From Longitalea arenae (lineage in GTDB: Bacteria; Bacteroidota; Bacteroidia; Chitinophagales; Chitinophagaceae), in assembly GCF_016924755.1 (NCBI RefSeq), contig NZ_JAFFJX010000027.1:1-53463 (forward strand): a stretch of 53,463 nt of DNA. The letters are read 5' to 3'. A program made the position numbers and the translations under genes. Below, one piece after another: positions 1-53,463 of this stretch; position 1 is the first letter of the stretch, and each line of letters opens with the position of its first letter. Below the pieces are notes generated by a model. It searched no databases, was not told where the DNA came from, and saw only the letters and a program-made list of their open reading frames with translations.

Positions 1-29
1 CACAATGCGGGAGAGTAGGTAGTTGCCAT
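1..29 (+). rRNA. rrf: 5S ribosomal RNA, 3' end (partial)
   Basis: The first bases match the 3' arm of a Bacteroidota 5S rRNA: a gcgggagagtaggtagttgcc-like stretch, which is the conserved helix IV/V return and the closing strand of helix I. The rest of the gene lies upstream of the window. A strong rho-independent terminator follows within 10 bases, as expected at the end of an rRNA operon. The exact mature 3' end is a guess. The call rests on recognising the conserved GGGAGAGUAGGU block. Confidence 0.7.
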
Positions 30-36
30 ATTTATT

Positions 37-72
37 AAAAAGCCTTTCAGATTTGTGTCTGAGAGGCTTTTT
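37..72 (+). terminator. Rho-independent terminator of the rRNA operon
   Basis: A 15-bp stem (37-51 pairing with 58-72, one G-T wobble) closes a 6-nt loop. The descending arm ends in five T and is followed by gcttttat. The A-run before and T-run after make it usable in both directions. It lies directly after the 5S 3' end. Confidence 0.85.
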
Positions 73-194
73 GCTTTTATACACCTGCTGAATCTACAGG
101 CCGCTGAATGCGGTACGCTAGCCGAACGCCTGCTCCTACAAAAAAACAAGTCTACTCTATCCCACCCAGCAGTATAATCCCCTGCAACCTGAAA

Positions 195-276
195 CCTGTA
201 ACCGGTACCGCTGTAAGCCGGTAACTGGTAACTGGCCAACCGGCAACCGGCAACTGGTAACTGGCAATCAGCGAAC
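195..276. repeat. Degenerate heptanucleotide tandem array (GGTAACT type), upstream of GH125
   Basis: Units of 7 bp with consensus GGtaACt/c run at 220-226, 227-233, 242-248, 249-255, 256-262 and 263-269, with one 8-bp unit at 234-241. They are preceded by cctgcaa/cctgaaa/cctgtaa heptads from 181. The same unit recurs before the GH127 gene (17927-18031) and at the end of the GH29 gene (20136-20163). The array ends about 50 bp before the GH125 start codon. Confidence 0.8.
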
Positions 277-321
277 TAGGTATAAGCTAAACACCTTAGT
301 TTTACCGCAAATTTTTGCAAT

Positions 322-1746
322 ATGAAAAGGCGGACCTTTATACAGCAATCAACATTAGCCGGTGCCGGGTTACTACTGCACAACATGCGCGGCTTCGCAG
401 CGCCCAGCCAGGACTTCCCCGTGGTTAGAACCCCGGCCGATAAAAGAAACTTCACCAGCCAGGCAGTAGAAAAAGCCATCCAGGAATTCCGGTCAAAAGT
501 GAAGAACCCCGAATTAGGCTGGTTATTTGAAAATTGCTTTCCCAATACACTCGATACCACCGTACACCATACCACGCAAAACGGCCGGCCCGATACCTAC
601 GTCATCACCGGCGATATAGATGCCATGTGGCTGCGCGACAGCAGCGCCCAGGTATGGCCTTACCTCGCCTTCATTGGGCAGGATAAACCCCTGCAGCAAT
701 TGATCGCCGGGGTCATTAACAAACAAACCGCCTTCATCCTGAAAGATCCCTATGCCAATGCATTCTATAATGATCCCCAGCAAAAAAGCGAATGGGAGAA
801 AGACCATACCGACATGAAACCCGGGGTGCATGAACGCAAATGGGAGATCGATTCGCTTTGTTATCCCATCCGGCTGGCTTACCGCTACTGGAAGCTCAGC
901 GGCGATACCAGTCCTTTCGATACCCAATGGCAGCAGGCTATAAAAAATATCCATACCGTTTTCCGCGATCAGCAGCGTAAGAATGGCAATGGCCCATACA
1001 AATTCCAGCGCACCACACCGCATGCAACAGATACATTACCCATGGGCGGTTATGGCTACCCGGTAAAGCCGGTTGGACTGATCTGCTCCGCCTTCCGCCC
1101 CAGCGATGATGCAACCGTATACTCTTTCCTTATACCTTCTAATTTCTTTGCGGTGACCAGCCTTCGCCAGGCCGCAGAAATGTTAACTACTATTGCCAAA
1201 GACACGGCTACCGCCGCTCAGTTAACTGCGCTGGCTACGGAAGTGGAAAAAGCATTACAACAATATGCCATCGTTGATCATAAAAAGTTCGGCAAGGTAT
1301 ACGCCTATGAGGTAAATGGCTTCGGTAGTTATAACCTGATGGATGACGCCAATGTGCCGAGTCTGCTCGCCCTGCCTTACCTGGGAGCCATGAAGAATAC
1401 AGATCCCATTTATCAGAATACCCGCAAACTGGTTCTGTCAGCTGATAATCCTTTCTTCTTTGCCGGTTCAGCGGGTGAAGGTATTGGCGGACCCCATGTT
1501 GGTCAGGATATGATCTGGCCAATGGCGATCACCATGCGCGGACTCACCAGCTCCAGCGATGCAGAGATCAAAAGCTGTATTCAATTACTACAAAAGACAC
1601 ATGGCGGCACCGGCTTCATGCATGAAGCCTTCCATAAAGATGATCCCAAAAACTTCACCCGCAAATGGTTCGCCTGGGCGAATACCCTTTTCGGTGAGTT
1701 TATCTGGAAAACCTATAAAGAGAAACCCCAATTGCTAATAGGTTAA
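322..1746 (+). CDS. Glycoside hydrolase family 125 (exo-alpha-1,6-mannosidase)
   Basis: This 474-residue secreted enzyme belongs to GH125 (formerly DUF1237), whose characterised members remove non-reducing alpha-1,6-linked mannose by an inverting mechanism. The hallmark is the MWLRDSSAQVWPYL block near residue 100. It is followed by the YANAFY, HERKWEIDSLCYP and DDATVYSFLIPSNFF segments of the (alpha/alpha)6 barrel, and near the C-terminus by a GEGIGGPHVG loop and a GFMHEAFHKDDP motif. Length is normal for the family. The N-terminus MKRRTFIQQSTLAGAGLLL resembles a Tat signal with a single RR pair, so export to the periplasm is likely. It stands alone between the rRNA operon and a convergent lipoprotein gene, with a heptad repeat array in its 5' region. 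Family membership is firm. The linkage specificity is taken from the family. Confidence 0.9.
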   Translation: MKRRTFIQQSTLAGAGLLLHNMRGFAAPSQDFPVVRTPADKRNFTSQAVEKAIQEFRSKVKNPELGWLFENCFPNTLDTTVHHTTQNGRPDTYVITGDIDAMWLRDSSAQVWPYLAFIGQDKPLQQLIAGVINKQTAFILKDPYANAFYNDPQQKSEWEKDHTDMKPGVHERKWEIDSLCYPIRLAYRYWKLSGDTSPFDTQWQQAIKNIHTVFRDQQRKNGNGPYKFQRTTPHATDTLPMGGYGYPVKPVGLICSAFRPSDDATVYSFLIPSNFFAVTSLRQAAEMLTTIAKDTATAAQLTALATEVEKALQQYAIVDHKKFGKVYAYEVNGFGSYNLMDDANVPSLLALPYLGAMKNTDPIYQNTRKLVLSADNPFFFAGSAGEGIGGPHVGQDMIWPMAITMRGLTSSSDAEIKSCIQLLQKTHGGTGFMHEAFHKDDPKNFTRKWFAWANTLFGEFIWKTYKEKPQLLIG

Positions 1747-1771
1747 TTAGCCAATGGGCTAATATGCTAAT

Positions 1772-1800
1772 GAAACCTGCCGGCCCAGCCGGCAGGTTTC
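1772..1800. terminator. Hairpin between convergent GH125 and DUF6528 genes (putative terminator)
   Basis: A perfect 13-bp stem (1772-1784 with 1788-1800) closes a 3-nt loop and is followed on the + strand by actgttt rather than a full T-run. A smaller hairpin, attagcc/ggctaat, lies just upstream at 1746-1763. The position between convergent genes fits transcription termination, but without a clear U-tract the call is moderate. Confidence 0.5.
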
Positions 1801-1876
1801 ACTGTTTAATACTATCCATGCATTCCTAATTAAGGAGCTATCTCGTTAATTAGCACATCAGCAGATTATTGCATTA

Positions 1877-2908
1877 CTAATGCGTGCACTCATGAAATGC
1901 ATCACCTGCCGGATAACTAAAGGAATTGATCAATTTCCAGCGGGCTTTGTACATGCCGTAACTGGTATTCCTGAAAACAATAGCGCCATTCAGATCGGTG
2001 ATCACATCGGTGCGCCAGGTTTCTCCACCCATGCCATTGGCCGCATCGATGATCGTGGCATAACCACTGGGACCACTACTGATCGATTTTACCTTCGCAA
2101 TATTGGCGCCGGCGGAATTTTTTATAAGTGTAAAGGCGCCGGTAGTAATATTGAATTTATAAACATGATTGCTGTTAGATAACCAAAGTTCATTGGTACT
2201 GCCATACACCGGGAACAGATCATGCGCATTGCCCTGCGGCATGGTATAGGTCTTTTTCAGGGTGAGCGCCGGACTGCCGCAACTGTTATTATAACTGAAC
2301 GCTTTTATTTTGTCTTTACCCGCAGCCCATAACAATTTGTTCACGCGGTCCCACACCACATTGTGCACATCGGCAAAGACCACTTTACCGCCTTGTTTGC
2401 TTTCGTCATTGATATAAGAATCCACGGTGAAGATCAGCAGGTAACCGCCGGTGGAAGATGCTGTTACAATATTACCGTTCGGCAGCAGTTCTGCAGAATG
2501 CGGATTACCGCCCGCATAATCGAACCAGATGGCTTTTTTAGAAGATACATTGATCAGTGCTACGCCACCACCAGATGCGGTGGCCAGGATATAATTTCCA
2601 CCGTACACCAGTTTGGCTTCGCTGAGGTTGGTGAACCAGCCCTGGGCGCCGGAACGGATCATGGCATAGGCCGCGGTCGGTTTCCATTCCCAGGTAACTT
2701 TATTGCCATTGGCCACATCTACCATTACTATGCGGCCATTCTTCTGATCGCAAATGATCATTTCTTTAGGCGTGGCTTCTGTGGTTACAGCTTCTGTGTT
2801 GTAGGGTTCACTGGTATCATCAGTGGCAGCCGGCTGCGACACTTCCCGCGTACAGCCTAATGCAAGGAACAGCGAGATAAAGAGCGATAAGGAGATCGTT
2901 TTTCTCAT
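1877..2908 (-). CDS. DUF6528-family lipoprotein, beta-propeller-like
   Basis: This 343-residue protein has a lipoprotein signal (hydrophobic stretch ending LFLALGC, Cys19), so it should be anchored to a membrane. The mature part resembles the DUF6528/PQQ-like propeller family. It begins with an IICDQKNGRIVMVD strand pair, then a WEW motif, an HSAELLPNGNIVTASS segment, a VHNVVWD segment, and an AHDLFPVYG segment near residue 240. Members are often found in glycan utilization loci of Bacteroidota, but no catalytic activity is established. Here the gene lies downstream of the GH78 gene on the same strand after a gap of about 210 bp, so it may belong to that transcription unit. A role in sugar binding or sensing would be inference. 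The family call is from memory of the motif order. Confidence 0.65.
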   Translation of the reverse strand: MRKTISLSLFISLFLALGCTREVSQPAATDDTSEPYNTEAVTTEATPKEMIICDQKNGRIVMVDVANGNKVTWEWKPTAAYAMIRSGAQGWFTNLSEAKLVYGGNYILATASGGGVALINVSSKKAIWFDYAGGNPHSAELLPNGNIVTASSTGGYLLIFTVDSYINDESKQGGKVVFADVHNVVWDRVNKLLWAAGKDKIKAFSYNNSCGSPALTLKKTYTMPQGNAHDLFPVYGSTNELWLSNSNHVYKFNITTGAFTLIKNSAGANIAKVKSISSGPSGYATIIDAANGMGGETWRTDVITDLNGAIVFRNTSYGMYKARWKLINSFSYPAGDAFHECTH

Positions 2909-3119
2909 GGATGGTTTATTTAGTATTTAATAAGGTTACAGATCGCATACTATCTAAAATAGCAGAACAGGAAGCGAAAATTCATGCCAAAGATATACAC
3001 ATGTGGAATGTCGTTATACCTGGCGGATTTATGCAGTAGTGAATATTCTAATAACAGTGATTTTACGCATGCCACGGTTCAAAACCGCGGCCCGCTTCAC
3101 CCGCAGAAAACCGTATGCT

Positions 3120-5801
3120 TTATTTTATCTCAAACCGATACTTGCCTGCCACCAGGCTGGCGATATACGTGTTGTTTGTATGTTTTTGCAGCGCTTTATT
3201 CCTGAACAACTTTTTATTGGCAGGTATGGTCAACTGCAAACTGGCGGTGCTATTAGGTGGAACCACAACATGGTATTCGATGGTTTTACCAACTCTTTTC
3301 CACGAGGAAATAATAGCGCCATAGGGCGATTGATGCATGGCCTCGCATTCATTCAATCCGTTCACAAAATGCGGTTGCAGCAGGATGTTCTTAAAGCCGG
3401 GCTGTTCCGCATCGGGTTTTATACCGCCCAATGCTTTGTATAACCAGGCGCCCACTTCGCCAAACATGATATGGTTCATCGAAATATCATTGGCTGCCTT
3501 TATGTTCCAGTTCTCATACAAGGTTGTGGCGCCATTAACGATCCACCAGCCCCAGGAGGGATACTTTTCCCGCGATGCCAGTTGATAGGCCAGATCAGCA
3601 TAGCCGTTCTCAGTTAATGCATTCAATATGCTCTTGGTGCCCAGAAGGCCTACATCGAGGTGAGTGCTATCGGCCTGAACCCGTTTGGCCAGGTTGGCCG
3701 CTACTTTCGGTACCAATGAGTCAGGTACAATGCCCCAGTAAAGCGGAAAGCTCAGTTCCGTTTGCACGCCGTTGCCATAGATGCCGGTGCTGCTATTGAG
3801 GTATTTGTCGTTGATGGCGTTTTTGATCTTTGTGGCCAACGCACTGTAGCGCGTGGCATCATCGGTGCGCCCGAACAGGGCTGCTGCTTTGGCTAATATA
3901 GTGGCGTCAACATAATAGTAAATGGAAGAAGTGAGCTCTACCGGTGATTTGGACTTTACCGGTACCCAGTCACCCAGTCCCCAGCTGGTTAAGCCGCCAG
4001 GATAAAGCTGGTCAATATGATCTACATAGCGTTGGATATTATCATAACAGCGCGACAATAAGGTGGTGTCGCCATAGAAAAGATAAATATCCCAGGGAAT
4101 GATCGCAATAGTGCTGGTCCAGTCGGGACCATTGGCCCATTCATAGCCCCAGCCGCTGGTAGGGATAATGGCTGGCAATACGCCATTGTTTTGTTGTTCA
4201 TCCTTGTGATCGTTCAGCCATTTTTCATAAATGGTGATGCCGTCAAAATTATACAGCCCTGTTTCAATGGCAATATGCGCGTCGCCCGTCCAGCCGTTCT
4301 TTTCGCGTTGCGGACAATCGGTCGGATACCCGAACAGGTTGGAGAGATAGGAATTATTGGTGGCCCACCAGAGTTTATTAATCGTAGGGTTGGAGGTCTT
4401 GAATTGTCCGGCCGCGGGCACATCGCTGTGCATAAAATAAGCGCTTAGATTTTCCTTGCTCAGGCTAACCGGTGCACTGCTGGTCACTTCGATGTATTGG
4501 AACCCTTTGTAATTGAAGCGCGGCATAAAACTTTCTTCGCCCTGGCCGCTGGTGATGAAGATATCCGTACCAAAGGGATCTGCATTTCCTATAGGCCGGT
4601 AGTGTACGTCCAGGTTAGACAGATCGACATGGCCATTGGCCAGCAGGCGTTCACCATGCTTTAATCGCAATACGGTGCCTGCCGCCGCTTTCACAGTAAT
4701 GCGGCTTACGCCGGAAATATTTCTACCCAGGTCAAACACATAATTGGTATCATTGAACACCTGTACCGATTTCGCAGGGACCGTATCTACCAGGCGTATC
4801 GGCTGCATGATCTGTGCCGTGATATTGGTGGAGGGCGCAGCACGGTAGATCACTTCTTTCCATTGGGAGTCATCAAAGGAGGGTAAATGCCAACCGCTTT
4901 GTTCAAGGCGGGCGTCATAATGTTCACCGGTATAAATACTGTTGAAGATGACCGGGCTCAGGGCCGTCTTCCAGTCCTTACCCGTACTGATGGTTTCTAC
5001 ACGGCCATCTTCGTACGTAATGCGAAGATCCATACAAAATGTTGGTCGGTTGCGCCAGGGCGCTTCGTGAAAGAACCATACGGCGGTGGACTGGTGATTG
5101 TACCAGCCATTGCCCAGCAAAACGCCAATGGCGTTTTTGCCGTTTTGCAGCTGAGCGGTAATATCATGCGTTACATACAAAGTGCGCCGGTCGAACCGCG
5201 TATACATGGGATCGAGGTGGTGATCACCGATCCTCTTGCCATTGAGATATAATTCATACAATCCACCTGCGGCAATATAAGCGCGGGCCGAGCGGATCTT
5301 TTTTCCGAGCGTAAATGTCTTTCTGAAGTATGGGGCAGGTTTCAGATTGATGTCGCGGCTGTCGCTGATCCAGGCGCCCTGCCAGTTCTTTGCCTGCATC
5401 ATACCTGTTTCAAAGTGATGCACCGCCGCCAGGGGAGAAGGGTTTTTGTCTTTATCCCATACCTGTACGGTATAATAATATTTTGTAAAAGGCTGTAATG
5501 GCTGGCCCTGGTAGGTGACCAGTTGCGCCGCCGATGCAACCTGGCCGCTTTGCCAGCAATTGCCTTTGCCCTGGCTCACCGCCAGCGAGTCGGTGCCTAC
5601 GATCAATTGATAAGCGGTTTGTACAGCACCGCTGCGGTCATCCTGCAATTGCCAGCTGATCCTTGGGTGCATGGCATCTATACCCAAAGGGTTCCTGATG
5701 TATTCGCATTGAAGTTGTACCGGTGCGTTCATGGTTTGGGCAAGGGAGGAAGAAGCTGTCAGCACTAACAGGAAACTGAGCCGAATGGCCATACACATCA
5801 T
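3120..5801 (-). CDS. Alpha-L-rhamnosidase, GH78
   Basis: This 893-residue secreted enzyme should hydrolyse terminal alpha-L-rhamnose by inversion. After a signal peptide (residues 1 to about 22, ending SSSLAQ) comes an Ig-like N-terminal domain beginning NPLGIDAMHPRISWQL. A jelly-roll Bac_rhamnosid_N domain follows (RKTFTLGKKIRSARAYIA, LYELYLNGKRIGDH), then the concanavalin-like domain and the (alpha/alpha)6 catalytic barrel. The acidic catalytic motifs DCPQREKNGWTGDAHIA and WANGPDWTSTI are both present. It ends in a C-terminal beta-sandwich domain. Length is typical for GH78. The start is either of two adjacent ATGs (5801, 5798) or ATG 5792; all leave the signal peptide intact. The gene ends next to the DUF6528 gene and starts 22 bp after the response regulator, so the four minus-strand genes may be cotranscribed. 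Confidence 0.93.
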   Translation of the reverse strand: MMCMAIRLSFLLVLTASSSLAQTMNAPVQLQCEYIRNPLGIDAMHPRISWQLQDDRSGAVQTAYQLIVGTDSLAVSQGKGNCWQSGQVASAAQLVTYQGQPLQPFTKYYYTVQVWDKDKNPSPLAAVHHFETGMMQAKNWQGAWISDSRDINLKPAPYFRKTFTLGKKIRSARAYIAAGGLYELYLNGKRIGDHHLDPMYTRFDRRTLYVTHDITAQLQNGKNAIGVLLGNGWYNHQSTAVWFFHEAPWRNRPTFCMDLRITYEDGRVETISTGKDWKTALSPVIFNSIYTGEHYDARLEQSGWHLPSFDDSQWKEVIYRAAPSTNITAQIMQPIRLVDTVPAKSVQVFNDTNYVFDLGRNISGVSRITVKAAAGTVLRLKHGERLLANGHVDLSNLDVHYRPIGNADPFGTDIFITSGQGEESFMPRFNYKGFQYIEVTSSAPVSLSKENLSAYFMHSDVPAAGQFKTSNPTINKLWWATNNSYLSNLFGYPTDCPQREKNGWTGDAHIAIETGLYNFDGITIYEKWLNDHKDEQQNNGVLPAIIPTSGWGYEWANGPDWTSTIAIIPWDIYLFYGDTTLLSRCYDNIQRYVDHIDQLYPGGLTSWGLGDWVPVKSKSPVELTSSIYYYVDATILAKAAALFGRTDDATRYSALATKIKNAINDKYLNSSTGIYGNGVQTELSFPLYWGIVPDSLVPKVAANLAKRVQADSTHLDVGLLGTKSILNALTENGYADLAYQLASREKYPSWGWWIVNGATTLYENWNIKAANDISMNHIMFGEVGAWLYKALGGIKPDAEQPGFKNILLQPHFVNGLNECEAMHQSPYGAIISSWKRVGKTIEYHVVVPPNSTASLQLTIPANKKLFRNKALQKHTNNTYIASLVAGKYRFEIK

Positions 5802-5823
5802 GGTTGGTTATTTGTTCGGGAAT

Positions 5824-6597
5824 TTACGCATTCTTATGTTTCGACAAGGCATAATCGCTTGGGGTAACGCCAAATTGTTTATGAAAGTTGCGGGCGAAAT
5901 TGCTTTGCGAGCTGAAGCCCGTCATGGCGGCGATCTCATACATCTTGTAATCACCCGAAGCCAGCAGCTCCGCCGCCTTCTTTAACCGTGTCAGATTGAT
6001 CAGCTCGATCGGCGTAAGGTCAGAGATGGCCTTTATCTTCCGGTACAGCGTCACCCGGCTCATATTCATGTACCGCGCCAGCTGCTCCACATCCAGCTCC
6101 ACTTCTTCAATGTGTTCAATGATGATGTCGTGCAGCGAAGCCAGGAAATGCTCATCGGCTTTCGTATGCGCCATACTATTGATATGCACCAGCGGCGAGT
6201 TCGCGAAATATTCCCGCAGGTTATTGCGGTTGTTCAGCAGGCTGGCCATCTGCGCCAGCAAATGTTCCTTGGAAAAAGGCTTTTCAATATACGCGTCTGC
6301 CCCCAGTTCCAGCCCCTGGACCTTCGCCTGGATGGTATTCTTGGCCGTGAGCAGAATAACCGGGATATGGGAATATTCTACATTCGATTTGATCCGCGCA
6401 CACAATTCAAATCCATCCATATCGGGCATCATCACATCACTGATGATGAGCTGCACGGCATTTGATTCCAGCGCCTGCAGCGCTTCCCGTCCATCCAGTG
6501 TTTTCAGCACGGCGTATTTGCCTTGCAGGATCCTTTCGAGGAAATCGAGGATCTCTTCTTCGTCATCTACAAGTAAGATCAGTGGCAACATAGACAT
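5824..6597 (-). CDS. Response regulator with AraC-type DNA-binding domain (HTCS output half)
   Basis: This 257-residue regulator has an N-terminal receiver domain (residues 7-125). It carries the acidic pocket DD at 11-12, the phospho-acceptor Asp54 in IISDVMMPDMDGFE, the Thr in LLTAK, and Lys in the EKPF loop. A linker follows, then a two-helix-turn-helix AraC domain (about 150-255) with the AAMTGFSSQSNFARNFHKQFG signature. It starts 4 bp after the stop codon of the sensor kinase. In Bacteroidota these two modules are usually fused in one hybrid two-component protein. Here they are separate genes in different frames, so the pair works as an orthodox sensor/regulator. The likely target is the divergent SusC operon and nearby glycosidase genes. 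Confidence 0.93.
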   Translation of the reverse strand: MSMLPLILLVDDEEEILDFLERILQGKYAVLKTLDGREALQALESNAVQLIISDVMMPDMDGFELCARIKSNVEYSHIPVILLTAKNTIQAKVQGLELGADAYIEKPFSKEHLLAQMASLLNNRNNLREYFANSPLVHINSMAHTKADEHFLASLHDIIIEHIEEVELDVEQLARYMNMSRVTLYRKIKAISDLTPIELINLTRLKKAAELLASGDYKMYEIAAMTGFSSQSNFARNFHKQFGVTPSDYALSKHKNA

Positions 6598-6601
6598 AAG
6601 G

Positions 6602-9600
6602 TTATTTCTTTTTTATGGTTGGTTGTAATGGTAAACTAAGCACAAAACTGTTCATTCCACTTTCTTTTACATATAATTTCCCCTGGTGTAACTGGGTCAG
6701 CGAACGGGCAAGCGTTAAGCCGATACCGGTGCCTTTTTGTTTGGGATTCTCCCTGATGCGATAGAAGGGTTCAAAGATCCGTTCCCGCATCGAAGCCGGG
6801 ATCAGGGTTCCGTCATTCGAGATCTCCAGCGTGAAATGTTCATCCTCCTTCTGCACCGGGAATAATTGTACGGTGATCTGCGAGTCGGCATATTTTACCG
6901 CATTGCTGAACAGGTTGCTGACGATCTTGTTCAGTGCATCCTCATCTACCATGGCAACCACAGCAGCATCTGGTAATTGCAGGCTGTAATGCAGGTTCCG
7001 CTTTTTAGCCAGGGGTTGAAAGCTGGTGTATACGTCCTGCACCAGGGCGGAGACATTCACTTTGGTAAAATCAAGGCTGAAGCCTTTGGCTTCCGTTTGG
7101 CGGAAATCGAGGATCTGCGTGATCAGGGTCATGAGCCGGTTGGTATTGCGCTCCATCATGGTCACATCTTCCCGGATGGCAGGCAGCTCATCCAGTTTTT
7201 CGATCAGGTTCTCTACGGGGCCTTTTATCAGGGTGAGCGGCGTTCTTATCTCATGCGCCACATTGGTAAAGAATTCAAACTTCGCCTCATAGATCTCTTT
7301 TTCCTTTTTTTCCTGCGACCGCTTATGATAGTTCTGAATAAGCGCATACACAAACGCGATGGCAACGGCGGTATACAGCAGTCGGGCCCACCAGGTATTC
7401 CAGAAGGGTGGGCTAATGATGATCTGCAGTTCCTGTTCCCGGCTCCAGCGGCCATTGATGGCAGCTGTTAGCCGGAAGCGGTATTGCCCCGGCGCCAGGT
7501 TGGTGAAATACACCTTGCGGTTGGTGGGCAGGCAGGTCCAGCTTTTATCGAGCCCTTCCATCATGTATTTGTATTCCGTGATCTCCGGACTGGTATAACT
7601 CAACGCAGCAAAATCAATACTGAATGAGGACTGGTCATAGGGCAGGGTGATCTTTTTGGTGTACAGGATGGATTGCTGCAAAGGCGATTGGTTCCTGTTG
7701 ATCAGCAATTCTTTATTATGCACCTGGAAGCCGGTTATATAAACGGGCGGAACAAACTGGCTGGCAACAAAGTCGCGGGGGCGAAATGAGATCATGCCTT
7801 TGATGGAACCGAAATATAATTTTCCGCTGGCGTCTTTATATCCGCTGTTATAATTGAACTGATCATACAACAAACCGTTGGCCTTGGTGTACACGGTCAT
7901 TTGCTGCGTGGCGGGGTTTAGCCGCACGAGACCTTTGGAAGTGGTGATCCATAACATGAGATCATTGTCTTCTACCACCTTGAATACAAAATTGCTGGGC
8001 ATACCCTGCTGCGTCGTATACCGCGTAATGCGTTTGCGATCGGCATCCAGTTTACAAAGCCCGCCGCCTTCCGTAGCGATCCAGATATTATGGTGGCTGT
8101 CTTCTTCCACGGCATTGATATCATTAATAGATAAACTATTGGTATCCGCCGGATTGTTCTGCAGCCGGCCCCGGTGCCGCGTGAGCGGATCATAGTATAA
8201 GAGGCCCTGGGTATGCGTGCCGATCAGGATGACGCCCGCATGATCTTCTTTGAGGCAACTGATGAATTCACCATGCGGGGTTTCATGCAGCCATTCAAAA
8301 TCGGCTGTTGCAGGGCGATAGCGATAGAGGCCGGCGCCGCTGCCTACATACACTTCGCCGCGGCGGGTCTCCAGCATGGTCACAATGAAATTATTCCGGA
8401 AGGTCCAGTCCTTTATGTCGCTGCCATAGTGTTTGAGCACCTTGCCGCTACGCCGGTCCAGGATGTCGAGCCCATGATCCAATGTGCCGATCCAGACCTG
8501 GTTGCCACGGATCAGCAGTCCATGAATATTGTGATAGGCGATGCCGCTGCGGGTACCCGTAGGTTTAAAATGCGTAAAGGCGCCGGTACGCAGGTTCAGC
8601 TTGTTGAGCCCGGCATCTTCAGTGCCGATCCACAGATTGCCATCCGGGTCTTCGCAGATCTCGCGCACCGCATTGCCGCTGATGGTTTGGGCACTCTGGC
8701 CGGGATAATATTTGGTGATGGGCGTATATGGTTTGGGATAATAGTTCACGCCGCCAAAAAAAGTACCCGCCCACACGCCTCCTTCCTGGTCTTTGCACAA
8801 GGTATAAACCGCATTATCCGACAAAGAATAAGGATCTGAGAATTGTTTTTTCAGGTTGGTGAAACTGCGGGTTTGCGTATTATAAATAAAGATCCCTGAT
8901 TCCGTGGCAAACCAGTACTCAGTGTCGGAATACCGGGTAATATCGCGCACATACACCGTTGTCTTATCAGCGCTGTAGATGAGCAGGTCCTCGTAGGTAT
9001 TTGTCGGAATATTATAGCGCTTGATGCCCTGGCAGGTGGTGCCAATAAAGATCGCGTCTTTTCCGGCGGGATAAATCTTTTTAATAAAGCAGGTAGGCAT
9101 CTTGGGGGAATGGGCAAATACATCGTGCCCCCGGAAGGATTGGGTGAGTGAATCAAAGCGGTGCAGGCGGCCATCCGTACCACCAAACCACATTTCACCC
9201 GTACCACTCATACAAAGCGCCGTGGCATGTATGGTTTTATCGGGCGGAAATGTTTTCAGGGTCCGCATAGTAAAATTATACCGGCAGATCATCGTATAGG
9301 AGCGGAACCAGAGCTGGCCCTGGCGGTCCATCTGCACATCGTTTATCTCCGGCAGCGAGTCGAGGAAACGCACTAAACGTTCTTTAGCATAATCGAAACG
9401 GTACAATCCATTCTGCGTGCCTACCCAAAGATTATCTTTATCATCGGCAAACAAACAATAGATGAAATCTTTTTTCAGCAGGTTATTATCCTCGTTGTCT
9501 GACTTGAACAATTTGAACCGGTAGCCGTCGAAGCGGTTCAGTCCTTCTTTTGTTCCGAACCAGAGAAATCCTTTTTTATCCTGGATACTGCAATACACCG

Positions 9601-9727
9601 TGTTATTCGATAACCCGTTCTCCACCTGGTAATGTTTGAAATAATAAGGCTGGCCACTGGCTCTGTGAACAGCAAGCCATAGGATGCACAATGGCAGCCA
9701 TCGCAATTGTCGTAATAAGCAGTTCAT
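6602..9727 (-). CDS. HTCS-type sensor histidine kinase (Reg_prop/Y_Y_Y), lacking the fused receiver
   Basis: This 1041-residue inner-membrane sensor has a signal peptide (about 1-25). A long periplasmic region of Reg_prop propeller repeats follows (GLWFGT/NLWIGT/DLWVGT-type blades from about 40 to 670), then a Y_Y_Y domain (about 690-760) and one membrane helix (about 775-795, ending before YHKRSQEKK). The cytoplasmic part has a HisKA domain with phospho-acceptor His825 in NVAHEIRTPLT and a HATPase_c domain (N-box NLFSNAVKYAD, G-box GTGIGLTLA). The protein stops just after the ATPase domain, where hybrid family members continue into receiver and AraC domains. Those are encoded by the next gene, 4 bp downstream. 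It is divergent from the SusC gene, which suggests it senses an oligosaccharide released by the locus. Confidence 0.93.
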   Translation of the reverse strand: MNCLLRQLRWLPLCILWLAVHRASGQPYYFKHYQVENGLSNNTVYCSIQDKKGFLWFGTKEGLNRFDGYRFKLFKSDNEDNNLLKKDFIYCLFADDKDNLWVGTQNGLYRFDYAKERLVRFLDSLPEINDVQMDRQGQLWFRSYTMICRYNFTMRTLKTFPPDKTIHATALCMSGTGEMWFGGTDGRLHRFDSLTQSFRGHDVFAHSPKMPTCFIKKIYPAGKDAIFIGTTCQGIKRYNIPTNTYEDLLIYSADKTTVYVRDITRYSDTEYWFATESGIFIYNTQTRSFTNLKKQFSDPYSLSDNAVYTLCKDQEGGVWAGTFFGGVNYYPKPYTPITKYYPGQSAQTISGNAVREICEDPDGNLWIGTEDAGLNKLNLRTGAFTHFKPTGTRSGIAYHNIHGLLIRGNQVWIGTLDHGLDILDRRSGKVLKHYGSDIKDWTFRNNFIVTMLETRRGEVYVGSGAGLYRYRPATADFEWLHETPHGEFISCLKEDHAGVILIGTHTQGLLYYDPLTRHRGRLQNNPADTNSLSINDINAVEEDSHHNIWIATEGGGLCKLDADRKRITRYTTQQGMPSNFVFKVVEDNDLMLWITTSKGLVRLNPATQQMTVYTKANGLLYDQFNYNSGYKDASGKLYFGSIKGMISFRPRDFVASQFVPPVYITGFQVHNKELLINRNQSPLQQSILYTKKITLPYDQSSFSIDFAALSYTSPEITEYKYMMEGLDKSWTCLPTNRKVYFTNLAPGQYRFRLTAAINGRWSREQELQIIISPPFWNTWWARLLYTAVAIAFVYALIQNYHKRSQEKKEKEIYEAKFEFFTNVAHEIRTPLTLIKGPVENLIEKLDELPAIREDVTMMERNTNRLMTLITQILDFRQTEAKGFSLDFTKVNVSALVQDVYTSFQPLAKKRNLHYSLQLPDAAVVAMVDEDALNKIVSNLFSNAVKYADSQITVQLFPVQKEDEHFTLEISNDGTLIPASMRERIFEPFYRIRENPKQKGTGIGLTLARSLTQLHQGKLYVKESGMNSFVLSLPLQPTIKKK

Positions 9728-9759
9728 CTGGTTTTATATTATCGGTGCCCCGTTGAGCA

Positions 9760-9821
9760 GACCTGTCAGGTTCGATACATCACTCTCATTTTTCAAAACC
9801 CGGTGACGAACCTTACAGGTC
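9760..9821. repeat. Paired palindromic intergenic element (copy 1), between sensor and SusC genes
   Basis: A 15-base arm gacctgtcaggttcg (9760-9774) and an inverted copy cgaaccttacaggtc (9807-9821) are separated by 32 nt and match at 14 of 15 positions. Each arm is itself nearly palindromic around its centre. The same architecture recurs at 15914-15976 with a 33-nt spacer. It lies in the 246-bp gap between the divergent sensor and SusC genes, which must also hold both promoters. Confidence 0.75.
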
Positions 9822-9973
9822 ATGCCCTGGTAATTTAAGCAAGAAAGATCACGAAAAAACAAAATGTAACAAATTGAACAAATTCTGAAACGCAGGGAAT
9901 AAGCAGAGTGCGCGATAAGATTTTATTTCATTGTGTGATTCAACATTGCTGTTAACCAATAATTGATTGCTAC

Positions 9974-12900
9974 ATGAAAAAATCTACCAAACACTTTCTG
10001 CGTGGCAGGGTTCGTATTGTACCAGGTGCCTGCCGCTCCATCAGCTTCCTTATTTCGCTGCTATTGATCTGTATTATTTCCATGCCGGCATGGGCGCAGC
10101 CGAAAGCCGGTTTCGAGGTGTCGGGACTGGTAAAAGACAGCACGGGCTCGCCGGTGGCCAATGCAACGGTGCTTGAAAGAGGCACCAAGAATGCAGTTAC
10201 CACCAATATCGATGGCGCATTTCACATCAAAGTAGCCAGCGAGTCGGCGGTGCTCGTCATTTCTTCTGTAGGTTTTGCCAACCAGGAAATGCCGGTTAAC
10301 AGCCAGAGCTCTTTTACCATTATCTTACAAAAGTTGCGGCATGACCTCGGTGAAGTGATCGTCGTGGGTTATGGCACTACCAAGCGGGCATCGGTGATCG
10401 GCGCCATTGCGGCGGTGACCGATAAAGATATCGGTATGGTGCACGGAGGCTCCACTGTTAGCACCAGTCTAGCAGGTAAGATCCCGGGTGTGTCGTTCCG
10501 GATGACCGATGGCCGGCCTGGGGCCAGCGCCAATATCCAGGTGCGCAATATGGGTGATGCCCTGTTCGTCATTGACGGTATTCAACAGGATGCCGGTCAG
10601 TTCAATAACCTGGCGCCGAACGATATTGAAAGCATTACAGTGCTGAAAGATGCATCTGCAGCGGTCTATGGCGTGCGCGCCGCCAACGGCGTAATTGTCG
10701 TTACCACCAAACGCGGCAAACTGGGCACCAAAAATACCGTGAACGTAGATGCTTATTCCGGTTACCAGAACTGGACCCGCTTTGCCGACGTGCTCACCAA
10801 CTCATATGATTATATGCGCTACCGCGCCGAAGCAGAGATCAACCGCAATGGCAGCACCACTATAACTCCCGAAGAGCTGGAGAAATACAGAATAGGCACG
10901 GAAAGGGGCTACCAGAGTTTTGACTGGAAAAGCTTTATCATTAAAAAGAATGCGCCCCAGCATTCGGTAAATGTGAATGTAACCGGCGGGTCCGACAAGA
11001 TCAATTATTATTTATCGGGCACACACCTCTACCAAAATTCTGTGCTGGGCCGCGAATTCAAATTCAAGCGTACCAATATTCAGGCGAATGTAAGCGCCAA
11101 AATTGCTGACCGCCTGAAAGTGGGGGTGAATATCAACGGCCGTATTGAGACCCGCGACAATCCCGGCGTGCCATACGGCGATGATTACTGGCTGGCCCGA
11201 TTTGCGATTCTGCGTAATACGCCGCTTGAAAGGCCCTATGCCAATGATAATCCCGCTTATCTCAACGATATCAAACACAACGAGACCAACTGGGCATACC
11301 TGAATACAAAACATGCCGGTAAATACCATAACGACTGGCGGGTGCTGCAAACCAATTTCAATGCAGAGTACCAGGTGCCTTTTGTAGAAGGCCTGACCCT
11401 GGGTGGCGTTTACTCTTATTACCTGGCAGATTATCTGCTGAATAATCACGAATACACCTACAATACCTATACGTACAACCCGGCCGACGATACGTATAAA
11501 GCAACAGGCGGCAGCACCAATCCCTGGCGCGAACGGGAGCAGCGTAAGGTCATCAATATTACCCAACAACTAAAGATAAACTACAACCGCACCTTCGGCC
11601 TGCATACCGTTGGCGCCATCTTTGTGAACGAACGTATCAAGAACCAGCGGCTGCGCAACTGGATCCATTCCGTGCCCAGCACCAATGTGCTTTCCCTTAT
11701 CTATTTCAATACGGCCGACAGATACGAAGACAGCGAAGACAATGAAGCCCGGATCGGTTATATTGGCCGCCTTACTTATAACTACGATAACAAATATTTC
11801 CTGGAACTGTCGGCCCGGCGCGATGCATCTTATTTGTTCGCGCCCGATAAACGGGTAGGCTATTTCCCCTCGGTATTTGCCGGCTGGCGGATCATGGAAG
11901 AACCCTTTATGCAAAAATGGCTGGGGGCTAACAATCCATTAACTGATTTTAAGATCCGCGGTTCCTATGGCGTATTGGGTGATGACGGCACGCAGCTGGA
12001 TCTGCCCGCTTTCGCGTATGTGGAAGGTTATAACTACAACGAGGGTATCGCCATTTTAAGCGGCGTGCCGATTGTGGGATCGAGAGACCGTGGAGTGCCC
12101 ATTACCAATATCTCCTGGTTAAAGAGCCGCATGACCGATATAGGATTCGACTTCAGCCTCTGGAATGGAAAACTCACCGGTACCTTCGATTATTTCTATC
12201 GCAAGCGTACAGGCTTACGCGGCCGCAAGACCGATGTATTGGTGCCTTTGGAAATTGGCTATACTCTGCCTGATGAGAATATCAACAGCGATGCGCAGTA
12301 TGGCCAGGAAGGCTCGCTTACCTATAACGGCCACGTCAGAAAACTCCGTTTCGTGGTCAGCGGTAACCTGTCCTATTCCCGATCCAAATTCCTTTCCTCT
12401 TACAACCCGGTGTTCTTTAACAGCTGGGACCAATACCGGAATTCCAATGAACGTCGCTTTACGCGCATCAACTGGGGCTATGATGTGATCGGCCAGTTCA
12501 CCTCGCAGGAACAGATCAATAACTATCCCGTGAATATCGATGGCCAGGGCAATCGTACTTTGTTACCGGGCGATCTTATTTATAAAGACATAAATGGGGA
12601 TCTGAAGATCGACATGTACGACGAAAGGCCGATCGGTTATGGCGCCGGTGAACGCACTCCTCCCAATATCAACTATGGCATCAGCCTTACGCTCATGTAT
12701 GAGAATTTTGATTTCAGGGCCGACTTCTCCGGTGCTGCCGGCTACACCTGGTTTCAGAACTGGGAAACGCGCTGGGCATTTCAGAACGACGGCAACCTGA
12801 ACACCATGTTCCTCGATCGCTGGCGCCGCGAAAATCCATTCGATCCGAAGAGTCAATGGATCCCTGGTAGATATCCTGCATTGCGCTTTAACGACCGGGA

Positions 12901-13168
12901 TCATAGCAACAATACCCGCACGTCTACTTTCTGGGCGCATAACGTAAAATATCTGCGGGCACGTACGCTGGAACTTGGTTACTCGCTGCCCAAAAAGATC
13001 CTCAGCAAAGTAAAGATGGAAAAAGCGCGGTTCTATATTAATGCCTATAACCTCTTCTCCATCGACAACGTGAGGGAATTTGGCATCGACCCGGAGATCA
13101 ATGACGATAATGGACTGCAATTCCCGCAAAGCAAATTCCTGAACGCCGGTTTAAACCTTACTTTTTAA
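9974..13168 (+). CDS. SusC/RagA-type TonB-dependent outer-membrane transporter
   Basis: This 1064-residue protein has a long N-terminal signal (about 1-42, ending MPAWAQ), a carboxypeptidase-D-like regulatory domain (about 47-120, VSGLVKDSTGSPVANATV), and a plug. The plug starts at EVIVVGYGTTKRASV and contains the SusC signatures SLAGKIPGV, VIDGIQ, IESITVLKDASAAVYG and ANGVIVVTTKRGK. A 22-strand barrel follows to a C-terminal aromatic (LNLTF). It has no STN domain, so it is not coupled to an anti-sigma factor, consistent with control by the neighbouring sensor/regulator pair. It forms the TonB-powered channel under the SusD lid and imports oligosaccharides. SusD follows directly. Confidence 0.96.
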   Translation: MKKSTKHFLRGRVRIVPGACRSISFLISLLLICIISMPAWAQPKAGFEVSGLVKDSTGSPVANATVLERGTKNAVTTNIDGAFHIKVASESAVLVISSVGFANQEMPVNSQSSFTIILQKLRHDLGEVIVVGYGTTKRASVIGAIAAVTDKDIGMVHGGSTVSTSLAGKIPGVSFRMTDGRPGASANIQVRNMGDALFVIDGIQQDAGQFNNLAPNDIESITVLKDASAAVYGVRAANGVIVVTTKRGKLGTKNTVNVDAYSGYQNWTRFADVLTNSYDYMRYRAEAEINRNGSTTITPEELEKYRIGTERGYQSFDWKSFIIKKNAPQHSVNVNVTGGSDKINYYLSGTHLYQNSVLGREFKFKRTNIQANVSAKIADRLKVGVNINGRIETRDNPGVPYGDDYWLARFAILRNTPLERPYANDNPAYLNDIKHNETNWAYLNTKHAGKYHNDWRVLQTNFNAEYQVPFVEGLTLGGVYSYYLADYLLNNHEYTYNTYTYNPADDTYKATGGSTNPWREREQRKVINITQQLKINYNRTFGLHTVGAIFVNERIKNQRLRNWIHSVPSTNVLSLIYFNTADRYEDSEDNEARIGYIGRLTYNYDNKYFLELSARRDASYLFAPDKRVGYFPSVFAGWRIMEEPFMQKWLGANNPLTDFKIRGSYGVLGDDGTQLDLPAFAYVEGYNYNEGIAILSGVPIVGSRDRGVPITNISWLKSRMTDIGFDFSLWNGKLTGTFDYFYRKRTGLRGRKTDVLVPLEIGYTLPDENINSDAQYGQEGSLTYNGHVRKLRFVVSGNLSYSRSKFLSSYNPVFFNSWDQYRNSNERRFTRINWGYDVIGQFTSQEQINNYPVNIDGQGNRTLLPGDLIYKDINGDLKIDMYDERPIGYGAGERTPPNINYGISLTLMYENFDFRADFSGAAGYTWFQNWETRWAFQNDGNLNTMFLDRWRRENPFDPKSQWIPGRYPALRFNDRDHSNNTRTSTFWAHNVKYLRARTLELGYSLPKKILSKVKMEKARFYINAYNLFSIDNVREFGIDPEINDDNGLQFPQSKFLNAGLNLTF

Positions 13169-13189
13169 CTGTTGCTGAACTCAACTATT

Positions 13190-15085
13190 ATGAAAAAGAT
13201 ATTTCCCATCATATTGGCTGGCATACTATTGAACGCAGCCGCTTGCAAAAAAGACAGTGCTTTCCTCGATGTACAACCCACTTCCATCCTTACCAATCAA
13301 CAGGCATTCTCTGATCCGGCACAGGTATTGTCGATCCTCGCCGACCTGTATAACCGCCAGCAGGATTTTTCGGGGCTCGACAATGGCTGGGCGTCATTTG
13401 CGGATTTTAGCGAAAGCTTTCCCTCTGAGAATGGCAGCGCCAGTATTGTGCAACGCAATGAATGGGGTTTTAAAGAATGGGAAACCTGGGATTATGGTTA
13501 TATCCGTGATCTGAACTTATTTATTGAACGGGCTACCGAAGCCAACACGCTGGCCGAAACAGACAAAAAACGTTTCCTGGCGGAAGCCCGCTTCCTGCGC
13601 GCCAACTATTATTTTGAAATGGTAAAACGTATGGGTGGTGTGCCCCTGATCTTACAGTCACTCAGATATGATTTCAGTGGAGATCCCACGTATTTACAAT
13701 ATCCGCGGGCCAAAGAATCGGAGATCTATGATTTTGTGATCAGTGAGGCGGAAGCCATCAAAAATGACCTGCCGGTGAACCCCAATGAAAAAAGCCGTGC
13801 TACGAAAGGGGCGGCCCTCGCTATGGAAAGCCGGGCAGCCTTGTATGCCGGATCCATTGCCCGCTACGGCGTTAATACGCCGCAGGTCAGCCTGCCCGGA
13901 CTGGAAGTAAGCATTCCGGCCTCCATGGCGAATGGCTATTATACAAAAGCGTTGAATGCTGCCAAAGAAATTATCAGCGGCAGCGCCGGCGCCTATGCAT
14001 TGTATAAGAATAAACCAGACCTCGGCGAGAACTTTGCTTCTATTTTTCTCGATAAAGGCAATAATCCCGAAAGCATTTGGGTAGAAGATTATAAACTACG
14101 GAGCGGCCGGGTGAATGGTTTTACCGTGTCTACCCAGCCACGGTATGGAGCGGAAGAAGAAGAGGGCGGCCGCATCAATCCTTCGCTGAACCTGGTGCAA
14201 TCATTTGAAAAGCTGGACAATAGTTTTGCGCCCATCCCCCATACAGATGGTTCAGGCAACCCGGTATACTATAATAATCTGTCCGACATTTTTGCCGGCC
14301 GTGATGCCCGGCTGTACGGAACAGTTATATTACCCGGTTCTTCATTCAAAGGAAGGCCGGTTGACATCTGGGCCGGTTACCAGCTGGCCGATGGCAGCAT
14401 TGTTACCGGCGATGACCGCGGCGCACAAAAGACCCTGCCCGGCCAATCGGGGCCTGTACAGGTTGTCGGTTTCGACGGCCCGGTAAGCGCCAAAGAGTTC
14501 ACGGCACAAACCGGATTTTATTTACGCAAGTATGTTGATCCCACGCCCGGCGCAGGATCGCGCGGCACCAACAGCGAGATCCCCTTCATCCGCTATCGTT
14601 ATGCCGAAGTAATGCTGAATGCCGCAGAAGCAGCTTTTGAATTAGGGCAGGCCGATGAAGCGGCCGGGTATATGAACCAGGTACGCGCCCGTGCAGGCCT
14701 CACCATTCCGCTAACGGCTACGGACATCAGCTTCGACCGCATCGTGCATGAGCGCCGCGTAGAGCTGGCATTTGAAGGCCATATTCTGTTCGATAAGAAA
14801 CGCTGGCGGATAGCACATCTCGTGTGGGATGGCAATAAAATGACGGCGGCCGATCTGCTCAGTAATATCGGCTCGGCCACGAAACGCAGTACGCAGCCCT
14901 TTGGCTTATGGCCATACCGTCTGCATAATCCCGGCAATGCCAATCACGGTAAATGGAGCTTCCGGATCGTTTTGCCGGTGACCGTTACCGGGGCGAACCG
15001 CTTCCGCCTGGGTAATTATTATTCATTCATCGATGATAACATCAGGGCGAATAATCCGAAGATCGTGCGCCAGCCCAATCAATAG
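13190..15085 (+). CDS. SusD/RagB-family outer-membrane lipoprotein
   Basis: This 631-residue glycan-binding lid partner of the upstream SusC has a lipobox ending LLNAAACKK with Cys19 as lipid site, so the start at ATG 13190 is preferred over an in-frame TTG at 13172. The SusD N-terminal region contains the TPR-like motif RFLAEARFLRANYYFEMVKRMGG. The C-terminal SusD domain holds IPFIRYRYAEVMLNAAEA, a MNQVRARAGL motif and IVHERRVELAFEGHILFDKKRWR. The start codon lies 22 bp after the SusC stop, so they form one operon. It is somewhat longer than typical members, with extra loops around residues 330-450. Confidence 0.95.
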   Translation: MKKIFPIILAGILLNAAACKKDSAFLDVQPTSILTNQQAFSDPAQVLSILADLYNRQQDFSGLDNGWASFADFSESFPSENGSASIVQRNEWGFKEWETWDYGYIRDLNLFIERATEANTLAETDKKRFLAEARFLRANYYFEMVKRMGGVPLILQSLRYDFSGDPTYLQYPRAKESEIYDFVISEAEAIKNDLPVNPNEKSRATKGAALAMESRAALYAGSIARYGVNTPQVSLPGLEVSIPASMANGYYTKALNAAKEIISGSAGAYALYKNKPDLGENFASIFLDKGNNPESIWVEDYKLRSGRVNGFTVSTQPRYGAEEEEGGRINPSLNLVQSFEKLDNSFAPIPHTDGSGNPVYYNNLSDIFAGRDARLYGTVILPGSSFKGRPVDIWAGYQLADGSIVTGDDRGAQKTLPGQSGPVQVVGFDGPVSAKEFTAQTGFYLRKYVDPTPGAGSRGTNSEIPFIRYRYAEVMLNAAEAAFELGQADEAAGYMNQVRARAGLTIPLTATDISFDRIVHERRVELAFEGHILFDKKRWRIAHLVWDGNKMTAADLLSNIGSATKRSTQPFGLWPYRLHNPGNANHGKWSFRIVLPVTVTGANRFRLGNYYSFIDDNIRANNPKIVRQPNQ

Positions 15086-15146
15086 GCCACAGCAAATGCG
15101 CCCATTTGAAAAAGTGCAAATGAAAATCAAATCAAAAACCGGCATT

Positions 15147-15848
15147 ATGAAATTACAGACACAATATATAATCATGCTCGCAACCATCGCGACCATGATG
15201 TCTTGCAGAAAAGACAATTACGACGAACCCGGTGTATTGCTCCAGGGGCATATCGTGTATAAGGGAGAGCCCATCCAGGTGGAATACAACCAGGTGCCTT
15301 TTGAATTGTATCAACACGGCTTTGGTAAAACGGGACCCATTAACGCGGTATTCGCCCAGGACGGTTCCTATTCCGTATTGTTATTCAGTGGTGAATATAG
15401 ATTCATCATTCCGAATGGACAGGGCCCTTTTAAATGGAAGCAAACCGCTGCCGGCGCACCTGACACCACCATCGTTGCCCTTAATGGCAGCCAGGAACTG
15501 GATATAGAAGTAATGCCCTATTACATGATCCGCAATCCCCGGTTCAGCAAAACGGGCGGCAATATTGCAGGCTCGTTTACCATCGAGAAGATCATTACCG
15601 ATGCATCAGCCAGGGATATTGAAAGCGTTAGCCTCTATCTCAATAAAACACAATTTGTTTCAGGGGCCGATAATGTGGCCTTAAAAACTATGAACGGAAG
15701 CGATATTACCGATCCCAATAACGTAAATTTAAGCGTAGCCGTGCCCACCTTAAACCCCGCCCAGTCCTATGTATTTGCCCGGATCGGCCTGAAAATAGCG
15801 GGTGTCGAAGACAGGATCTTTTCACCGGTGATGAAGATAGACCTGTAA
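15147..15848 (+). CDS. DUF3823-family lipoprotein (SusCD-associated, probably surface glycan binding)
   Basis: This 233-residue lipoprotein follows SusD by about 60 bp in the same operon. Its lipobox MLATIATMMSC places the lipid Cys at residue 20. The mature part matches DUF3823: a CRKDNYDEPG start, LQGHIVYKGEPI, an AQDGSYSVLLFSGEYRFIIPNGQGPF segment in two beta-sandwich strands, and LDIEVMPYYMIRNP opening the second Ig-like domain. Such proteins sit third in many SusCD operons and are thought to bind glycan at the cell surface; this is family knowledge and not proven here. An in-frame ATG at 15120 would add nine basic residues; the internal ATG at 15147 gives a more ordinary signal peptide. 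Confidence 0.85.
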   Translation: MKLQTQYIIMLATIATMMSCRKDNYDEPGVLLQGHIVYKGEPIQVEYNQVPFELYQHGFGKTGPINAVFAQDGSYSVLLFSGEYRFIIPNGQGPFKWKQTAAGAPDTTIVALNGSQELDIEVMPYYMIRNPRFSKTGGNIAGSFTIEKIITDASARDIESVSLYLNKTQFVSGADNVALKTMNGSDITDPNNVNLSVAVPTLNPAQSYVFARIGLKIAGVEDRIFSPVMKIDL

Positions 15849-15913
15849 AATCCGCACTGCATCGCGAATGATCAGTTGGATGTCACGCTGCTGACAGGTG
15901 ATCATAAAGCAGA

Positions 15914-15976
15914 GGACCTGTCAGGTCCACCCAACAACCTGCTTATCAAAACAGCTGCCCCGGACCTTACAGGTCC
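15914..15976. repeat. Paired palindromic intergenic element (copy 2), between DUF3823 and GH2 genes
   Basis: Palindrome ggacctgtcaggtcc (15914-15928, 7-bp arms around one T) is followed after 33 nt by ggaccttacaggtcc (15962-15976, 6-bp arms around tac). The two can also pair with each other. Sequence and spacing match the element at 9760-9821. A half-copy (gacctgtaaggt) occurs at 20084-20095. Confidence 0.75.
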
Positions 15977-16017
15977 TGCGCAGTTTGCATTTCCTTATAA
16001 AATAAACATAACAGAAT

Positions 16018-17865
16018 ATGATGAGACCTTCTTTATTTCTTGTAGCAGTGACGGTAATTGTGAGCAGTGTAACACAGGCCCAATGGAAGCCAGCCGGTGA
16101 CCGCATCATGACCAGCTGGGCTGCCAAAATAGATCCGCAGCAACCCCTGCCCGAATATCCGCGGCCCCAAATGGTGCGCAACACCTGGCTCAACCTGAAC
16201 GGACAATGGCAATACAGCGCCCTGCCTGCTTCGGAACAAAACATTCCCACCGCGTATGCAGGCAAAATACTCGTGCCTTTTGCTATTGAAAGCGCGTTGA
16301 GCGGTGTTGGCAAAACAGTGGGTAAGGACAGTGCCCTCTGGTACCAGCGCACGGTATCCGTGCCGGCCGCTTTTAAAAACAAACGCGTGCTCCTGCATTT
16401 CGGCGCGGTAGACTGGTTATGCGATGTATATGTAAATGGAAAGAAAGTAGGGACCCATCAGGGAGGTTATGATCCCTTCTCAATGGATATAACAACAGCT
16501 CTTACCAAATCGGGTAACCAGCAGATCGCTGTGCGTGTGTGGGACCCTACGGATGAAGGCCCGCAGCCCCGCGGCAAACAGGTGAACAAACCCAATGGCA
16601 TCTGGTATACACCTGTCACTGGTATCTGGCAAACGGTGTGGCTGGAAGCTGTTCCGCAAACCTATATCAGCAATATCAAACAAACGCCGGATATCGACAA
16701 AAGCGTCGTACGCGTAATGGCCGAGGTAGCGCATGCCCAACCCGGCGACCAGGTGGTGATCACCGCGTTAAAAGGAAGCGAGAAGATCGCCGAACAAACG
16801 GTAGCGCCCGGAACCGAAGTGACATTGTCAATTCCCAATGCAGAATTATGGTCGCCCAAAAAACCTTTCCTCTATGACCTGAAAGTATCGCTGCAGCAGA
16901 AAAATAAAAAGACCGATGAAGTAAGCAGTTATTTCGCCATGCGCAAGATCTCCGTGGGAACCGATAACAAGGGCATCCAGCGGATGTTGCTGAACAATGA
17001 ATTCGTATTCCAGTACGGTCCGCTCGACCAGGGCTGGTGGCCCGATGGATTGTATACTGCGCCTACCGATGAAGCACTGAAATTTGACATCGAACAAACC
17101 AAAGCGATGGGCTTTAATATGATCCGTAAACACGTGAAAGTAGAGCCTGCCCGTTGGTACAATTACTGCGATCGCTTAGGCATCCTGGTATGGCAGGATA
17201 TGCCCAGCGGCGACCTCGGCAATCGCTGGGAATCCCGGCCCGGGGTCTATGGGCGCGCTTCTGATAAAGACCGCACCCCGGAATCAGAGACGATCTTCCG
17301 CAATGAATGGCGGGCCATCATGGAAAAACTCCATCATTTCCCGAGCATCGTAGTATGGGTGCCTTTCAATGAAGGGTGGGGACAATTCAAAACAAAAGAG
17401 ATCGTGGAGTTCACCCAACAGCTCGATCCTTCGCGGCTGGTGAACAGCGCCAGCGGCGGCAATTTTGAACCGGTTGGCCATATGATCGATCTGCATAATT
17501 ATCCCGAGCCGCTGATGCCCGATCCCGCTTTATTTGGCGCCAGGCAGGTGCTGGTATTGGGTGAGTTTGGCGGATTGGGTTTGCCCATTGAAGACCATAC
17601 CTGGCAGCAAAAGAACAACTGGGGTTACCAGAGTTTCAAGAGTAAGGAAGAATTGTTGAAACGCTATGAAGAATTTATCGGCCGCATCCCGGAGTTCATT
17701 AAGGCCGGACTGTCGGCCGCCGTGTATACCCAAACCACCGATGTGGAAGTAGAGACCAATGGTCTTATGACCTATGACCGCAAGATCATCAAGATGCCGG
17801 TGGAACGCCTGAACCAGATCCATAGCAAGTTGTATGAGCCGAATGAGGTGGTGATCCGAAAATAG
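16018..17865 (+). CDS. Glycoside hydrolase family 2 (beta-galactosidase/beta-glucuronidase-like)
   Basis: This 615-residue secreted enzyme has a signal peptide of about 22 residues (ending VTQAQ). The GH2 sugar-binding jelly roll covers about 40-210 (LHFGAVDWLCDVYVNGKKVG, GGYDPFSMDIT), an Ig-like domain about 215-310, and a TIM barrel from about 315. The predicted acid/base is Glu452 in WVPFNEGWGQF and the predicted nucleophile is Glu516 in VLGEFGGLG. It is shorter than LacZ-type enzymes because the C-terminal domains after the barrel are absent, as in many Bacteroidota GH2 proteins. Substrate cannot be read from sequence; galactoside, glucuronide or another beta-glycoside are possible. It follows the SusCD-DUF3823 operon after 170 bp that contain a palindromic repeat element. 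Confidence 0.88.
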   Translation: MMRPSLFLVAVTVIVSSVTQAQWKPAGDRIMTSWAAKIDPQQPLPEYPRPQMVRNTWLNLNGQWQYSALPASEQNIPTAYAGKILVPFAIESALSGVGKTVGKDSALWYQRTVSVPAAFKNKRVLLHFGAVDWLCDVYVNGKKVGTHQGGYDPFSMDITTALTKSGNQQIAVRVWDPTDEGPQPRGKQVNKPNGIWYTPVTGIWQTVWLEAVPQTYISNIKQTPDIDKSVVRVMAEVAHAQPGDQVVITALKGSEKIAEQTVAPGTEVTLSIPNAELWSPKKPFLYDLKVSLQQKNKKTDEVSSYFAMRKISVGTDNKGIQRMLLNNEFVFQYGPLDQGWWPDGLYTAPTDEALKFDIEQTKAMGFNMIRKHVKVEPARWYNYCDRLGILVWQDMPSGDLGNRWESRPGVYGRASDKDRTPESETIFRNEWRAIMEKLHHFPSIVVWVPFNEGWGQFKTKEIVEFTQQLDPSRLVNSASGGNFEPVGHMIDLHNYPEPLMPDPALFGARQVLVLGEFGGLGLPIEDHTWQQKNNWGYQSFKSKEELLKRYEEFIGRIPEFIKAGLSAAVYTQTTDVEVETNGLMTYDRKIIKMPVERLNQIHSKLYEPNEVVIRK

Positions 17866-17876
17866 CTGATCAGTTG

Positions 17877-17906
17877 ACCGTGTCATGGTTGCAACCGTGG
17901 CACGGT
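17877..17906. terminator. Long near-perfect palindrome after GH2 gene (putative terminator)
   Basis: A 30-bp imperfect palindrome (accgtgtcatggttg / caaccgtggcacggt) starts 11 bp after the GH2 stop codon and is followed by ttcctataaaag. It could fold as a strong stem in the transcript. There is no proper T-run, so termination is inferred. Confidence 0.5.
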
Positions 17907-17926
17907 TTCCTATAAAAGATGTTACC

Positions 17927-18031
17927 AGTTACCGGTGACTGGTGACTGGTAACTGGTAACTGGTAACCGGTAACTGGTAACTGGTACCCGGTAACCGGCA
18001 ACTGGTACCCGGTACCCGGCGACTGCTAACC
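17927..18031. repeat. Heptanucleotide tandem array (GGTAACT), directly upstream of GH127
   Basis: From 17934 there are 13 uninterrupted 7-bp units of consensus GGtaACt (variants ggtgact, ggtaacc, ggtaccc, ggcaact, ggcgact) through 18024, then gctaacc. One degenerate unit, agttacc, precedes the run. The 7-bp register continues more loosely through the GH127 start region (gaaacct, gtaacct, gtaacgt at 18039-18059). Because the whole array lies before the start codon, copy-number change would alter leader length and spacing, and would not shift the reading frame. Confidence 0.9.
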
Positions 18032-18036
18032 TTAAC

Positions 18037-20079
18037 ATGAAACCTGTAACCTGTAACGTGAAACAACTAGTATTAACAATCCTCATCATAAGCAGTACTG
18101 TATTGGTGACTGCTCAACAACAGCACAGGGGTCTTACAAACAGTTATTACGTAAGCAACAGATCACCGCTGCGCCCATCGTCCTTCATCCGGCTGCCGGT
18201 GAACAGCTTCAAACCCAAAGGCTGGCTGCTGCATTTTCTGAAGCTGCAACGGGATGGGTTAACCGGGCATCTGGGGGAGATCAGCGCCTGGTTGACCAAG
18301 ACCGATAACGCCTGGCTGGCAAAAGACGGCCAGGGCAAATGGGGCTGGGAAGAATTGCCCTATTGGTTAAAAGGCTATGCGCATCTTGGCTACCTGCTGC
18401 AGGATCAGCAAATGATCAATGAAAGTAATTTCTGGATCAATGCCGTGCTCAATAACCAGCGGCCGGATGGCGATTTCGGTCCGGTCGTATTACGCAACGG
18501 CAAACGCGACCTCTGGACCAATATGCCCATGTTATGGTGTTTGCAGTCCTATTATGAGTATTCCAACGATGCACGGGTTCTGACCTTTATGAGCAAGTAT
18601 TTTAAATGGGAGCTTGCCCTGCCCGATGATCAGTTCCTGGAAGATTACTGGGAGAACAGCCGCGGCGGCGATAATTTGTACAGTGTGTATTGGTTGTACA
18701 ATCGCACCGGCGAACCCTGGCTGTTGGAGCTGGCCACGAAAATTGACCGCAATACCGCCAACTGGCGACAAAAGGACAATTTGCCGAACTGGCACAATGT
18801 AAACATCGTGCAGTGTTACCGCGAGCCCGCCACTTATTATATGCAATCGAATAATCCTGCCGATCTTGAAGCAACTTATAACGTTTTCAAACTGGTGCGT
18901 GAGCTGTACGGACAGGTACCTGGTGGTTTATTCGGCGCCGATGAAAATGCGCGTAAGGGCTATGACGATCCGCGCCAGGCGGTGGAGACCTGCGGGATGG
19001 TAGAGCAAATGACCAGTGATCAGTTATTGTTGCAGTTTACCGGTGATGCCATGTGGGCGGACAATTGTGAAGATGTGGCTTTTAATACTTTTCCGGCGGC
19101 ATTCATGCCTGATTACCGCAGCCTGCGCTATTTGACTGCGCCCAATATGATCGTGAGCGACAGCATGAACCATGCGCCGGGAATTGCCAATGAAGGCCCT
19201 TTCCTGATGATGAACCCGTTCAGCAGCCGCTGTTGCCAGCACAATCATTCCGCCGGCTGGGCCTATTATGCAGCCAATAGCTGGATGGCCACCCCCGATA
19301 ACGGACTGGCAGCCCAGTTATATATAGCAGGAGATGTGACGGCCAAAGTGGGTGACGGAACAAACCTGACATTAACGACAGAAACGCATTATCCCTTTGA
19401 AGAAGCTATTGCTATTACGGTAAAAACGCCCAAGGCTGTGTCTTTTCCGCTTTACCTGCGGATTCCCGCCTGGTGTACCAATGCAGCGATAAGTATCAAC
19501 GGCAAACCGGCAGCAGTAAAAACGACACCCGGCACTTATGTTTCGCTGTCCCGTAACTGGAAGAATGGCGATAAGATCGTACTGACACTGCCCATGCAGT
19601 TGCAACTGCGCACATGGGTGAAAAATAAGAACAGTGTAAGCATCAATTACGGGCCGCTGACTTTTTCATTATTAATAAAAGAAGACTACAAAAAGCAGGA
19701 CAGTAAAGCGACGGCGCTTTATGATTCGCGCTGGCAGGAGCATGCCGATGTAACCGCCTGGCCATCGTACGAGATCTTTGCTGCATCGCCCTGGAATTAT
19801 GGCTTGCAGTTAAATGCCGATAACCTCAATAAATCATTTACGATAAAGAAGCGGCCATGGCCCAAAGATGACAATCCATTTACCAATGCAACAGCGCCGA
19901 TCCAACTGATCGCGAGCGGCAAAACCATTCCCGGCTGGACGGTAGATCAATATGGCTTGTGCGGGGTATTGCCACAGAGTCCGGTCACCGGCACAGGCCC
20001 TTTGCAGCAACTGACCTTAGTGCCGATGGGCGGGGCGAGGTTGCGGATCAGTGCGTTTCCTGTATTGAAAAGATTGTGA
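18037..20079 (+). CDS. GH127/DUF1680-type beta-L-arabinofuranosidase
   Basis: This is a 680-residue secreted enzyme of the DUF1680 clan (GH127/GH146), whose characterised members release beta-L-arabinofuranose with a zinc-bound cysteine nucleophile. The zinc/active-site set is visible: Glu317 and Cys319 in VETCGMVE, and the adjacent Cys399-Cys400 in SSRCCQHN, the second pair holding the expected nucleophile. The N-terminal (alpha/alpha)6 barrel carries WEELPYWLKGYAHLGYLL and is followed by beta-sandwich domains. Start choice is uncertain: ATG 18037 lies in the tail of the heptad array, whereas an in-frame GTG at 18058 begins directly at a clean signal peptide (MKQLVLTILIISS). It is close to the GH2 gene and convergent with the GH29 gene. 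Other activities in the clan are possible. Confidence 0.85.
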   Translation: MKPVTCNVKQLVLTILIISSTVLVTAQQQHRGLTNSYYVSNRSPLRPSSFIRLPVNSFKPKGWLLHFLKLQRDGLTGHLGEISAWLTKTDNAWLAKDGQGKWGWEELPYWLKGYAHLGYLLQDQQMINESNFWINAVLNNQRPDGDFGPVVLRNGKRDLWTNMPMLWCLQSYYEYSNDARVLTFMSKYFKWELALPDDQFLEDYWENSRGGDNLYSVYWLYNRTGEPWLLELATKIDRNTANWRQKDNLPNWHNVNIVQCYREPATYYMQSNNPADLEATYNVFKLVRELYGQVPGGLFGADENARKGYDDPRQAVETCGMVEQMTSDQLLLQFTGDAMWADNCEDVAFNTFPAAFMPDYRSLRYLTAPNMIVSDSMNHAPGIANEGPFLMMNPFSSRCCQHNHSAGWAYYAANSWMATPDNGLAAQLYIAGDVTAKVGDGTNLTLTTETHYPFEEAIAITVKTPKAVSFPLYLRIPAWCTNAAISINGKPAAVKTTPGTYVSLSRNWKNGDKIVLTLPMQLQLRTWVKNKNSVSINYGPLTFSLLIKEDYKKQDSKATALYDSRWQEHADVTAWPSYEIFAASPWNYGLQLNADNLNKSFTIKKRPWPKDDNPFTNATAPIQLIASGKTIPGWTVDQYGLCGVLPQSPVTGTGPLQQLTLVPMGGARLRISAFPVLKRL

Positions 20080-20131
20080 AGTAGACCTGTAAGGTGCGCT
20101 TTTTGATGGCTGTTTAACCGGCAGATGCATG

Positions 20132-21970
20132 TTACGGTGACCGGTATCCGGTAACCGGCGACGATTCCAGATCAATCTTAAAAGCAACAGCAAACCTCGA
20201 AGTATTGACATTTGGATAAGTAATGGTCAATCCCTCCGGCACCTGCTCCCATTGCAACTGCTCTTTACTACCCAAAAGGCTAACCGAACGGATCTTTCTC
20301 TCCAGTAACTTAGCTGCTGATCCAAACGATTTGATGGTGATCACTTCACCCGGTTGCGGAACGGTAAGGCAATACGCATAGATGGCGCCGTTTTTGCCCT
20401 GGGTAAACCGGAAATCCTTTGTGCTGAAGGTAAAGTCCGCATGCTGTTTTCCCAGCTTTCCACCCGGAAGGGTCTTCAGTTTCGATTCCTTCGTTTTGCT
20501 GTTTATGACCTGTTCGCCTTCACCCAGTATTTTCCAGGCTTTACTGCCATAGATACCCTCACCATTTATTTTCATCCAGGCGCCGATGGCTTTCAGCATA
20601 GCGGCGCTGCCCTCATCCATCGCGCCTTCCGGCGTGAGCGAAACGCAAAGCGTTAAATTGCCATCGCGTGATACGTGTTCCAGCAGGGCACGCACCACCA
20701 TGCCGGCGTCATAATAAAAGCCAGGTTGATAGAACCAGTCACCCACGGCCATATCGGCCATCCAGGGCTGATCGGTCTTTATCGTTGGCGAATACCTGCC
20801 TTCGAACGTAGTACCGGCCCCGCGATTGGTGGGCAGGAACTTTACGATGCTGAGTTTATCGAAAGGTTTATGCTTATTGGCCATGGCCTTGTTATAGAAA
20901 TGCGCTACCACGCGGGGGCCGGCATCACATTTAATACCAGAGCCGCTTTTATAACCGCTGAAAGGCTGGGTGCTGTTGCCATCGGTATAAATAAAATCCG
21001 GATCATATTGATCGATCACATCCTCGATGCGCATCGCCCATTGGGTGGCATACCATTTCGCGTAATCGAGATGGTTACCAAAAATGCCCTGGTAGCCATG
21101 GGCGATCAGGTGCAGCTTATAGGGTTTGCCGGTAGAATCAACCGGTTTATAGCCCAGGGGGATCGTATACAATAATTTCGGATCGAGGCCCTGCCACCAT
21201 TTGCCTTTACCATCGGCCAGGGTCAGGTTGCCATCGTAAGGCACACCCGCTTTGGGTCCGGCGCTATCGCTGCCAAAAGCGGTTTGATACCACCACCAGG
21301 TATATTCGTGATGGAAGGCAACGCCGAAGCGCATATTATGTTTGTTCAATTCCTTTTTCCAGCGGGCCAGGAAATCTTTTTTAGGCCCTACTTGAACGGA
21401 GTTCCAGGGATGATAGCGGGAATTCCACAAGTCGTAATTGTCGTGGTGAACACCTACCACCAGGGCATAGCGAAAACCCGCATCATAGTAGGCCTGCACC
21501 AGTTTGGCCGGATCCCATTGCGAAGGGTTCCATTGGTGCAGCACATCTTTGTAACCGAATTCACTCGGATGGCCAAAGCTTTTCACATGATTCTTATACG
21601 CATCGAGGTCCTGTTCATATAAACGGCGGGCATACCAGTCGCCGCTTTTACCGGCGGCCTGCGGGCCCCAATGAATGAACACGCCGAATTTGGCATCCCG
21701 CCACCAGGCCGGTTCACCCGGATAATTTTTATCAATGGATTGCCAGTTGGGTTCAAAAGGACCGGGAGCCATGGGGAAATCCATTTTTACTTCGGGAAAC
21801 GTAGAGGGATCGCTTATAAAACCCAATTGTTTGGTCTCTTTTACCGGCATGGGCGGTAAGGTATAAGCAGGGGATCTTTTTTGCGCAGAACAACTATTCG
21901 TCAAAAGAAGCAGGGGCAGGAAGAACAAATTGGCAGAAATCCTTCGCATACGATCAAAATATTCACTCAT
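20132..21970 (-). CDS. Alpha-L-fucosidase, GH29
   Basis: This 612-residue enzyme should remove alpha-linked L-fucose with retention. The N-terminus has a signal ending LLLLTNSCSAQ, whose Cys could be a lipid site. The catalytic barrel carries the GH29 hallmarks KFGVFIHWGPQ, a GVHHDNYDLWNSRYHPWN segment, an FHHEYTWWW segment, and DPDFIYTDGN with the presumed nucleophile Asp. A C-terminal beta-sandwich follows. The start may instead be the internal ATG at 21949 (MRRISANLFF), which gives a tighter signal peptide. The extreme C-terminus is written by a heptad repeat copy, so the stop codon seems to come from repeat sequence. The gene is convergent with GH127. Confidence 0.92.
   Translation of the reverse strand: MSEYFDRMRRISANLFFLPLLLLTNSCSAQKRSPAYTLPPMPVKETKQLGFISDPSTFPEVKMDFPMAPGPFEPNWQSIDKNYPGEPAWWRDAKFGVFIHWGPQAAGKSGDWYARRLYEQDLDAYKNHVKSFGHPSEFGYKDVLHQWNPSQWDPAKLVQAYYDAGFRYALVVGVHHDNYDLWNSRYHPWNSVQVGPKKDFLARWKKELNKHNMRFGVAFHHEYTWWWYQTAFGSDSAGPKAGVPYDGNLTLADGKGKWWQGLDPKLLYTIPLGYKPVDSTGKPYKLHLIAHGYQGIFGNHLDYAKWYATQWAMRIEDVIDQYDPDFIYTDGNSTQPFSGYKSGSGIKCDAGPRVVAHFYNKAMANKHKPFDKLSIVKFLPTNRGAGTTFEGRYSPTIKTDQPWMADMAVGDWFYQPGFYYDAGMVVRALLEHVSRDGNLTLCVSLTPEGAMDEGSAAMLKAIGAWMKINGEGIYGSKAWKILGEGEQVINSKTKESKLKTLPGGKLGKQHADFTFSTKDFRFTQGKNGAIYAYCLTVPQPGEVITIKSFGSAAKLLERKIRSVSLLGSKEQLQWEQVPEGLTITYPNVNTSRFAVAFKIDLESSPVTGYRSP
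20136..20163. repeat. Heptad repeat copy overlapping the GH29 stop region
   Basis: Four 7-bp units (ggtgacc, ggtatcc, ggtaacc, ggcgacg) of the same family as the arrays at 195-276 and 17927-18031. Read on the minus strand they encode the last residues of the GH29 protein (SSPVTGYRSP). A single gacctgtaaggt half-element lies nearby at 20084-20095. Confidence 0.75.
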
Positions 21971-22158
21971 CGCTATGGCGCTTTTATCGTTATTATTAGC
22001 GGCTGGAAATTACGCCTTGAAGGGCTAGGGGTTATCCTGTACCGTCCTGAATTCATCGAAGGCAAAAGCCAAGCGCCAGGTAGGTTACCTACAACTTGCT
22101 ATAATATTTCTAAATCGGGCTATTATCATGATTAATAAAGATAATTTCAGTGACTCAA

Positions 22159-24012
22159 TTAATTGGTTTGAGCATTTGTCGGATAGATTGACAGGTTCCC
22201 TGCCGTAGACTCATTTAAGAAGTCAGAATAAACAAATCTTACTAAATCTACTAACCTATTAGGCACAAGCTTGTTTTTAACTAATTCAATACTTTTCCTA
22301 ATCGCACTATATGGTTTATCGTTTTTACTGCCATTCCAAAGGTCTTCTAATGTGTCTTCACATATAAAAATGTTTTCTGAAGGAACAATTATAGAGATTC
22401 TAGAGTTGGCTTTAAAAGGATGAATAGCTGGTAAATCAGCTAATTCCCTATCAGTCTTGCCAAGACGATCAAGGTCGTGTACAACTTTAAATGCAATTCC
22501 GAATTTAGATAACAACCTGCCAACTGCTGGAATCGTCCACTTTCCTCCGCAGGATACAATAGTACAATCTAGAGAGCTTACTACATTTACTCCGCAATAC
22601 TCAAGTAAGGATGGGCAATGTTTAAATATAGCCATTTCTGTGTCACCTTCAACTAAAATCACCTTACTGGCAAAAAAGGCTTCACAAACAGTGGGATGAA
22701 AGTCCAAGGCTGCACGTAGTGCGTCTCTTTCAATTTTTCCTACCTCCGAGCTGTCGAACGGATTTTCTGTAAGTTGTTTTAACGAAATATTGCCAATTGT
22801 TGTACGAGAAAGGATTACTAAGGACTTGGGTACATCTGCGACATTAATAAAAACCGGCGAATGACTTGTACATATTACCTGCCAGTTCTCAGATATAGAA
22901 ATTATGTTGAAAATTTCTTTTAACTTCCTTAGCATTTGGGGATGAAGGTAGAGTTCTGGTTCTTCGTACAAAATAATTGTAGTCCTTGAATTTTCATCGT
23001 TTATCGCCGCTTCATTTTCTCCCACCATTTCCAATAATGAAAAAATGAGGGTTCGTTGAAGACCATGTCCTTGTAAACCAATAGGTGTATCATGTACTCC
23101 ATCAACTATTCTAAGTCCTACACTAGAGCTTATAACTGTATCAATTTCTGGATTATCAAACTTTACATTTGCCTTTGCGTCTATTAACCTACTTAATCTT
23201 TCTGAAAGTTTATTATTGATATCGTTAATCCCTTTAAATCCATCTTCGCTATGTATTCTATCACTTAATGCGGATATAGCTTTAATTATGTTTTCATACT
23301 CTTTTTCGCCTTGTATTTGCGGAAGTATTAATCTTCTCATCAATTCTCCAAAAGCAGACTTGCCTGTTTTGGAATACTTCGACTCGTCTGAAGCATCCTT
23401 TACTGCTGGAATAATTATTATTTTAGGCAGAGCTTGCTGAAGCGAATTATTAAAGGGTATTGATTCTCCAGACCAAGTTGCATTACCTTTTACAATCTTA
23501 TCTGGATACTTATCTCTAATTATCTGTTTAACTTTTTCCTTATTGGCCTTGGTTTTAAATTGAGTAGCAGTTTTAATGTTCATTTCTTGGGCAATTGCCT
23601 TCAATTCTGTACCTAGTTCATTCCATTCGTCTTGCCAACCATTTATTTGTTCTTCCTCCTTAAATGCGAAATATTCAATTGTGATTTTCTTTTTTTCATC
23701 TTCTTCAGTAGAGATTGTTGCAACATATTTTAACCTAAGTTCGTTGTTATAGACCAAAGCACTAATAGCAGGCGAGCTTCTTTCCCATTCTTTCAATTCA
23801 TGAAATGTTCCTTCAATTTCTATAATCGTTTCAGTTCTTAAATAAAATTCTTCCATGTCTGGCTTAACTCCCGTGCATAACAATTCTATTCCTCTTAATA
23901 CTGATGATTTTCCGCAATTATTTTTTCCGATAATTGTAGTTAAATTGTAAGTATCAAATTCAATGTTTTGTAGTCCTCGAAGATTTCGAATTGAAATTTT
24001 TTTAAGCTTCAT
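22159..24012 (-). CDS. OLD-family ATP-dependent endonuclease (AAA ATPase + TOPRIM)
   Basis: This 617-residue protein has an SMC/RecF-like ATPase head with Walker A GKNNCGKS (Lys35) at the N-terminus, Walker B ILYEEPELYLHP in the middle, and a QVICTSHSPVFIN segment. It ends with a TOPRIM nuclease domain beginning VILVEGDTEMAIF, with later acidic residues including HDLDRLGK. This is the layout of overcoming-lysogenization-defect (OLD) nucleases, several of which act in phage defence. No UvrD-like helicase is adjacent, so it looks like a stand-alone class 1 OLD rather than a Gabija system. Base composition is clearly more AT-rich than the flanking glycosidase genes, consistent with horizontal gain. 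Target and trigger are unknown. Confidence 0.85.
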   Translation of the reverse strand: MKLKKISIRNLRGLQNIEFDTYNLTTIIGKNNCGKSSVLRGIELLCTGVKPDMEEFYLRTETIIEIEGTFHELKEWERSSPAISALVYNNELRLKYVATISTEEDEKKKITIEYFAFKEEEQINGWQDEWNELGTELKAIAQEMNIKTATQFKTKANKEKVKQIIRDKYPDKIVKGNATWSGESIPFNNSLQQALPKIIIIPAVKDASDESKYSKTGKSAFGELMRRLILPQIQGEKEYENIIKAISALSDRIHSEDGFKGINDINNKLSERLSRLIDAKANVKFDNPEIDTVISSSVGLRIVDGVHDTPIGLQGHGLQRTLIFSLLEMVGENEAAINDENSRTTIILYEEPELYLHPQMLRKLKEIFNIISISENWQVICTSHSPVFINVADVPKSLVILSRTTIGNISLKQLTENPFDSSEVGKIERDALRAALDFHPTVCEAFFASKVILVEGDTEMAIFKHCPSLLEYCGVNVVSSLDCTIVSCGGKWTIPAVGRLLSKFGIAFKVVHDLDRLGKTDRELADLPAIHPFKANSRISIIVPSENIFICEDTLEDLWNGSKNDKPYSAIRKSIELVKNKLVPNRLVDLVRFVYSDFLNESTAGNLSIYPTNAQTN

Positions 24013-24259
24013 AAATATAACGTAATGAATAATATGTAGGAAAGCCCCTTTTATATCATTTTCCGATACCCTAAGGAGATGTACAATGCTGGTAGGTTGG
24101 GATATGATTCTGAAATCCGGGGTGTAAATTATATAATAACTAACAACTTAAATACTGGTTGCACATGATATAAATCAAGTTTTGCTTGAATTATTCAACA
24201 TATGGGTTTGAATGATGGCAACCGATTCAGGTTTAGTCGCTGCAAAAGTCTTCGAACAG

Positions 24260-24612
24260 TTATTGGTGTATTATTATTTCTGTCTTAGTTATTTCTATAA
24301 GAGAGTTTGAAATAAGTGAATCGGTAATGTAAGTAAGGTGGGTTTGAAAAATGAGAAGCAGGTTGGTGTTTGTAATATTGCCGGTTTTTATAAGTAATAA
24401 TTTGGCAGGAATATTTCTAACCAGGAAAGATTCCAAAAAATCGGCATCTTTTGAAATTACGATCTTATCCTCTTTTATGGAAAGATCATTTATAAAATTG
24501 TCGTTCGTTTTATTTTTTTCCGAAAGCTCCTGGTATGAATAGAGTCATGCCCTTTTGAGCACAAAAAGTCAGACAAAGATTTGGGAAGTTGTGCCTCAAC
24601 TATAAATTTCAC
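24260..24612 (-). pseudogene. DUF5615 PIN-like toxin, frameshifted
   Basis: Read on the minus strand from a GTG at 24612, the frame gives a KFIVEAQLPKSLSDFLCSKG start and GHDSIHT, the N-terminus of DUF5615 (PIN-like) proteins. A one-base deletion just after HT breaks the frame. In the next frame the protein continues ELSEKNKTNDNF, then DKIVISKDADFLESFL, then KLLLIKTGNITNTNLL, the family's C-terminal half, to TAA at 24260. The span is 353 bp, one base short of 118 codons. Family members pair with DUF433 proteins as toxin and antitoxin; here the partner directly precedes it and its stop overlaps the GTG (GTGA). The gene is probably inactive. Confidence 0.75.
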
Positions 24613-24844
24613 GAGGTTATTCTATATATGCTTTTAACTTGTGTCAATCTTGCAGCATATTCAATACAGGCAAGAAAATCTTCTCTTTCTAAATCCGGGT
24701 AATCTGTTAGTAATTCTTCAATGCTCATTCCTGATGCCAACAACTCAAGCATCGAATCTACCGGATACCGCAAGCCACGAATTACAGGCTTACCGTGGCA
24801 AATTTGGGGTCAATGGTGATTCTATCAGTAAGATATTCAGGCAT
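24609..24844 (-). pseudogene. DUF433 antitoxin, frameshifted
   Basis: Starting at ATG 24844 on the minus strand the frame gives MPEYLTDRITIDPKF. After one missing base it resumes as HGKPVIRGLRYPVDSMLELL and then SIEELLTDYPDLEREDFLAC to TGA at 24609. HGKPVIRG and the PDLEREDFLACL-like helix are the DUF433 signature, a small winged-helix-type antitoxin. The span of 236 bp is one base short of 79 codons. In the unshifted frame a stop occurs 12 codons after the start region motif, so no full protein is made. It is the upstream partner of the DUF5615 relic. Confidence 0.78.
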
Positions 24845-25052
24845 TTAATAATTTTATACTGAAAATTAAGGACTATTTTCCATTTTTTATTCAGCTAATG
24901 TTTTCGGTTGCTAACTGACAAAATAGCTCAATAACAGGCTAATAGGTCAAGCTTCAACGATAAACGCCAGCATTAATTTGCCTGCCAAAGGATCAGCTGT
25001 GAGAGCGTTTCCCATTAAAGCGTTTGTATTCAGCGCCGGCGTTCAGGCGCCT

Positions 25053-25069
25053 ATCCGCCTTTGGCGGAT
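25053..25069. repeat. Short dispersed-type hairpin (atccgcc-ttt-ggcggat)
   Basis: A perfect 7-bp stem with a TTT loop lies in the 296-bp gap upstream of the PL6 gene. Compact hairpins of this kind are common as dispersed intergenic repeats in related genomes. Only one copy is seen here, so repeat status is inference. Confidence 0.5.
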
Positions 25070-25096
25070 CAAGCGTTTTGCCTTTTCACACAATAT

Positions 25097-25104
25097 TATC
25101 TTTG
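25097..25104 (+). promoter_or_regulatory. Putative Bacteroidota -7 promoter box for PL6 gene
   Basis: TATCTTTG matches the TAnnTTTG -7 consensus and lies 37 bp before ATG 25141. A TTTG at 25077-25080 could be the -33 element, although the 16-bp spacing is short. The position supports the start at 25141. Confidence 0.4.
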
Positions 25105-25140
25105 TCAAATTGTTATAATAGTATAGGTAAAATACCCTGC

Positions 25141-26562
25141 ATGAAAAAATTTTTACGCCCCCTGCGTTTGGCCGCCTGCCTCCTCGTACTGGTTAGTGCC
25201 GGCACAACAACAGCTTCCGCAAAAATCATTGTTGTGAAATTCATCGGCGGCTTTCAGAAAGCCGTGAACGAAGCAAACCCCGGCGACACAGTCCTGGTGA
25301 CGAATGGTCAGTACACGACCGGAACAGATATTGTGATCAGCCGCGCCGGAACGGCAGACAAGCCGATTCTCGTAATGGCTGAAACGGTTGGACAAGTGGA
25401 GATGACCGGGCTCGGCGGCATCAGTCTGGCGAGTGGCGCCAAATACGTCATCATCAGCGGATTCAAATTCACTCATTCCGCATCCCGTGCCCGCTCCTTA
25501 CCCGGCAGCAGCTTTTGCCGCTGGACACGCAATATCTTCGAGAATGAAGGCGCCGGTGAGGATCTGTCCATTGCCGGCAGCGATCATGAAATAGATCACA
25601 ATACTTTTCAGAATAAAAAAAGCATGGGCCGTTACCTGGCCATTCGCGGCGAGGGCAAACAGATTGCCGAGCGTTTATGGATCCATCACAATTATTTTTA
25701 CAATTTCGAATTCCAGGGTGGGCCCAATGGCGCGGAGGCTTTTCAGTTTGGACTGAGTGGATTCAGCATGTCGAAAAGCAATAGTATCGTAGAATACAAC
25801 CTCTTTGAAGAATGCCATGGTGAAAATGAGCTGATCTCCGTAAAGGCTTCTGCAGTGACCCTGCGTTACAATACCATCCGCAATTGCAAGGCGCAGTTCA
25901 CCCTGCGGCATGGTAACTTCTGCCAGGTATATGGAAATTATTTTCACAACACGCCCGGACTGCGCATATTCGGTGACGATCACCTGGTGCACAGCAACTA
26001 TTTTGAGGTGTGCCCGATCGGTATCAATATTGGAAACGGCGATGGGGAAGTAGCGGATGGCGCAGCTTTGACCTGTCACGACCGGCCCGACCGCGTAATG
26101 ATCGCATTCAATACGATCATCAGCGCCAAAGCGCCGATCGCATTGCCTGCCCGCAACAACGGACTGGGCGCCACGGCCATCACGGTGGCGTATAATATCA
26201 TCAGAGGCGGTGGACCGGCAGCAAGCATTGCCGGACCCTATACCAACCCGGTTTGGGAAGGAAATATCGTCTTCAATGCAGAGAGCAAAGGCGATATGCC
26301 GGATGGTACATTTACAATGAACGACCCGAAGCTGGGGCGTGGACAAAGCGCTACCATTCACTTATTGCCTGGCAGTGCGGCCATCGATGCCCTGCCTGCG
26401 CCCAAGGGCAAAAAAGCGGTGAACAAGTATGCTGCCATCGCGACTGACATGGATGGCCAGCCGAGAACCCTGCCGCTCGATGCAGGTGCCGATGAAGTGA
26501 GTAAGGCGCCGGTAACGGCAAAGATCCTGGATCCAAAAGATGTTGGGGTAGGGGCTCCTTAA
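25141..26562 (+). CDS. Polysaccharide lyase family 6 (alginate lyase/chondroitinase B-like)
   Basis: This 473-residue secreted parallel beta-helix lyase has a signal peptide (about 1-27, ending TTTASA), an open frame with no homology-like signal before ATG 25141, and repeated right-handed helix rungs. The PL6 catalytic pair is visible: Lys235 in ELISVKAS (base) and Arg256 in FTLRHGN (acid), 21 residues apart as in chondroitinase B. The Ca-binding neighbourhood NLFEECHGENELIS is also present. It should cleave a uronic-acid-containing polysaccharide such as alginate or dermatan sulphate by beta-elimination. The exact substrate is not determinable here. It stands alone after the AT-rich insert and is followed by a strong terminator. 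It shares the base composition of the glycosidase locus. Confidence 0.88.
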   Translation: MKKFLRPLRLAACLLVLVSAGTTTASAKIIVVKFIGGFQKAVNEANPGDTVLVTNGQYTTGTDIVISRAGTADKPILVMAETVGQVEMTGLGGISLASGAKYVIISGFKFTHSASRARSLPGSSFCRWTRNIFENEGAGEDLSIAGSDHEIDHNTFQNKKSMGRYLAIRGEGKQIAERLWIHHNYFYNFEFQGGPNGAEAFQFGLSGFSMSKSNSIVEYNLFEECHGENELISVKASAVTLRYNTIRNCKAQFTLRHGNFCQVYGNYFHNTPGLRIFGDDHLVHSNYFEVCPIGINIGNGDGEVADGAALTCHDRPDRVMIAFNTIISAKAPIALPARNNGLGATAITVAYNIIRGGGPAASIAGPYTNPVWEGNIVFNAESKGDMPDGTFTMNDPKLGRGQSATIHLLPGSAAIDALPAPKGKKAVNKYAAIATDMDGQPRTLPLDAGADEVSKAPVTAKILDPKDVGVGAP

Positions 26563-26576
26563 TGGCGTGTTGGCAA

Positions 26577-26694
26577 GTTGATAGCGTTGACAGTGTTGAT
26601 AGATGTGGTAAGTTGATAAAGTTGCGGGTTGACAGCGTAGATAGAGGAACAAGCTGACAATGACAAGTTGATAGCATTGACAGCATCGATAACC
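26577..26694. repeat. Degenerate 9-bp tandem repeat (gttgatagc type)
   Basis: Nine-base units such as gttgatagc (26577-26585), gttgacagt (26586-26594) and gttgataga (26595-26603) recur, decay in the middle and return at 26667-26693 as gttgatagc, attgacagc, atcgataac. The stretch begins 15 bp after the PL6 stop codon and ends before its terminator. Confidence 0.7.
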
Positions 26695-26704
26695 ATAAAA
26701 TAAT

Positions 26705-26746
26705 AAAGTCCGGAAGCGCATACCATGTATGACTTCCGGACTTTTT
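26705..26746 (+). terminator. Rho-independent terminator after PL6
   Basis: A 12-bp stem (26705-26716 with 26733-26744, aaagtccggaag / cttccggacttt) is extended by an inner catac/gtatg stem. It ends in TTTTT then gtttaag. It is the only strong terminator downstream of the PL6 gene. Confidence 0.88.
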
Positions 26747-26890
26747 GTTTAAGCCTTTTGTGAACGCCAGGCTTTAGGACTTGTTTCGTTTTTTAGTGCT
26801 TCGTTAGCAACAAGCGTGTTAAAAACGGGAATAAGCGTGCAGTGAATTTGATAGGAACTGCGCAAAGGAGGAGAAAAAAATATTTTGCAG

Positions 26891-26910
26891 TCTACTATAA
26901 TTATAGTAGA
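26891..26910. promoter_or_regulatory. Operator palindrome for the BlaI-type repressor
   Basis: tctactataattatagtaga is a perfect 20-bp palindrome located 22 bp before the repressor start codon. An additional half-site (catagtag) lies at 26922-26929. BlaI/MecI proteins bind TACtAnnnTaGTA-like dyads as dimers, so this is the expected autoregulatory operator. It probably also overlaps the promoter, since its centre contains a tataat. Confidence 0.75.
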
Positions 26911-26932
26911 TTTGAATTAAACATAGTAGTTA

Positions 26933-27307
26933 ATGGAAGAGATCACCAAAGCCCAGGAAGAGATCCTGGCCGTTCTATGGGAAATAAATGAAGGCGCCGT
27001 AGCTGATGTGGTGGAGCGCTTGCCGAAGCCCAAACCGGCGTACACGACGGTGGCTACCGTAATAAAGGTGCTGGAGAAAAAAGGGTATGTATCGCACCGG
27101 AAATTCGGGAATATCCATGTGTATTATCCGCTCGTGAGCAAAAAGGCCTATGCAAAGCATATTTTGAAAGATGCGTATAAAGGTCTTTTCAATAATTCCC
27201 TTAACCAGCTGGTCTCTTTTTTTGTAAAAGAAAAAGATGTGTCTGTTACTGAGCTGGAAGAATTGAAAAAACTGATTGACCAGGAGATCAAAAAGCAAAA
27301 GTCCTGA
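26933..27307 (+). CDS. BlaI/MecI/CopY-family transcriptional repressor
   Basis: This 124-residue winged-helix repressor begins with the family signature TKAQEEILAVLWEINEGAVADVV, then PAYTTVATVIKVLEKKGYVSH (recognition helix and wing), and ends with a helical dimerisation tail rich in Lys/Glu. Family members repress their own operon until a membrane M56 peptidase triggers their cleavage. Here such a peptidase starts 2 bp after the stop codon, and a perfect palindrome lies in the promoter region, so the pair forms a classic two-gene relay. The inducing signal is unknown; a beta-lactam is not implied because no beta-lactamase is nearby. Confidence 0.92.
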   Translation: MEEITKAQEEILAVLWEINEGAVADVVERLPKPKPAYTTVATVIKVLEKKGYVSHRKFGNIHVYYPLVSKKAYAKHILKDAYKGLFNNSLNQLVSFFVKEKDVSVTELEELKKLIDQEIKKQKS

Positions 27308-27309
27308 AC

Positions 27310-28836
27310 ATGCAAACATTTATTCAATATATCCTGCTGTCCACCGCTTGTTTAAGCGTCGCATGGTTATTATATAAAGCATTGGTGGAGAAAGGAACGA
27401 TTGTCAAGACCCGGCGGATCTACTTGATCATCGCTATCGTTCTAAGTTTAGCGGCGCCTGTAAGTCCGCTCACCATAAACACGCCCGTCTTTTACAGCGA
27501 ATGGGATAACAGCAGTATAACGGAAGTCGGTAATAATTCAACAGGAGAAGCGACCGGCATGCAGGCCGCAGATACGAAGGTCTTACCAACAAATAAGCAG
27601 TCGCGAACCGAATGGGATGCCAAGGGCATACTCTTTAGCATTTACCTGGCGGTAACGGCTTTTTTTATGATCCGCATTGGCAGGGAACTGTATATTATAA
27701 TGGCCTGTTACAGGCGGTCGACGAAGCAGCGGTTTGGACAATTACAAATAGTATGGAACGACCGGTTCAAAGCATCCTTTTCTTTTTTCCACCTGGTGTT
27801 CCTGAATAAAAAATACCTGCAGGAAAATGAGTTTGATAAAGTGGTGGCGCATGAAAAAGTACATGTTTTACAATATCACTCCATCGATCTTTTGCTTGTG
27901 CAATTGCTGACGGCGCTGATGTGGTTCAATCCATTTGTGTGGAAGATGCGGAATGCGCTGCAACTGGTGCATGAATACCTGGCGGATGAAGGGGTTTTGC
28001 AGAGTGGGATCGACATTGTGGAATACCAGCAGTCGCTGCTTGACCATATCGCCGAATCACAGGTTTTTACTATATCATCTACCTATAAACATTCATTAAT
28101 TAAAAAACGCTTTCTTATGATGTCAGCAAATAAAGCAGCAGCAGTTACGAAGTACCGCGTCTTGTATTTGATCCCGGCCACGGCCATCATGTTATTGGGG
28201 GTGGCCTGTGTGAACGGACAGGCGGTGTCTGAAGCGCCGAAAGTAGTGACCGCAGTAGCGCTTACCAAGGCAAACGTGGTGTATATCGGTATCGAGAACC
28301 CGGTGAACATTTCTGTGTCTGGTTACCGGCCCAACGATATTGAAGTAGCAATCGATAATGGAACAATCAGCGGCGACAGCGGCGAATATATTATCAAACC
28401 TGCCCGGCCGGGTAAGGCGCAGATAACGGTGAAAGCAAAGGGAAGGGTGGTGCAGGAAACTGCATTCAAAGCGAAATTTTTGCCGGCGCCGGTGGTAGCG
28501 CTAACGCCGGCTACGGGCGCCGCGACATTGATCAAAGGCGGACACATCACCAAAGAAGCCTTGCTCACAGCAGGCGGCATTATAGCAACCGTTGAAAATG
28601 CAGATATTGATATTCCCATCAAAGTAGCGTCATTTACGCTAAGTCTGCTTACAAACGGCAATACCGAAAGCAAGTCGGCCGCTGCGCAAACAAGCAGTTT
28701 TTCCGCAGAGCAGGTAAAACTGATCCAGTCGCTGCAGGATGGCCAGCGGATCATTATAGATGATATCGCTGCTACGGGACCCGATGGCAAAGCGCGCAAA
28801 GTACCTGCTTCGATGGTGTTTACGATTGGGAAGTAA
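27310..28836 (+). CDS. BlaR1-like M56 metallopeptidase with GldM-like C-terminal region
   Basis: This 508-residue membrane protein has N-terminal helices at about 5-25, 35-52 and 105-122, then the cytoplasmic zinc-peptidase segment with H181EKVH185 and, 40 residues on, the ligand-bearing VHEYLADEGV. A fourth helix (about 282-300) leads to an extracytoplasmic C-terminal part. In BlaR1 this part is a penicillin-binding sensor. Here, from about residue 320, it instead resembles the C-terminal domains of GldM: VVYIGIENPVNISVSGY, a GKAQITVKAKG strand, LPAPVVALTP, an ITKEALLTAGGIIA helix/strand and a closing IIIDDIAATGPDGKARKVP motif. It should sense an envelope signal and cleave the upstream repressor. 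The GldM likeness is by motif order and needs a profile search. Confidence 0.85.
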   Translation: MQTFIQYILLSTACLSVAWLLYKALVEKGTIVKTRRIYLIIAIVLSLAAPVSPLTINTPVFYSEWDNSSITEVGNNSTGEATGMQAADTKVLPTNKQSRTEWDAKGILFSIYLAVTAFFMIRIGRELYIIMACYRRSTKQRFGQLQIVWNDRFKASFSFFHLVFLNKKYLQENEFDKVVAHEKVHVLQYHSIDLLLVQLLTALMWFNPFVWKMRNALQLVHEYLADEGVLQSGIDIVEYQQSLLDHIAESQVFTISSTYKHSLIKKRFLMMSANKAAAVTKYRVLYLIPATAIMLLGVACVNGQAVSEAPKVVTAVALTKANVVYIGIENPVNISVSGYRPNDIEVAIDNGTISGDSGEYIIKPARPGKAQITVKAKGRVVQETAFKAKFLPAPVVALTPATGAATLIKGGHITKEALLTAGGIIATVENADIDIPIKVASFTLSLLTNGNTESKSAAAQTSSFSAEQVKLIQSLQDGQRIIIDDIAATGPDGKARKVPASMVFTIGK

Positions 28837-28862
28837 GCCTTTGTTTGTCAATTATAATAGAG

Positions 28863-28892
28863 AAGGGGCTGCTTTCGTGCAGCCCCTTGGTT
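28863..28892 (+). terminator. Terminator after the BlaI/M56 operon
   Basis: A 10-bp stem aaggggctgc/gcagcccctt (28863-28872 with 28879-28888) with a 6-nt loop is followed by ggtttt. It lies 26 bp after the M56 stop codon. Confidence 0.7.
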
Positions 28893-28966
28893 TTGACCTT
28901 TTATGTCGCATAAAACAATAAAGTAGATCTGTCATCTGCTGTAGCGAAGTGTTTACAATTTTTACC

Positions 28967-29593
28967 TTAAGTGATATATAAAGCCCCCGTATAAGTGCTG
29001 TCAGAGATCAGTTTGCCGTCAGCCGATCTAAATGCGATCCATGTTTGAACGTGCTGACCATGAAATTTAGCTACAGGAAGGGCGGCAATACAGGTTCGCC
29101 GGTCTGCCCCGTTCACACTAAAGATGCATTGATTCAAAGCTTCACAATATACTACCAGTACCGCTTTATCATTTTCCCGGGCATTGCCATGGTAGTTGTT
29201 GTTTTCCCAGCTAAATATTACATTTTGTGATGCTGTAGTTGCTTTTTCAGAGCGAACCGGTTCTAACTTACCATGGCATACAGGTATCAGGCTATAATTA
29301 ATATAAAAATCAGGGAAGCTGCCATATATGGCGTTTTTGACGGTGTGCGACATTACAAAGTTTGAGTAGGTCAATTTCTTATTCGCCACTGCGCTTAATG
29401 AGAGCAGCGCTGAAAGGCTGCCGACGAATTTTTGCGCCAGCCCAAACTTTTGCTGATGTGCCATTTGTGCAATGGAAGCGGGTTTGTTTTTACGAACCGG
29501 AGCGCTGCGTAAGCAATATTTCCCTTTATAATAGTAACCAACTACATTACCTAGTTTACCTGTAAAATGAAATACATTTATTTGGCGTGCCAT
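28967..29593 (-). CDS. DUF6266-family protein (paralogue 2)
   Basis: This 208-residue protein of the Bacteroidota DUF6266 family has unknown function. It starts MARQINVFHFTGKLGNVVGYYYKG, the Gly-rich opening of the family, followed by a YCLRSAPV segment, a helical region and two beta-sandwich-like halves. It ends with HVQTWIAFRSADGKLISDSTYTG. The end of the upstream DUF6266 protein is almost superimposable (VVHTWISFMSANGKLLAPSIYTG), so the two are tandem paralogues. The open frame continues upstream to 29746, but that extension reads through hairpin repeats, so ATG 29593 is preferred. No signal peptide is visible. Confidence 0.75.
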   Translation of the reverse strand: MARQINVFHFTGKLGNVVGYYYKGKYCLRSAPVRKNKPASIAQMAHQQKFGLAQKFVGSLSALLSLSAVANKKLTYSNFVMSHTVKNAIYGSFPDFYINYSLIPVCHGKLEPVRSEKATTASQNVIFSWENNNYHGNARENDKAVLVVYCEALNQCIFSVNGADRRTCIAALPVAKFHGQHVQTWIAFRSADGKLISDSTYTGALYIT

Positions 29594-29640
29594 AAAATAA
29601 GTTTTAGGATGTTTAATGAATAATTTTTGTTTAGTCTTTT

Positions 29641-29745
29641 TTAAAATGCCACCCCGGGGCCCTCGGGGTAACATTTTAAATGGTGTGTTGGCGTTTTTTG
29701 CCTTCCCGATACGCATCGGGATCAGTAGCCGGTGATTGGCCGGCA
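29641..29745. repeat. Cluster of three hairpins between DUF6266 paralogues
   Basis: Hairpin 1: ttaaaatg (29641-29648) with cattttaa (29672-29679), enclosing accccg/cggggt. Hairpin 2: tcccgat-acgc-atcggga at about 29704-29721. Hairpin 3: gccgg-tgattg-gccggc-like at about 29728-29744. All lie in the 188-bp gap between two co-oriented paralogues. They could act as terminator or attenuator, or be dispersed repeats. Confidence 0.6.
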
Positions 29746-29781
29746 TGTAATTGTTTCATAGGTGCCGGGGATCTGCGCTGT

Positions 29782-30417
29782 TTACGTCACCGTTACCTCC
29801 CCGGTGTAAATACTGGGGGCGAGTAACTTGCCATTGGCTGACATAAAGCTGATCCAGGTATGCACGACTTTGCCGCTAAATTCCGACACATCGAGTGTGG
29901 CTGTTCCTGCTTCGCGGGTTGAATTGATGAGAAAATTGCACTCATTCAATTCGGGGCAATAAGCGGCCAGGATAGCCTGGTCATTCGCTTTTGCGAGCCT
30001 GACACCGGCGTTGCTGGTCCAGGTGAACTTGATAATGCCCGTAGCATCCGGCGCTACAGCAGGTGTCTTCGCTTTAGGCAATCTGCCCTTGCTAACCGGC
30101 ACTTTGCTGTAGTCGATCTTGAAATCGGGATAATTGCCAGTGATTGCCTCTTTGAGGATGAGTGACTGGGCATAGTTGGTGCCAGTCATTCTGATGGCCT
30201 GATCCCTGAAGCCAAGCTCGAACAGATCATGCATACTTTGTGTAAAGGAAGTGGCTATTTTAAATTTAGCCTGTTGTTCTTCCTGTTCGGGTGATAGGTT
30301 TTTGCTGCGCTTTGTTCCTATGCTGCGTATGTAGGTAACGCCACGCCATTTGCTGCCTATTACCTTTCCGACTTTTCCTGAAATGTCATCCAGGATTCCT
30401 TTTTGTAACCTTGCCAT
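29782..30417 (-). CDS. DUF6266-family protein (paralogue 1)
   Basis: This 211-residue protein of unknown function begins MARLQKGILDDISGKVGKVIG then SKWRGVTYIRSI, the glycine-patterned DUF6266 opening. It continues with a helical stretch and a C-terminal beta-rich half. It shares with the downstream copy the block NYPDFKIDYSKVPVSKGRL (copy 2: SFPDFYINYSLIPVCHGKL) and the final HTWISFMSANGKL motif. There is no signal peptide or membrane segment. The family is frequent in Bacteroidota, and some members sit near mobile or secreted-protein genes, but no role is known. ATG 30417 is the only sensible start. Confidence 0.8.
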   Translation of the reverse strand: MARLQKGILDDISGKVGKVIGSKWRGVTYIRSIGTKRSKNLSPEQEEQQAKFKIATSFTQSMHDLFELGFRDQAIRMTGTNYAQSLILKEAITGNYPDFKIDYSKVPVSKGRLPKAKTPAVAPDATGIIKFTWTSNAGVRLAKANDQAILAAYCPELNECNFLINSTREAGTATLDVSEFSGKVVHTWISFMSANGKLLAPSIYTGEVTVT

Positions 30418-30750
30418 TGTTTTAAATTTTAATGATGAATAAATGATTGTTTATGCACTCGGCGCATGGTCATAACCGGTACTCGATCATTGCCTTGTGC
30501 GATACAAATGTAGAAGCGATTTTCATTCGATGTATCACTGATGGATACACGAGTTCCGCATTGGGCGCATTTTAGCCGTTGCGGGTCATAATGCGCCGAA
30601 ATATGTACAAAATGGCCGTTTTGGGTCATTTTGGGATGCAGGAACGTTGGTAATCAGTGTGATGTGGGGTGATTTAAAAGCCCGTTGCAGAAGACGATGT
30701 GAAAAGAATTTCTTATGGCAATAAAGCGCTTTCCCAATGAAAGCAGTTTA

Positions 30751-30827
30751 ATTTCTTCGGGATTTCTTCGGGACTCTCCAATGAGAATACCGGGTTTTCC
30801 TTGGGATATCCCGAAGAAGACCCGAAG
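30751..30827. repeat. Direct plus inverted TTCTTCGGG repeat element
   Basis: Two head-to-tail copies of atttcttcggg (30751-30761, 30762-30772) are followed by an inverted counterpart, atcccgaag and gacccgaag (30808-30827). The element can fold into a long stem. It lies 60 bp beyond the 3' end of the NACHT gene. Confidence 0.65.
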
Positions 30828-30885
30828 CCGCCCTGGAGCAGGGTGGGCGTTGAGTGGGAGAAAAGACAGTTTTATATTTGAAGGC

Positions 30886-33800
30886 TCAAATTGTAGAACC
30901 TTTGGTGTTGAAATGTTTTTGAAAATACAGAACACTTCTTGATGTTTCCCTCTCCACGCTACTGTTTAATACGTCAATCATTTCCTTGTGATCAAACTTA
31001 ATTCCAAGTATAATTCCAAAAAACAGGGCGGTGATCCTGTCAAAATCGTTTGCGGGCTTATTGTACCGGTCTTCAATCGCTTTTTCTAATTGGGGAATTG
31101 CAGATATGAGTGATTTCGGTGTTGTTGGCCGTAGAATATTTGATAAAACCCAGGAGTTAAATCGCCGCACATTGGGTTGTTCTGAGTTAACCCATAACTT
31201 AGCCAAAAGATGAATAAGTTTGTTATTTTGCTTTCGTGGGAAGAGATTGGCTTTAATAGACCACAAAAGGCACCAACAAATTGAGAGATTATATTGTGGA
31301 TCATCCTGTTTAACCAGCTCCATCATACTGTCAAATATCTCATGAATTATTTCACTACGGCGAAGCGTATTCTCTTTTTTGTCATAGGTATATTTGAAAG
31401 CAAAACTCATCATCCCTAAAATGGCCATGCACCTTTTTTCTTTCTGACCATCCTTTAGATCGGATAAGATTTTGACCATCAACATTTCATGATTTTCCGC
31501 ATGCTTGAGCTCAATCATGTAAATATCTGAAATTAATGAACCTACCTTAGTGGCATGTGCGTCCTCATAATTGTCGAAGAAACATTCATTTACTTTCCTT
31601 TTAAAAGTCGTCGCAAACTTGTTTCTTAAAATTATTTCCACATTGTGCCTTTGTCGTGATAAATAGCATTTCGCATACCATTCTATGGCAGTGGCCAAAG
31701 TTTCCGGATTAATTTGAATTTCATTGGCCAGGCAGCTTCCCAGTAATGCTGTCAGCAATTGCCGTCTTAATAGTCTGCCTGTACGATTTAATGCATTGGC
31801 TTTCGATTCCGCTATCAAAAAATCGATCAGCTCTTTGCATTCCCTTTCCTGCAATACCGCCATTAAAGGGATAACCTCTTTCCAGCTTTGCCGGTAAATA
31901 TGTGGTTTAATAATATCAATAACATTTTTTGAATAATCCTTTTGAGGGATAAACTTTTTCACAATTGCTTTTGCTGTCAAATACTCCTGGAAGCTTAAGT
32001 GTAAAAATTCATACACAGGTGTAGTGTTGCCAGAATCGAGGCGTTTATGCCCGGCCATAATCAATAAACTGCTGCGGGATTCCACCCTCTTAATAAATTC
32101 GGAAGGATTTATTTTGGTATAACCCAAAATTTCAGGCAGTTGCGTCCTTGCCTCAATAAGGCAATTGCTGAGTTCATCTGCAGTAATGGATTGTTTCCCC
32201 TCTGTGGTCATCCAATAGGCGACAAAAGCGAGTTGAGGTTCTGTTTCATCAATGTCTAAAATACCATGGCCTTCCACGTTCCAGGTAACCAATAGTAGCT
32301 TGATCATTTCCTGGTATAAGACGCTTCTTTTTGTAGGAAGGTAGCCTGCCCATCTTTTTACGAAAAGCAGGGTCGTGAGCAAAAGCGGATTCTCGGCAAG
32401 CGCTTTTATCCGGGCATCATTTAGGATTATTTCGTTCAGCTTATTGGCCTCCCTGATTGTGTTTTCTGATTCATCGATGATGGCTTTGTGCCATTTTAAA
32501 CTTAATTCTTTTATTTCTTCGCCATTCAGATTCGAGACGGTATAATTTTGGCAATAGGAAGCGAGCGAACCGGCAATAGCCCGGAAGCCGGATTCTCGGG
32601 AAGTAACAATAATGTTTAAAGATGGATATGTAGCAATAAAGGTCCTAAGCTGATTTGCAAAGGCGATCCTGTTTCTATCCTCGGAAATTTCATCTAACCC
32701 ATCAACCAGAAATAAGGCAGTGCCATTTTGTAAAGCTTGAGATACTAATTTTGAGAAACCATCACTACAGGCAGGGATTTCTGCCCTTGCAGGAATACTG
32801 TTAATGATGTCTGTAATACTTTGAGTTACTTTTTCACCCAAATCTCTGCATCGTAAGAAAATGGGGAACCAATTTTTTTCCGGCAGCGCATCATTTATCT
32901 TATCTCTTCTATCTGGAAAAGCATACGCAATGGCAATACGCTTTATTAATGTTGATTTGCCGCCGCCGGGTTTTGCGAGAATAGCAAGTCTAGATTCATT
33001 ACTCAATATGTTTCCAATTCCCTTCCTCTCTACGAATTCATCGTCGTCTTCTTCATCGTTTGAAACCATTTGAATTGGGGATTTGATGAAATGCAAGGGA
33101 ATGAAAATGTTTTCCAGTTTAACTTTTACTGAACCTGCCTCTTTATCGGTTGGCAATCCTTCAAATTGAATTTCACCCAGTTCATTTTCAAGATATTTGA
33201 AGTATTTCTTCCTGGCGTCTGCAATGTGTTGTTTCAGCAATTCAGTAGAAACATCTTTATTAATGATCCTTAATCCATCGAATATCTTATTAGTGGTTTT
33301 GTCTCTTGATAAAATACCATCCGCCAAACTCTTTATTAGTGGTTTTCCCTCCGCATGAATCAGGGCAAAATGGGATGTTTCCTGGCCGTTTGAATCCGAA
33401 TAATAAAGTGTCCAGATCCATCCGTTATCACAGGCCAGCAAGTCATAATAGTTTTGCAACGCTAAGCCTTTGCTTAAATCAGCAAGAGAAGCAACAGCTT
33501 TTTCAATGGGGACCAATATTCTGCCACTGATAAGTTCTTCAACCAGCTTGTCTGGCTTAATTAGGATGACCCTTTTGTTCTCACAATCGTTTTCCTGTTC
33601 AATGGCCGTTTCTTTAAAACCGGACAGGGAAATAAAATACCCATTGACATCGTTTTTCCTGTTCAGTTTATTTTTCTTTAGCTTCTTTTTTTCTGCATCT
33701 AGAACACCTATAAATTTGTTGATATCTGCGCCGCCAATGGCTTCTGCCTGTGCTTTGCATTCAGCAATCGCCATTTTGTTTTCGGTCCTATGTGCTGCTG

Positions 33801-33948
33801 TAAGGTCAATCTCCCTTCCGGATTTGTTAATGTTAAACCTTGGTTGGTCATACCCTAAAACATGGAATAGATCAGCCATTAACCGGCCGAATAGATCGCC
33901 TTTTTTGTTTTGATTATCCTCGAGAATTTCAATCTTTCTTAGTTTCAT
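30886..33948 (-). CDS. NACHT NTPase with N-terminal PD-(D/E)xK nuclease (bacterial NLR-like defence protein)
   Basis: This 1020-residue cytoplasmic protein has three parts. The N-terminal 130 residues form an Mrr-like restriction-endonuclease fold with the catalytic series Asp48 (GREIDL), then Glu63, Lys65 and Gln67 in IAECKAQ. The middle is a NACHT STAND ATPase with Walker A ILAKPGGGKST (Lys331), Walker B-extended ALFLVDGLDEISED near residue 415, sensor-1 LNIIVTSRESGF, and the NACHT winged-helix YEFLHLSFQEYLTA near 640. A long alpha-helical C-terminal part probably recognises the trigger. Bacterial NACHT proteins with nuclease effectors are established anti-phage systems that oligomerise on a phage signal. 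It is a single-gene unit, moderately AT-rich, with no obvious partner. The specific class cannot be assigned from sequence alone. Confidence 0.88.
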   Translation of the reverse strand: MKLRKIEILEDNQNKKGDLFGRLMADLFHVLGYDQPRFNINKSGREIDLTAAHRTENKMAIAECKAQAEAIGGADINKFIGVLDAEKKKLKKNKLNRKNDVNGYFISLSGFKETAIEQENDCENKRVILIKPDKLVEELISGRILVPIEKAVASLADLSKGLALQNYYDLLACDNGWIWTLYYSDSNGQETSHFALIHAEGKPLIKSLADGILSRDKTTNKIFDGLRIINKDVSTELLKQHIADARKKYFKYLENELGEIQFEGLPTDKEAGSVKVKLENIFIPLHFIKSPIQMVSNDEEDDDEFVERKGIGNILSNESRLAILAKPGGGKSTLIKRIAIAYAFPDRRDKINDALPEKNWFPIFLRCRDLGEKVTQSITDIINSIPARAEIPACSDGFSKLVSQALQNGTALFLVDGLDEISEDRNRIAFANQLRTFIATYPSLNIIVTSRESGFRAIAGSLASYCQNYTVSNLNGEEIKELSLKWHKAIIDESENTIREANKLNEIILNDARIKALAENPLLLTTLLFVKRWAGYLPTKRSVLYQEMIKLLLVTWNVEGHGILDIDETEPQLAFVAYWMTTEGKQSITADELSNCLIEARTQLPEILGYTKINPSEFIKRVESRSSLLIMAGHKRLDSGNTTPVYEFLHLSFQEYLTAKAIVKKFIPQKDYSKNVIDIIKPHIYRQSWKEVIPLMAVLQERECKELIDFLIAESKANALNRTGRLLRRQLLTALLGSCLANEIQINPETLATAIEWYAKCYLSRQRHNVEIILRNKFATTFKRKVNECFFDNYEDAHATKVGSLISDIYMIELKHAENHEMLMVKILSDLKDGQKEKRCMAILGMMSFAFKYTYDKKENTLRRSEIIHEIFDSMMELVKQDDPQYNLSICWCLLWSIKANLFPRKQNNKLIHLLAKLWVNSEQPNVRRFNSWVLSNILRPTTPKSLISAIPQLEKAIEDRYNKPANDFDRITALFFGIILGIKFDHKEMIDVLNSSVERETSRSVLYFQKHFNTKGSTI

Positions 33949-34166
33949 GCTACTAATTATGGCTGCTGATTGTATTTTATTTGACCTGAATTGAGAGCTT
34001 AACTGGTGTGACTAAATACGTATCCGACCGCTAATGCAGTAGTATCGGGGAGCTCTATATTTTGGTTGGGAGGATGGCAAGATACAAAAGTTCTCTGTAT
34101 GGCGTACAAATACGGCTGTTTTGGAAACGTACGAAGCCAAAATTACCCGATCAGGTGAGTGTATTG

Positions 34167-34712
34167 TTACAGGTAAGGAATGATATCTTCTTTTGGAATG
34201 TTTTTGTGTCTGCAATATTCATCAACGGTGACAAGGTGCTCTCTTTTTTTGCCCATATCTTTTTTCATGATATTGAAGATCTTGCGGGCGTTGCGTGGTG
34301 TTGTGCCCAGAAATCTTTGCAGCACGCTGGTATCTATAATGCCTTTATGCCTGGGTGCCGGCTTGCTGGCCCTGGGTTCACCAAATGGGTATTCTAACTT
34401 GTACAACCTGGCTGCTTCTTTTTTGCGTGCACCGCGCAGCTTCTTTTTTTTCTCCTGTACCCTTTTATCTTTTTTCTTCAGCCATATTTTAAATGGCATG
34501 AACTCCATGACATGGCCCTTCGGCATGTTTTCTTTTCCGAAATACAGTCCGTCAGGCAACTTTGCTTTCACCCGTTCTTTAGCCGGCGCCGGTTTCTTTT
34601 TTTTGCGAAGATATTTTTTGAGCTGTTTTTTGCAATCAGCAGTAGTTAATGGAATAAGCTTTCCGCTTCCAGGCGCTGACGACGTTACAGCGGCGGTTGA
34701 TGGCATTCTCAT
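34167..34712 (-). CDS. Small basic protein of unknown function (shares C-terminal motif with 34940-35329)
   Basis: A 181-residue, very Lys/Arg-rich protein that I do not recognise. The N-terminal two thirds are low-complexity basic (KKYLRKKKKPAPAKER, KKKDKRVQEKKKKLRGARKK). The last 55 residues look like a compact helical DNA-binding-type domain, VLQRFLGTTPRNARKIFNIM then EHLVTVDEYCRHKNI. Its pattern (small helix, TPRNARK turn, ..VTV.EYC...) parallels ILALNDEEARKVMTEINAM...FITVKDVATYLKV in the protein encoded upstream. The start is ATG 34712, or ATG 34706; a TTG at 34718 is also in frame. It is the last of three close minus-strand genes. Confidence 0.6.
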   Translation of the reverse strand: MRMPSTAAVTSSAPGSGKLIPLTTADCKKQLKKYLRKKKKPAPAKERVKAKLPDGLYFGKENMPKGHVMEFMPFKIWLKKKDKRVQEKKKKLRGARKKEAARLYKLEYPFGEPRASKPAPRHKGIIDTSVLQRFLGTTPRNARKIFNIMKKDMGKKREHLVTVDEYCRHKNIPKEDIIPYL

Positions 34713-34753
34713 TGGCAAAGCAGTTTAGGTAGTAAATGAATGAGGCTGGGTTT

Positions 34754-34897
34754 TCATGCAATGATCTTGCTCCGTTGGGCTAACAACTGCGCGCGCCGGC
34801 GGCGTTTTTGTCGCATCCGGTGAATAGAGATCTTGCGGCCTTTCTTTTTCTTGCCTGAGCGCATCAGGACTTTCTTTTTGTTAAAGCTTTTCAGCAT
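34754..34897 (-). CDS. Very small, highly basic ORF (47 aa)
   Basis: An ATG at 34897 opens a 47-codon frame ending TGA at 34754. About half of its residues are Lys or Arg (for example KKKKGRK and RQKRRRRAQ), and the composition matches the two flanking basic-protein genes. Gaps are 42 bp on each side, and all three genes are on the minus strand, so a small operon is likely. I do not recognise a family. It could be a nucleic-acid-binding peptide or, given the low complexity, a chance frame. Confidence 0.4.
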   Translation of the reverse strand: MLKSFNKKKVLMRSGKKKKGRKISIHRMRQKRRRRAQLLAQRSKIIA

Positions 34898-34939
34898 ATG
34901 AATAGATTATGGTGATGGCAGTAAGAACTGGGTTAGTGT

Positions 34940-35329
34940 TTACTTATTCTTCCGATGCCTTTCCCGCATTTCATAATACTCATACATCATGCAGCTGTAG
35001 AAATAATGCTGTACCCGCCACTGATTTACTTTCAGGTAGGTGGCTACATCTTTTACGGTGATAAAAGGGTATTTTGACTTGCTGCGCATGGCATTGATCT
35101 CCGTCATCACTTTTCGCGCTTCCTCATCGTTCAGGGCCAGGATGCCGGCGATATCCTGCTGGGTGACACTCAAGCGCGGGCGATAGGGCTTATGCGGGTA
35201 GAAATATTTCATCAGATCCGGGATGGGTCTTGCAAAAACGCCCCGGGAGATCAGGGGAGTAATGGCGCGCTTCGATGAGAGATATTGTTTTAACGTAGGA
35301 CAGTGTAATGGTCGTCTTTGCCTTTTCAT
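34940..35329 (-). CDS. Small basic protein of unknown function (129 aa)
   Basis: This 129-residue protein starts MKRQRRPLHCPTLKQYLSSK and carries a helical segment from about 50 (RLSVTQQDIAGILALNDEEA, then RKVMTEINAMRSKSKYPFI). That segment is followed by TVKDVATYLKVNQWRVQHYF, which reads like a two-part DNA-binding fold with a MerR/excisionase-like second half. The same layout occurs at the C-terminus of the protein at 34167-34712. There is no signal peptide. It is the first of three minus-strand basic genes. A hairpin (about 35349-35380) lies just upstream of its start. Function is unknown; nucleic-acid binding is inference. Confidence 0.6.
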   Translation of the reverse strand: MKRQRRPLHCPTLKQYLSSKRAITPLISRGVFARPIPDLMKYFYPHKPYRPRLSVTQQDIAGILALNDEEARKVMTEINAMRSKSKYPFITVKDVATYLKVNQWRVQHYFYSCMMYEYYEMRERHRKNK

Positions 35330-35592
35330 ATGGCTTCATTTAATAGGTCTTTTTCCAATGCTTTTACATTGGGAAAAAGGCGATGAGGTGGTAGAGCAAA
35401 CGATAACCTACTAATCAAGCAAAAAAACGAATGCGGATTCTATAGGGCGGGTATAACGGAAACAAGACAGTGTTGCAAGCTACAATAATTTTATTGGGAA
35501 GACAATGAAGGACATGAAACTTTCCTTCCCGTAATGGGACTTCCATTATTTTTTGATTTCAGTCATTTTTTAGCGAGTGATTAGTAAAACCG

Positions 35593-36381
35593 CTAAGGCA
35601 TCCTTAGCTGAAAGATATAAGGCCATAGTTTCCCGGTAATATACATATGACCAGTAGCCGAATCCCAGGCAATGCCGTTGGGTTCACCGCAATCCTGTTT
35701 GGCGAGTGCTGCTTTAAAGGCCAGCGGACTGATATCGAGTTTACCGGTCACCTGTCCATCCGCGGGGTTGATCTTGACAATGTTATTCGTGAGCCAGATA
35801 TTAGCGTAAATATGCCCTTTAATATATTCCAGTTCGTTCAGACTGTCGCGTTTGGCGCCATTCTCTTTTATGGGAAGCGTTTTCACCGGTTGCAGGGTGG
35901 CAGGATCCAGGTAGGTTAAGGTATCAGTGCCGTCGCTCATGATGAGATGACGGCCGTCGGTGGTGAGGCCCCAGCCCTCTTTGTTTTTATACGTGAATGA
36001 GTCGAGTAACTTGAAGGAGTTGGCATCGTAGATAAATCCGCGCTGGGTTTTATAGGTAAGTTGGTAGAGCCTGTTATTAAAAAAGCTGATGCCTTCCCCA
36101 AAGAGTTTTTTATTGGTAAAGACCGTCTTTTTCTCAAAGCGGCCGGTCTTGAGATCGTTGATACCGATCAATGATTTTCTGAAAGTATCCGGCGATCCGG
36201 TGCTTTCGAAGAGTTGTCCGTTATGAACCAGCAGGCCTTCTGTATAGAGCGAAGTGTCGTGAAAGAAATAGTTTGTCTGCTCGTAGGAGATGGTAGGCGT
36301 AACGGGGGCATCATCTTCCCCGGTGTCTTTACAGTTGGCGAGGAGGGCGATCAGGGTGAGGAGGTATAGGATCTGTTTCAT
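35593..36381 (-). CDS. Glutaminyl-peptide cyclotransferase (bacterial/plant type), lipoprotein
   Basis: This 262-residue enzyme of the glutamine cyclotransferase family (five-bladed propeller, PF05096 type) converts N-terminal Gln to pyroglutamate. The family signatures are FTEGL-like YTEGLLVHNGQLFESTG, FGEGISFFNNRLYQLTYK, EGWGLTTDGRHLIMSDG, LNELEYIKGHIYANIW and NGIAWDSATGHMYITGK. It carries a lipoprotein signal (LLTLIALLANC, Cys17), so it should act at the envelope. Length is normal. Its neighbours do not suggest a pathway. Confidence 0.92.
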   Translation of the reverse strand: MKQILYLLTLIALLANCKDTGEDDAPVTPTISYEQTNYFFHDTSLYTEGLLVHNGQLFESTGSPDTFRKSLIGINDLKTGRFEKKTVFTNKKLFGEGISFFNNRLYQLTYKTQRGFIYDANSFKLLDSFTYKNKEGWGLTTDGRHLIMSDGTDTLTYLDPATLQPVKTLPIKENGAKRDSLNELEYIKGHIYANIWLTNNIVKINPADGQVTGKLDISPLAFKAALAKQDCGEPNGIAWDSATGHMYITGKLWPYIFQLRMP

Positions 36382-36487
36382 TGGTGGACAGGAAAAGTTG
36401 GGTTGTGGTATATAGGAGTGAAAGTATGAAAATAGTTGATTATGGTCAAATAGTATATAGATACGCTTTAGGGTAATGGCATCTGAC

Positions 36488-36495
36488 TAGTTTTG
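36488..36495 (+). promoter_or_regulatory. Putative -7 promoter box for the DUF6934 gene pair
   Basis: TAGTTTTG fits TAnnTTTG. A gctttag at 36465-36470 could be a weak -33 box. It lies 21 bp before ATG 36517, which supports that start over an upstream in-frame TTG at 36493 that would fall inside the box. Confidence 0.4.
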
Positions 36496-36516
36496 CGGGG
36501 CCGTATTAGTTACCTT

Positions 36517-37089
36517 ATGAGCAATATTACCCATAGATATGACATTACAGAAACTGCAGATCTGCAATCAACTAATTTTTTATTCTTTAGTGAAGGAAAA
36601 AGCGGGAAGGAAGATGTATTGAAAATTGTTCAGTTTGCTTATGTTAGGGATTTCAGTAACAAACCAATATTTAACCTTGGGTTTGGCGATTTTGATATGG
36701 ATACAGGGGAGATAAACGATGAGTCGATGACTGACAACGGCGATGTTTACAAAATTTTCAATACGGTATTAAGTACAATTCCACTTTTCTTTAGCCGAAA
36801 TCCGCAGGCCGCTATTTTGGTTCGAGGTAGTGACGGACGCGCAGAGTTTGAATATAAATGCAAGCAAAATTGTCCGAGGCGGTGCACCGCTTCATGCCAT
36901 AATTTTAATCGTAGGATGAAGCTTTACTGCAATTATGTGTCTAGGAAACATAGTATTTTTCAGGCTGATTATCAGTTTCTTGGTGGAATCGTTAATAGTG
37001 AGCATTGGCTTGATCTTACAGAGTTCAATCCAGGCACGCTTTACGATGGCATAATAGTATCAAAAAAAATGTGTAAATTTGAGTTATGA
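36517..37089 (+). CDS. DUF6934-family protein with regularly spaced cysteines
   Basis: This 190-residue protein of the Bacteroidota DUF6934 family has unknown function. Family features are the opening YDITE..., FLFFSEGKSGKEDVLKIVQF, LGFGDFDMDTGEI, then DNGDVYKIFNTV and a later VRGSDGRAEFEY block. Between that block and RRMKLYCNYVSRKH there is a stretch CKQNCPRRCTASC with four cysteines each separated by three residues, a possible metal site. It ends ATGA-overlapped with a 52-codon gene, a coupling typical of two-component modules such as toxin-antitoxin pairs. That reading is inference. Start ATG 36517 is favoured by the promoter box. Confidence 0.7.
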   Translation: MSNITHRYDITETADLQSTNFLFFSEGKSGKEDVLKIVQFAYVRDFSNKPIFNLGFGDFDMDTGEINDESMTDNGDVYKIFNTVLSTIPLFFSRNPQAAILVRGSDGRAEFEYKCKQNCPRRCTASCHNFNRRMKLYCNYVSRKHSIFQADYQFLGGIVNSEHWLDLTEFNPGTLYDGIIVSKKMCKFEL

Positions 37090-37244
37090 AGCACAAAAAA
37101 AATAAAACACCTGATCTGGTAAAAGTCTCGAAGGCGAGTCTTATATCCATGGTGGCTTCACAGATAAAAGGGAAAATCCTGTTTCCCAAAAAAATGGAAG
37201 AGGCGAAGAAAATGCTTGATCATGCCCGGCTTGTGAAGAAATAA
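37086..37244 (+). CDS. Small basic protein overlapping DUF6934 gene (52 aa)
   Basis: The ATG at 37086 overlaps the TGA of the DUF6934 gene by four bases (ATGA), implying translational coupling. The 52-residue product is Lys-rich (MKHKKNKTPDLVKVSKASLI ... KKMEEAKKMLDHARLVKK) and largely helical. A terminator follows after 22 bp, so the two genes form a closed bicistronic unit. I do not recognise a family. Its small size and coupling suggest a partner peptide for the DUF6934 protein. Confidence 0.6.
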   Translation: MKHKKNKTPDLVKVSKASLISMVASQIKGKILFPKKMEEAKKMLDHARLVKK

Positions 37245-37266
37245 GTACAGTTTGAACTATAAATTG

Positions 37267-37293
37267 AAGGCGCTCCATTGGGGCGCCTTTTGT
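37267..37293 (+). terminator. Terminator after DUF6934/small-ORF unit
   Basis: The stem aaggcgctcc / ggggcgcctt (37267-37276 with about 37280-37289, one G-T pair) is followed by ttgtgtttt. It is correctly placed 22 bp after the small gene. Confidence 0.75.
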
Positions 37294-37319
37294 GTTTTGA
37301 TTTGAATTGTTAATGAATA

Positions 37320-37958
37320 TTAATTAACATCGAATATTGATTGAACTTCTTTTATAGAAAAACTAATTGCATCTTGCCTCCTAAATATAAAATTCTCGTC
37401 GGCATTTTTAATATTCATGGATTTAAACCATTCTGTCCACCATTTTTTTAATCCCTTAAAATCAATTCCCTGGCCACTTTTTCTTTCGTTAACTTCAAGT
37501 AGATAAACTTCTAAATCGGGAAATGTGAGGTCTATGGTTTGTCGGGGATATTGAAAAGACGAACTATTTCCTTTGAGGGAATACTCAATTAAGGCGTCAT
37601 GGGCTGGTGAAATGGAAGTCTTGCCACCATCTTTTCGGGATAGCTCGAGGTAGCCGTCTGTTATGATAATTAGGATATTTCTATAATCATCTGTAAGAGT
37701 GGATTTTTTAATCCGGCTTGGTAACTTCTCTGAAAAGTAATATGCATAATTGGCACCCGTTGTTCTTTTCTTGGCTAAATCGTAAAGCTGTTTAATATTA
37801 CATTCAAATTTATTTCGAGCTGATCCAAAATATAAGCGATTGCTTTTATTTTTGAAGTCTGATAGATCAAAAAGTAAACTATCTGCTATAGTTTTGAACT
37901 GGCCTTGCCCTTGCTCGGGATCTGCAATATCTACCAAGAGCCTATCTTTGGAGTTCAT
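37320..37958 (-). CDS. VWA-like protein, C-terminal part (separate frame)
   Basis: From ATG 37958 this frame gives 212 residues starting MNSKDRLLVDIADPEQGQGQ and containing ADSLLFDLSDF, a KNKSNRLYFG segment and RNILIIITDGYLEL. These are the second, third and fourth strands expected of a von Willebrand A-type fold whose first strand, LNIILVPDLSNRI, is at the end of the preceding gene. The ATG overlaps the preceding stop (ATGA). Either the protein is made from two coupled frames, or one base has been lost from an originally single gene; reading across with one extra base gives FEKN(x)RYKMNSKDR without a break. The frame is also open upstream to 37991. Function unknown. Confidence 0.6.
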   Translation of the reverse strand: MNSKDRLLVDIADPEQGQGQFKTIADSLLFDLSDFKNKSNRLYFGSARNKFECNIKQLYDLAKKRTTGANYAYYFSEKLPSRIKKSTLTDDYRNILIIITDGYLELSRKDGGKTSISPAHDALIEYSLKGNSSSFQYPRQTIDLTFPDLEVYLLEVNERKSGQGIDFKGLKKWWTEWFKSMNIKNADENFIFRRQDAISFSIKEVQSIFDVN

Positions 37959-38374
37959 TTTGTACCGTAATTCTTTTCGAATACTGCCCATATGCTGTTT
38001 AATAATGCAGTATCATTTTTGGTTTGCTCAGGATTATTTTTGTCATCATTAATACGATTTGATAAGTCTGGGACGAGGATAATATTAAGATTATGAGTTT
38101 TAGCAGGAAGCCAGTTTTTTATTTCTTTTATTTCAGATTGTTTTAAATTAAAAGTGCCCAACTTATCTCGTACAGCTTGGTTGTAATCTTCATCTTCCGC
38201 AAGTTCAAGGTGATATTTTTCCCATACTGTCCTGACATCACTTGGAGTAACGCATCTTTCGATTTCTTTAGATGCCTTGGTGGATGTTGAAGGGCGAAGC
38301 AGCGCGTATATGAATAAGGAAAAGATAACAAAAGCGACGATCAGATAGAGGAGGGGCTTCATAAATGCTTTCAT
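37955..38374 (-). CDS. Membrane-anchored VWA-like protein, N-terminal part (possibly frameshifted)
   Basis: This 139-residue frame has one membrane helix near the N-terminus (LLYLIVAFVIFSLFIYALL), a helical periplasmic or cytoplasmic linker, and then THNLNIILVPDLSNRI. That last segment has the look of VWA strand 1 with a DxSNR variant of the MIDAS metal motif. It stops after helix 1 (LLNSIWAVFEKNYGTK), in mid-domain. The rest of the domain continues in the next frame. It starts 3 bp after the stop of the upstream membrane coiled-coil gene, so all three frames form one tight operon. If intact in relatives, this would be a single protein of about 350 residues. Confidence 0.6.
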   Translation of the reverse strand: MKAFMKPLLYLIVAFVIFSLFIYALLRPSTSTKASKEIERCVTPSDVRTVWEKYHLELAEDEDYNQAVRDKLGTFNLKQSEIKEIKNWLPAKTHNLNIILVPDLSNRINDDKNNPEQTKNDTALLNSIWAVFEKNYGTK

Positions 38375-38377
38375 ATA

Positions 38378-39514
38378 TTATTTTTCTTCGTCTAGTTCTA
38401 AAATTTTTTTGTTTAACCATTCGTCTTTAAACACGGTCGTTTTTGTCACTAATGTTTCAGCGTCTTCCCTTCGCATTAAGTTTATCCAGGCCACCCAACC
38501 ACCAATGAATTCACCAATCAAAGCTTTTAATTTGGTTACGTTGATCGTTACTTTTCCAATTTCATAATCATGAATGTTCTTTTTCCTTTTCAAAATATTG
38601 TTTTCGCAACTTTTGATCTCCGCAATAGTTTGTTGCATATCTGTCTTTAGTTCAGTGATCTTTCTTTTAAGTTTTCGTATTCTGGAGTCAGGTTGAATTT
38701 CCTTTTGCTTTATTAAGGTATAGTTCAGTAGAAACCCCCACATAACATAGCATACAAAACCAGAGGCCAAGACAAGATAAAAGTTAATGTCTTTAAATAC
38801 ATGTGAAAATTGCCAAGCAACATCTGTTTCACCCGCATTGTATTCATTAGTGTATATATGTTTGGAAATTTGATAACCAATGATAGCGTCAAAACATAGT
38901 GTGAAAACTAATAATATGGCGATCATGCCATATTTTCGCCTTTCAAGGGCATCATTGATCAAAAAGCCCAGCCCCAAGAAAATTATAGGGAACAGCACAG
39001 TCAAGACAACTACAAACCCGCCCTTATTAAAAGCATCTGATAATGCAGCGAATATTCCTGAGAAGCCTGATTTTCCTGATTTCACTCCATTTAATGCTGC
39101 ATAGCCGCTTGCTGCATAAAATGCCCATAGATAAAAAGTTAAAAAAAGTGTTATAAAAGCCGCTATTATAAATTGAAGTATTTCAGTACTGCCTTTATTG
39201 TTCTCGATATCATCTATCTGCTTTTCACAGAGTTCTATCTCATCGCTAAGCGATGTTTCTTTGCCTTGAAGGCTGTGAATTCTATTCTCAAAATCGGCTA
39301 TTTCATTATTAAGAATTTCCATTTTTTTGTGTACACCATCCTTATCCAGTTTGGCCTCTTCTACAATTTTGTTATAAATTATAGGTAGTGCTTCTTTAAG
39401 TTGCTCAGGATTTCCCTGTGCCTTTTCAGCCGCTTTTAAGCCAAATTGTTCGTAGGTCATTTTCCTATCCTGCTCGGTAAGAATGACGTTAGTTACTGTA
39501 ATATTTTCCGTCAT
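38378..39514 (-). CDS. Multi-pass membrane protein with flanking coiled coils, unknown function
   Basis: A 378-residue protein that I do not recognise. The N-terminal 100 residues are hydrophilic and coiled-coil-like (KMEILNNEIADFENRIHSLQ, IELCEKQIDDIEN). Four or so membrane helices follow (about 112-135, 168-188, 195-215 and 245-270), then a second coiled coil (RKLKRKITELKTDMQQ). A C-terminal soluble segment contains LIGEFIGGWVAWINL and ends acidic. It leads an operon with the VWA-like frames (3-bp spacing). A membrane scaffold plus a VWA adaptor hints at a complex at the inner membrane. The operon is AT-rich and lies in the accessory region next to a NACHT gene. Any defence role is speculation. 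Confidence 0.65.
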   Translation of the reverse strand: MTENITVTNVILTEQDRKMTYEQFGLKAAEKAQGNPEQLKEALPIIYNKIVEEAKLDKDGVHKKMEILNNEIADFENRIHSLQGKETSLSDEIELCEKQIDDIENNKGSTEILQFIIAAFITLFLTFYLWAFYAASGYAALNGVKSGKSGFSGIFAALSDAFNKGGFVVVLTVLFPIIFLGLGFLINDALERRKYGMIAILLVFTLCFDAIIGYQISKHIYTNEYNAGETDVAWQFSHVFKDINFYLVLASGFVCYVMWGFLLNYTLIKQKEIQPDSRIRKLKRKITELKTDMQQTIAEIKSCENNILKRKKNIHDYEIGKVTINVTKLKALIGEFIGGWVAWINLMRREDAETLVTKTTVFKDEWLNKKILELDEEK

Positions 39515-39622
39515 AATTATTTAGTATTGCTTTAGAGATTGTTCAGTTTTGGCTAATTTGTCTTTTTGTGGTCGGATTACCTTTTTAATTTTTTATAAAT
39601 GTTGACCAATCATATGCTATTG

Positions 39623-39913
39623 TTAGGATGGTTGAAAAAAGGCTACATAGTCTAGGCACCATGTTTGTCTTCGAAACGAAATTTTTTCAATCGGGTTGTA
39701 AATGATTGCAGCCGCGATAGAAGAAATAAATAGCCCTGTTTGCATTTGTTCATACGAATTGCAACCAAAGTAAATAAATGTGGTCATTACCAGCCATCGC
39801 AGAAGAGAATAACAGCTATCCTCTTGCCTTATAGTTGCTGCACCTATAAGCGCTATTAAGACAACTCGTTTTATTGAACTTTGTATAATAATTGAAAATT
39901 TGTTTCCCTTCAT
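39623..39913 (-). CDS. DUF6804-like small membrane protein
   Basis: This 96-residue protein has three or so hydrophobic helices (SIKRVVLIALIGAATI, LLRWLVMTTFIYFG, GLFISSIAAAIIYNP) and ends with an NPIEKISFRRQTWCLDYVA motif that resembles DUF6804 (RyyellRW... and NPi.pi...R..W...D). ATG 39913 is chosen; an earlier ATG at 39949 would add 12 residues and a polar start. It lies 108 bp upstream of the membrane coiled-coil gene on the same strand. Function unknown. Confidence 0.55.
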   Translation of the reverse strand: MKGNKFSIIIQSSIKRVVLIALIGAATIRQEDSCYSLLRWLVMTTFIYFGCNSYEQMQTGLFISSIAAAIIYNPIEKISFRRQTWCLDYVAFFQPS

Positions 39914-39949
39914 GGCAGTGCATTGTTGTAGTGATAAATCCTTAAGCAA

Positions 39950-40922
39950 GTTAGATTGTCTAGTTAAGTGATTAAGAACCTTGAGAAGTGGAAATTAAAG
40001 GTTATTTGCAGTTGAATTGGTAAGAGTGTCATTGGTTCGAGGCTTTTTCTACAAGAAAGTTAAAATAAACAGTTTTATCTTTTGCTTAGTATACTCACGC
40101 CGTTGCCAAACAAAAATATTAAAATAAATAATTAATAGTTTAAGTTTTTAGTAAGTGCTTCTTTGTACTAACCATAACCGATACTGAGCACACGAATTGA
40201 TGTAGATCAATTGTGCTTACCAAGGTACTCGTCATTTGTTCCGGTATGTTAAAGTGGCGGAAACCGCACATTTCGACTTCAGATATTTCCTGTTGGGAGC
40301 GGTAGCGACGATAACTGTTGGTAAGCTTTGCCGCTGGTTTTCGATAAAGCTGACGTGTTCAGTTAAATCATCTCTCTTAAGTATACTTTTCATGTAATCC
40401 TTTAGTCATTTCTAAGTGTTATCTGTTTTAATAGTAGAACATTGCCGTTACTACATCCGAAACAACTTCTATTTATTAGCCACTTTTGCCTAGAGAAACC
40501 TGCAAAAGCTGGCTAAGTTTTGCATTTTTACCAACAATCATTATTTTGAGTGCTGGTATGAATGGTGACACGCTCGCCTGATATGTAATCAATTACCTTA
40601 TCACCTTGTCCACAGTTCCCAATAAATTTAGATTCGAGTAATATCTTCACCCGGAACGAAATTACGCTTGCCAGCCATACCATTGGCAGGTGCGGTTTCG
40701 TGCAGGGTGAAGCCCGACAAATAAGGCTCTAAGCATCCCGCCATTGGGGTGCCGGTAAGTTGTACGACCATTGAGATTCCCGAACCAACTACAACTTACT
40801 TTCAGTGGCAACATTCGAGACCAGGGGTCAGGATCGTTGACGGAGCCGTTTTGTGAGTACCCACCAGAAACAGTGTATAGAATAAGTGTAATAACAGCTA
40901 AGAGCACAAACCGGCGTTCCCG
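39950..40922. other. Long AT-rich intergenic region, no gene supported
   Basis: About 970 bp without a convincing coding frame. Around 40240-40390 on the + strand a short open stretch (VKVAETAHFDFRYFLLGAVA) has the look of a decayed mobile-element end. At 40631-40880 the minus strand has two overlapping short frames that could be a frameshifted signal-peptide gene (RRFVLLAVITLILYTVSGGY start). Neither is strong enough to call. The promoter of the sigma-factor gene must lie here. Confidence 0.4.
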
Positions 40923-41525
40923 ATGAATCAACTCTCTGATGAGCTCCTTATTGAATTTAGCCAGGGCAGTCCACATGCGTTTAAAGCTATTTTTGATAGT
41001 TTCAGGATGCGTATTTTTTATTTCGTAAAGAATCTTATCGATGACCGACTCGCTGCAGAAGAAATTACCTCGGATACTTTTGTAAAATTGCACCGCTTGC
41101 ATGACAGGTTCAGCACCTATAATAATATACAGGCATTCCTGTTTATTACCGCAAGGAACGCATCGCTCGACTATATAAAACACCGGCAACGGGAGCGGGA
41201 GCACCGGACCGACCTGCAGCACCATGAAGAAATAGAACAGCATGAAGCGGAAATTCCACTCTTCGCCAAAACAGACATCGAAGCTGATGTATTGCAGTTC
41301 ATCTATAGCGAGATTGAAAAGCTTCCCCAGCGCAGCCGGCTTATTTTTAAACTGTTTTATATCGACGGACTGAATGTTCATGAAATAGCCGAACGGATGG
41401 GGATCAGTGTACAAACCGTGGCCAATCAAAAGACAACGGCGCTTAAAACGCTGCGAATGAAAGTATTGGACAGGCCCGGTTTACTACTTTGGCTGCTGTT
41501 CCTGCTTGGGGAAAAGCGGTATTAG
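40923..41525 (+). CDS. ECF RNA polymerase sigma-70 factor (FecI-like)
   Basis: This 200-residue sigma factor has region 2 (about 10-80: HAFKAIFDSFRMRIFYFVKN, LAAEEITSDTFVKL, FLFITARNASLDYIKHRQRE) and region 4 (about 130-185: LPQRSRLIFKLFYIDGLNVH, EIAERMGISVQTVANQ). This is the Bacteroidota SusC-linked class. It is followed by a FecR-type anti-sigma gene and a SusC with an STN domain, the standard trans-envelope relay in which substrate binding to the transporter frees the sigma. The hydrophobic C-terminus (LLLWLLFLLG) is common in this class. Confidence 0.95.
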   Translation: MNQLSDELLIEFSQGSPHAFKAIFDSFRMRIFYFVKNLIDDRLAAEEITSDTFVKLHRLHDRFSTYNNIQAFLFITARNASLDYIKHRQREREHRTDLQHHEEIEQHEAEIPLFAKTDIEADVLQFIYSEIEKLPQRSRLIFKLFYIDGLNVHEIAERMGISVQTVANQKTTALKTLRMKVLDRPGLLLWLLFLLGEKRY

Positions 41526-41699
41526 AAAAAACAAAATATCGCTATGTAAAATTTTTATTAATTCTTCTTAGTATAACCGGTATAGTTCGTCGTTTTAAAT
41601 ACATAGACTGGCACCAAATGGACACCGCCCGGCTGAATGCAGCGCATATGCCGGAATTGTCAGGGCAACAGTTTATTCTAATCAATACCATTTAACCCA

Positions 41700-42986
41700 A
41701 TGCCTGTAAACAATCATATAGCACAGCTGATCATAAAACACCTGCAGGATAATATCACTGTCGAAGAAGAGCTGGACCTGCAGCGATGGATAGCGTCGGA
41801 TCCACAGCATCGCGAACTATTCGATCGATTTACGCAGCATGAAGTATTGCAGCGGGAGATGGCAGCATTCAGCGAAAGCAATAACCGGATCCAGGATCAG
41901 GTATATGCCCAGCTGCCCGAAGTGCAGGAGGCTATCGGGAACACTTCAACGGCAGCGCCCAAAAGAAACTGGATGCGATGGGCATCCATAGCAGCAGCTG
42001 TGTTGATTCTCGGAGTTCTTGGGTTGTGGTATATGTTACCGAAACGAACGGCGTCGACAACAGTACCGGAACAACAGGCCCCTGTAGCGAACATAATACC
42101 GGCCGGTGGAAACAAAGCTACCCTGACCTTGGCCGATGGAACTGTAATAGACCTTGACAAGGCTGGGAATGGCGAGATTGCCAAACAGGGTAAAACCTCG
42201 GTCAATAAAAAGGAAGACGGACAGCTCGAATATAGATCGGCAAAAGGCAATGGACAGCATGCGATCGCTTACAACCTTTTAAGCACACCGCGGGGCGGAC
42301 AATACCAGCTCTTGTTGCCCGATGGAAGTAAGGTTTGGTTGAACGCTGCGTCCTCTATCAGGTATCCGACCGCCTTTGCCGGCAATGAACGCAGGGTAGA
42401 AGTAACCGGCGAAACGTATTTCGAGATTGTAAAAAATGCCAGCAAACCATTTAAAGTAACGATCGTTCCCGCCAGCGGGGCAGCCGATGGCACCAACGCC
42501 GGCCGTGGGGGAGAAGTAGAAGTTTTAGGCACTCATTTTAATATCAATGCGTATGGAGATGAGCAGCCGATCGTAACCACCTTACTGGAAGGAAAAATAA
42601 AAGTCACGCCGGTGGAACTGGTGAGTAAACCGGCGGCAAGTACGAGTCCTTCCACAACGCATAGAACGTATAAAACGCTTTCACCAGGGGAAGAAGCCAG
42701 GATCAACGACAAAGCCGACGTAGTTGTACGGAAGAATGTAGACACAGAATCAGCCGTTGCCTGGATGAAAGGATTCTTTGATTTTCACCAGGCCAATATA
42801 AAGACTGTGATGAAACAGATCAGTCGATGGTATAATGTAGACGTACAATATACCGCTGCTGTACCAGCACAGACCTTTGAAGGTTCGTTAGACCGGAATA
42901 TACCGCTGAATGAATTACTGGCTTTGTTGCAGCAGATGGGAACTACAAAATTTCAGATTGAAGGACGGACCATTATGGTAAAATAG
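41700..42986 (+). CDS. FecR-family anti-sigma factor
   Basis: This 428-residue single-pass inner-membrane protein has an N-terminal cytoplasmic anti-sigma region (EELDLQRWIASDPQHRELFD), a membrane helix at about 91-112 (RWASIAAAVLILGVLGLWYM), and a periplasmic FecR domain (about 195-300: STPRGGQYQLLLPDGSKVWL, then FEIVKNASKPFKV). The C-terminal DUF4974/STN-like domain (about 355-428) contains WMKGFFDFHQANIKTVMKQI and LLALLQQMGTTKFQIEG. The periplasmic end contacts the STN domain of the transporter encoded next. It lies 174 bp after the sigma gene. Confidence 0.94.
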   Translation: MPVNNHIAQLIIKHLQDNITVEEELDLQRWIASDPQHRELFDRFTQHEVLQREMAAFSESNNRIQDQVYAQLPEVQEAIGNTSTAAPKRNWMRWASIAAAVLILGVLGLWYMLPKRTASTTVPEQQAPVANIIPAGGNKATLTLADGTVIDLDKAGNGEIAKQGKTSVNKKEDGQLEYRSAKGNGQHAIAYNLLSTPRGGQYQLLLPDGSKVWLNAASSIRYPTAFAGNERRVEVTGETYFEIVKNASKPFKVTIVPASGAADGTNAGRGGEVEVLGTHFNINAYGDEQPIVTTLLEGKIKVTPVELVSKPAASTSPSTTHRTYKTLSPGEEARINDKADVVVRKNVDTESAVAWMKGFFDFHQANIKTVMKQISRWYNVDVQYTAAVPAQTFEGSLDRNIPLNELLALLQQMGTTKFQIEGRTIMVK

Positions 42987-43296
42987 CCTTTGATAAACTA
43001 CTACTGAATCTTATCTATTATATACCGCGCTCTCGATAGATACCAGGTTATTTCTTGCATTAATCAACCATAGATCATTAAACCCACATCTCTTTCATTC
43101 ATAAACCTGATTCCAGGTTAACCGGCTTATGCAGTTCATGGTAGCAGGTATAGTGCACTACATGGAGGCAAGCCAGGGCTGGACTTGTAGACTTTACAGA
43201 AATAACCGGATTCTGGTTACGACAGAACCCGGTTGTTATGAAGGTTAACTGTTGAATGTGCGAAACATTTTTATTAACCAACAACTGACCAAAGGT

Positions 43297-46200
43297 ATGA
43301 AATTAACTGCTAAACCGGCTTCAGGGTCTTTGTCAGCCCATAAGAAGGATGGGGGTTTTGGGGCCAAACTCTTGCGCGTTATGAAGTTGACCACTATCAT
43401 AATATTGACTGTCTGTTTACACAGCAGTGCAAATGGACTGGCACAGCAAACGGTAACATTTTCCGGCAAGGAAGTGAGCCTGGAGAATATATTCAATGCG
43501 ATCAAGAAGCAAACCAGTTACCGTTTTTTCTTCAATACCAACATGCTGCAGCAGGCAACGAGGGTTTCTATCGAAGTAAAGAATGCCCCCATCGACCAGG
43601 TGATGACCCTGGCGCTGAAAGATCAACCGCTTACCTATACTATAAAGGGCAGAACGATATTTATTATGAAGAAGCCGGAGGAGATCAAGAGCAGTACGAA
43701 TATGGCGCCGCAGACGGGAGATCCGATTACGGTGAGTGGAAAAGTTACGGATGACAAAGGACAACCGTTGGTTGGAGCGAATGTAAAAGTGAAGGGCTCG
43801 AATAATGGCGTTGTTACCGATAACCAGGGCCGGTTTAGTTTATCCGATGTTGATCCCAATGCAACATTGGAAATTTCATTTGTAGGCCATGAGACGCAGT
43901 TATTGGCGGTGAAGGGGAAGAGTATGTTTAGTGTGACGTTGGGGCAGAAGCTATCTGTATTGGATGAGACTGTGGTTATAGCTTACGGGACGACGACGAA
44001 GCGATTTAATACAGGGAATGTGAGTAGTGTGAAGGCGAGTGATATTGAGAAGCAACCCATAACAAATGCATTACTTTCTTTACAAGGACGCGTTCCTGGA
44101 ATGGAAGTAACCCAAAGCACAGGATTGCCTGGAAGTGGTGTGAAAGTTCATATACGAGGGCTAAATAGTATACAGAATGGTAATGATCCGTTGTATGTAG
44201 TTGACGGAGTGCCATATGTATCTCAGAATATGTTTAATCTTGGGGCAATCTTAGGAACGTCAGGAACAAGTATAACAGGAAGCCCTTTTAGTTATATAAA
44301 TCCTTCGGATATCGAGTCAATTGAAGTTTTAAAAGATGCTGATGCTACTGCAATTTACGGTTCTCGCGGTGCTAGTGGTGTCGTTTTAATAACAACAAAA
44401 AAAGGAAAGACTGGAAAGACATCTGTTAGTTTAAACGTTCAAAATGGCTTCGGAAAGGTGGCGAGAAGACTAAACGTACTTAACACCCGGCAATACTTAG
44501 ACATGCGGTATGAAGCATTTGAGAATGATGGCTCCGCCCCGCAGCAGTGGGACTACGATTTAACACTGTGGGATACAACTAGAAATACTGACTGGCAAAA
44601 AGAATTAATTGGTGGGAGTGCTAATTATTTTGATGTTCAGGCTTCGGTTTCTGGAGGAAATGTAAATACTCAATTTTTTGTAGGTGGAGGGTACCATAAA
44701 GAAACCACCGTATTTCCTGGTAGCCTTTCCAATCAGAAAGGATCCATTCATTTTAGTCTTAATAATTTATCCACAAATCAGAAGTTCAGATTAATGCTCG
44801 TAGGGAACTATTTGATTGATAATAATCGTTTGATGACCCTTGATTTAACATCTGACGCTATTCAGTTAGCTCCAAATGCACCAGAGCTTTTTAATTCTGA
44901 TGGTTCATTGAACTGGGCTTTGGATGAAAATGGTACTTCTTCATGGGTAAATCCGTTGAGATGGACAAAAAGGAAATATAATAGTAAAACCATAAATTTG
45001 ATTAATAATATAGTACTTAGCTATTATATAACTCCGCAATTAGAAATTAAGAATAACCTTGGTTTCTTCAATATTCAAACAGATGAGTTCACAACTGATC
45101 CATTTACCTCAGCAGATCCCAGTTTACCTTCATTTACACGATCAGCACGTTTCGTAGACAATAACATACAATCCTGGCTTATAGAGCCACAATTAAACTA
45201 CAAGATTGCTTTCCAAAAAGCTAACGTTAATATTCTTATTGGATCAACATTTCAACAGAATAAAAGTACCAGCCAGACCTTGAATGCAAGCGGTTTTAAC
45301 AATGATTTAGTTATCCAAGATATAAAATCAGCACCAAGTATTAGTGTTGGAGGTACAACCGATAATCTCTATAAGTATGCGGCTTTATTTGCGCGAGTCG
45401 GGTTAAATCTACATGACAAATATTTATTAAATCTCACAGCACGTCGTGATGGTACCAGCCGATTTGGACCCGATAACAGGTTTCATAGTTTTGGCTCTGT
45501 TGGTTTGGGCTGGATTTTTAGTGAAGAGAAGTTCATTATAAACACTTTTCCATTCTTAAGTTTCGGCAAACTACGTGGTAGTTACGGATCAACAGGTAGT
45601 GATCAAGTAGGAGATTATACCTATTTGGATTTGTATAATACTATAGGTGTTGGTATTCCTTATCAAGGCATAACTGGATTCCAAATTAATAATCTTTTTA
45701 CACCAGACTTAGCTTGGGAGGAAACTAAGAAGTTAGAAGGTGCAATCGAATTTGGTTTTTTTAAGGATCGGGTTTTATTAACCGCCAGCTATTTTAGAAA
45801 TGAATCTTCTAATCAATTAACTAACTATACACTGTCCAGTGTTACAGGTTTTACATCGATAACTAGAAATCTAAATGCAAAGGTTCAAAATAGCGGTTGG
45901 GAATTTTCACTAAATACTACAAATGTCAACAATAATCACTTCAAGTGGCGGACATCTATTAATCTAACTTCCATTAAAAATAAGTTAGTTTCAGTAGCTC
46001 CAGGAATGAACCAGAATTACCAAAGGTTAGTAGGAAATTCTTTGACGTCTACTTTTGTTTATCGTTCGCTAGGTGTAGATAAATCCTCTGGACAATATAT
46101 ATTTGATGATGGCTATGGAGCACCAACATTTAGCCCAGATACCTCATATTCTATATCAACGTACGCTGTTAATATTTTTCCAAAGTTTTATGGAGGTATC

Positions 46201-46662
46201 CAAAATAGTATTCAATATAAAGGCATTCAATTAGAGTTTTTGTTTCAATTTGTTAAGCAAATTGGTCGTAACTATTTTATTGGTAATTACCCTGGACAAT
46301 ATTACGGAGGAGGAAACAATCAGCCCAATACTGTTTTGGAAAGATGGCGAAAGCCAGGTGATGTAGCAAAAATTCAAAAATTTAATCAAGATTTCTCTAT
46401 ATATGGCACCTATAGTTACGCTGAGCAAAGCGATTTAGTTTATTCGGATGCATCATACATAAGACTAAAGAATGTATCTCTCTCATGGACATTTCCCGAA
46501 AAAAATATCAAAAGAATAGGGATAAATAATTGCCAATTATTCGTCCTTGGTCAAAATATTCTAACTGTAACCGATTATATAGGATTAGATCCGGAGACAA
46601 TGAGTTCAAATTCTCTACCTCCATTGAGAACCATTACAATGGGCATTAAAGTTACTTTATAA
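43297..46662 (+). CDS. SusC/RagA TonB-dependent transporter with STN domain (compositional mosaic)
   Basis: A 1121-residue outer-membrane transporter. After a cytoplasmic extension and signal peptide (VMKLTTIIILTVCLH to GLAQ) it has an STN signalling domain (VSLENIFNAIKKQTSYRFFF), a carboxypeptidase-D-like domain (VSGKVTDDKGQPLVGANVKV), and the SusC plug (LSLQGRVPGMEV, VVDGVPY, IESIEVLKDADATAIYG, GVVLITTKKGK). A barrel follows to a final aromatic-poor strand (ITMGIKVTL). STN plus the upstream sigma/anti-sigma genes imply substrate-induced control. Start: ATG 43297 is preferred; TTG 43252 is in frame upstream and ATG 43381 begins exactly at the signal core. Composition changes abruptly near 44040: GC-richer before, AT-rich after. 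Confidence 0.95.
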   Translation: MKLTAKPASGSLSAHKKDGGFGAKLLRVMKLTTIIILTVCLHSSANGLAQQTVTFSGKEVSLENIFNAIKKQTSYRFFFNTNMLQQATRVSIEVKNAPIDQVMTLALKDQPLTYTIKGRTIFIMKKPEEIKSSTNMAPQTGDPITVSGKVTDDKGQPLVGANVKVKGSNNGVVTDNQGRFSLSDVDPNATLEISFVGHETQLLAVKGKSMFSVTLGQKLSVLDETVVIAYGTTTKRFNTGNVSSVKASDIEKQPITNALLSLQGRVPGMEVTQSTGLPGSGVKVHIRGLNSIQNGNDPLYVVDGVPYVSQNMFNLGAILGTSGTSITGSPFSYINPSDIESIEVLKDADATAIYGSRGASGVVLITTKKGKTGKTSVSLNVQNGFGKVARRLNVLNTRQYLDMRYEAFENDGSAPQQWDYDLTLWDTTRNTDWQKELIGGSANYFDVQASVSGGNVNTQFFVGGGYHKETTVFPGSLSNQKGSIHFSLNNLSTNQKFRLMLVGNYLIDNNRLMTLDLTSDAIQLAPNAPELFNSDGSLNWALDENGTSSWVNPLRWTKRKYNSKTINLINNIVLSYYITPQLEIKNNLGFFNIQTDEFTTDPFTSADPSLPSFTRSARFVDNNIQSWLIEPQLNYKIAFQKANVNILIGSTFQQNKSTSQTLNASGFNNDLVIQDIKSAPSISVGGTTDNLYKYAALFARVGLNLHDKYLLNLTARRDGTSRFGPDNRFHSFGSVGLGWIFSEEKFIINTFPFLSFGKLRGSYGSTGSDQVGDYTYLDLYNTIGVGIPYQGITGFQINNLFTPDLAWEETKKLEGAIEFGFFKDRVLLTASYFRNESSNQLTNYTLSSVTGFTSITRNLNAKVQNSGWEFSLNTTNVNNNHFKWRTSINLTSIKNKLVSVAPGMNQNYQRLVGNSLTSTFVYRSLGVDKSSGQYIFDDGYGAPTFSPDTSYSISTYAVNIFPKFYGGIQNSIQYKGIQLEFLFQFVKQIGRNYFIGNYPGQYYGGGNNQPNTVLERWRKPGDVAKIQKFNQDFSIYGTYSYAEQSDLVYSDASYIRLKNVSLSWTFPEKNIKRIGINNCQLFVLGQNILTVTDYIGLDPETMSSNSLPPLRTITMGIKVTL

Positions 46663-46674
46663 AAAATATAAGAA

Positions 46675-48177
46675 ATGAAAAAAGGTAATAAATTGAATGT
46701 TTCCAAAATTAATCTCTTTGAGAGAATTAATATAGGAATAGGGAAACACAATGGTTGGTACTTTGTCTGCTTTTTACTTATGATTTATATCCAACAAACA
46801 TCGTGTAAGAAATTTTTAGAAATTAAACCTCCAATTACGTCAACAACTAGTGATAACGTTTATGATAATGATGCTACAGCTGCAGCGACTTTAATTGGAA
46901 TTTTTACTAAGTTAAGCCAAACGAGTGGTGAGAGCTTAATTTCAGTCAGAAGTGGGTTGTCGTCAGATGAACTAGAACTCCATGGGGGATCAACCAATGC
47001 AAATAAAAACTTAGTAAAATTTTACCTTAATGCTTTGACACCAGAAGCAAATCAGACATACTGGGAAACATTTTTTAAGTATTTACACACAGTCAACACT
47101 GCCATAGAAGGACTTTCGAATTCTAACTCTTTGACACCTAATATAAAAGAACATTTGTTAGGCGAGGCAAAGTTTATGAGAGCCTTATTTTATTTTTATC
47201 TTGTAAATTATTATGGTGATGTCCCATTGGCTTTATCAAGTGATTACCGGATAAATAATACTCTTGAAAGAACTCCAATCAGTCATGTTTATTTTCAGAT
47301 CATTAACGATTTGGAAGACGCTAAAAAACTGTTAAGTGATGAATATTTAGACCTCTCTAACTTTAAATCTACAACTGAACGTGTTAGGCCAACAAAGTGG
47401 GCCGCAATAGCTTTGTTATCTAGAGTCTATTTATATATATCTGATTGGGCTAATGCTGAATTGCAAGCAACAGAAATTATTAATTCCACAAAATTTGAGT
47501 TATTACCTTTAAATGATGTTTTTTTAAAAAACAGCAAAGAAGCTATACTGCAATTGCAACCTGTTAACACGGGCTATAATACGGTGGAAGGTAGGATCTT
47601 TATTTTGCCAACTACTGGACCTACGTCATCAAATAGTAATTATCCCGTTTATTTGAGTTCAAACTTACTTAATGCATTTGAATCAAGCGATAACCGTAGA
47701 AACAGTTGGGTAAATAAGGTTACGGTTAGTTCGAAAGATTATTATTACCCATATAAATATAAGATTGGAGTCTTTAATTCTTCCATTACCTCTGTTTCTC
47801 ATGTCAAAGAATATTCAACTATTCTACGGTTAGGAGAACAATATTTAATTCGTGCTGAAGCTCGGGCACAATTAAATAGGCATAGCGATGCTTTGGAAGA
47901 TTTGAACAAAATTCGGACAAGAGCTGGCTTAGACCCACAATTACTAAGTGATAAAGAAACCTTGTTGGCAGCGATTTTTCAGGAGCGTCAAGTTGAGTTA
48001 TTTACTGAATGGGGGCATCGTTGGTTAGATATGAAACGTACAAATCGTGTTGATTCGATAATGAGTAAGGTTACTTCGGATAAGGGCGGTGAATGGAGTA
48101 TAAACTGGAGTTTATATCCGCTGCCACTATATGACATCCAGCAAAATGAAAGACTTATTCAGAATCCTGGATACTAA
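46675..48177 (+). CDS. SusD/RagB-family lipoprotein
   Basis: A 500-residue lid partner of the preceding SusC, 12 bp downstream. It has an unusually long hydrophilic N-terminus (about 28 residues) before the signal core YFVCFLLMIYIQQTSC, with lipid Cys at about residue 44; an internal start would shorten this, but no ATG lies close to the core. The SusD helix repeats appear as LLGEAKFMRALFYFYLVNYY and RPTKWAAIALLSRVYLY. The C-terminal signature LGEQYLIRAEARAQLNRHSD, LNKIRTRAGLDP and IFQERQVELFTEWGHRWLDM is clear. The gene is AT-rich throughout, like the 3' part of the SusC gene. Confidence 0.94.
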   Translation: MKKGNKLNVSKINLFERINIGIGKHNGWYFVCFLLMIYIQQTSCKKFLEIKPPITSTTSDNVYDNDATAAATLIGIFTKLSQTSGESLISVRSGLSSDELELHGGSTNANKNLVKFYLNALTPEANQTYWETFFKYLHTVNTAIEGLSNSNSLTPNIKEHLLGEAKFMRALFYFYLVNYYGDVPLALSSDYRINNTLERTPISHVYFQIINDLEDAKKLLSDEYLDLSNFKSTTERVRPTKWAAIALLSRVYLYISDWANAELQATEIINSTKFELLPLNDVFLKNSKEAILQLQPVNTGYNTVEGRIFILPTTGPTSSNSNYPVYLSSNLLNAFESSDNRRNSWVNKVTVSSKDYYYPYKYKIGVFNSSITSVSHVKEYSTILRLGEQYLIRAEARAQLNRHSDALEDLNKIRTRAGLDPQLLSDKETLLAAIFQERQVELFTEWGHRWLDMKRTNRVDSIMSKVTSDKGGEWSINWSLYPLPLYDIQQNERLIQNPGY

Positions 48178-48518
48178 TAGTGGAAAACGTCGACGTTGTG
48201 TATGTCAGGTTCATGTTATATTAAATGACATCCTTAATAGGATATAGTTATTATGTAGCTCTAAGCAAATCAATAAGGTGAATCTTGGCTTAATATTAAG
48301 TCTCCTATACAGTTAGTCGCTACCTGGTAAGGAGATTTATCTCGTCGAAGAGGTCAAGATGAATCGTCTCAGGAGCGATAGCTACATAATTAGTTAAGGA
48401 AACCGCACTAAAGGTGCCTATTACACATCCTGAACGGCACATTTGTACTTAAGAATCGCAATGTAACTCAATTTGTGGCTTATTTAGTTTATCATTTAAT
48501 TATCAACAATACATTAAA
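48178..48518. other. Intergenic region with a 139-bp inverted-repeat-bounded segment
   Basis: There is no coding frame. ttatgtagct (48251-48260) and agctacataa (48380-48389) form perfect 10-bp inverted ends around 119 bp that also contain gagat/atctc (48332-48343) and tctcc/ggaga pairs. The palindrome aacgtcgacgtt is at 48186-48197. It may be a structured leader or a small non-autonomous element; no target-site duplication is obvious. Confidence 0.45.
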
Positions 48519-49895
48519 ATGAGGCAATTGTTTTGGTTCATGTTTTTATGGATGCCAGTTAAATCTTACTCACAATCTGGATCTAAAATCAATTCGATTC
48601 AATGGGTAAATAATCTATCATGGGATCAAATTAAAACAAAGGCTAAGGCTGAGAATAAATTTATCTTTGTTGATTGTTTTGCTACCTGGTGCTTGCCTTG
48701 TAAGAAAATGGATAGCGAGGTTCTTGCGTTGGATACCGTAGGTATGGTTCTTAATTCAAGATATATTTCGATTAAAGTGCAGATGGATACTTCGAAAAAT
48801 GATAACGTCATTACAAAGAAATGGTATAGTGACGCAAGTAAAATTATGAACGAATTTAAAATAAACGCTTTCCCTACGTTTCTTTTTTTTGATCCAAACG
48901 GCGTTCTTGTGCATAGAGGCATTGGTGTACATAATAGGGATGGTTTTTTGTCTTTAGCGACTGATGCTCTAAATCCTGAGACTCAATATTATAGTTTACT
49001 GAAAAGGTATAGGGAAGGTGACACGAACAATTTAAATCTTAAGTGGTTAGCGCGCTCTGCAAAGTTGTTTGAGGAAAATGAAATGGCAAATGATATTGCT
49101 ACTTCATTTTTAGAGGTTATAGAAATGGATGACATGAATGATATAGATAATGTCAAATTTGTTAGGGAGTTTAGACATCTTTCTGAATCTCAAAAGCGAT
49201 TAAGGGATTATGTTGAAAATATAGTAGACATCGATCGTCTTAACGAACTTAATATCTCACTAATGGCCGACCACATGAATGGCACAAACGGCAAAACATT
49301 TCAATTGTTTTACAACAACGCTGATACCATTAATGAAATTATGAAAACTGATGGTTACGCTCAAAGGGTTATAGATAATTTGATTACTCAACAAGAGGTA
49401 AAACCAATATTGGATCAGTATAATTTTTACAGCTTAACACCTAATTGGGATAGTATTCGATTTCTAATATCCAAACGTTACAATGACAAATATGCTAACA
49501 GGATAACATCCTCTTCTAAAGTTTCATGGTATTTAAAAAGGCAAGATTGGAGTGATTATACTAGAAGCTTAGTAGAATATTTTGATACGTATGGAAATAA
49601 GGATAACCCTATAATGAATAATAATAGCGCTTGGGCGATATTTGAAAGGAGTAAAAATAAAGGCGAACTATTGGCTGCTTTAAGATGGATAGAGGAATTA
49701 CTAAATAATAAAAGATTTTCTAATTGGGGACCTGCTTTAGATACCTATGCAAACCTTTTATACAAACTGGGAAGAACAAAGGAAGCGATTAAATGGCAAG
49801 AACTTGCCGTAAAGTATAGTCCGTTAGACACCGATAACATGATGAGATTGCAAAAAATGAAGAAAGGTGAGCCAACTTGGATAAGTTCAAAGTAA
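48519..49895 (+). CDS. Thioredoxin-fold protein with C-terminal helical extension, exported
   Basis: A 458-residue protein with a signal peptide (about 1-19, ending SYSQ). Next is a thioredoxin domain (about 30-150) with the redox motif WCLPCKKM (Cys58, Cys61), the strand KFIFVDCFATW, and a FPTFLFFDPNG segment with the cis-Pro loop. The last 300 residues are helical and TPR-like, ending GRTKEAIKWQELAVKYSP. Thioredoxin-like proteins of this long type recur beside SusCD pairs with peptidases in Bacteroidota. A role in handling disulfides of imported peptides is inferred. It is 341 bp after SusD. Confidence 0.88.
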   Translation: MRQLFWFMFLWMPVKSYSQSGSKINSIQWVNNLSWDQIKTKAKAENKFIFVDCFATWCLPCKKMDSEVLALDTVGMVLNSRYISIKVQMDTSKNDNVITKKWYSDASKIMNEFKINAFPTFLFFDPNGVLVHRGIGVHNRDGFLSLATDALNPETQYYSLLKRYREGDTNNLNLKWLARSAKLFEENEMANDIATSFLEVIEMDDMNDIDNVKFVREFRHLSESQKRLRDYVENIVDIDRLNELNISLMADHMNGTNGKTFQLFYNNADTINEIMKTDGYAQRVIDNLITQQEVKPILDQYNFYSLTPNWDSIRFLISKRYNDKYANRITSSSKVSWYLKRQDWSDYTRSLVEYFDTYGNKDNPIMNNNSAWAIFERSKNKGELLAALRWIEELLNNKRFSNWGPALDTYANLLYKLGRTKEAIKWQELAVKYSPLDTDNMMRLQKMKKGEPTWISSK

Positions 49896-50300
49896 GGAAT
49901 ATCGCTCGATCGATTGAATTACAGGACATGGAAAGAGTTTATAGAGTTATTCTGGAAGCGACTTGACCATTGCAAATGTGGGATCAAAGGGTATGAACCA
50001 TTCCATGAAGCGTTCTCAGCAACCCTCTGATTACTATGCCATTTAAGACAAATAATCCTTACATGCCTAGTTTTAATGCTTCAATTCTACGGATAGAATT
50101 ACTAGGAATTATTAATGCGTTTTAAAGTCAATCTTGCGTTTAATTAATTAGTCATTTAAGTTACTTCATCAAGTTAGAATGTTTTAAAGCTTAATTCTAC
50201 TTTGTTAATTAAAGTACGCACTGTGTAATTGTGCGACCAAAATAATTCGTAAATTAATATACGGCATAGCTATTTGCATTAAAAGAATTCAACTTTATAT
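49896..50300. other. Intergenic, AT-rich; no gene seen
   Basis: About 400 bp with multiple stops in all frames and no recognisable RNA. It separates the thioredoxin and peptidase genes and probably carries a promoter for the latter, though no clear TAnnTTTG box is visible. Confidence 0.5.
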
Positions 50301-52958
50301 ATGAAAATAATATATGCGTTTACAATATTATTTGCGCTTTCAAATAAAATTAGTTCTCAAACTGTTTTTGTTGACAATAATATTAAACGTCCGATTACTA
50401 CTGATGTATACAAAAAATGGCCCTCTGTCAGCAATCCTTTAATTAGTGATAACGGTAAGTATGTTGCCTATACAATTAGTAGTCCAAGTGGTATTGATAC
50501 GTTAGTGATTAAATCTACAAAAAATCACTGGGAGAAAAAGATTTTAGGTGGTTACAATGGAAAATTTACCACCGATAACAAAAGAATTGTATTTCTCAAA
50601 AGAAATGACACATTGTGCTTGTTTAAACTGGAGACGGGTAATATTGAGTACATAAACAATGTCAACAATTTTAAACTAGTTGGGGAGGGAAAAGAACAAA
50701 ACTTAATTTATTTAAAAAAGGACACCGCTCGGCATCTTGTTATTAAAAATGTAACAACCGACAAAAAAAAATGTATTGAGGGAGTGAATAACTTTTCGAT
50801 AAGCGTTAATGGTAGCAATTTAGTTTTTGTTACAAATAAAAAAATGAACGATAAATTTAGTCAAGTCATATGTTGGTTAAATTTAATAAATGAAAAAACA
50901 GATACCATTTGGTCTTCAGAAAGTGAATTTAATTTTAAGTTTAGTGATTTTCAATTTGACATTAGATCTGAACAGATTGCCTTTATCGCACAAATCAAGG
51001 ATGATATTAACCAAGAGAATGAGTTGTGGTATTACAGACATGGAATGAATTATGCCCAATTAGGTATTAAAAATAAAAACCTTAATTTTTCAGGCAACTT
51101 CCAAATAGCTTTTAAGGTACCTACGTTTAGCAATGATGGAAAGAGGATATTTTTCACATTAAAAGAAGAAAAAAAGACAGAAGATTCTGGAGGCGAAGTA
51201 GATCTAGACATTTGGAGTTATTCAGATAAACGTATTTCAAAACATCAAGATGAAATGCCAGGATATAGCAATAAACAGACTTTTGCAGCAGTTTACAACA
51301 TATCCAATCGTAATATTTATAAATTAGAGAACCGATTTGAAACAATTGTAAGCTCATTGGAAAAGTCAAATAGTGAATTTGTGTTAATTGAAAAAAGGCA
51401 AGGTAGTGAAACTGAATCAAATTGGAACCCGATATCGTATTCGTCTATATTTTTACAGTCAACAATAGATGGCACAAAGAAGTTGATACAAAATGAGATT
51501 AAACAGTCATGGGCGTATTATAAATTATCTCCATTCGGCAAATTTATTGTCTATTATGATACAAAAGCTAAACATTTCTTTAGTTTTGATATAAAAAGCG
51601 GAATTCGAAGAAATATTACTAAGGATGTTGTTACTTCTTTTAGTGATGAGGATTATGACCTTCCTGGTGAACCGCCACCTATTGGGATTGCAGCTTGGTT
51701 AGAAAACGATGCTGCGGTTTTAATTTATGATAATTATGATATTTGGAAAGTCCATCTTTCTGCAAATAGCCCGCCTGTATGTATAACGAATGAATACGGT
51801 AGAAAAAATCGAATTAAGTTCAGACTTGGAATAAATGAAGGTCTGATAGTTTCTGAAGATAAAGGAATAATTCTTTTAGCATTTAATAATATTAACAAGG
51901 ATAATGGGTTTTACAGACTTAATTCTATAAAAGGTGTAAATCCTGAAAAATTATCAATGGGTCCTTATGTATATTCTTGGAGAGATATTTCGATATTTAA
52001 TCCTATCAAAGCCAAAAAAGCTAACGTTTATATTATTAATCGGATGTCTGTAAGTAGTTCTCCAAATTTTTACCTAACCAATGATTTCAAACATTTTAAA
52101 CCAGTTTCTAATGTTTATCCTGAAAATGCGTATAATTGGTTTAATTCTCATCTGGTAAAATGGCGCAGTTTCATCGGTGATTCTTTAGAAGGAATACTTT
52201 ACACACCTTTCAACTTTGATTCAACAAAGAAATATCCAATCATATTTTCTTTTTATGAAAGAATGTCACACGAATTAAATAAGTATATTAAACCTGAGGA
52301 AAGTACAGGTCCTATCAACATTGCTTATTTCGTTAGTAACGAATACTTAGTGTTTGCACCTGATATTCATTTTAAAGTCGGTAAACTGGGAGAAAGTATT
52401 TACAATGCAGTAGTTTCTGCTGCCAAATACTTAGGTGCAAAACCTTGGGTCGATTCATCAAAAATGGGAATTCATGGGCATAGTTTTGGTGGGTTCGCAG
52501 TCAATTATTTAATCACGCAAACGAATATTTTTTCGGCAGGTGCATCTGCAGCAGGATTATCCGATTTAATCAGTTTTTATGGGACTACTGTGTATTGGGG
52601 AAGTGCACAATATCTTTTTGAAACCGGTCAAACTCGACTCGGGTATACGTTGTGGGATAATCCAAGTTTATATATAGATAATTCGCCAGTATTAAAAGCA
52701 GACAAAGTTTCAACCCCGTTACTAATGATGAATAACAAATTAGATCCTATGGTTTCTTTCTCCCAAGGAGTCGAGTACTTCTTAGCGTTGAGAAGATTAA
52801 GAAAGAAAGTTTGGTTGCTAAAATATAATCAGGGATTTCATGAAGTAAATGGTAAAGATGCTGAAGACTACAATTTACGGTTAATTGAATTTTTCAATCA
52901 TTTTTTAAAAATGTCACCAATTCCAAAGTGGATGGAGGAAAAAAATAATGAAGAATGA
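50301..52958 (+). CDS. S9 family peptidase (prolyl-oligopeptidase type, secreted)
   Basis: An 885-residue exported serine peptidase. A signal peptide (about 1-19, ending SSQ) is followed by a long beta-propeller-like N-terminal region (about 30-600, WDxxxxxx-type blade motifs such as PLISDNGKYVAYTIS). The alpha/beta-hydrolase domain starts near 640. The nucleophile is in MGIHGHSFGGFAVNYL (Ser near residue 728), followed by the acid in MNNKLDPMVSF and the His in NQGFHEVNG. The GHSFGG elbow is typical of S9. It probably trims oligopeptides at the cell surface or in the periplasm, supplying the adjacent SusCD pair. AT-rich like its neighbours. Confidence 0.9.
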   Translation: MKIIYAFTILFALSNKISSQTVFVDNNIKRPITTDVYKKWPSVSNPLISDNGKYVAYTISSPSGIDTLVIKSTKNHWEKKILGGYNGKFTTDNKRIVFLKRNDTLCLFKLETGNIEYINNVNNFKLVGEGKEQNLIYLKKDTARHLVIKNVTTDKKKCIEGVNNFSISVNGSNLVFVTNKKMNDKFSQVICWLNLINEKTDTIWSSESEFNFKFSDFQFDIRSEQIAFIAQIKDDINQENELWYYRHGMNYAQLGIKNKNLNFSGNFQIAFKVPTFSNDGKRIFFTLKEEKKTEDSGGEVDLDIWSYSDKRISKHQDEMPGYSNKQTFAAVYNISNRNIYKLENRFETIVSSLEKSNSEFVLIEKRQGSETESNWNPISYSSIFLQSTIDGTKKLIQNEIKQSWAYYKLSPFGKFIVYYDTKAKHFFSFDIKSGIRRNITKDVVTSFSDEDYDLPGEPPPIGIAAWLENDAAVLIYDNYDIWKVHLSANSPPVCITNEYGRKNRIKFRLGINEGLIVSEDKGIILLAFNNINKDNGFYRLNSIKGVNPEKLSMGPYVYSWRDISIFNPIKAKKANVYIINRMSVSSSPNFYLTNDFKHFKPVSNVYPENAYNWFNSHLVKWRSFIGDSLEGILYTPFNFDSTKKYPIIFSFYERMSHELNKYIKPEESTGPINIAYFVSNEYLVFAPDIHFKVGKLGESIYNAVVSAAKYLGAKPWVDSSKMGIHGHSFGGFAVNYLITQTNIFSAGASAAGLSDLISFYGTTVYWGSAQYLFETGQTRLGYTLWDNPSLYIDNSPVLKADKVSTPLLMMNNKLDPMVSFSQGVEYFLALRRLRKKVWLLKYNQGFHEVNGKDAEDYNLRLIEFFNHFLKMSPIPKWMEEKNNEE

Positions 52959-53407
52959 GCTTCAAACATTTATTAAGGAGTTATACTTTTGTTTTACGTG
53001 ATCTATTCGGTTTTAGTAATGGTATTAGATTAAAGGTTTGCATGTAAGACTGTGATTTATTAACGCAGGTTTAAAGTTTCAGGATATTGAATGAAGCCGG
53101 TTCGTGTATGTTTTCGGCGCTGTGAACAAAATTGTAGAAGAGGCTGTAAAATAATCTTTTGACGGGTCCGACCGTTGAATACCGTTGACAACTTCAGTTT
53201 CCTTAACTTCATAGACCTCCGGAAGAAGCCTTCACAGTTAATGGTACTTATTTTAAGTCCTTAAAATAATCAGGCTGGAACGTATATTGCCCATGTGTCA
53301 TTGGGCATTTGTTGAATACAATTGGCGATCTTTTTTATGAAGGAATCCCGTACAGAAAAGTTTTTACAGCATAATACTTTCCCCGGAGTTTAAAACAAAA
53401 CTCCCAT
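52959..53407. other. Non-coding leader of an IS110-type element with hairpins (candidate bridge RNA region)
   Basis: No coding frame longer than a few codons occurs, apart from a 17-codon frame at 52948. Two hairpins stand out: 9-bp stem ttattttaa/ttaaaataa with a 4-nt loop at 53248-53269, and gccca/tgggc at 53289-53306. IS110 elements encode their bridge RNA in the non-coding end next to the transposase start, so the part from about 53160 to 53407 is a candidate. The element's left boundary cannot be fixed here. Confidence 0.4.
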
Positions 53408-53463
53408 ATGACTAAGAAGGAATTGACTCTTAAAATCGTCCATCCCCATGCTGCTGGTATCGA
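53408..53463 (+). mobile_element. IS110-family transposase, N-terminal 18 codons (cut by window end)
   Basis: ATG 53408 opens a frame MTKKELTLKIVHPHAAGI that runs off the window. VHPHAAGID is the typical start of the IS110/IS1111 DEDD transposase, where the next residue would be the first catalytic Asp (GID); the window ends after the first two bases, ga, of that codon. It is preceded by a structured non-coding leader. Only 18 residues are visible, so confidence rests on the recognisable motif. Confidence 0.7.

Follow-up and report, generated by a model that had tools for sequence, protein, structure and literature searches.

Signalling of the BlaR1 type has been described chiefly in connection with beta-lactam resistance. 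The repressors MecI and BlaI are cleaved between N101 and F102, and residues 283-284 of BlaR1 are presumably its self-cleavage site. The proteins GldM and PorM form the motor arm of the type 9 secretion system (T9SS). GldM is about 180 Å long, has four domains and dimerises with a strand swap in D3 (PMC5790014). D4 of PorM contacts PorN of the ring (PMC12421860).

A BlaR1-related receptor with GldM domains at the sensor position

The 53,463 nucleotides of Longitalea arenae DNA analysed here (positions 1 to 53,463 of contig NZ_JAFFJX010000027.1; the window) contain a two-gene cassette on the plus strand. Its first gene (26933-27307) encodes a BlaI/MecI-type repressor of 124 amino acids (Pfam Penicillinase_R, 3.3e-30; MecI structure 1okr, 2e-11, with alignment), and the second (27310-28836), which starts 2 bases after the stop of the first, encodes a protein of 508 amino acids identified by Pfam, PDB and NCBIfam searches and an AlphaFold2 model as an M56 peptidase fused to GldM D3-D4. 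Pfam placed Peptidase_M56 at residues 169-270 (27814-28119; 5.8e-12), GldM_3rd at 315-388 (28252-28473; 2.9e-14) and GldM_4th at 407-506 (28528-28827; 3.7e-17), the latter two also being located by PDB sequence search and model comparison. In the PDB sequence search, PorM fragments were the best matches (1.2e-25, residues 313-503), followed by GldM (4.7e-05) and BlaR1 (0.028). The initial annotation had described a BlaR1-like M56 peptidase ending in what resembles the C-terminal domain of GldM instead of a penicillin-binding sensor, and had proposed a profile or structure search of the sensor half. That search returned GldM/PorM, with residues 315-506 corresponding to D3-D4, and both parts of the description hold, the peptidase by its Pfam match, HEKVH zinc motif and modelled fold, the sensor by the match of both sequence and AlphaFold2 model to PorM. 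The presence of a BlaR1-related membrane receptor with GldM D3-D4 at the sensor position is thus confirmed.

The protein is neither a BlaR1 nor a GldM. Pfam and NCBIfam scans found no penicillin-binding domain in it, and the N-terminal transmembrane segment, D1 and D2 of GldM are absent, the match to the NCBI GldM model TIGR03517 being confined to model positions 323-519 of 524 and scoring 102 bits against a cut-off of 180. The VIA-align structure listing was occupied by one domain, and other folds missing from it are no evidence. Overall, the cassette is a real, conserved variant of the BlaR1/BlaI pair with a sensor borrowed from the secretion motor, and the protein most likely works like BlaR1 rather than like GldM.

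In the AlphaFold2 model, the membrane and zinc-peptidase portions fold like those of BlaR1-type antirepressors. Reading the model by eye, we take helix 1 (residues 2-26; 27313-27387) as TM1, residues 32-51 as TM2, a segment within helix 104-136 as TM3 and helix 278-305 (28141-28224), which runs almost straight into the sensor, as TM4; this topology would place the zinc site in the cytoplasm and D3-D4 in the periplasm. The HEKVH zinc motif lies at residues 181-185 (27850-27864), with H221-E222 and A225-D226 further on. In the 55 rows of the fusion alignment (A2), all of which carry the three domains by Pfam, H181, E182, H185, H221, E222, A225 and D226 are invariant. Residues S256-S257 (28075-28080) align with BlaR1 residues 283-284, in a weak match (E 0.056), and are followed by a conserved HSLIKKR; S262 and R267 are invariant and S257 occurs in at least 90% of the same 55 rows. 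In the repressor, S95-F96 (27215-27220) align in the 1okr comparison with the LN-FV stretch of MecI, which we take to be its cleavage site. Self-cleavage at S256-S257 and repressor cleavage at S95-F96 are putative, proposed from the correspondence of residues. Separately, cysteine 300 of the window protein (P0001), in a lipobox-like LGVAC at the end of TM4, is present in at least 90% of the 55 A2 rows and in 81% of the 42 fusion rows used for column counts. It was considered as an internal lipoprotein signal and rejected, since P0027 and P0031 have F at this position and M56 relatives without GldM domains have C, Y, G or S.

The sensor half has retained much of GldM and lost some of it. Counting 53 columns conserved at 70% or more in 48 true GldMs (four of them preceding D3, and with four late fusion rows omitted), the same residue is the commonest, at 50% or more, in 41 columns of 42 fusions, and the commonest residue is identical in 37 of the 53 columns of eight Niastella-type rows. 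The window D3-D4 is 33% identical to the GldM of its host genome, and GldM-conserved residues missing from it include A321, A431, I433 and N451.

Promoter, operator and the search for a regulon

Upstream of the repressor gene the sequence is promoter-like (26884-26914, plus strand), a TTTG box of the -33 type (26884-26887) being separated by 19 bases from a -7-type box TAGATTTG (26907-26914), which together we take to be the Bacteroidota -33/-7 promoter pattern. A perfect 20-bp palindrome, TCTACTATAATTATAGTAGA (26891-26910), fills the gap and overlaps the -7 box, and an extra half-site, ATAGTAG, lies at 26923-26929. The palindrome is the putative operator of the repressor, and the earlier view of a BlaI-type repressor with an operator-like palindrome was borne out by the Penicillinase_R match and by the perfect repeat in the promoter region.

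Scoring 15 fixed positions of the palindrome within the 110 bases before the repressor gene, the best match had 0 mismatches in the window and in L094, L095 and L096, 1 in L097 and L015, 3 in L016, L139 and L144, and 4, possibly by chance, in L141 and L142; L140 is cut by a contig end. Relatives without GldM domains gave 0 mismatches in L021, 1 in L025, 2 in L146, L147 and L017, and 4 to 6 in L019, L020, L028 and L029. Operator-like sites thus occur in some of these relatives too, and the operator follows the repressor, not the GldM sensor.

The initial annotation had suggested looking for other operons with this palindrome. No such regulon emerged, the exact site being found only at the promoter of the cassette. 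Across the window genome, a scan at 18 fixed positions with up to 3 mismatches gave the cassette and a single further site, which lies within a SusD-family gene and has 3 mismatches by this count and 1 when the 15 fixed positions are scored. No site with fewer than 4 mismatches of 15 occurs in the gldKLMN region. Ten genomes of the window's genus were searched at 15 fixed positions with up to 2 mismatches. Sites with 0 mismatches occurred solely at the cassettes of four carriers (G000, G573, G602 and G671), with none in the five non-carriers and none outside cassettes in the ten genomes; the fifth carrier, G627, has 1 mismatch at its cassette. Single-mismatch sites away from the cassette were the SusD-gene site in G000, two in G602 and one in the non-carrier G650, and sites with 2 mismatches were present in all ten genomes. 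The backwards control gave more sites than the palindrome in both searches. The exact-site searches thus gave no sign that the repressor controls further genes; it may still do so through weaker sites or by indirect routes.

The window genome has three further BlaI-M56 pairs, L002 (contig C34), L004 (C11) and L005 (C17), whose palindromes differ, each seen twice by eye: TACGAA..TTCGTA, TGCCTAA..TTTAGGCA and ACTAA..TTAGT, respectively. For the C11 pair, sites with 0 or 1 mismatch were confined to its own promoter, and four more places matched with 2 mismatches. Two more BlaI-type matches lie on contigs C35 and C33.

Distribution of the cassette and history of its sensor

All three domains were found in 101 (query included, counted by eye) of the best 120 of 662 homologues, and the source names among the three-domain homologues listed were Niastella, Bacteroidales, Prolixibacteraceae and Bacteroidota. 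Full-length fusions are rare and scattered. They occurred in 5 of 394 genomes of the window's family, all within its genus (5 of the 10 sampled there), in 1 of 296 genomes sampled evenly across the phylum, namely that of the window (judged by the listed ranges), and in 7 of 344 genomes of the order of G679, which holds L015 (G679, G680, G717, G849, G940, G1008 and G1010). In these large searches scoring covered the top 3 to 5 candidates of each genome; many of the genomes are drafts. In G825 a variant has GldM_3rd in two stretches, without GldM_4th. Among the matches listed in a search of genome contigs, Niastella soli (L014) carries the cassette at 58% identity, and a search of viral contigs found no relative. 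The patchy spread, together with the nesting of Niastella-type proteins among other fusions in the D3-D4 trees, suggests that the cassette may have been transferred between lineages.

A repressor homologue lies upstream, at a distance of a few to about 47 bases, in all 12 readable distinct full-length fusion loci, a count that excludes L164, a fusion fragment at a contig end. When seven loci were compared, the repressor and the fusion were the only genes common to all, and flanking genes were common to three of five Niastella-type loci. Among the neighbours in the window are two DUF6266 genes side by side (28967-29746 and 29782-30417, minus strand); L099 and L100, also Niastella-type loci, have homologues of them close to the cassette. 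An OLD-family AAA ATPase with a TOPRIM domain (22159-24012, minus strand; Pfam OLD-like_TOPRIM 1.5e-14, PADLOC Old 2.5e-78) is a candidate anti-phage nuclease. A protein of 1020 amino acids with Mrr_cat and NACHT domains (30886-33948, minus strand) is by domain make-up an NLR-like defence candidate, for which PADLOC gave just a weak PDC-S02 match (0.00019).

Three D3-D4 trees were built. In the first (77 rows: 58 fusion, 14 GldM, 5 other), L143 and P0103 fell with GldMs and P0105 with fusions. For the second (94 rows: 46 fusion, 48 true GldM), 14 fusion rows, some of them close relatives and some long or divergent branches, were dropped (P0004, P0024, P0028, P0033, P0043, P0047, P0059, P0064, P0072, P0085, P0098, P0102, P0109 and L144), as were the GldMs L124, L126, L128, L130, L131 and L132 and the five other rows; P0104, P0051 and 40 GldMs from the search of the 344 genomes were added. 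Here 42 fusions formed one clade (100/98), and L143, P0103, P0104 and P0105 fell among true GldMs. These four were still on the GldM side in the third tree, which combined all rows used in any tree (119: 60 fusion, 54 GldM, 5 other), with starred support of 100/99 for L143 with the GldM of its own genome, 99/85 for P0105 and weaker values for P0103 and P0104. In that tree P0085 stood on the GldM side only by a long branch, three changes were forced, and the fusion clade was no longer one well-supported branch. The main fusion group includes the D3-D4 of the window protein.

AU tests do not firmly reject a single origin of the fusions (p 0.024 with 77 rows; p 0.063 with 94 rows and all fusions); with 94 rows, uniting the main clade with L143 gave p 0.082 and with P0105 p 0.171. 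L143 paired with the GldM of its own genome (G680) in all three trees (100/97 to 100/99), and its D3-D4 is 61% identical to that GldM and 48% identical to that of L141, the protein closest to it in the peptidase half. A recapture or conversion of D3-D4 from the motor gene is likely for L143 and may have occurred in P0103, P0104 and P0105. The peptidase half of P0103 is sister to P0117, which lacks GldM domains (100/97).

The peptidase-half tree has one clade (100/98) in which 41 fusions are interleaved with 17 proteins filed as non-fusions, L145, which carries D3 only, among them. Other M56 proteins bear different modules by Pfam: Amidase_3 in L005 of the window genome (1.2e-39), TonB_C in L020 (6.6e-14) and CarbopepD_reg_2 in L021 (3e-10). 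These three lie outside the mixed clade, and P0106 and P0113 within it carry PF01520. Since one peptidase scaffold bears different sensor modules, the module of each receptor may hint at its target. D3-D4 also occurs alone or behind other sequence in short non-motor proteins (L174, L175 and L181), and is thus not tied to the motor; L183, judged by GldM match and sequence, is a further short D3-D4 protein outside the motor. Adjacent GldM-like stretches at G538:C1:7670493-7673938 and G573:C3:458175-460580 are matched by the GldM model only in its portion ahead of D3-D4.

A possible link to type 9 secretion and comparison with known systems

An intact gldKLMN operon lies on contig C11 of the window genome, which also has sprA. 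Counting G825 with its D3-only variant, 13 genomes bear a fusion, and nine of them have full-length GldM (G000, G573, G602, G627, G679, G680, G717, G825 and G849). SprA is found in the other four (G940 and G1010, and in part G671 and G1008); G940, G1008 and G1010 gave no full-length GldM match, and G679, with GldM, no SprA match. Since GldM is present in 305 of the 344 genomes of G679's order and in all five non-carriers of the window's genus, this co-occurrence is compatible with a functional link and hardly evidence for it, and we dropped it as such. Held at the inner membrane, D3-D4 would have about half the reach of GldM, so it is unlikely to touch the assembled ring and could instead touch loose ring subunits. 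The proposal of the initial annotation that the pair may watch the T9SS/gliding motor is plausible: the sensor does consist of D3-D4 of GldM, a few relatives appear to have acquired theirs anew from true GldM, and all 13 genomes have GldM or SprA. The near-general presence of GldM, the non-motor D3-D4 proteins and the short reach tell against the proposal or are neutral to it.

As a working model, to which we give somewhat less than an even chance, the cassette would be a self-regulated two-gene switch of the BlaI/BlaR1 type whose swapped sensor gauges loose GldN/GldK and derepresses its own cassette. The repressor would occupy the palindrome of the promoter from which the cassette is expressed, and the four-helix inner-membrane M56 metallopeptidase would keep its zinc site in the cytoplasm and D3-D4 in the periplasm. 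There D3-D4 might meet its partner, most likely loose or unassembled T9SS ring subunits, GldN or GldK. By analogy with BlaR1/BlaI, contact would activate the peptidase, the repressor would be cut near S95-F96 and the cassette would be induced, its visible output being more receptor rather than a broad set of target genes; the additional D3-D4 might conceivably hold or buffer ring subunits. This model is supported by the domains, the folds, the invariant zinc site, the conserved residues of the BlaR1 cleavage region, the repressor in 12 of 12 loci, the cassette-only operator, the retained GldM columns (41 of 53, and 37 of 53 in Niastella-type rows), the four fusions on the GldM side, the intact gldKLMN, GldM or SprA in 13 of 13 fusion genomes and the PorM D4-PorN contact. 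Against it stand the frequency of GldM in genomes without the fusion, the 33% identity to the host GldM, the missing GldM-conserved residues, D3-D4 outside motors, the lack of an operator at gldKLMN, the AU values (0.063 and 0.024), the shifting placement of P0105 and the three fusion genomes without full-length GldM.

The same switch could instead carry D3-D4 as a generic Ig-like periplasmic module that binds another ligand or relays envelope stress, its GldM origin being historical. We regard this as a doubtful but substantial alternative, since D3-D4 occurs outside motors in L174, L175, L181 and L183, related M56 proteins bear amidase, TonB_C or carboxypeptidase-regulatory-like C-terminal modules, the window D3-D4 has drifted from the host GldM, and the buried PorM-PorN surface is reported as not substantially conserved (PMC12635249). 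The apparent recapture from true GldM and the retention of most GldM-conserved columns argue against it. An effector or decoy role seems improbable. Here D3-D4, once induced, would damp T9SS or gliding by taking ring subunits away from GldM or by dimerising with it, and the peptidase would be the self-limiting part. In its favour, the genome has no second exact operator, so that no output beyond the protein itself is visible, and D3 exchanges a strand in GldM dimers (PMC5790014), but invariant active-site residues and an adjacent repressor in every locus read point to signalling, and the reach from the inner membrane would be short. An ordinary beta-lactam-responsive BlaR1/BlaI pair, which the repressor and peptidase families by themselves would suggest, is very hard to reconcile with a protein that has no penicillin-binding domain by Pfam or NCBIfam and whose sensor half is PorM in sequence and model.

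If the T9SS-gauging model is right, a conserved family with T9SS docking domains as sensor would extend BlaR1-type signalling to the monitoring of a secretion machine, and would be a directly testable candidate for T9SS assembly sensing in some Bacteroidota. A broader proposal, which we consider rather unlikely as it stands, is that a class of Bacteroidota M56 receptors uses T9SS ring-docking domains as bait, with an occasional fresh copy from the GldM gene, to gauge how much unassembled ring subunit is available and to set its own level by repressor cleavage, and that such receptors may generally carry a domain taken from the envelope machine under their watch (T9SS, TonB, amidase).

Our literature search, whose coverage of longer result lists was incomplete, found no paper on M56-GldM proteins or their function. 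NCBI entries named automatically as 'GldM family protein' or 'M56 family metallopeptidase', for example P0031 from Niastella, are proteins of the same kind. Bacteroidota M56 proteins with other C-terminal modules share the peptidase family and a nearby BlaI-type repressor, some the same clade and several similar palindromes, but differ in the sensor module, which is amidase, TonB_C or carboxypeptidase-regulatory-like. With GldM/PorM the window protein shares D3-D4, whereas it lacks the N-terminal transmembrane segment, D1 and D2 and is encoded outside the gldKLMN operon, a separate intact copy of which is present. It resembles BlaR1/MecR1 with BlaI/MecI in its M56 peptidase, its membrane and peptidase fold and the adjacent BlaI/MecI-type repressor, and differs from them in that its periplasmic sensor is GldM D3-D4 rather than penicillin-binding and its exact operator is unique in the genome.
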